A stretch of 23,703 bases of DNA, taken from a virus. The notes beneath the pieces were generated by a model. It made no database searches. It was given only the letters and a program-made list of their open reading frames with translations, and was not told where the DNA came from. Position numbers and translations under genes: made by a program. Location: the IMG/VR virus record IMGVR_UViG_3300020172_000522, positions 1 through 23,703 of that record; one strand, given 5' to 3'. Of the stretch, positions 1 to 23,703 are shown piece by piece (within the stretch, counting starts at the first letter, position 1; each line of letters starts with the position of its first letter).

Positions 1-246
1 AAACAGAAAGCTACGGAAGATGCTTTTAACGAATTACATAACCTAGTTACCGAAGAGTTTCTTCGCCGCATTAAATCTGGTGAGGCTAGTACTGCAGATT
101 TAAAAGCCTGCACAGATTGGCTATCTAAAAATGACATTTCGGGTTGCGCGTATCAGGGTAACCCCCTTGATAAACTGGCTACTGTACTCCCTAAGGTAGA
201 CCCAGAACTTGTACAGAAGAGGCTTTATGGCAAGTCGTACGTCTGA
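1..246 (+). CDS. terS: Terminase small subunit (T7 gp18-like), 5' truncated
   Basis: The reading frame is open from base 1 to a TGA at 244-246, giving the last 81 residues of a protein that begins outside the window. It is charged and predicted helical (FNELHNLVTEEFLRRIKSGE, then a TADLKACTDWLSKNDISG segment), as in the small terminase / DNA maturase A proteins of T7-like cyanophages. These bind the concatemer and recruit the large subunit for packaging. Its place just upstream of the large terminase, with small genes between, matches T7 gp18 to gp19 order. The name rests on context and general resemblance more than on a diagnostic motif. Its 3' end overlaps the next gene by 20 bp. Confidence 0.65.
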   Translation, partial: KQKATEDAFNELHNLVTEEFLRRIKSGEASTADLKACTDWLSKNDISGCAYQGNPLDKLATVLPKVDPELVQKRLYGKSYV

Positions 247-472
247 CTACTACAAAAAGAATCCCAAGGCTCGTCAAAAGCGACTGAAGCAACAAGCTCG
301 TTACAACAGACAATCCCTGCAAATTGAGAAACGTGTTGAACTTAATCGTGAGAATCACAAACGTGGCACCTATGGTAATGGTGACGGAAAAGATGTATCA
401 CACAAAAAAGATGGTTCAACAGTACTTGAAAAAGCATCTACTAATCGAGCAAGAAATCGGTCTAGGAAATGA
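227..472 (+). CDS. Conserved small basic cyanophage protein
   Basis: 81 residues, very rich in Lys and Arg, opening MASRTSDYYKKNPKARQKRL and ending NRARNRSRK. The middle carries a KRGTYGNGDGKDVSH segment of a type I recognise from other marine phage small proteins, for which I know no function. The start chosen is the ATG at 227, preceded by AGAAGAGG (216-222 region); a longer reading from TTG at 209 is less likely. The composition suggests binding to nucleic acid, which is inference. It overlaps the small terminase upstream, and its stop overlaps the ATG of the HNH gene as ATGA. Confidence 0.75.
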   Translation: MASRTSDYYKKNPKARQKRLKQQARYNRQSLQIEKRVELNRENHKRGTYGNGDGKDVSHKKDGSTVLEKASTNRARNRSRK

Positions 473-795
473 CTCCCCTGCTGCCGTCCCCTGATCACTA
501 CCTCCACAACCTAATAACGATGACAAGTCCCGAAGCAAAACGCCTTTGGAGGCGTGCCATTAAAGAACACTTCAACTGTCAATGTGTCTACTGTGGAAAT
601 CACTATGAATTACATGAACTTACTCTTGATCACGTTCGCCCTCGTTGTCTTGGAGGGCAAGACCTTACATCAAATCTTGTACCCTCATGTTGGGAGTGTA
701 ATCAGGCTAAAGGTAGCAGCAACTGGCTTACGTGGATGCGTAATACCTTTGGGATAACACCTAGAGAACATCTTATTTTACAACATATACAATGA
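469..795 (+). CDS. HNH endonuclease
   Basis: 108 residues. A typical HNH fold can be read directly: a first zinc-binding CVYCG pair, then LTLDHVRPRCLGGQD with the catalytic DH, then NLVPSCWECNQAKGS carrying the second CxxC pair and the HNH asparagine. HNH proteins nick or cut DNA; in phages they are packaging-associated nucleases or free-standing homing endonucleases. This one lies between small and large terminase. HNH proteins next to large terminases are known to assist DNA packaging in some phages, but T7 itself has none here, so a homing role is equally possible. The ATG at 469 overlaps the preceding stop. Confidence 0.85.
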   Translation: MTPLLPSPDHYLHNLITMTSPEAKRLWRRAIKEHFNCQCVYCGNHYELHELTLDHVRPRCLGGQDLTSNLVPSCWECNQAKGSSNWLTWMRNTFGITPREHLILQHIQ

Positions 796-962
796 AATAC
801 TTTGAAGATACACAAGAAGAAGCTATGGAAGCAATGTCTGCAGCAGTTGAAATGTTGCAAAAATCTAAACCTAGTTTTAACTCACTTGGGTATTTAACTA
901 CTAACGAATTAAAGTTTAGTGGTGGTCAAGTTCGACTTGGTAAGATTCCATACTTCAATTAA
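792..962 (+). CDS. Hypothetical small protein upstream of terL
   Basis: 56 residues (MKYFEDTQEEAMEAMSAAVE at the start, ending GKIPYFN). The ATG at 792 overlaps the HNH stop codon as ATGA, which indicates translational coupling. The N-terminal half looks like an acidic amphipathic helix; no recognised domain. It fills the gap between the HNH gene and the large terminase, so a real gene is more likely than chance, but its function is unknown. Confidence 0.55.
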   Translation: MKYFEDTQEEAMEAMSAAVEMLQKSKPSFNSLGYLTTNELKFSGGQVRLGKIPYFN

Positions 963-970
963 ACGCTCTC

Positions 971-1003
971 AGAGACGTCTGCGTGCCCCTACAAGGCGTC
1001 TCT
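971..1003 (+). terminator. Hairpin upstream of terL
   Basis: AGAGACGTC (971-979) pairs with GGCGTCTCT (995-1003), a 9-bp stem with one G-U pair and a 15-nt loop, followed by only two more T residues. It sits in the short gap between the upstream ORF and the terL ATG. It could be a weak terminator, an RNA-processing site or a structure that tunes terL translation. Confidence 0.4.
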
Positions 1004-1029
1004 TTACCTACTTAGGTATATTCTACCAT

Positions 1030-2760
1030 ATGGATACTTTAACCGCCCTTAAAAGCGATTTTAAACTCTTTCTTCAAGCACTGTGGTCTCAACTAGACCT
1101 ACCATCCCCAACACGAGCACAGTACGCCATTGCTGATTACCTACAACACGGTCCTAAGCGTCTACAGATCCAAGCCTTCCGAGGAGTCGGTAAGAGCTGG
1201 ATTACTGGAGCGTTTGTGTTGTGGACACTGTTCAACAACCCAGAGAAGAAGATCATGATCATCTCCGCTTCCAAAGAGCGAGCAGACAACATGTCGATCT
1301 TTCTTCAGAAGCTAATCATTGAAACACCCTGGCTATCACATTTGAGACCAAAGAGTGATGATGCCCGGTGGTCACGGATTAGCTTTGACGTTCTGTGTAG
1401 CCCTCACCAAGCCCCTTCCGTGAAGTCGGTGGGTATCACAGGTCAGCTCACTGGTAGCCGTGCAGACCTCATGATTCTAGACGACATTGAGGTTCCCGGC
1501 AACAGCATGACTGAGATGATGCGGGAGAAGCTTCTTCAGCTATGTACAGAAGCTGAGTCTATCTTAACACCAAAGAAAGACAGTCGTATTATGTTCCTAG
1601 GTACACCTCAAACTACCTTTACCATTTACCGTAAGCTAGCAGAGCGTAACTACAAGCCATTCGTTTGGCCAGCACGTTACCCACGTAAGCTATCTAACTA
1701 TGAAGGACTCCTTGCACCTCAAGTACAAGAAGACATCGAAGGTGGTATTGAAGCTTGGAGTGTAACAGACCCTGATCGCTTCTCTAACGATGACCTGGTA
1801 GAACGTGAAGCATCCATGGGTCGTAGTAACTTCATGCTTCAGTTCATGCTAGACACCAGTCTTAGTGATGCTGAGAAGTTCCCACTTAAGATGCAAGACC
1901 TAATCATTACCTCAGTTAACCCTAAGGAATGTCCTGATGCTGTGGTCTGGTGTAGTGATCCCAGTAATGTCATTAAAGACCTACCTACTGTTGGTCTACC
2001 GGGAGACTACTTCTACTCTCCAATGGTCATGCAAGGTGATTGGTTACCATACACAGAAACAATCTGCTCAGTAGACCCCTCTGGTAGAGGTACTGATGAA
2101 ACAGCTGCTTCCTTCCTTTCTCAACGTAATGGTTTCATCTATCTTCATGAAGTACGTGCTTACCAAGATGGTTACAGTGATGCTACCTTACTAGACATCC
2201 TTAGAGGTTGTAAAAAGTATGGTGTTACTAAACTCCTAATTGAGACAAACTTTGGTGATGGTATTGTTGGTGAACTCTTTAAGAAACACCTTCAACAAAC
2301 TAAGCAAGCAATAGACATCGAAGAGGTACGTGCCAATGTACGTAAAGAAGACCGAATTATTGATACTCTTGAACCTATTCTAAACCAACATAAACTGATT
2401 GTCAATAGAGCAGTTGTTGAATGGGACTTTAACTCCAATAAAGACGCAGCACCTGAAACAAGACTCCTATACATGCTCTTCTATCAGATGAGTCGTATGT
2501 GTCGTGAGAAGGGTGCAGTAAGACATGATGATAGACTTGATTCCCTAGCTCAAGGTGTTAAATACTTTACAGATGCTCTTGCTATATCAGCTTATGAGAC
2601 AGTCAAACTACGTAAGCAAGAAGACTGGAATGATCTTCAAGAAGCTTGGTTAGATGACCCCCAAGCAGCTGCTTCTCACATGGCATTTGGATTTAATTTA
2701 GACCAACGTAGACAAGCAAGACAACTAGCTGGTAAAAGTTCAGTCCCCACCTGGGTTTAA
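1030..2760 (+). CDS. terL: Terminase large subunit (T7 gp19-like)
   Basis: 576 residues against 586 for T7 gp19, collinear with it throughout. The N-terminal ATPase has a Walker A segment FRGVGKSW (Lys55), then ISASKERAD, SVKSVGITGQLTGSRAD and the Walker B stretch LMILDDIE (Asp151/152). The C-terminal nuclease carries VDPSGRGTDETA, ETNFGDG and HDDRLDSLAQG, supplying the acidic metal ligands. The protein powers DNA translocation into the prohead and cuts the concatemer. The frame is open back to 919, but the ATG at 1030 gives the T7-like N terminus (KSDFKLFLQALWSQLDLPSP), so I use it; no strong ribosome binding site is visible. Confidence 0.97.
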   Translation: MDTLTALKSDFKLFLQALWSQLDLPSPTRAQYAIADYLQHGPKRLQIQAFRGVGKSWITGAFVLWTLFNNPEKKIMIISASKERADNMSIFLQKLIIETPWLSHLRPKSDDARWSRISFDVLCSPHQAPSVKSVGITGQLTGSRADLMILDDIEVPGNSMTEMMREKLLQLCTEAESILTPKKDSRIMFLGTPQTTFTIYRKLAERNYKPFVWPARYPRKLSNYEGLLAPQVQEDIEGGIEAWSVTDPDRFSNDDLVEREASMGRSNFMLQFMLDTSLSDAEKFPLKMQDLIITSVNPKECPDAVVWCSDPSNVIKDLPTVGLPGDYFYSPMVMQGDWLPYTETICSVDPSGRGTDETAASFLSQRNGFIYLHEVRAYQDGYSDATLLDILRGCKKYGVTKLLIETNFGDGIVGELFKKHLQQTKQAIDIEEVRANVRKEDRIIDTLEPILNQHKLIVNRAVVEWDFNSNKDAAPETRLLYMLFYQMSRMCREKGAVRHDDRLDSLAQGVKYFTDALAISAYETVKLRKQEDWNDLQEAWLDDPQAAASHMAFGFNLDQRRQARQLAGKSSVPTWV

Positions 2761-2763
2761 GGA

Positions 2764-2787
2764 CAATCCCACCCGTATACAGGAGAA
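2764..2787 (+). promoter_or_regulatory. Putative phage RNA polymerase promoter (copy 1)
   Basis: This site reads CAATCCCACCCGTATACAGG (2764-2783) followed by AGAA. It matches 8533-8552 inside the RNA polymerase gene at 19 of 20 positions. It contains CACCCGTA, the core of the published Syn5 cyanophage RNA polymerase promoter as I remember it (ATTGGGCACCCGTAA). Just after terL it occupies the place of the T7 phiOR promoter/origin. Promoter activity is inferred. Confidence 0.55.
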
Positions 2788-2813
2788 GGGAAGGGTGGAC
2801 CCAACTCCTGCGG

Positions 2814-2856
2814 GAGGAATAATCCAAGACAAACAAGTTGTCTTGTTCTATTCCTC
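2814..2856 (+). terminator. Long two-part stem-loop, probable terminator downstream of terL
   Basis: GAGGAATA (2814-2821) pairs with TATTCCTC (2849-2856). Inside it AAGACAA (2826-2832) pairs with TTGTCTT (2838-2844) around the loop ACAAG, with a symmetric 4-nt internal loop. TCTTTATT follows directly. Both arms are perfect, so the structure is very unlikely to be accidental. It probably ends the late transcript that runs through terL. Confidence 0.65.
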
Positions 2857-2865
2857 TCTTTATTC

Positions 2866-2920
2866 AATGAACAGTGAGGGAATAAAAGACCAAAGACAAA
2901 GATCTCCCTCTTGGTTCATT
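2866..2920 (+). promoter_or_regulatory. Second long stem-loop downstream of terL
   Basis: AATGAAC (2866-2872) pairs with GTTCATT (2914-2920), and GAGGGA (2876-2881) pairs with TCCCTC (2905-2910), separated by a symmetric 3-nt internal loop. The apical loop of 23 nt is purine-rich. No T-run follows, so it may be an RNA-processing or 3'-end stabilising element. From here to 3005 the sequence is pyrimidine-rich and I see no gene. Confidence 0.5.
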
Positions 2921-3005
2921 CATCTACTCTACTGACTGAATCTTGTGAGTACTAATTCTCCCAATCCTTCTGAATCCTGTCACTACTGATACTACTGTAT
3001 GCGTT

Positions 3006-3203
3006 ATGAGTAGAACACATCGTAACCAACCACTACGTAATCAATTCCGTCATCCCCGTACCTTTAATGAAATACGTAGTAACAGTGATAATTACTCGGA
3101 TTCTCAATATCCAGTAAGTATCAGGAACCGTTATATTCCTACTGCCTACGACGACATTACTGCCACTTCCATCTACCAGAATGACCACTCCAAATCTAAC
3201 TGA
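3006..3203 (+). CDS. Conserved small cyanophage protein
   Basis: 65 residues, basic in its N-terminal half (MSRTHRNQPLRNQFRHPRTF) and ending with a polar segment containing NRYIPTAYDDI. The combination of HRNxPLRN, RxPxTFNEI and RYIPTAYDD is one I associate with small proteins of other cyanophages; function unknown. It starts at the first ATG after the intergenic stem-loops and overlaps the following small ORF by 23 bp, so it may be the first gene of a short operon that includes thyX. Confidence 0.65.
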   Translation: MSRTHRNQPLRNQFRHPRTFNEIRSNSDNYSDSQYPVSIRNRYIPTAYDDITATSIYQNDHSKSN

Positions 3204-3360
3204 TGAACAAAATGAGGTTTTACTAGCAGCAGTAGATCTTGTTAATGGTGGTATGGATATGGAAGAAGTTTTTCATGCCTACTCAACTATTGCTAAATAC
3301 GTTATCAATCACCCACCCACCAATAATGCACACAGCAACTCTTGTTCACATCACTCCTAA
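3181..3360 (+). CDS. Hypothetical small protein overlapping thyX start
   Basis: 59 residues opening MTTPNLTDEQNEVLLAAVDL. The first 45 residues read as a predicted helical, acidic segment. The last 15 or so (NHPPTNNAHSNSCSHHS) overlap the beginning of thyX and look like read-through of another frame. It fills the otherwise empty gap before thyX. A real gene is plausible; function is not recognisable. Confidence 0.5.
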   Translation: MTTPNLTDEQNEVLLAAVDLVNGGMDMEEVFHAYSTIAKYVINHPPTNNAHSNSCSHHS

Positions 3361-3967
3361 CGCTGAGGAACTTATTAGTTACATGGCTAGGGTAAGTAAC
3401 CCAGCTAATCAAAACAACACTGAGACCAGTGCTAAACTAATTAAGTATCTTATCGACCATCACCATTGGTCTCCCTTTGAGATGGTTAATATGTGTGTAG
3501 AGATTAATACAACACGGAGTGTAGCAGCACAGATCCTTAGGCATAGGTCCTTTAGCTTTCAGGAGTTTAGTCAACGGTATGCACAGGTAATTGAACCTGC
3601 AATGGTACCAGAACTGCGTAGGCAAGATACTAAGAATCGACAGAATAGTGTTGATGATCTGCCATACAAAACTAAAGATGTTATGTGTGAGATGATTAGT
3701 GAGTTGTTTGATCACTCGGAACGTGTTTATAATGAGCTGTTGGAAGCTGGGGTAGCTAAGGAGTGTGCAAGAGATGTACTACCACTAGCTACACCTACTC
3801 GGTTGTACATGAATGGTACGATTAGGTCTTGGTTGCACTACTGTGACCTACGTACAGCTCATGGTACACAGAAAGAACACGCACAGATAGCAGCACGAGT
3901 ACAAGATATTCTCTATTCGCAAATACCAAATGTTTGTGACGCAATGTGGAACAAGAACTTAAGCTGA
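3326..3967 (+). CDS. thyX: Flavin-dependent thymidylate synthase ThyX
   Basis: 213 residues, the usual ThyX length. The signature RHRxxSxxxxSxRY is present as RHRSFSFQEFSQRY (residues 72-85), and HHHWSPFEM and RDVLPLATPTRLYMNGTIRSW match the conserved flavin and dUMP regions. ThyX methylates dUMP to dTMP with FAD, NADPH and methylene-tetrahydrofolate as a homotetramer; phages use it to sustain dTTP during replication. The frame is open back to 3239, but the ATG at 3326 (MHTATLVHITPNAEE) gives the canonical N terminus, so the upstream extension is rejected. In the window it lies far from the other nucleotide genes (15-18.7 kb), close to the presumed right genome end. Confidence 0.96.
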   Translation: MHTATLVHITPNAEELISYMARVSNPANQNNTETSAKLIKYLIDHHHWSPFEMVNMCVEINTTRSVAAQILRHRSFSFQEFSQRYAQVIEPAMVPELRRQDTKNRQNSVDDLPYKTKDVMCEMISELFDHSERVYNELLEAGVAKECARDVLPLATPTRLYMNGTIRSWLHYCDLRTAHGTQKEHAQIAARVQDILYSQIPNVCDAMWNKNLS

Positions 3968-4245
3968 ATGAGTTTAAAGTCCTGTATAAGACTTGGAGGA
4001 GAGGTATTCCTTGGTTGGATCACTTGATTCTGGGTCTTTTGGTCTGGTTAGAAGGAAAGCTCATTGATTATCGTGTTAAAACGACGGTTGATGAAGCGAT
4101 TAAGGGGTGGGAAACGCTTCATGAAGTGCCTATGCCTGATATGGTGACTCCTGTTTATACAGAAAAGCCGTCAGAGGCGTCTACAAGCCTTCCTGAGATG
4201 CGTTTAACTGCTCCTTGGTATATTGACACTGTTGATAAGGAATAA
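3946..4245 (+). CDS. Hypothetical protein downstream of thyX
   Basis: 99 residues from a GTG at 3946 that overlaps the thyX end by 22 bp; no in-frame ATG is available near this position. The N-terminal half has a short hydrophobic stretch (WLDHLILGLLVWLEGKLI) that could be one membrane-associated helix. The C-terminal half is Pro/Glu/Thr-rich. No family recognised. It is the last gene before the non-coding genome-end region, where T7-like phages often keep small right-end genes. Confidence 0.65.
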   Translation: MEQELKLNEFKVLYKTWRRGIPWLDHLILGLLVWLEGKLIDYRVKTTVDEAIKGWETLHEVPMPDMVTPVYTEKPSEASTSLPEMRLTAPWYIDTVDKE

Positions 4246-4246
4246 C

Positions 4247-4280
4247 GCCTTTCTAGGTCATTCTGGAGGGGCTTTAGTTT
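4247..4280 (+). terminator. Possible terminator after the thyX block
   Basis: GCCTTTC (4247-4253) can pair with GAGGGGC (4266-4272), a 7-bp stem with two G-U pairs, followed by TTTAGTTTTT. It lies directly after the stop codon of the last right-end gene. The stem is weak, so the call is tentative. Confidence 0.35.
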
Positions 4281-4308
4281 TTGACAGAAATTTCTCAAGC
4301 CTTATACT
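4281..4308 (+). promoter_or_regulatory. Sigma70-like early promoter candidate 1
   Basis: TTGACA at 4281-4286, a 16-bp spacer, then TATACT at 4303-4308: a perfect -35 and a 5-of-6 -10. This is the strongest host-type promoter seen in the window. A transcript would begin near 4315 and run through the GC-rich island toward the early genes, as from the T7 A1-A3 promoters. Confidence 0.65.
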
Positions 4309-4329
4309 ACGCTGGAGCAGCGACGCAGA

Positions 4330-4374
4330 CCCCCATAGGGGTACCCCCGGATCACGCGAGCGCACACCCGGGGG
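4330..4374 (+). repeat. GC-rich nested palindrome cluster
   Basis: Three overlapping inverted repeats compete for the same bases: CCCC-ATA-GGGG (4331-4341), the perfect palindrome GGGGTACCCC (4338-4347), and CCCCCGG (4344-4350) pairing with CCGGGGG (4368-4374) around a 17-nt loop. The base composition is far more GC-rich than the surrounding coding DNA. It lies at the predicted 5' end of the transcript from the 4281-4308 promoter. Confidence 0.6.
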
Positions 4375-4712
4375 CAGGCACATGTACGCACCTGAGGGCG
4401 TGTAGACGCAGCCACTACGCACCCACGCACACATACATACACGCTACAGATGCACGCACGAGAGGCAGCAACTATGCGGCAAGACGCATAACCACATCTC
4501 ACACATCTGTAGAAATTCTCATTAACAAACCTTATTGAGAACCCAGTGATACCAATGGATCACAGCCGTCACAAACTGTAATGTAACAAAATATCACGGA
4601 ACGCCACACCTGACTTGGCACCATGCCATACTGTGTACATGAGCGGCAAGGACCGGAACGCCACCGGGTAGACCTGCCTCTCATAGCCACTCACAGAAGT
4701 GGCACACCACAC

Positions 4713-4741
4713 TTGACAAACCGCCTTTCACCGGTTACAGT
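4713..4741 (+). promoter_or_regulatory. Sigma70-like early promoter candidate 2
   Basis: TTGACA at 4713-4718, an optimal 17-bp spacer, then TACAGT at 4736-4741 (4 of 6 consensus bases). It follows a GCCACT/AGTGGC hairpin at 4686-4703. It would transcribe the early gene array. Confidence 0.5.
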
Positions 4742-4835
4742 GAGAGCATCGAACCTAGACAACTGAATAACACACGCCGTTAGCGGAGCAACCGCTAGAT
4801 CTCGACAAGCAGCATGGGTCAGTGACTGCGAGGCG

Positions 4836-4844
4836 TGGTATACT
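4836..4844 (+). promoter_or_regulatory. Extended -10 promoter candidate 3
   Basis: TGGTATACT is an extended -10 element (TGn followed by TATACT at 4839-4844). No good -35 is seen at 16-18 bp upstream, which an extended -10 can tolerate. It lies 65-83 bp upstream of the first early gene. Confidence 0.4.
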
Positions 4845-4882
4845 TACAGCCGAGCAACAGGCATGTTAGATCATTGCACTCT

Positions 4883-4903
4883 GCCTGCAAGGACGCAGGC
4901 TTT
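4883..4903 (+). terminator. Terminator-like hairpin before the first early gene
   Basis: GCCTGC (4883-4888) and GCAGGC (4895-4900) form a perfect 6-bp GC-rich stem with a 6-nt loop, followed by TTT. It could attenuate early transcription or mark the 3' end of a small RNA made from the upstream promoters. The T-run is short. Confidence 0.45.
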
Positions 4904-4926
4904 CTGCAGTGTTCAACGCTGCTTCG

Positions 4927-5244
4927 ATGGCGACTAGCCATCACCTATCCACCTACGGACAACACATCGTGACTGACAACACCTACAACGGCTGGGCAAA
5001 TCGTGAGACCTGGGCCATTGGCCTACATCTCATGGACACAGTGGTTGATTGGATCAATGATGACATTGATTCATGGTCCAAGGATGACACCAAGGACGCA
5101 GCCGTACTGTTTCAAGATCTAGTTGCAGAACAAATTGAGGGGGCAGAACTTTCTACCTTCCCATTGCTGCTTGATCTTCTCGATTTGTCTTTCGTTAACT
5201 GGCAAGAACTAGGGCAAAGTGCCCTGGATTCTGTCTTTGATTGA
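4927..5244 (+). CDS. Early protein with NGWxNxETW motif
   Basis: 105 residues from the ATG at 4927; a GTG at 4909 in the same frame would add six residues. The core YNGWANRETWAIGLHLMD resembles a motif found in small phage proteins of unknown function. The rest is acidic and helical, with many Asp and Leu residues. It is the first gene after the early promoters, a position typical for host-takeover proteins such as T7 gp0.3 (a DNA mimic). Acidity makes a mimic conceivable, but that is inference. A strong terminator follows at 5259-5286, so this gene may be expressed separately from the rest of the array. Confidence 0.7.
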   Translation: MATSHHLSTYGQHIVTDNTYNGWANRETWAIGLHLMDTVVDWINDDIDSWSKDDTKDAAVLFQDLVAEQIEGAELSTFPLLLDLLDLSFVNWQELGQSALDSVFD

Positions 5245-5258
5245 CTCTCTCCAATTGC

Positions 5259-5307
5259 CCTACCTATCTACTTCAGGATAGGTGGGTTCTTTGAGGGACT
5301 CTCCCTC
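5259..5307 (+). terminator. Tandem terminator hairpins after the first early gene
   Basis: CCTACCTATC (5259-5268) pairs with GATAGGTGGG (5277-5286), a 10-bp stem with one G-U, followed by TTCTTT: a good intrinsic terminator. Directly behind it GAGGGA (5293-5298) pairs with TCCCTC (5302-5307) around a 3-nt loop. It should stop or reduce transcription between the first early gene and the downstream array. Confidence 0.65.
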
Positions 5308-5330
5308 GTTCACTTACACAAGGACACACC

Positions 5331-5483
5331 ATGCTTAAAACAATCACCCACTACATCTTCTGCACTGCACTAATGGTGGGCTGTTATTCTGGTGCTGCTG
5401 TTACCACTCTTTTTGCTGTTGATGTAATGAATCAACAACTAGAGAAGATGGCAGATGCCCGCATTGAAGCACTGACAAACTAA
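5331..5483 (+). CDS. Small membrane protein
   Basis: 50 residues (MLKTITHYIFCTALMVGCYS at the start). One hydrophobic segment at about residues 8-31 (IFCTALMVGC...GAAVTTLFAV) should span the membrane; a short charged tail (QQLEKMADARIEALTN) follows. The start is supported by an AAGGAC ribosome binding site at 5320-5325. First gene after the tandem terminator. Unknown function. Confidence 0.65.
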   Translation: MLKTITHYIFCTALMVGCYSGAAVTTLFAVDVMNQQLEKMADARIEALTN

Positions 5484-5501
5484 ACACAACGACACAGTTA
5501 G

Positions 5502-5669
5502 ATGCTGTATCAAATCAATTACAACCGTGGTTACAACACACCAGTGTGTGCCACTGAATATACACATGCTAACTCATGTGATGAAGCATGGATTAAAGGT
5601 GACTGCATGGCTCAGTATCCTGAGAAGGTATGTAGTGTCTATCCAATCAACAACGACTTACACAACTAA
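5502..5669 (+). CDS. Small Cys-containing early protein
   Basis: 55 residues (MLYQINYNRGYNTPVCATEY at the start) with four cysteines (VCAT, NSCDEAW, GDCMAQ, KVCSV) and many Asn and Tyr. The cysteines could form disulfides or bind a metal. The stop overlaps the next ATG as TAATG, showing it belongs to the coupled array. No family recognised. Confidence 0.55.
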   Translation: MLYQINYNRGYNTPVCATEYTHANSCDEAWIKGDCMAQYPEKVCSVYPINNDLHN

Positions 5670-5827
5670 TGACTTTCATTCTTCAAAACGTGAATGACAT
5701 CCTTGATTGGCAAGAGTTTAGCTCTAAGAAAGAGGCTCATGATTGGGTACAGGATAACATTTTGGCTAGTGATCTTGATGATTGGGCATTAATTGACCCT
5801 AGGGGTCAGGTACTGATGCACCAATGA
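5669..5827 (+). CDS. Small acidic early protein
   Basis: 52 residues (MTFILQNVNDILDWQEFSSK at the start, then KEAHDWVQDNILASDLDDWA). It looks like a compact alpha/beta protein with Trp-Asp pairs and is strongly acidic. It shares its first base with the preceding stop and overlaps the next gene by 4 bp. Unknown function. Confidence 0.55.
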   Translation: MTFILQNVNDILDWQEFSSKKEAHDWVQDNILASDLDDWALIDPRGQVLMHQ

Positions 5828-5961
5828 TGCCTTACCTTCAACGATTCACACTCACAATTAAGGCTTGGTATCGGCATGTAACTGGGTACTATGAAACAAA
5901 GTATCTACACATTCCTGGTATGAATCAAAACCAATTTTGGAACATTATCAACGGAAACTAA
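5824..5961 (+). CDS. Small basic/aromatic early protein
   Basis: 45 residues (MMPYLQRFTLTIKAWYRHVT at the start), rich in Tyr, Trp and His. Two in-frame ATGs (5824 and 5827) are possible starts. It overlaps both neighbours by 1-4 bp (ATGA upstream, TAATG downstream). No domain recognised. Confidence 0.5.
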   Translation: MMPYLQRFTLTIKAWYRHVTGYYETKYLHIPGMNQNQFWNIINGN

Positions 5962-6152
5962 TGACTAACGCAATCCACGATGTTGCCATCAAGGTTGATG
6001 TCTACCTTGATGAATTCAAACCCATCATGAAGGCAGTTAAGTATGCTCTACTGTGTGATGATTCACGCAGCATACTCACTGAGGTAGAGTGGGCTACGCT
6101 CAATGCGTGGCTTGATGACTTCTCTGACATTGCACTTAATGAGGCTGTATGA
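5961..6152 (+). CDS. Small acidic helical early protein
   Basis: 63 residues (MTNAIHDVAIKVDVYLDEFK at the start), predicted mainly helical with an acidic C-terminal half (TEVEWATLNAWLDDFSDIAL). The ATG at 5961 overlaps the upstream TAA; an upstream in-frame start at 5937 would intrude on the previous gene. Unknown function. Confidence 0.6.
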   Translation: MTNAIHDVAIKVDVYLDEFKPIMKAVKYALLCDDSRSILTEVEWATLNAWLDDFSDIALNEAV

Positions 6153-6289
6153 ACCAACCTGATCCATATAACCTAAAAGGTAGACTACCTATCACTTCTC
6201 CTTTCAAGGATCCAGAGAAGATGATCGCTATTCGCAAACAGCAAATGGAGGAAGCTAAGTATGAAGCTAAACATCCAACGATTACTTGA
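6149..6289 (+). CDS. Small early protein with charged C-terminal helix
   Basis: 46 residues (MNQPDPYNLKGRLPITSPFK at the start), with a Pro-rich extended N terminus and a charged helix (DPEKMIAIRKQQMEEAKYEA). ATGA overlap with the preceding gene. It contains the GGAGG ribosome binding site of the next ORF, which starts inside it at 6261. Confidence 0.5.
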   Translation: MNQPDPYNLKGRLPITSPFKDPEKMIAIRKQQMEEAKYEAKHPTIT

Positions 6290-6416
6290 GACGTGTATTG
6301 ATGATGGTATTCGAGATGCTATCAACTCATGTCGTAAGGAAGATGACTTAGCAGCTAAGCTGAGCGAGTACATCTGGCTACAGATTGATTACTACTTCGA
6401 CTTCGAGACCAACTGA
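6261..6416 (+). CDS. Small early protein
   Basis: 51 residues (MKLNIQRLLETCIDDGIRDA at the start, ending DYYFDFETN). Helical with an acidic/aromatic tail. GGAGG at 6247-6251 lies 9 nt upstream of the ATG, among the clearest ribosome binding sites in the array. It overlaps the previous ORF by 29 bp and its stop overlaps the next ATG as TGATG. Confidence 0.55.
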   Translation: MKLNIQRLLETCIDDGIRDAINSCRKEDDLAAKLSEYIWLQIDYYFDFETN

Positions 6417-6691
6417 TGAAACTTTCCACCAACTACAAACTTGAAACCACTGTAGCTCATGTTAGCTACTACTGTGGTGATGAATCACTCACTGTCTACA
6501 GCACTGATGATGAGATGCTAGAGGTGTATGGTGTAGACTTTGGTACGATCCTATGTTTTGCACGTAACCTACTTGTTGTAGATGCTAAGCGTCACACATT
6601 CAACAAGCATCAGCTAGAATCACTACGTGAGATCAAAGACGCACTTGATGTTTACCTGAACACTAACTCTACCACTACTGAGGTTAACTAA
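6416..6691 (+). CDS. Hypothetical early protein
   Basis: 91 residues (MKLSTNYKLETTVAHVSYYC at the start). The first 55 residues look beta-rich (ESLTVYSTDDEMLEVYGVDF), followed by a helical segment (NKHQLESLREIKDALDVYLN) and a Thr-rich tail. One of the larger proteins in the array. Coupled at both ends: TGATG upstream and TAATG downstream. Confidence 0.65.
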   Translation: MKLSTNYKLETTVAHVSYYCGDESLTVYSTDDEMLEVYGVDFGTILCFARNLLVVDAKRHTFNKHQLESLREIKDALDVYLNTNSTTTEVN

Positions 6692-6846
6692 TGTACGCTG
6701 TCATTCAAGATCACGGTGTTGTTGACTACTTCCAATATGAGGAAGATGCTTACAACGAGGCATTCAATTGTGCTGATCATGGTGACACTGAAGGTCTCCA
6801 TGTTGTGAAACTTATTTGGGACTACAACTCCAACAACAAAGGTTAA
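6691..6846 (+). CDS. Small early protein, paralogue A of MYAV pair
   Basis: 51 residues opening MYAVIQDHGVVDYFQYEEDA. It is clearly related to the ORF at 6989-7135: both start MYAV-Q-D, followed by V/L-DYF, an acidic helix and a final strand (HVVKLIWDY against YVVQIITDY). The pair probably arose by duplication. TAATG overlap upstream. Function unknown. Confidence 0.6.
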   Translation: MYAVIQDHGVVDYFQYEEDAYNEAFNCADHGDTEGLHVVKLIWDYNSNNKG

Positions 6847-6848
6847 TC

Positions 6849-7079
6849 ATGTATACATTCAGGATTCCCAGTGACGTACTCATTGGGCAATACCTACAGT
6901 TTTTCACACTCATAGTGGCTGCAAGTATCGCTGCTGTGTATACTTGTGGCTACACATTTGGTCTCTTTGTTCATTCGCTAAACGACAAATGTACGCAGTA
7001 CTTCAAGACGATGAAGTTCTTGATTACTTCAACGACAGGGATTCAGCTGAATACGTTGCTTTTGAGCAATGGGAATTAG
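6849..7079 (+). CDS. Small membrane protein, C terminus overlaps the next gene
   Basis: 76 residues as read. Residues about 11-40 (LIGQYLQFFTLIVAASIAAV and on) form one or two membrane segments, and GYTFGLFVHSLND follows. The last 30 residues overlap the MYAV paralogue at 6989 in another frame and look arbitrary, so the ancestral stop may have been nearer 6980. A TAA in the +1 frame lies just there (6978-6980), which would fit a recent single-base change. Membrane location is supported; function is unknown. Confidence 0.5.
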   Translation: MYTFRIPSDVLIGQYLQFFTLIVAASIAAVYTCGYTFGLFVHSLNDKCTQYFKTMKFLITSTTGIQLNTLLLSNGN

Positions 7080-7135
7080 GCAATAATGGACGTCTTTATG
7101 TTGTCCAGATCATCACTGATTACGACGGTAAGTAA
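6989..7135 (+). CDS. Small early protein, paralogue B of MYAV pair
   Basis: 48 residues opening MYAVLQDDEVLDYFNDRDSA and ending YVVQIITDYDGK. It aligns end to end with the 51-residue ORF at 6691-6846. The ATG at 6989 is chosen because it gives the shared MYAV start; the open frame extends upstream to 6944 but that part overlaps the membrane ORF and has no counterpart in the paralogue. No known family. Confidence 0.6.
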   Translation: MYAVLQDDEVLDYFNDRDSAEYVAFEQWELGNNGRLYVVQIITDYDGK

Positions 7136-7137
7136 CT

Positions 7138-7302
7138 ATGTACACAACTCATAAGGGTCTTCATGAATACGAGATCACCCTTCGTTCAGGTGTTTGGTAT
7201 TTACTAGCACCCGATTCTGAGCGTGCTGCATGGAATGCTCTAGAGTTGTCCCGTGAACGTAATGATCAATTGTTAAATGTGAGGCAAACAGATGAGTGGT
7301 AA
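7138..7302 (+). CDS. Small early protein
   Basis: 54 residues (MYTTHKGLHEYEITLRSGVW at the start, ending NVRQTDEW). The N-terminal part looks like a beta hairpin (YEITLRSGVWYLLA) and the second half is helical. It begins 2 bp after the preceding stop and overlaps the next gene by 11 bp. Unknown function. Confidence 0.55.
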   Translation: MYTTHKGLHEYEITLRSGVWYLLAPDSERAAWNALELSRERNDQLLNVRQTDEW

Positions 7303-7624
7303 GAAGAAACCTTACTTCGATAACAACTGGCAAGAATACAAGGACGCACCGGATGACATGTTCGAGCGTCATACCTTTGAGGAGGTAATGCACTGGAAGG
7401 TAGGCGGTTGGGAGCTACCAAGTAGTGTATGCTGTGTAATTCGTGCTACTGATCTTGACACACATAAGGTCACCGAGTATGTGTATCGTAAACATTCTGC
7501 TGCACAGAACAAGGTTAACGAGTTGATCAACAAACGCAACTGCGAGTTTGTAGTTGCTGATCACGAGTCTATTCATTTCCTTTCACCTGCTGACATTTCT
7601 GATTATGACAATTCTGACGACTGA
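7292..7624 (+). CDS. Conserved early cyanophage protein
   Basis: 110 residues (MSGKKKPYFDNNWQEYKDAP at the start). Features include DAPDDMFERHTFEEVMHWKV, then WELPSSVCCVIRATD, and an acidic tail (DISDYDNSDD). I associate the opening NNWQxYKDAPDD and the WELPxSVCC segment with cyanophage hypothetical proteins, without a known role. It is the largest protein in the array after the first gene and sits two genes upstream of the RNA polymerase. It overlaps the ORFs on both sides. Confidence 0.7.
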   Translation: MSGKKKPYFDNNWQEYKDAPDDMFERHTFEEVMHWKVGGWELPSSVCCVIRATDLDTHKVTEYVYRKHSAAQNKVNELINKRNCEFVVADHESIHFLSPADISDYDNSDD

Positions 7625-7721
7625 GCAATTCGAAGAGTTCAGTGAGCAGTACCCTGAGCTTGCACAACTTGTATGTCTTGAAGAGGTAGAGTTGCCTATT
7701 GATTGGTTGGAGGATAACTGA
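7605..7721 (+). CDS. Very small acidic protein upstream of RNA polymerase
   Basis: 38 residues (MTILTTEQFEEFSEQYPELA, then QLVCLEEVELPIDWLEDN), with about 11 acidic residues and no Lys or Arg. The TGA overlaps the ATG of the RNA polymerase gene (ATG at 7721), and TTGGAGG near its end provides the polymerase ribosome binding site, so it may be a coupling leader. The acidity would fit a small binder or inhibitor, which is inference. Confidence 0.5.
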   Translation: MTILTTEQFEEFSEQYPELAQLVCLEEVELPIDWLEDN

Positions 7722-10060
7722 TGCCTACACCTGCTCAGATTGATGAACAGGTGCAGCTTGAGCGTGACCAAATACGTCAAGGTCTCAAGCGATTAAGGGA
7801 TAACACGGACGCACTGCAGCAAAAGAGCTATGCATCTGCTACGGTGTATGGTGTAGTTTCTATTGATCTTCTTCTTCCAGTACTTGTCAAACGTATTGAA
7901 GATACCAACCATCGAATACATGAGAGAAAGAATGGTGTAGCATTCAAAGAGATTGCACAATACATTAGTGGTCTAGAGCCTCTTGCTGCTGCTGCTATTG
8001 CACTGAAGCTTACCTTTGATAAGGTCTTCAGTTACAAGGATGGTAGTGATCAGGTGCAATCAGTATGTGATGCAATTGGTTCAGCTGTTGAGGCTGAATG
8101 TCAGATGCGTTACTATGAGCGATGTGCACCTGGTCTTCTCACTACCTTGAAGAAGAACTATTGGCATAGGTCGTCAGGTACTCAGCAGCGATTAACATCT
8201 ATCAAAACGTTGATGAACCGCAAGGATATTCAACGTTGGCAAGCATGGGGTAGAGCTAACCGCATCAAGTTAGGTGGATGGTTGCTTGACTGTATCATTG
8301 AGACATCACAGTGGTTCACCAAGGACCTACGCAGAGAGGGTAAGAGAACAGTTAACTACATCATCCCAACACCTGAGTTCATCTCAATCAAAGACAAGGT
8401 GATGGCTGATGCCGAGCTATTTGCGCCACTTGCATGGCCAATGCTCATCGAACCTAACGATTGGACAAACGAGCGAGCTGGTGGCTACATACTCAATGAG
8501 GTAATGCGAGGGCATGATCTGGTACGTAGGGGCAACCCCACCCGTATACAGGGAGAAACACCGATCAATTTTCTGAACAAGATTCAGAAGGTTGCCTTTA
8601 CTCTGAACCCCTTCACAGTGCAAGTTGCTGAGGAGCTGGAAAGGTTAGGAAGAGAGGTTGGAAAGTTTCTACCTGTTGTACAGCATGAGTTACCACCAAA
8701 GCCTGTTGATATTGCAGAGAACCGAGAGGCTCGCAAGACATACAACAGAGCAGCTACTCATGTACAAGACTTGCAGCATCAAGAGCACAAGAAATCTTGT
8801 CGCACTCGCATGACAATGGAGGCAGTGAATAGATTCAAGGACGTAGCTAGGTTCTACATTCCTTGGAGCTTTGACTATAGAGGAAGAGCTTATCCTATCC
8901 CTGCCTTTCTTACTCCTCAGGATACTGACTTTGGAAAAAGTTTATTGATCTTTGCTGATGGGTCTTTTATGACTCCTGAAGCAGAGGAGTGGTTAGCCTT
9001 TCAAGTAGCTACTACATTTGGTCTTGATAAAGCACCAATGACTGAGCGTCTTGAATGGGCAAGAAATAACCATGAATTGTTCACACTCATATCACAAGAT
9101 CCCATTGGTAACTTACACCTGTGGGAAGAAGTTGAAGAACCTTGGCAGTTTTTAGCTGCTGCTGAAGAGTACTACCATTGTGTCGTAGCTGCTGATAGGC
9201 AGTTCACACGTCTTATGGTGGCAACTGATGCTACTTGTTCAGGGTTACAAATCCTGGCAGGACTAGCTAGGGATAAGTCCACTGCACGTCTTGTGAATGT
9301 CCTACCTGGTGATAAACCACAGGATGCATATAAGGTGGTTGCTGAAACAGCTACTCCTCACTGTCCTGAGTCTATCCAACCTTACATGGATAGGAAGACA
9401 GTTAAGCGTGTCGTAATGACCGTACCTTATAATGCTAAACCATTCTCAAATCGTGGGTACATCAGAGACGCACTGGCTGAGAAAGGTGTAGAGATTAGTA
9501 AGGAAGACCTCACTGCAACAGTTAAGGCAGTACGCAATGCCATGGATGTGGTCGTACCTGGTCCTATGGCTGTCATGAAATGGATTGAGGAAGAAGTAGC
9601 TGAGGCTATCAAAGCTGGTAAAGAGTATCTTGAGTGGACAACACCATCAGGGTTTGTTGTACACCAGAAGCTAAACAAGAAGCTTGTTGTGTCTATTGAA
9701 TTACAACTGCTAGGTCGTTGTAAGATGAGTGTCGCAGTTGATGATTCTGATGAGGTTGATCTCAACCATCACAAGAACGCAACAGCTCCTAACCTAATTC
9801 ACAGTTTAGATGCTAGCTTGCTACACTTTAGTGCTTTAAACTTTGACGCACCCATTGCTCTTATCCATGATTCTGTCCTTTGTCGTGCAACGGACATGTC
9901 CACCTTGTCTTCTATTGTTCGACAAACATACATGCACCTGTTCGCAGAGCATGATTACCTAAAAGACTTTGCTTCTCACATTGGAGCAAAGACTGAACCA
10001 CCGATTGTTGGAGACCTTGAACCGGAATCCGTAATCGAATCCACCTACTTTTTCTGTTAA
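7721..10060 (+). CDS. Single-subunit DNA-dependent RNA polymerase (T7 gp1-like)
   Basis: 779 residues against 883 in T7. All catalytic elements are present: motif A VATDATCSGLQ with Asp503 (T7 Asp537), the fingers segment KRVVMTVPYN with Lys562 and Tyr570 (T7 Lys631 and Tyr639), and motif C IALIHDSVL with Asp717 (T7 Asp812). The C terminus ends in aromatic residues (STYFFC) like the functional foot of T7 polymerase. It transcribes middle and late phage genes from its own promoters. The start overlaps the preceding stop. A candidate phage promoter lies inside the gene at 8533-8557. The next gene (SSB) starts within its stop (TAATG). Confidence 0.97.
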   Translation: MPTPAQIDEQVQLERDQIRQGLKRLRDNTDALQQKSYASATVYGVVSIDLLLPVLVKRIEDTNHRIHERKNGVAFKEIAQYISGLEPLAAAAIALKLTFDKVFSYKDGSDQVQSVCDAIGSAVEAECQMRYYERCAPGLLTTLKKNYWHRSSGTQQRLTSIKTLMNRKDIQRWQAWGRANRIKLGGWLLDCIIETSQWFTKDLRREGKRTVNYIIPTPEFISIKDKVMADAELFAPLAWPMLIEPNDWTNERAGGYILNEVMRGHDLVRRGNPTRIQGETPINFLNKIQKVAFTLNPFTVQVAEELERLGREVGKFLPVVQHELPPKPVDIAENREARKTYNRAATHVQDLQHQEHKKSCRTRMTMEAVNRFKDVARFYIPWSFDYRGRAYPIPAFLTPQDTDFGKSLLIFADGSFMTPEAEEWLAFQVATTFGLDKAPMTERLEWARNNHELFTLISQDPIGNLHLWEEVEEPWQFLAAAEEYYHCVVAADRQFTRLMVATDATCSGLQILAGLARDKSTARLVNVLPGDKPQDAYKVVAETATPHCPESIQPYMDRKTVKRVVMTVPYNAKPFSNRGYIRDALAEKGVEISKEDLTATVKAVRNAMDVVVPGPMAVMKWIEEEVAEAIKAGKEYLEWTTPSGFVVHQKLNKKLVVSIELQLLGRCKMSVAVDDSDEVDLNHHKNATAPNLIHSLDASLLHFSALNFDAPIALIHDSVLCRATDMSTLSSIVRQTYMHLFAEHDYLKDFASHIGAKTEPPIVGDLEPESVIESTYFFC
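8533..8557 (+). promoter_or_regulatory. Putative phage RNA polymerase promoter (copy 2), inside the RNAP gene
   Basis: CAACCCCACCCGTATACAGG (8533-8552) followed by GAGAA matches 2764-2783 at 19 of 20 bases. The GGGAGA at the downstream end also recalls the initial transcribed bases of T7 promoters. It would drive the replication genes (SSB, endonuclease, primase, polymerase), as T7 class II promoters do. It overlaps codons for NPTRIQGET, so coding constraint is the alternative explanation. Confidence 0.5.
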
Positions 10061-10626
10061 TGGCACAAACCATCCACGTTACCCAACAGCCTGTTGTCCT
10101 TGAAGGATACCAAGCTGTACTGAAACCCAGCAAGTTTGGGTATTCACTGTCTGCTATTGTTGATCAAGCACTTGTTGATAAGCTTGAAGAAGATCGCGTT
10201 GAGTCTGTCAAGTGGGCAGAATCTAAGCTGAAGAACCCGAAGCGTTCTACCCTGAAGCCTGAGCCCTGGGAAGAGGTGTCTGATGGTAAGTTTAAAGTTA
10301 AGTTCAGTTGGAATGAAGAAACCAAGCCGCCCGTGGTGGATACTGAAGGGACAATCATCACCGACGAGAACACACCACTGTATAGTGGAAGCACCGTTAA
10401 GCTTGCCTTCCGTCAGAAGCCTTACATCCTCCGTGATGGCGTCACCTACGGTACAAGTCTTAAGCTTGTCGGAATCCAGGTGGTCACAGTTGGCTCTGCT
10501 GCAGGTATTGACACAGGCGACCTTGGTGAAACTGAAGTGGCAGCTCTCTTTGGTCAAACAAAGGGCTACAAAGCTTCTGAGCCTAACATCAGTGTTCCCC
10601 CTGAAACTGAGGAAGACGACTTCTAA
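10060..10626 (+). CDS. Single-stranded DNA-binding protein (T7 gp2.5-like)
   Basis: 188 residues. An OB-fold-like central region contains KFKVKFSWNEETKP, SGSTVKLAFRQKPY and TSLKLVGIQVV. The C terminus is acidic and ends in phenylalanine (ETEEDDF), the hallmark of T7 gp2.5, which uses this tail to contact DNA polymerase and primase-helicase. It coats single strands and coordinates leading and lagging strand synthesis. It sits between RNA polymerase and endonuclease I exactly as T7 gene 2.5 precedes gene 3. Start and stop overlap both neighbours (TAATG). Confidence 0.9.
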   Translation: MAQTIHVTQQPVVLEGYQAVLKPSKFGYSLSAIVDQALVDKLEEDRVESVKWAESKLKNPKRSTLKPEPWEEVSDGKFKVKFSWNEETKPPVVDTEGTIITDENTPLYSGSTVKLAFRQKPYILRDGVTYGTSLKLVGIQVVTVGSAAGIDTGDLGETEVAALFGQTKGYKASEPNISVPPETEEDDF

Positions 10627-10982
10627 TGCCAAGGTACCGTTCAGGTCTTGAGGAGAAGGTCGCTGATCTTCTCTCCAACTTGAAGGTAGAGTTTGAGTAC
10701 GAGTCAACCAAAGTTCCCTACATTCTTCAATGCAACTACACACCCGACTTTCTTTTACCGAATGGCGTCTACTTAGAGACCAAAGGACAGCTAACGGAGG
10801 AAGACCGAAGGAAGATGCTAGCAGTGAAGAAGATGAATCCCGACTTAGATATTCGGTTCGTCTTTCAAGCACCCTATAACAAGATCTACAAAGGGTCTAA
10901 GACTACTTATGCGAAGTGGTGCGAAAAGCACGGCTTCCAATACTGTTCATTCCACTCCATCCCACTCGAATGGCTAACTTGA
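10626..10982 (+). CDS. Endonuclease I, Holliday-junction resolvase (T7 gp3-like)
   Basis: 118 residues (T7 gp3 has 149). The active site is complete: SGLEEK (Glu9), NYTPDFLLPNG (Asp41) and YLETKG (Glu51, Lys53), matching T7 Glu20, Asp55, Glu65 and Lys67 with identical spacing from Asp to Lys. It resolves branched DNA and helps degrade host DNA to nucleotides. The N-terminal 11 residues of T7 gp3 are absent and the C-terminal Lys/Arg-rich tail is missing, giving a minimal catalytic core. The C terminus retains KGSKTTYAKWCEKHG. Confidence 0.96.
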   Translation: MPRYRSGLEEKVADLLSNLKVEFEYESTKVPYILQCNYTPDFLLPNGVYLETKGQLTEEDRRKMLAVKKMNPDLDIRFVFQAPYNKIYKGSKTTYAKWCEKHGFQYCSFHSIPLEWLT

Positions 10983-11179
10983 CTTACGGCACTGCCGACT
11001 ACTATGCTGAAGGGTTCTCTGACTATCTTGCTGATATTCAGTCTGATGACCCTAAAACAACTGAGAACCTGATTGAAGGGTTCTACCGAGCACTTGATTC
11101 CTGGTTCGAATATCACGATGAGCAAGCACGAGCATATGCAGACCTCCGAAAGCGAGTTCGTCAGGCACTTACCGTGTGA
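10970..11179 (+). CDS. Hypothetical small protein between endonuclease I and primase
   Basis: 69 residues from the ATG at 10970 (MANLTYGTADYYAEGFSDYL at the start). Mostly acidic and helical up to a basic C-terminal stretch (RAYADLRKRVRQALTV). The frame is open further upstream but that part overlaps endonuclease I. It overlaps the primase start by about 60 bp. I regard it as a conserved accessory replication-region gene of unknown role. Confidence 0.65.
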   Translation: MANLTYGTADYYAEGFSDYLADIQSDDPKTTENLIEGFYRALDSWFEYHDEQARAYADLRKRVRQALTV

Positions 11180-12716
11180 GAATTGCGGCTCATCTGATGC
11201 AAACTCCTTGTACACAGATGGGCATACTTTTTGTTTCTCTTGCAACAGTTACGGACACACAGAAGAAGATGTTGTTCACACTCACAACAAAATGTCATCA
11301 GTCACCTTACAAGGTGTAGCCACCAGACTACAGAAACGCAACATCTCTGAGAAAGTATGTCAACAGTATAAAATCTACCGTGATGGTGACCTACTTAGGT
11401 TCCACTACTATGATGAGTCTGGTACTTTGATTGGGTGCAAGACAAAGACAAAAGACAAGGATTTCCGTTATGAAGGACAGTCACCTACCTGCCTCTTTGG
11501 ACAACATTTGTTTCCCGCCACTGGAAAACGAGTCGTCATTACAGAGGGCGAACTCGATGCAGCTTCATGTAGTGAGGCTATGCCGGGGTGGCAGATGGTA
11601 TCTCTACCTAGCGGTGCCGCAGCGGCCAAGAAGTCGGTTCAACGGGCTATCCCCTGGCTCCAGGGTTATGAGGAGATTGTCCTGTTCTTCGACAATGACG
11701 AGGCAGGCCGTAAGGCGTCGGAGGAAGCAGCAAGCGTCCTACCACCTAGCAAGACAAAGGTCGCAAGACTTGAGGGCTACAAGGATGCGTCAGACGCACT
11801 TCAAAACAATGACTCTGAAGCGATTCGTCGAGCTATATGGGACGCTAAACCTTACCGTCCAGATGGCATCGTCGACGGAAAGTCTCTGCTCGATCTAGTC
11901 ACAACACCCACCTTACCTTCTGATCATGACTATCCATTTCAAGGAATCCAAAGCAAACTACACGGGATCCGGTTTGGAGAACTTGTTACAATCACTGCTG
12001 GATCTGGTATCGGGAAATCCAGCTTCTGTCGTGAACTCGCAACTCACTTGCTACGTAACGGCGAGCGGGTCGGTTACTTGGCTCTTGAGGAATCCAACCG
12101 TCGTACAGCTCTCGGACTGATGTCCGCAGCAGTTGGTAAATCACTACACATTGGAGAACATGACCGATCTACTCTCACCCAAGCGTATCAAGCTACTCTT
12201 GCTAACTGGAATCTTTTTCTTTTCGACGGCTTCGGTTCTTTTGATCCTGATCTCATCTACAACCGAATTGAGTACCTGGCAACGGGTCTTGATACAAGGG
12301 TAATCTTTCTAGATCACCTGAGCATCCTTCTTTCTGGTTTGGATGGTGATGAGAGACGGATGATTGATACCACCATGACAAGGTTACGTTCTCTTGTAGA
12401 GCGTACTGGTGTTGCTTTGTTCCTTGTCTCACACCTACGTAGAACATCTAGTGATCAAAACCATGAAGAAGGTGCCCGCGTCACTTTGGGACAGCTGCGC
12501 GGATCTGCAGCGATTGCACAACTCTCTGACGGAGTTATTGCACTCGAAAGAAACCAGCAGAGCGCATCTGGAGGAGGTGATACAACTGTGCGAATCCTCA
12601 AGAATCGCTATTCAGGTGAGGTTGGCGTCGCGTGCCGACTGAGCTATGATCTGAATACCTGTAAATTCAATGAAACCCAATCCGATGACGACTTCGACCC
12701 TGCCACCGACTTCTAA
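11118..12716 (+). CDS. Primase-helicase (T7 gp4-like)
   Basis: 532 residues (T7 gp4A has 566). In order: a zinc-binding domain with Cys20, Cys23, Cys39 and Cys42 (LPCENCGSSDANSLYTDGHT, CFSC); a TOPRIM primase domain (VVITEGELDAAS, ILFFDNDEAGRKA equivalent); and a hexameric helicase with Walker A GSGIGKSS (Lys300), VIFLDHLSIL, and RGSAAIAQLSDGVIALERNQ. It ends with acidic residues and phenylalanine (FDPATDF), as does T7 gp4, for contact with the polymerase. It unwinds the fork and makes primers. ATG at 11118 or 11136 are both plausible starts; the upstream extension to 11073 is rejected because it only overlaps the preceding gene. Confidence 0.96.
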   Translation: MSKHEHMQTSESEFVRHLPCENCGSSDANSLYTDGHTFCFSCNSYGHTEEDVVHTHNKMSSVTLQGVATRLQKRNISEKVCQQYKIYRDGDLLRFHYYDESGTLIGCKTKTKDKDFRYEGQSPTCLFGQHLFPATGKRVVITEGELDAASCSEAMPGWQMVSLPSGAAAAKKSVQRAIPWLQGYEEIVLFFDNDEAGRKASEEAASVLPPSKTKVARLEGYKDASDALQNNDSEAIRRAIWDAKPYRPDGIVDGKSLLDLVTTPTLPSDHDYPFQGIQSKLHGIRFGELVTITAGSGIGKSSFCRELATHLLRNGERVGYLALEESNRRTALGLMSAAVGKSLHIGEHDRSTLTQAYQATLANWNLFLFDGFGSFDPDLIYNRIEYLATGLDTRVIFLDHLSILLSGLDGDERRMIDTTMTRLRSLVERTGVALFLVSHLRRTSSDQNHEEGARVTLGQLRGSAAIAQLSDGVIALERNQQSASGGGDTTVRILKNRYSGEVGVACRLSYDLNTCKFNETQSDDDFDPATDF

Positions 12717-12858
12717 TGGTGAGCGTTACCTACACTTCCCTACTGGTCTTACTTTGAAAGCACCCAATCCTCCCACCCCTGAAGCCGTGGCACGAGCACA
12801 GTTTGTTGATAAGACTTATGTCTGGAAAGAAGCTACTAAGGAGGCTAAACCTTCTTGA
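12685..12858 (+). CDS. Hypothetical small protein downstream of primase-helicase
   Basis: 57 residues from the ATG at 12685 (an ATG at 12670 is also possible). It is Pro/Thr-rich and extended (NGERYLHFPTGLTLKAPNPP), then a short helix (TPEAVARAQFVDKTYVWKEA). It overlaps the primase C terminus by 32 bp in another frame. No family recognised; probably a real small gene because the frame fills the gap before the polymerase. Confidence 0.55.
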   Translation: MTTSTLPPTSNGERYLHFPTGLTLKAPNPPTPEAVARAQFVDKTYVWKEATKEAKPS

Positions 12859-12931
12859 GTTACTGTTAGTAGTAACTAACCTATTTATTGTTGCTGGAGT
12901 AATACGTCACTGGAATGACGCTTATCTTTGA
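12818..12931 (+). CDS. Candidate 37-residue single-pass membrane peptide
   Basis: Reading from the ATG at 12818 gives a basic N terminus (MSGKKLLRRLNL) followed by one long hydrophobic helix (LELLLVVTNLFIVAGVI) and a short polar end (RHWNDAYL). This positive-inside plus single-span pattern is coherent and spans the 56-bp gap between the upstream ORF and the DNA polymerase exonuclease ORF, overlapping each. No clear ribosome binding site. It resembles T7-like small accessory membrane peptides only in general form. Confidence 0.45.
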   Translation: MSGKKLLRRLNLLELLLVVTNLFIVAGVIRHWNDAYL

Positions 12932-13433
12932 CTTAGAAACAAACGGTCTACTGCATGATGTTACCTGCATCCACTGTCTGGGCATCTACGATACGGAGAC
13001 TACTGAAACCCTTGTCTATAATGATGAAGGGGATACCGAGCCGATCGTTCGTGGCTTACAGCGTCTTGAAGATGCTAAACTTATTGTTGGCCACAATATT
13101 ATCAATTACGATATTCCTGTTATTCGCAAGTTGTTTCCCTGGTTTACCGCCAGCGGTACTGCTCTTGATACTCTTGTGCTCAGTCGCATTTGTCACGCCG
13201 ATATTCTGAAGATTGATCAGAAGCGTAAGTGGAAACACATGCCATTGCAGCTATATGGTCGTCACTCCCTTGAGTCCTACGGCTATCGCCTAGGTGAATA
13301 TAAAGGGGCTTTCGGTAAGACAGCAGATTGGAAAGAGTGGAGCCAGGAGATGCAAGACTATATGATACAAGACGTTGTTGTTACGACTAAACTTTGGAAA
13401 CACTTTCAACCATTCCTGGATGGATCACGTTAG
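12915..13433 (+). CDS. DNA polymerase, 3'-5' exonuclease part (T7 gp5-like, split)
   Basis: 172 residues matching the N-terminal proofreading domain of T7 gp5: Exo I IFDLETNGL (Asp6, Glu8), Exo II VGHNIINYDIPV, and Exo III DYMIQDVVVT (YxxxD). LDTLVLSRICHAD and RHSLESYGYRLGEYKG align as well. The frame stops at 13431-13433 right where T7 gp5 continues into the polymerase domain, and the polymerase is encoded in another frame from 13391 on. The protein would proofread, alone or in complex with the polymerase part. Whether the split is natural, bridged by frameshifting, or a sequence error cannot be decided here. Confidence 0.93.
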   Translation: MTLIFDLETNGLLHDVTCIHCLGIYDTETTETLVYNDEGDTEPIVRGLQRLEDAKLIVGHNIINYDIPVIRKLFPWFTASGTALDTLVLSRICHADILKIDQKRKWKHMPLQLYGRHSLESYGYRLGEYKGAFGKTADWKEWSQEMQDYMIQDVVVTTKLWKHFQPFLDGSR

Positions 13434-14662
13434 AACATGACGTTGCCCAGATCCTCACGGAACAAGAACTATATGGATGGTACTTTGATGAGCCTGCTGC
13501 ATGGCAACTTGCACAGACTCTCTACGCCGAGCTTGCTGATCTTAATCAGCTACTACGGGAGCGGTACCCTTACATCGCTGGACCGGAGTTTACTCCTAAG
13601 CGACCTAACAAAACACAAGGATACGTCACCGGAGCTACTTTCACTAGACTGAAGGAGTTCAATCCAACAAGCCGTGAGCACATTGCTTGGGTGATGAAGG
13701 TGCGTCACGGACGTAACTTCGAGAAGATGACAGCAAAGGGCAAGACTGCTATTGATGAAGTTGTTCTCAAGGATCTAGGTACTGAAGAAGCCCTTCAGTT
13801 CTTTCGTTGCCTTGAACTAACAAAACAACTTGGCATGTTATCTGAAGGCAAGAATGCGTGGTTAAAGTTGGTACGAGACAATCGTATTCACCACCACTGT
13901 TCAGTCGCCACTAACACCTTTAGGTGTGCACACCGTAATCCAAATCTCGGGCAGGTACCAAGTGATCTTGAATTTAGAAAACTATTTCGTGCTAGCCCTG
14001 GGTATGTCATGGTTGGCGCTGATCTCGCAGGCATTGAACTTAGAATGCTCGCACACTACCTTGCTCGATATGATGGAGGCAGGTACGGAGACGTTCTTCT
14101 CAACGGTGACATTCACCAAGAGAACGCTGACAAGATTGGAATTTCACGCCGACTAGTAAAGACTGTAACCTATGCGTTTCTGTATGGGGCAGGTGATCAA
14201 AAGATAGGACTATCTTACGATGCACAACTATCACCCAAAGATGCCAAAGCTAAAGGTGCCGAGATCCGTCAAGCTTACATGGATGCAATTCCAGGACTTG
14301 AGAAACTGGTTACTGCGGTTAAGTCCAAGGCGGAATCTGGTTACATCAGCCTGTGTGACGGTCGCCGCTGCGCTGTTGATGGTAGCCACAAAGCCCTTAA
14401 CTACCTACTCCAAGGGAGCGCGGGTATTGTAGCTAAATCTTGGATGATTCACACTCATAATGCAATCAAACAATGTAAAATTAATGCACACCAACTAGCA
14501 TTCGTCCATGATGAATTGCAATTTGAGTGCCCACCTGAATATGCAGACACCCTTTCTTCAGCCCTCACTATTTCATCCCTTACAGCAGGAGAATATCACA
14601 ACCTTAGAATCCCAATTGCCGCTGAAGCAAAAACAGGATTCAATTGGGCAGAAGTCCACTAA
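13394..14662 (+). CDS. DNA polymerase, family A polymerase part (T7 gp5-like, split)
   Basis: 422 residues. Motif A VGADLAGIELRMLAHY, motif B RRLVKTVTYAFLYGAG and motif C AFVHDELQF are intact, and the end TGFNWAEVH matches the C terminus of T7 gp5. The residue equivalent to E. coli Pol I 762 is Tyr (KTVTY), as in T7, which is associated with virulent phages. The only start near the domain edge is a TTG at 13394 with no ribosome binding site; the first ATG comes about 100 residues later, inside the domain. The frame opens at 13391 after a TAA, overlapping the exonuclease ORF by 43 bp. Joined, the two parts would give about 580-590 residues, the size of an intact cyanopodovirus polymerase as I recall it. 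Confidence 0.95.
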   Translation: METLSTIPGWITLEHDVAQILTEQELYGWYFDEPAAWQLAQTLYAELADLNQLLRERYPYIAGPEFTPKRPNKTQGYVTGATFTRLKEFNPTSREHIAWVMKVRHGRNFEKMTAKGKTAIDEVVLKDLGTEEALQFFRCLELTKQLGMLSEGKNAWLKLVRDNRIHHHCSVATNTFRCAHRNPNLGQVPSDLEFRKLFRASPGYVMVGADLAGIELRMLAHYLARYDGGRYGDVLLNGDIHQENADKIGISRRLVKTVTYAFLYGAGDQKIGLSYDAQLSPKDAKAKGAEIRQAYMDAIPGLEKLVTAVKSKAESGYISLCDGRRCAVDGSHKALNYLLQGSAGIVAKSWMIHTHNAIKQCKINAHQLAFVHDELQFECPPEYADTLSSALTISSLTAGEYHNLRIPIAAEAKTGFNWAEVH

Positions 14663-15005
14663 AGTATGCAATAAATGTGGTCAAGAAAAACCTTTGTCAG
14701 ATTTTAGACTTGCAAATGTAAGGGAGAGTCGAAAAAAGTGGTATAGAAATGAGTGCAAATCTTGTGAAAGATTGTACAATAAAGGTAGACAAAATGCCCA
14801 CAAACAGGCAACAGCTAAACCTGATACATGTGAGTTGTGCGGTTCTACAGATTCTACTTTAATTCTAGACCATTGTCATACTACTGAAAAATTTAGAGGT
14901 TGGATTTGCCAACGCTGTAACCATGGTTTAGGGGCTTTTGGAGATAATATTTCCATGCTTCATAAAGCTATATTATACCTTTCTAATCTACCCAAATGGC
15001 AGTAA
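14616..15005 (+). CDS. Endonuclease VII-type HNH protein, start uncertain
   Basis: The conserved part runs from about 14650: VCNKCGQEKPLSDF, NECKSCERLYNKG, then CELCGSTDSTLILDHCHTTE, FRGWICQRCNHGLGAFGDN. This is the recombination endonuclease VII layout (zinc CxxC pairs, catalytic LILDHCHTT, and the GLGxxxDN motif). Members resolve branched DNA or act as free-standing homing endonucleases. The frame is open back to ATGs at 14508 and 14541, deep in the polymerase gene; nearer starts are only TTG 14616 or ATT 14643 (with CAGGA just upstream). I use TTG as a compromise. Its position against the split polymerase gene suggests a mobile endonuclease. Confidence 0.8.
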   Translation: MPLKQKQDSIGQKSTKVCNKCGQEKPLSDFRLANVRESRKKWYRNECKSCERLYNKGRQNAHKQATAKPDTCELCGSTDSTLILDHCHTTEKFRGWICQRCNHGLGAFGDNISMLHKAILYLSNLPKWQ

Positions 15006-15133
15006 AATCTAAAACATCTCTTGGACGTGTACAATTCGAGTCCAAGGCAAAATACAAACACACCCGTCAAGGTAATGGCACTCGTAGTCTTCCTTCGCAT
15101 GGGCGAAAGCTCAAGCGGGGACAAGGTAAGTGA
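14996..15133 (+). CDS. Small basic conserved cyanophage protein
   Basis: 45 residues, strongly basic (MAVKSKTSLGRVQFESKAKY at the start; HTRQGNGTRSLPSHGRKLKR, ending GQGK). The TRQGNG and PSHGRK segments are familiar from small proteins that sit beside replication genes in other cyanophages; function unknown. ATG at 14996 lies just inside the end of the endonuclease gene, and its stop overlaps the GTG start of the exonuclease. Confidence 0.7.
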   Translation: MAVKSKTSLGRVQFESKAKYKHTRQGNGTRSLPSHGRKLKRGQGK

Positions 15134-15903
15134 GTCTATTAATTGACGCTGACTACATTGTCTACAAATGCTGCGCTGCTACCGAAACAGAAGTTGACTT
15201 CGGAGAAGATCTTATCGTCGTTACCTCCCGCTTCAGTGAGGCATACGAATACGTTGAACGAGAACTCTATAACATCGCCAATGACCTTGGATGTTTTGAT
15301 GATTCTATTCTGTTCTTTTCTGATAGCATCAACTTTCGTAAATCTCTTGATCCAGCGTATAAGGGACATCGAAACAGAAAGAAGCCGTGTGGCTACAAAA
15401 GAGTCATCAATAAACTCAAGGAGGAATACAACGTTGTTGTGATGCCTACCCTGGAGGCTGACGACGCTTTAGGTATCTACGCCACCAACCTACCTGGTCA
15501 ACACATCATCTGCAGTCCTGACAAGGACATGAGACAGATACCTGGCCAACTGTTTGACCTTACTCAAGGTGTGGTTGAGATCACCCCAGAAGAGGGTAGG
15601 CGGTGGCACCTAATACAGACTATGGCAGGCGATCAAACCGATGGCTATGCTGGTGTACCTGGTATTGGTATCAAACGTGCTGCAGCTCTTCTTGATGAGC
15701 ATGGTGAAACCTGGAAGACTGTCGTAGATGCTTTTGCTGAGAAGGGTCTCGATGAGTCAGTTGCATTGTTGAATGCACGATTAGCAAAGATTCTTCAATG
15801 TGACGACTATGACTTTTCAACTAAACAAGTCAGACCATGGCTTCCCACCTCCGCCAGTGTTGGACCTAACGATAGAGCAACAGTTCAAGTTGCGTCAGAT
15901 TGA
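15130..15903 (+). CDS. 5'-3' exonuclease (T7 gp6-like, FEN family)
   Basis: 257 residues starting with GTG at 15130 (GTGA overlap with the previous stop). Acidic metal ligands are visible in LLIDADYIVY, LEADDALGIYA and SPDKDMRQIPG, and FSDSINFRKSLDPAYKGHRN matches the T7 gp6 motif TDSVNWRK...YKANR. MAGDQTDGYAGVPGIGIKRA is the helix-hairpin-helix DNA-binding region with further ligands. The enzyme removes RNA primers and degrades host DNA to mononucleotides for phage synthesis. The last 30 or so residues (LPTSASVGPNDRATVQVASD) overlap the next gene and look poorly conserved. Confidence 0.93.
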   Translation: MSLLIDADYIVYKCCAATETEVDFGEDLIVVTSRFSEAYEYVERELYNIANDLGCFDDSILFFSDSINFRKSLDPAYKGHRNRKKPCGYKRVINKLKEEYNVVVMPTLEADDALGIYATNLPGQHIICSPDKDMRQIPGQLFDLTQGVVEITPEEGRRWHLIQTMAGDQTDGYAGVPGIGIKRAAALLDEHGETWKTVVDAFAEKGLDESVALLNARLAKILQCDDYDFSTKQVRPWLPTSASVGPNDRATVQVASD

Positions 15904-16099
15904 AGACGCCTTGAACAGCTCTAAGGGTGAGATAGATGCTATCATCACTCTATTCCTTGCTCTTCAAAAGCAATGCTTTGTGTTGGGCAACAACGTATCT
16001 AATCTCATTAAAAAATGGCCACCACCAATCAATCCGGACCGGAATACTATCGACGAGGCAGTATCCAAGTTTGGGACTTTATTCGAGACCAAGGACTAA
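15809..16099 (+). CDS. nblA: NblA-like phycobilisome degradation protein
   Basis: 96 residues. Residues 19-29 read DLTIEQQFKLR, followed by QIEDAL, then a helix (GEIDAIITLFLALQKQCFVL) and NLIKKWPP. NblA proteins have the form L-S/T-L/I-EQQF-K-L/I-R followed by an acidic helix and a second helix ending near KxxW, so the whole core fits. NblA is an adaptor that delivers phycobilisome subunits to the Clp protease; phages carrying it dismantle the host antenna. It is longer than typical cellular NblA (about 60 residues) owing to a Pro-rich N-terminal extension and a C-terminal tail (PINPDRNTIDEAVSKFGTLF). The ATG at 15809 is preferred to GTG 15800. It overlaps the exonuclease by 95 bp. Confidence 0.75.
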   Translation: MTFQLNKSDHGFPPPPVLDLTIEQQFKLRQIEDALNSSKGEIDAIITLFLALQKQCFVLGNNVSNLIKKWPPPINPDRNTIDEAVSKFGTLFETKD

Positions 16100-16317
16100 A
16101 CTTCCATCTCGGTAACGCAATTAAATACATTTGTCGCGCAGGGCATAAAGACAGCCGCCGTGACGATCTCCGTAAAGCCATCCACTATCTGCAAAACGAA
16201 CTCGAAAATGACATCATCAACCCTTCTGCAGCAAGCCGTCGAATTCCGGAACGCTTTCCAGGTGAAGAACAGTACTACGCCGGCTTCACGGACTATGCAG
16301 AGGCGTTTGATCGTTGA
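16015..16317 (+). CDS. DUF3310 family protein
   Basis: 100 residues. The core QVWDFIRDQGLNFHLGNAIK, YICRAGHKD, DDLRKAIHYLQNELE is the standard DUF3310 pattern, common in phages next to nucleotide metabolism genes. Some relatives are reported as nucleotide kinases, but no nucleotide-binding motif is visible here, so I leave the function open. The C terminus (EEQYYAGFTDYAEAFDR) overlaps the MazG-like gene. It overlaps the NblA-like gene by 85 bp, an unusually deep overlap in a tightly packed block. Confidence 0.85.
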   Translation: MATTNQSGPEYYRRGSIQVWDFIRDQGLNFHLGNAIKYICRAGHKDSRRDDLRKAIHYLQNELENDIINPSAASRRIPERFPGEEQYYAGFTDYAEAFDR

Positions 16318-16588
16318 AGAATTCAAAGAATTTCTCGATGCAGAGAATCAGCTGATCATGGGTCTGACTATTAATGCAGCAGACTGCCTGAAAGAATTGT
16401 CTGATCTTGTTTATGTTTGCTATCAATATGCTGCTAACCTTGGTTGGGATCTCGATGAAGCACTAGACCGTGTACACAAGAGTAACCTATCTAAGCTTGG
16501 AGATAACGGTAAACCTATCTACCGTGAAGATGGCAAGGTCTTGAAGGGACCGAATTACCAACCCCCTAACCTTACTGATCTTGTGTAA
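16208..16588 (+). CDS. mazG: MazG/HisE-like nucleotide pyrophosphohydrolase
   Basis: 126 residues from the ATG at 16208. It shows the all-alpha NTP-PPase metal site: LIVEEFKEFLDA (Glu37, Glu38, Glu41) and CLKELSDLVYVCY (Glu63, Asp66). The end, GWDLDEALDRVHKSNLSKLG followed by YREDGKVLKGPNYQPPNL, is typical of phosphoribosyl-ATP pyrophosphohydrolase-like phage proteins. It would hydrolyse nucleoside triphosphates, perhaps to balance pools or to lower alarmones. Its neighbours, DUF3310 and RNR, support a nucleotide role. The frame extends upstream to 16160 but that part only overlaps DUF3310. Confidence 0.85.
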   Translation: MTSSTLLQQAVEFRNAFQVKNSTTPASRTMQRRLIVEEFKEFLDAENQLIMGLTINAADCLKELSDLVYVCYQYAANLGWDLDEALDRVHKSNLSKLGDNGKPIYREDGKVLKGPNYQPPNLTDLV

Positions 16589-16590
16589 TC

Positions 16591-17979
16591 ATGTCTAAAC
16601 CACCGAAAGAACTTATTGCTCGCACTGGTCGAGTGCAATCTTGGATTGACGATCCAACCAGTCGTTTGCCTGTATCGTGTACAGTCTTCGTTGTTGAAGA
16701 CGAAATGGAAGGTCCAAATGGAATCGAAGCTTCGTGGCGATTCGTTAGTCATGCTCTACGCTATGGAGCGGGCGTTGCAGTGCACCTCTCCAAGATTCGT
16801 AGCAAAGGATCTGAGAATGGCAAGGGTCTTGTGGCATCTGGTCCTGTGTCATTCGCCAAAATCTACTCAACCCTAAATGAGATCCTCCGTAGAGGTGGGG
16901 TCTACAAAAACGGTGCTGTAGTGTGTCATCTTGACCTCAGCCACCCTGATGTACTTGAGTTCATTACTGCTAGCCGAGCTGAACTTCCCTGGGTAAAGCG
17001 TTGTGTTAACATCAACCAACTCTGGTGGGATGCAGCTAGCCGACAAGTTAAAGAAGCACTCCTTGAAGGAATCAAGAAAGGAGACATCTGGCTCAACAAA
17101 ACCAAGGTAGATAAAAATGGAAATCGAATCCGGGGTAACGTATGCCTGGAGGTCTATTTGCCCTCACGAGGTACCTGTCTACTTCAACATGTTAACCTCG
17201 GCCAATGTGAACTCGATGACATTCAAGGTGCATTTGTTCACGGAATGTCCGAACTGTGCAACCTTCACGGAAAAACAGATGTTGGATCTAGCGGAGAATA
17301 CCTCCCTTCAGAGACAGATCGCCAAGTCGGTCTCGGAATGTTGGGTCTCGCAAACCTCCTCCGACAAAACGGAGTAACCTACAAAGAGTTTGGTGCTGCT
17401 CTTAAGGATCTGATCTCGGGTCAAACTGCACAAACTCCTGCACATATCCTTGCTTCAGAGATTCGTGCAGGCATCCTGGCTGCTGCTCAGGTAGCACGAT
17501 TCAATGACATGGATCGAGCCTTCGCTATTGCCCCTACAGCGTCCTGCAGCTACCGCTATAAGGACTTGGATGGGTATACCACCTGCCCTGAGATTGCACC
17601 CCCTATAGCCCGTCAGGTGGACCGTGATAGCGGTACATTTGGCGTCCAGAGCTTTGACTATGGTCCTGTAGAGATCGCGTCTGAAGTTGGCTGGGATGAT
17701 TACAAAGCAGTGTGTGATGGTATTGTCACCCTGCTCGATAAGACTGGGTTGTTGCATGGTTATTCATTCAACTCTTGGTCAGATGTGGTTACCTATGATG
17801 AGCAATTCATCGAAGATTGGTTAGCAAGTCCACAGACTTCTCTTTACTATTCGCTTCAGGTAATGAGCGACGTTCAAGATAAGTCTGATGCCTATGCTGC
17901 ATTGGATGAAGGTGACGTTGACGCATACCTGGAGTCTCTTCTTAATGATCCTGCTCCTGATTGTAATTGCGGCGAATGA
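16591..17979 (+). CDS. nrdA: Ribonucleotide reductase alpha subunit, short cyanophage class I type
   Basis: 462 residues, far shorter than E. coli NrdA (about 760) and lacking the N-terminal ATP cone. The active site is visible: LPVSC (Cys30, equivalent to Cys225), NVCLE (thiyl Cys185, Glu187), LGQC (Cys206, equivalent to Cys462), and the phosphate-binding AIAPTASCSYRY segment. SLYYSL provides the tandem tyrosines Tyr419-Tyr420 that carry the radical from a beta subunit, which class II enzymes lack. The C terminus has a DCNCGE cysteine pair for re-reduction. It makes deoxynucleotides from ribonucleotides. The beta gene follows with an ATGA overlap, confirming a two-subunit enzyme. Confidence 0.93.
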   Translation: MSKPPKELIARTGRVQSWIDDPTSRLPVSCTVFVVEDEMEGPNGIEASWRFVSHALRYGAGVAVHLSKIRSKGSENGKGLVASGPVSFAKIYSTLNEILRRGGVYKNGAVVCHLDLSHPDVLEFITASRAELPWVKRCVNINQLWWDAASRQVKEALLEGIKKGDIWLNKTKVDKNGNRIRGNVCLEVYLPSRGTCLLQHVNLGQCELDDIQGAFVHGMSELCNLHGKTDVGSSGEYLPSETDRQVGLGMLGLANLLRQNGVTYKEFGAALKDLISGQTAQTPAHILASEIRAGILAAAQVARFNDMDRAFAIAPTASCSYRYKDLDGYTTCPEIAPPIARQVDRDSGTFGVQSFDYGPVEIASEVGWDDYKAVCDGIVTLLDKTGLLHGYSFNSWSDVVTYDEQFIEDWLASPQTSLYYSLQVMSDVQDKSDAYAALDEGDVDAYLESLLNDPAPDCNCGE

Positions 17980-18692
17980 ACCCCTATCAAAAACTATTGA
18001 ATCGTAAACGTAAGTGGTCTCCAGTACAGACCACGGCTGGTAAACTTGCTGATGGTGCGGAGGAGACAATCTACCGCGCCCTAGCAATCCGTCATATGGA
18101 ACTACCAGTTGGTGATTTTATTTCAGATGCTCTTAAAAATGAAGTTCCAGAAGTGGCAAGGGATCTCCTTTTGTCCAATATCAAGGACGAAGAGAACCAC
18201 GACCTTGCTCTCGGTTACATCGCCAACGCTATCGGCACTGATGAAAAAGCTGAAGCCGAAGCCAAGAAACTTCGGGACGCCTGGATTGCTCATCCAGATC
18301 ACACGCTCCTCAAGGCACTTGTTGCCGAGCGTGCTATTTTCTTCGTGCTCCTCCCGTTCTTCAGATTTAACGGTGATGCTGGTCTCAGAACAGTAAGTGC
18401 TGATATTAGCCGTGATGAACAAGTACATGTGGCAACAAATAGCTTGGTATGTACTGAGCTTGGTCTCAATTGGAGTCCTTCTCTCGATAAGCTCAGGAAG
18501 GCAACCATTAATTGGGTGATTGAACCATTAGGTAGAAATACCTCCAATAAATATTTGGATAAAAAATTTTGGCTGGATTCCAGCGATAGTCTGATGTATC
18601 AAGGAAAAGCGCCTGAGCTTTCTGACACACGTCGGGCACGAATGCCTGCTTTCTTTGAACATGCAAACCCCAACCTACCTCAATACGCTTGA
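17976..18692 (+). CDS. nrdB: Ribonucleotide reductase beta subunit lacking the radical tyrosine
   Basis: 238 residues. A ferritin-like di-metal site can be traced: Glu42 (HMELP), Glu72 and His75 in DEENH, Glu118 (VAERAIF), and Glu148 and His151 in DEQVH. The position equivalent to E. coli Tyr122, four residues after the first His, is Leu79 (HDLAL), and the first ligand is Glu instead of Asp. The cofactor is therefore probably a metal-only radical store, as in class Ic/Id-like enzymes. The subunit is shorter than E. coli NrdB (376). ATG at 17976 overlaps the alpha stop codon; the longer reading from 17967 is rejected. Confidence 0.9.
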   Translation: MNPYQKLLNRKRKWSPVQTTAGKLADGAEETIYRALAIRHMELPVGDFISDALKNEVPEVARDLLLSNIKDEENHDLALGYIANAIGTDEKAEAEAKKLRDAWIAHPDHTLLKALVAERAIFFVLLPFFRFNGDAGLRTVSADISRDEQVHVATNSLVCTELGLNWSPSLDKLRKATINWVIEPLGRNTSNKYLDKKFWLDSSDSLMYQGKAPELSDTRRARMPAFFEHANPNLPQYA

Positions 18693-18861
18693 GACACATG
18701 GTCTCCAGCTTAACTCTCTTCTGGCTCAACTAGAAGAGAACTTTCCACCTGTTAATCCCCACCCGGATGATCCAAACAATCTCATAATGTACCGCTCGGG
18801 TCAACGTTCTGTTGTCGAGTGGATTCAATACCAACTCAACGAAAAGAACAATGGCTCCTAA
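18661..18861 (+). CDS. Hypothetical small protein preceding the structural block
   Basis: 66 residues (MQTPTYLNTLETHGLQLNSL at the start). The motif HPDDPNNLIMYRSGQRSVVE, followed by WIQYQL, looks strongly constrained and is of a type seen in small cyanophage proteins beside the portal region. Its 5' end overlaps nrdB by 32 bp and its 3' end overlaps the next gene by 11 bp. Function unknown. Confidence 0.7.
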   Translation: MQTPTYLNTLETHGLQLNSLLAQLEENFPPVNPHPDDPNNLIMYRSGQRSVVEWIQYQLNEKNNGS

Positions 18862-19735
18862 GAAACAAAAAGCTGAAGTCAAACAGGCTGTAAAACAGGC
18901 AGCCTCTGGTGGAGTAACTAAGAACGAGCTTCAACAGATTGCTAAGCAAACTGGTGCAACATCTCAGCAGATTGTCCAACAAATGGACATCATCAATAAG
19001 AATGTAAAGCAGGCTGGTGGAGAACCTTCTATTGCTTTAAATTCTGGTGCTGCTAACATGCTTATCAGAGAGGCAAGTAAAGCTGCACCTAGTTATGATA
19101 ACTTCCTAGGACTTGGGCAATCAGCCTTTGGTCCTGGTAATATTGGTAGCACTCTACAGAGCATGGTCGGTAGCCGTTCAACTGGAGGATATATTAATCC
19201 ATTAAGCGGTCAGCAATCAATGACTGCTGCTGTACCTTCCCAAATGATGATTGGTGGTACCATGATTCGTCCTGGTGGACGTGTTGCCATTAATCCCATG
19301 GCTTTTGCTGGTGGTGCTGGCAGCACTAGTGGAACAGGTGGTGCTGGTCCTTACAATGCAGGGAATATGCCTATGAATACAGGTACTAATGACGTTGGAC
19401 CGTTGGCTCCTGGAACTACTGGTGGAAGCACGACTGGTGGTGATCAGCTCGATTACCAATCAATCCTTGATGCTATCGCTGGTATCCAACAACCTGAGTT
19501 TGATATGTCAGCTCTGACTGATATGTTCAACACCCAGTTTGATCAACTGAGGTCTGAGTTTGCCACACGTGATCCTATTCAACTGGCACAACTTGGGCGT
19601 GCATATGGTGGTGATGCTATTCGTGCTCGCCAACGTAACCGCCGGAGTAGCCGTGACTATCGTCGTGGTATGGCCAACAGTGCCTTCAGTCCAGCAGCTG
19701 CTAACCTTGCTATCGGTGGAGGCTTGACCCTGTAA
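18851..19735 (+). CDS. Putative virion-associated protein upstream of the portal
   Basis: 294 residues. A basic N terminus (MAPKKQKAEVKQAVKQAASG) leads into a helical region with GATSQQIVQQMDIINKNVKQ. The middle is Gly/Ser/Thr/Met-rich and low complexity (GGAGSTSGTGGAGPYNAGNM). An acidic helical part follows (DYQSILDAIAGI, TDMFNTQFDQLRSEF), and the end is Arg-rich (RARQRNRRSSRDYRRG) then hydrophobic. The composition suggests a flexible structural protein. Its place just before the portal, where T7 has small head genes (6.7, 7.3), supports a head or tail-assembly role, but no domain is recognised. Its TAATG joint with the portal implies coupling. Confidence 0.7.
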   Translation: MAPKKQKAEVKQAVKQAASGGVTKNELQQIAKQTGATSQQIVQQMDIINKNVKQAGGEPSIALNSGAANMLIREASKAAPSYDNFLGLGQSAFGPGNIGSTLQSMVGSRSTGGYINPLSGQQSMTAAVPSQMMIGGTMIRPGGRVAINPMAFAGGAGSTSGTGGAGPYNAGNMPMNTGTNDVGPLAPGTTGGSTTGGDQLDYQSILDAIAGIQQPEFDMSALTDMFNTQFDQLRSEFATRDPIQLAQLGRAYGGDAIRARQRNRRSSRDYRRGMANSAFSPAAANLAIGGGLTL

Positions 19736-21297
19736 TGTCTGCTAAAGAACGTTACGATTCTTTGTTCGGTGATCGTACTCAATATTTAAACATGGCACGT
19801 AGAGCAGCTGAGCTGACCCTACCTTATGTTATCCGGGATGATGAGGAAGACTACAAAAGTGCTAGACCGTTGCCATCTCCGTGGCAATCAGTCGGTGCTA
19901 AAGGTGTAGTTACCCTTAGTTCAAAACTGATGCTTGCATTGCTTCCTCCACAAACTAGCTTCTTCAAGCTACAAGTGGATGAGACTATGCTCGGTCAGGA
20001 GTATGGTCCTGGTATTAAATCAGAACTTGATCTAGCATTTGCTAAGATCGAACGTACCATCATGGAATCCATTGCTGCTAGTGATGATCGTGTCGTTGTA
20101 CACCAAGCACTGAAGCACCTGGTGATTGCTGGTAATGCTCTGATTTACATGGGTAAGGATGGGCTTCGGTTGTATCCTCTCAATCGCTATGTTATAGATC
20201 GAGACGGCGACGGTAACGTCATTGAAATTGTAACCAAAGAACGAGTATCTCGTAAGCTTCTTGAAGGCACTCTTCCTGAACCTAAACCTAACGATGTTGC
20301 TAGAGACAAACGTGGTAGTCGTGATGAGGTAGATATCTACACACACGTACGCCGCGACAACAATCGTTATGTATGGCATCAAGAAGTTGATGATATCGTT
20401 ATTCCTAAGTCCTTTGGTAAAGCACCATTGGATGCCAACCCTTGGCTAGCACTACGCTTCAACTCTGTTGATGGCGAGATGTATGGTAGGGGTCGTGTCG
20501 AAGAATTTATGGGAGACCTACGTTCCCTTGAAGCACTCTCTCAGGCACTCGTAGAAGGCTCTGCAGCAGCCGCTAAGGTTGTGTTCGTAGTGTCACCCTC
20601 AAGTACTACCAAACCTGCCACGCTGGCGGCTGCAGGCAACGGAGCGATCGTCCAAGGAAGACCCGATGACATCGGTGTTGTGCAAGTCGGCAAAACTGCT
20701 GACTTCCGTACTGCATATGAGATGGCACTTCAACTTGAACGTCGTCTATCTGATGCCTTCCTCATCCTTAATGTTCGCCAGTCAGAACGTACTACTGCAG
20801 AAGAAGTACGTATGACACAACTTGAATTGGAACAGCAACTTGGTGGTCTATTCAGTATGCTTACTGTAGACTTTCTTGTTCCTTATCTGAATCGTAAGTT
20901 GAACGTCTTCCAAAAGACTGGTGAGATCCCACGTATTCCTAAGGGTATTGTTAAACCTACCATTGTTGCAGGTATCAATGCACTTGGTCGTGGTCAAGAT
21001 CGGGAAAGCCTTAGTGCATTCCTGATGACTATTGCACAAACAATGGGTCCACAAGCTATTCAAACCTTTGTCAATCCTGAAGAGGTTATCAAACGTCTGG
21101 CTGCTTCACAAGGTATTGATGTACTCAACCTTGTTAAGTCAATGCAGGATGTACAAGCTGAGCAACAGCAAGCTATGCAACAACAGCAACAGTTGGAGTT
21201 GGTTAAGCAAGCTGGCCAGTTAGCATCTGCTCCTGCAAACGATCCGTCTAAATATCCACAAAATGAGCAACCAACCCAGCCGCAACAACCGGCGTAA
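19735..21297 (+). CDS. Head-tail connector / portal protein (T7 gp8-like)
   Basis: 520 residues (T7 gp8 has 536). Collinear with T7-type portals: YLNMARRAAELTLPYVIRDD, the LPSPWQSVGAKGVVTLSSKL segment, LMLALLPPQTSFFKL, and the crown/stem region YGRGRVEEFMGDLRSLEALS and ERTTAEEVRMTQLELEQQLG. Twelve copies form the vertex through which DNA enters and leaves, and on which scaffold and capsid assemble. The last 60 residues are Gln-rich (QAEQQQAMQQQQQLELVKQA). The 3' end overlaps the next small ORF by 35 bp. Confidence 0.95.
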   Translation: MSAKERYDSLFGDRTQYLNMARRAAELTLPYVIRDDEEDYKSARPLPSPWQSVGAKGVVTLSSKLMLALLPPQTSFFKLQVDETMLGQEYGPGIKSELDLAFAKIERTIMESIAASDDRVVVHQALKHLVIAGNALIYMGKDGLRLYPLNRYVIDRDGDGNVIEIVTKERVSRKLLEGTLPEPKPNDVARDKRGSRDEVDIYTHVRRDNNRYVWHQEVDDIVIPKSFGKAPLDANPWLALRFNSVDGEMYGRGRVEEFMGDLRSLEALSQALVEGSAAAAKVVFVVSPSSTTKPATLAAAGNGAIVQGRPDDIGVVQVGKTADFRTAYEMALQLERRLSDAFLILNVRQSERTTAEEVRMTQLELEQQLGGLFSMLTVDFLVPYLNRKLNVFQKTGEIPRIPKGIVKPTIVAGINALGRGQDRESLSAFLMTIAQTMGPQAIQTFVNPEEVIKRLAASQGIDVLNLVKSMQDVQAEQQQAMQQQQQLELVKQAGQLASAPANDPSKYPQNEQPTQPQQPA

Positions 21298-21511
21298 ACC
21301 CTCACAAGCTGAACCTGAAAGGGATGTACGTGAAGTAGAACATCCACCTACTGAAAAACCTGTACTTAAGGTAGAGACCCCTAAACCAAATAAGTACGAC
21401 CCTAAGCCTAAGATTGGTGCTCCCAGTCTTGGGCGTTCACCCAACTACGTAACTAAAGTTGGTCTTGGAAATCTAGAAGTAACTACTGCACATGGCAACT
21501 CTGACGTATGA
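21263..21511 (+). CDS. Hypothetical small proline-rich protein between portal and scaffold
   Basis: 82 residues (MSNQPSRNNRRKPSQAEPER at the start), extended, Pro/Lys/Glu-rich, with KPVLKVETPKPNKYDPKPKI and a C-terminal SPNYVTKVGLGNLEVTTAHG stretch. It overlaps portal and scaffold genes by 35 and 20 bp. Its place suggests a role in prohead assembly, but no family is recognised. Confidence 0.6.
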   Translation: MSNQPSRNNRRKPSQAEPERDVREVEHPPTEKPVLKVETPKPNKYDPKPKIGAPSLGRSPNYVTKVGLGNLEVTTAHGNSDV

Positions 21512-22259
21512 TCCCACCCCTGCGGATCAACCTGAGTTCAGTGAAGCTGAGCAAGAAGCTCTTGCTATCGGAGAGGCTGCTGCTGAACAACAGCAACAGC
21601 TTCTCGCTGGTAAGTTTAAAGATGCTGAAGCTCTAGAGAAAGCTTACATTGAACTGCAATCTAAGTTTGGTTCACGACAAGAAGGCTCCTCTGAAGAGGA
21701 TACCACTGAAGAACCAGACGAAGACTCTGATAACGAACCACTCAATATTCTTGATGCTCTTTGGGAAGACGCTCAATCTGGTGAGCTATCCAAAGAAACT
21801 AAAGAACAGTTGTCTAAGATGAACCCTGCTGAAGTTGCAGCAGAGTACATTAAATACAGACAACAGATCGAAGCAAACCAAGAATCTACCGCAGACATCA
21901 GTGATCAAGAAGTTGCTGAACTGCGAGGCATTGCAGGTGGAGATGATGGGTACCAAGAGATGATCGCTTGGGCATCCGATAACCTTTCACCTCAAGACAT
22001 CCAGCGTTATGATAGTGTCATCGCTAGTGGAAACTACGATGCCATTTCATTTGCTGTTGAAGCACTCAAATCAAAGTACACTGAAGCTATGGGCGTTGAA
22101 GGACAACTGTTTAAAGGCAAGCCTGCCAGCAACACACGTGATGTATTCCGATCTCAAGCTGAGGTAGTAGCGGCTATGTCCGATCCTCGTTATGATCGAG
22201 ACCCTGCATATCGTAGTGATGTGTTTGAAAAACTTGAACGCTCTGATCTGAACTATTGA
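21492..22259 (+). CDS. Capsid scaffolding protein (T7 gp9-like)
   Basis: 255 residues. It has the usual scaffold composition: very acidic, helical and without cysteine. LLAGKFKDAEALEKAYIELQ is the conserved N-terminal KFKxxxxLEKAY motif; an acidic linker (SSEEDTTEEPDEDSDNEP) follows; then GYQEMIAWASDNLSPQDIQR and YDAISFAVEALKSKY, typical of T7-like scaffolds. The basic/aromatic C terminus (DPRYDRDPAYRSDVFEKLER) is where scaffolds bind the capsid protein. It guides prohead assembly and is expelled during packaging. The capsid gene would be expected next but is displaced by the accessory cassette. Confidence 0.92.
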   Translation: MATLTYDPTPADQPEFSEAEQEALAIGEAAAEQQQQLLAGKFKDAEALEKAYIELQSKFGSRQEGSSEEDTTEEPDEDSDNEPLNILDALWEDAQSGELSKETKEQLSKMNPAEVAAEYIKYRQQIEANQESTADISDQEVAELRGIAGGDDGYQEMIAWASDNLSPQDIQRYDSVIASGNYDAISFAVEALKSKYTEAMGVEGQLFKGKPASNTRDVFRSQAEVVAAMSDPRYDRDPAYRSDVFEKLERSDLNY

Positions 22260-22432
22260 TGAACGACACTAACATCTGGGCTAAGGAACCACCTATGTAC
22301 ACTGACAAAGACTACACTGTGCCTCATAACGAACGTGCTGAACTGCTGAATGGTCGCCTTGCTATGCTTGGCTTCGTGGCTGCTATTGGCGCTTATATCG
22401 TAACCGGTCAAATCATTCCTGGAGTATTCTAA
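22259..22432 (+). CDS. hli: High-light-inducible protein (Hli)
   Basis: 57 residues. The C-terminal half holds the chlorophyll-binding signature NERAELLNGRLAMLGFVAAI followed by TGQIIPGVF, the ending typical of phage-borne Hli proteins. One transmembrane helix carries the ExxNxR chlorophyll ligands. Hli proteins bind pigment in the thylakoid membrane and protect photosystem II from excess light. Too short for many gene finders. The ATG at 22259 overlaps the scaffold stop and the stop overlaps the next ATG, so it is read together with the late genes. psbA lies about 0.9 kb downstream. Confidence 0.95.
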   Translation: MNDTNIWAKEPPMYTDKDYTVPHNERAELLNGRLAMLGFVAAIGAYIVTGQIIPGVF

Positions 22433-22677
22433 TGCCAAAGTACACACGTCCTACTACACCACAACCTGGTTCACCAACTAAATATACACGTCCTACAGCA
22501 GCTGAAGGTGGCACTAAATACACCCGTCCAACTACAGCTGAAGGTGGTACTAAGTACACCCGTCCTAGTACAACTCAACCTGGTGGAACAGTAAAGTATA
22601 CTAGCTCTTCTGCTATGAAACGTAGTAGCACAACCAGTTCTTCTACGCCTACTCGTAAGAAGAAGCCAAGTAAATAG
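22432..22677 (+). CDS. Tandem-repeat, Thr/Pro/Lys-rich protein
   Basis: 81 residues built from repeats: MPKYTRPTTPQPGSPT, KYTRPTAAEGGT, KYTRPTTAEGGT, KYTRPSTTQPGGTV, KYTSSS, then a Ser/Thr/Lys-rich tail ending RKKKPSK. It contains no predicted fold and is strongly basic and hydroxylated. Function unknown; a virion fibre-like, nucleic-acid-binding or charge-neutralising role is conceivable. The ATG is coupled to hli (TAATG). Confidence 0.6.
   Translation: MPKYTRPTTPQPGSPTKYTRPTAAEGGTKYTRPTTAEGGTKYTRPSTTQPGGTVKYTSSSAMKRSSTTSSSTPTRKKKPSK
22477..22572 (+). repeat. 36-bp tandem repeat units within a coding sequence
   Basis: Units at 22477-22512 and 22513-22548 and a partial third from 22549 encode T-KYTRP-[S/T/A]-TAEGG. 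The two full units differ mainly at third codon positions (ATA-CACG against ACA-CCCG), so the protein repeat is conserved while the DNA has diverged. Confidence 0.75.
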
Positions 22678-22686
22678 GATAAAGTT

Positions 22687-22824
22687 ATGCCCCTTAAGAA
22701 AGGTTCATCTGATAAGACTGTCTCTGCTAACATTCGTAAGATGAAGGCAGAAGGTTATCCTCAAAAGCAAGCTGTTGCTGCTGCACTTAGCAGCGCAGGT
22801 AAATCCAAGAAAAACAAAAAGTAG
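22687..22824 (+). CDS. Small basic conserved phage protein (MPLKKG type)
   Basis: 45 residues ([20 protein letters not shown] at the start, then [20 protein letters not shown] and KKNKK). The pattern MPLKKG-S-xKTVSxNI, GxPQKQAxAxAL, SAGK is a widespread small phage/bacterial family of unknown function that I recognise by its layout. ATG at 22687, preceded by AGGATAAAG. It belongs to the tiny-gene cluster between hli and psbA. Confidence 0.75.
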
Positions 22825-22834
22825 GAGTTCTATC

Positions 22835-22960
22835 ATGCCACAAGTCGGTTCTAAAAAATTTCCATATACTCCAGCTGGTAAAGCAGCTGCAAAGAAAGAA
22901 GCAGCAAAGGCTGGTCAGAAGATGAAACCAGCACCTGCTAAGAAAAAGAAAATGATGTAG
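22835..22960 (+). CDS. Small Lys/Ala-rich protein
   Basis: 41 residues (MPQVGSKKFPYTPAGKAAAK at the start, ending KKKKMM). About one third of residues are Lys and the rest mostly Ala, with AKKEAAKAGQKMKPAPA. The opening MPQVGxKKFPYT-xGxAAA is a known small-phage-protein style. The composition recalls histone-like tails. TAGGAG lies 7-12 nt upstream of the ATG, a strong ribosome binding site. Confidence 0.7.
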   Translation: MPQVGSKKFPYTPAGKAAAKKEAAKAGQKMKPAPAKKKKMM

Positions 22961-22969
22961 TATTGGTAG

Positions 22970-23000
22970 ATCCGTCAATACTGCGCGTGTATTGGCGGAT
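22970..23000 (+). terminator. 12-bp stem-loop between the tiny-gene cluster and the RlpA-like gene
   Basis: ATCCGTCAATAC (22970-22981) pairs with GTATTGGCGGAT (22989-23000), twelve pairs with one G-U and a 7-nt loop. No T-run follows, and the ribosome binding site of the next gene (AGGAG, 23005-23009) lies immediately behind. It may be a processing or attenuation hairpin more than a true terminator. Confidence 0.5.
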
Positions 23001-23041
23001 TAGTAGGAGTAATCAATATTAAAGTTCTTCGCTTTATTATT

Positions 23042-23338
23042 ATGATTCCTGTTCTAACTACTCTATCGGTGATTAGCTCTTGGTACGGACCTGGCTTTGA
23101 TGGTCGTCTTACTGCAAGCGGATCCCGATTCAATCAAAACGCCCTTACTACAGCGCACAAGACACTACCCTTTGGAACACAACTTCGTGTTTGTTTCAAG
23201 AGGTGTGCCGTTGTTCGGGTAACAGATCGCGGTCCTTACATTCATGGTAGGACTCTTGATCTCAGTAAAGGTGCGGCTGATGCAATCGGTCTCACTGGTA
23301 CAGGGGTTGGAAGGGTACAAGTAACCCGTCTTAACTAA
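23042..23338 (+). CDS. RlpA-like double-psi beta-barrel protein
   Basis: 98 residues from the ATG at 23042. The core is clear: [76 protein letters not shown]. This is the RlpA / septal-ring double-psi beta-barrel, whose bacterial members bind or cut peptidoglycan glycan strands at the septum. The catalytic-type Asp of the TDRGP motif is kept. The N terminus ([12 protein letters not shown]) is hydrophobic. A better ribosome binding site suggests a start at ATT 23018 (see findings), which would add a basic residue stretch and complete a signal peptide. Likely acts in the cell envelope, perhaps during lysis. Confidence 0.85.
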
Positions 23339-23340
23339 TT

Positions 23341-23703
23341 ATGACTGCTACTCTTGTAGCCCCCAAGTCTCAAGGCAACCCTTGGGACTCTTACTTGAAC
23401 TGGGTAACCAGTACAAACAACCGTCTTTATATCGGCCACTTTGGAGTCCTTATGATTCCAACACTGTTGGCCGCTGCTACATGTTTTATCATTGCGTTCA
23501 TTGCGGCTCCCCCTGTCGATATTGATGGCATCCGTGAGCCCGTTGCCGGGAGTCTTCTTTATGGAAACAACATCATATCGGGAGCCGTCGTTCCGAGCAG
23601 CAACGCCATCGGACTTCACTTCTACCCAATTTGGGAAGCTAATTCACTTGATGAATGGCTCTACAATGGGGGTCCGTTCCAACTCACAGTGTTCCACTTC
23701 CTC
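23341..23703 (+). CDS. psbA: Photosystem II D1 protein, 3' truncated
   Basis: The first 121 residues of D1 (of about 360) with no stop before the window ends. It starts [20 protein letters not shown] and carries [20 protein letters not shown], the first transmembrane helix ([20 protein letters not shown]), [16 protein letters not shown], and [20 protein letters not shown], all standard D1. Phage-borne psbA keeps photosystem II working while host D1 decays during infection. It begins 2 bp after the RlpA-like stop and shares the accessory cassette with hli. In related cyanopodoviruses psbA and hli also lie between the scaffold and the capsid gene. Confidence 0.98.

Follow-up and report, generated by a model that had tools for sequence, protein, structure and literature searches.

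The window analysed here is a 23,703-nt stretch of DNA comprising positions 1 to 23,703 of IMG/VR virus record IMGVR_UViG_3300020172_000522, and its source is a T7-like cyanophage (cyanopodovirus). Genes of the right end of the genome, including terL and thyX, are followed in the window by an early region of small genes with a phage RNA polymerase downstream (Table 1), and about 660 bases in which no clear gene is found separate the gene ending at 4245 from the small early genes. This gap contains a GC-rich island (4315-4490) with a GC content of 63.1%, as against 45.3% for the window as a whole. The GC-richest stretch of 176 bases in the window begins at 4310 and thus coincides with the island, give or take five bases, and the arrangement C4-(2 to 6 nt)-G4 occurs on the plus strand of the window only in the island. 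A position between the right-end genes and the early region is that of a direct terminal repeat (DTR), and the window encodes both a T7-type RNA polymerase (phrog_414) and a terminase (phrog_38), as is expected of a phage with DTRs.

Table 1. Genes and sequence features at the predicted concatemer junction of the window.
Feature	Position	Strand	Details
Terminase large subunit (terL)	919-2760	+	Last conserved right-end gene; phrog_38, E 3.9e-115
Thymidylate synthase (thyX)	3239-3967	+	Right-end gene; phrog_85, E 6e-78
Small right-end gene	3946-4245	+	phrog_22672, E 5.1e-44
Terminator-like stem and T-run	4247-4272	+	3' of the last right-end gene
Left-cut block TTTGACAGAAATTTCTCAAGCCTT	4280-4303	+	Also readable as a sigma70-like promoter (4281-4308)
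Sigma70-like promoter, TTGACA-16-TATACT	4281-4308	+	Coincides with the left-cut block
Predicted DTR	4304-4504	+	About 201 bp, one collapsed copy; from alignment to the DTRs of P-SSP7, Syn5, S-TIP37 and T7
C-run with optional hairpin, CCCCC-ATA-GGGG	4330-4341	+	CCCCC 4330-4334, GGGG 4338-4341; DTR positions about 27-38
Palindrome GGGGTACCCC	4338-4347	strand-neutral	Retained in closest relatives only
Third stem, CCCCCGG/CCGGGGG	4344-4374	+	Arms 4344-4350 and 4368-4374; unconserved
Alternating purine-pyrimidine tract	about 4419-4460
Hairpin before right end	4473-4490	+	Broken or replaced by other hairpins in some relatives
ATCTGT	4505-4510	+	Directly 3' of the predicted DTR right end; sole sense copy in the window
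Second promoter-like site, TTGACA-17-TACAGT	4713-4741	+	Just right of the terminal repeat
Conserved leader pseudoknot (H-type)	4849-4877	+	Separate from the island
Phage single-subunit RNA polymerase	7721-10060	+	phrog_414, E 1.4e-218

The stems, the palindrome, the alternating tract and the 4473-4490 hairpin were all found where the original prediction had placed them, and the sharp difference in composition from the surroundings that it described is evident in the GC values above. The stems had also been described as mutually exclusive, which is correct in part: the GGGGTACCCC palindrome competes with both of the other stems, whereas the first and third stems can form together and are both present in the minimum-energy folds of the RNA and of the DNA. 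The island folds only mildly beyond chance, with z scores of -1.95 as RNA (6 of 200 shuffles equally or more stable) and -1.93 as DNA (5 of 200).

A comparison of the locus with phages of defined ends shows a common arrangement. Exact DTR lengths could be read from the records of T7 (160 bp), SP6 (174 bp), P-SSP7 (206 bp), Syn5 (237 bp), S-TIP37 (150 bp), T3 (231 bp), and gh-1 (216 bp). The first run of at least four C residues lies at DTR bases 25-33 in each of nine Autographiviridae records whose ends are defined (T7, T3, SP6, K1F, gh-1, phiKMV, P-SSP7, Syn5, and S-TIP37), and a block resembling the left-cut block of the window precedes the true ends of T7, Syn5, P-SSP7, S-TIP37, and gh-1. 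At the other boundary, ATCTGT stands immediately 3' of the repeat in T7, T3, Syn5, and S-TIP37. P-SSP7 has ACCTGT after the repeat, the motif is offset by 1 nt in SP6, the gh-1 repeat boundary falls between two copies of ATCTGT, and in the part of K1F examined, the left part, ATCTGT is found at 180; the annotated end of phiKMV has the C-run and no ATCTGT. The elements of the window come in the same order as at these true ends: first the left block TTTGACAGAAATTTCTCAAGCCTT, then a C-run whose last base is 4334, then ATCTGT at 4505. Alignment to P-SSP7, Syn5, and S-TIP37 places the predicted left end at 4303-4306, taken here as 4304 with an uncertainty of 1-3 nt, so that the C-run lies 27-31 bases inside it with the left-cut block upstream. 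The right boundary at 4504 was itself predicted from ATCTGT, and the adjacency of the two is thus not independent evidence. A second copy of the repeat is absent from the 23.7-kb record, so its duplication is not directly visible here; a single copy would be expected of a contig that crosses the concatemer junction.

As contigs stop at many places, contig ends were used as evidence of DTR ends for one metagenomic relative alone, G009 (44,137 bases), which carries both copies of the repeat (157 of 158 positions identical). At the right this contig terminates on the base immediately preceding ATCTGT, and at the left it begins within a few bases of the predicted cut. An exact right boundary before ATCTGT is seen in four phages and one metagenomic relative.

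Relatives of the window were fetched through the right-end gene phrog_22672 (24 loci) and through the terminase (at least 80 loci). S-CBP4 is a cultured relative with this junction. The left block together with the C-run is present in 83 of the 107 loci examined, and the distance from the block to the end of the C-run is 46-49 nt in 81 of those 83. The left block was missing from 24 of the 107; most of these 24 are contigs that end too early, but L197 and L220 are not. A[TC]CTGT occurs within 330 nt in 66 of the 69 loci with enough DNA (ATCTGT in 60, ACCTGT in 6), compared to 11.6% of random 270-nt windows, a proportion inflated by the survey script, which favoured candidates with ATCTGT downstream; the spacing is the cleaner result. 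Three loci (L186, L221, and L237) have no A[TC]CTGT within 330 nt, and L186 has ATCTGTA slightly beyond. The surveyed loci and genomes are related, and these counts are not independent.

A 66-nt profile trained on 50 cyanophage junctions, with T7 and Syn5 not in the training set, ranks the true left cut first in the whole genomes of both T7 (79,742 windows scanned) and Syn5 (92,296). The profile also performs best at the true cut in the end pieces of S-TIP37, gh-1, and SP6 (weakly in SP6, at -5.9), and its best match is 1-2 bases off the true cut in P-SSP7 and T3 (2 nt, and weak, in T3). The junction described here scores 55.7, the best in the window, which is itself one of the 50 training rows. 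Among the listed matches to the pattern CCCCATAGGGG-N1-2-ACC, those in isolates with true ends fall at positions 28-42, and the other listed matches look mostly like chance.

Given its position, the conserved block with its constant spacing, the match to the true ends of other phages, and the strand-specific loss of ATCTGT discussed below, the island is very probably the direct terminal repeat of a T7-like cyanopodovirus, processed by the cutting scheme we propose. The suggestion that it could be a packaging signal or part of a terminal repeat is thus strongly supported, and the island (4315-4490) falls wholly inside the predicted DTR. The lack of a genome end in this interval, which the original prediction named as an outcome that would refute it, is not what the evidence indicates.

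The distribution of ATCTGT is strongly asymmetric. Besides the sense copy at 4505, the window contains 16 antisense copies. We searched 30 cyanopodovirus records whole (13, Syn5, and 16 others, several of the last being fragments); exactly one sense copy is present in 29 of them, accompanied by 9-27 antisense copies, and wherever its position was listed or fetched this lone sense copy is the junction copy. In 409,896 nt from 54 non-redundant loci, with mapped junctions masked, sense ATCTGT was counted 10 times against 74.5 expected, the strongest deficit among 4034 6-mers once 5-mer content is corrected for. Antisense ATCTGT is over-represented in the same sequences (275 against 219.6), as might be seen if the sense-strand rarity arose from codon or amino-acid usage rather than from polymerase pausing. 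Consistent with some such contribution, the deficit shrinks when synonymous codons are shuffled, and the strand bias of 1:20 must be partly a product of coding. The shuffles nevertheless predict 4.4 sense copies where the window has 0 and 6.0 where Syn5 has 1 (5 of 500 shuffles as low in each case), and 6.3 where T7 has 2 (12 of 500), confirming a milder but real deficit. Codon usage also fits poorly with the rank of ATCTGT among 5-mer-corrected 6-mers and with the location of the surviving copy at the junction, and we regard it as quite unlikely to be the explanation.

In P-SSP7 there are 0 sense and 41 antisense copies of ATCTGT. Its repeat ends at ACCTGTT, yet avoidance of ATCTGT persists despite this different junction motif; ACCTGT itself is not avoided in this phage, with 11 sense copies. 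SP6, T3, K1F, gh-1, and phiKMV do not avoid the 6-mer. Each of T7, T3, SP6, and Syn5 has a single sense copy of the 7-mer ATCTGTT, located at the DTR end, and gh-1, phiKMV, and K1F have one or two sense copies away from their ends.

T7-type RNA polymerases have a class II signal for pausing or termination, ATCTGTT, which is described as present at the phage concatemer junction (PMC11617373). When transcribing a cas9 template that carries such a site, the T7 and Syn5 polymerases were reported to give truncated RNA, with the stop mapped for T7 (PMC9624206). A single promoter of the Syn5 polymerase is reported to serve more than 37 kb (PMC3950665), and stray pause sites would therefore be costly. 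The window shares the ATCTGT core of the class II signal, but an A follows and there is no U-run; pausing at this site is predicted.

In T7, polymerase pausing is coupled to terminase cutting at the concatemer junction. By analogy, replication of the cyanophage would presumably yield head-to-tail concatemers in which a single repeat separates neighbouring genomes, and late transcription would cross the joined genomes. The phage RNA polymerase, presumably the one encoded at 7721-10060, would read ATCTGT on the sense strand and pause there, and terminase would cut the right end directly before ATCTGT, at the paused polymerase. The left end would be made at the conserved AT-rich block, which a protein of the packaging machinery may read together with the C-run 25-33 bases inside. 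We consider it likely that ATCTGT serves as a one-per-genome, one-strand stop-and-cut mark, that selection has confined pausing to the junction, where it sets the right end, and that the signal for the left cut is the same from T7 to the marine cyanophages. Searches of the open-licence PMC literature found no report of ATCTGT avoidance and none of a shared left-end signal.

What is recognized at the left end could be the C-run or a structure that it forms. Among 51 non-redundant junctions, a C3/G3 hairpin at the C-run is present in 33 (20% expected) and a C4/G4 hairpin in 27 (6% expected from shuffled tails). This excess would agree with a packaging enzyme that requires the hairpin itself, as a DNA hairpin or cruciform with its G partner on either side, and some junctions lacking a 3' G-run do carry a 5' one. 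The tendency to switch sides is weak (Fisher p 0.14 for G3 and 0.047 for G4), and neither side has a partner in 5 of 50 and 9 of 50 junctions, respectively; these counts, like the profile, leave out one junction (L176) mis-registered on an earlier C-run, which is kept among the 51. T3 moreover has C8-ATAG-C4, which forms no stem. A requirement for the hairpin thus appears doubtful, and a shared hairpin with switched arms was rejected as a firm claim on the two p values. The C-run is the constant element, with a hairpin favoured and not needed.

The original prediction also raised a structured early leader RNA or switch, transcribed from the 4281-4308 promoter, whose alternative stems would regulate the early genes. 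That the island begins where a transcript of the strongest promoter would begin holds true, as TTGACA-16-TATACT implies a start at about 4315, and the quality of this promoter-like site (11 of 12), the z score of the RNA fold, and the excess of C4/G4 hairpins over shuffled tails could all be read in favour of a leader. The pairings themselves are poorly conserved, however, an outcome that the original prediction had named as refuting it: the third stem is interrupted by a mispair in L013, the closest relative, and missing from others, partners of the stems are altered or lost among relatives, and alternative pairings of the kind an RNA switch would conserve are absent or broken. Even a C3/G3 stem is wanting in 18 of the 51 junctions, as it is in T3 and Syn5, and the first and third stems are not alternatives to one another. 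The -35 box of the promoter lies upstream of the predicted left cut and outside the DTR, and Syn5 has no such promoter at the corresponding block. Rfam covariance models gave no match in the window at the gathering score, with only two sub-threshold ones at 4240-4960, and a known Rfam RNA or tRNA was rejected as the identity of the island. A leader or switch built from the named stems was rejected because they are unconserved and the promoter is cut off, and a role for the island as leader RNA is highly improbable. The original interpretation is thus supported in its terminal repeat and packaging part and fails as a leader RNA or switch.

The left cut would split the 4281-4308 promoter, so that virion DNA would lack it at the left end; the promoter could therefore not start an early transcript on injected DNA. 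The site at 4713-4741, which implies a transcript start near 4748, is a candidate for the true early promoter on the left end. A similar TTGACA-17-TATGGT is found in S-CBP1 (L006, about 2954). A search for the Syn5 promoter ATTGGGCACCCGTAA that tolerated up to 3 mismatches found nothing in the window.

Any structured leader in this region would be the pseudoknot at 4849-4877, which shows strong covariation, and not the island. Its stem (4849-4851/4860-4862) encloses an 8-base loop of the form GAGCCACA, GAGCAACA in the window, in which GCAA (4854-4857) pairs with UUGC of the tail (4874-4877). Across 29 sequences, 95% of cells pair and both sides change in 6 of 9 pairs, which 0 of 500 shuffles reach, and three loop types each occur with a matching tail (GCCA/UGGC, GCAA/UUGC, and GCCU/AGGC). 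The pseudoknot is found in many cyanopodoviruses, with a stem of 3-7 bp, the loop GAGCCACA and the tail CATGGC, including positions L006:3139, L004:4582, L008:568, L003:4566, and L238:594. A stem of at least 3 bp is present in 11 of 117 pattern matches checked, among the matches listed, and Rfam gave no match to the pseudoknot, either in the window or across seven loci. Upstream of it, at about 4770-4840 in the window, the leader seems to fold into a closed domain with several branches, also at L006:3045-3120 and L003:4470-4550. The outer stem differs and yet stays paired (CACTCGT/ACGAGTG in S-CBP1, TAGGTCGT/ACGACCTA in DSL-LC07), and whole sequence types of this region are swapped among relatives.

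Several other features of these ends were observed. Repeats of the TTATTGAGAA type are found at 4516-4541 of the window (TTCTCATTAA/TTATTGAGAA) and recur in or just past the end repeat of many relatives and of Syn5. An IMG/VR contig of 48,683 bases (G015; loci L032 and L374) has two different junctions, at contig position 2596 and at its right end, and is probably either chimeric or wrapped round onto a second strain. The 127-bp repeat annotated at 1-127 of S-B28 (MK016662; L243) overlaps coding sequence, and the other end of that record lies at terL with no such junction; this repeat may be an assembly overlap.

The genomes of T7-like phages are described as usually assembling as circles, with loss of the true ends (PMC3350473). 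A short conserved signature marking both ends would allow assembled cyanophage genomes to be oriented and correctly closed, and, if the left-cut signal is indeed the same from T7 to the marine cyanophages, the genome ends of the family could be read from sequence alone. The near-total loss of sense ATCTGT suggests that junction pausing, as studied in T7, has an ancient role in packaging among marine T7-like phages and is under strong selection, and the coupling of transcription to packaging becomes a question testable with one motif.

Like the window, T7 has its junction between the terL side and the early region, a C-run (bases 26-30, within CCCCCATAGGGGGTACC), a left block before the cut (ACCATAAAAATCTGAGTGACTA), and a right end directly before the motif, where ATCTGTT is its only sense copy of the 7-mer. 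The repeat of the window is predicted to be about 201 bp rather than 160 bp, its motif reads ATCTGTA rather than ATCTGTT, and the CCTAAAG repeats of T7 are absent from it; the cyanophages avoid the 6-mer ATCTGT, whereas T7 avoids only the 7-mer. P-SSP7, the ends of which were determined by sequencing, shares with the window a C-run (27-31, with CCCCCGTAGGGGGG) in its 206-bp DTR, and the start of that DTR, TATACGATG, resembles ATACTACG of the window; the passages on these ends in PMC3350473 describe no boundary motif. Unlike the window, P-SSP7 has ACCTGTT after the repeat and lacks sense ATCTGT altogether. The C-run of Syn5 (25-30), unlike that of the window, has no C/G hairpin, but its 237-bp DTR is, as in the window, directly followed by the motif, here ATCTGTTCG, which holds the sole sense ATCTGT in 46,214 nt.
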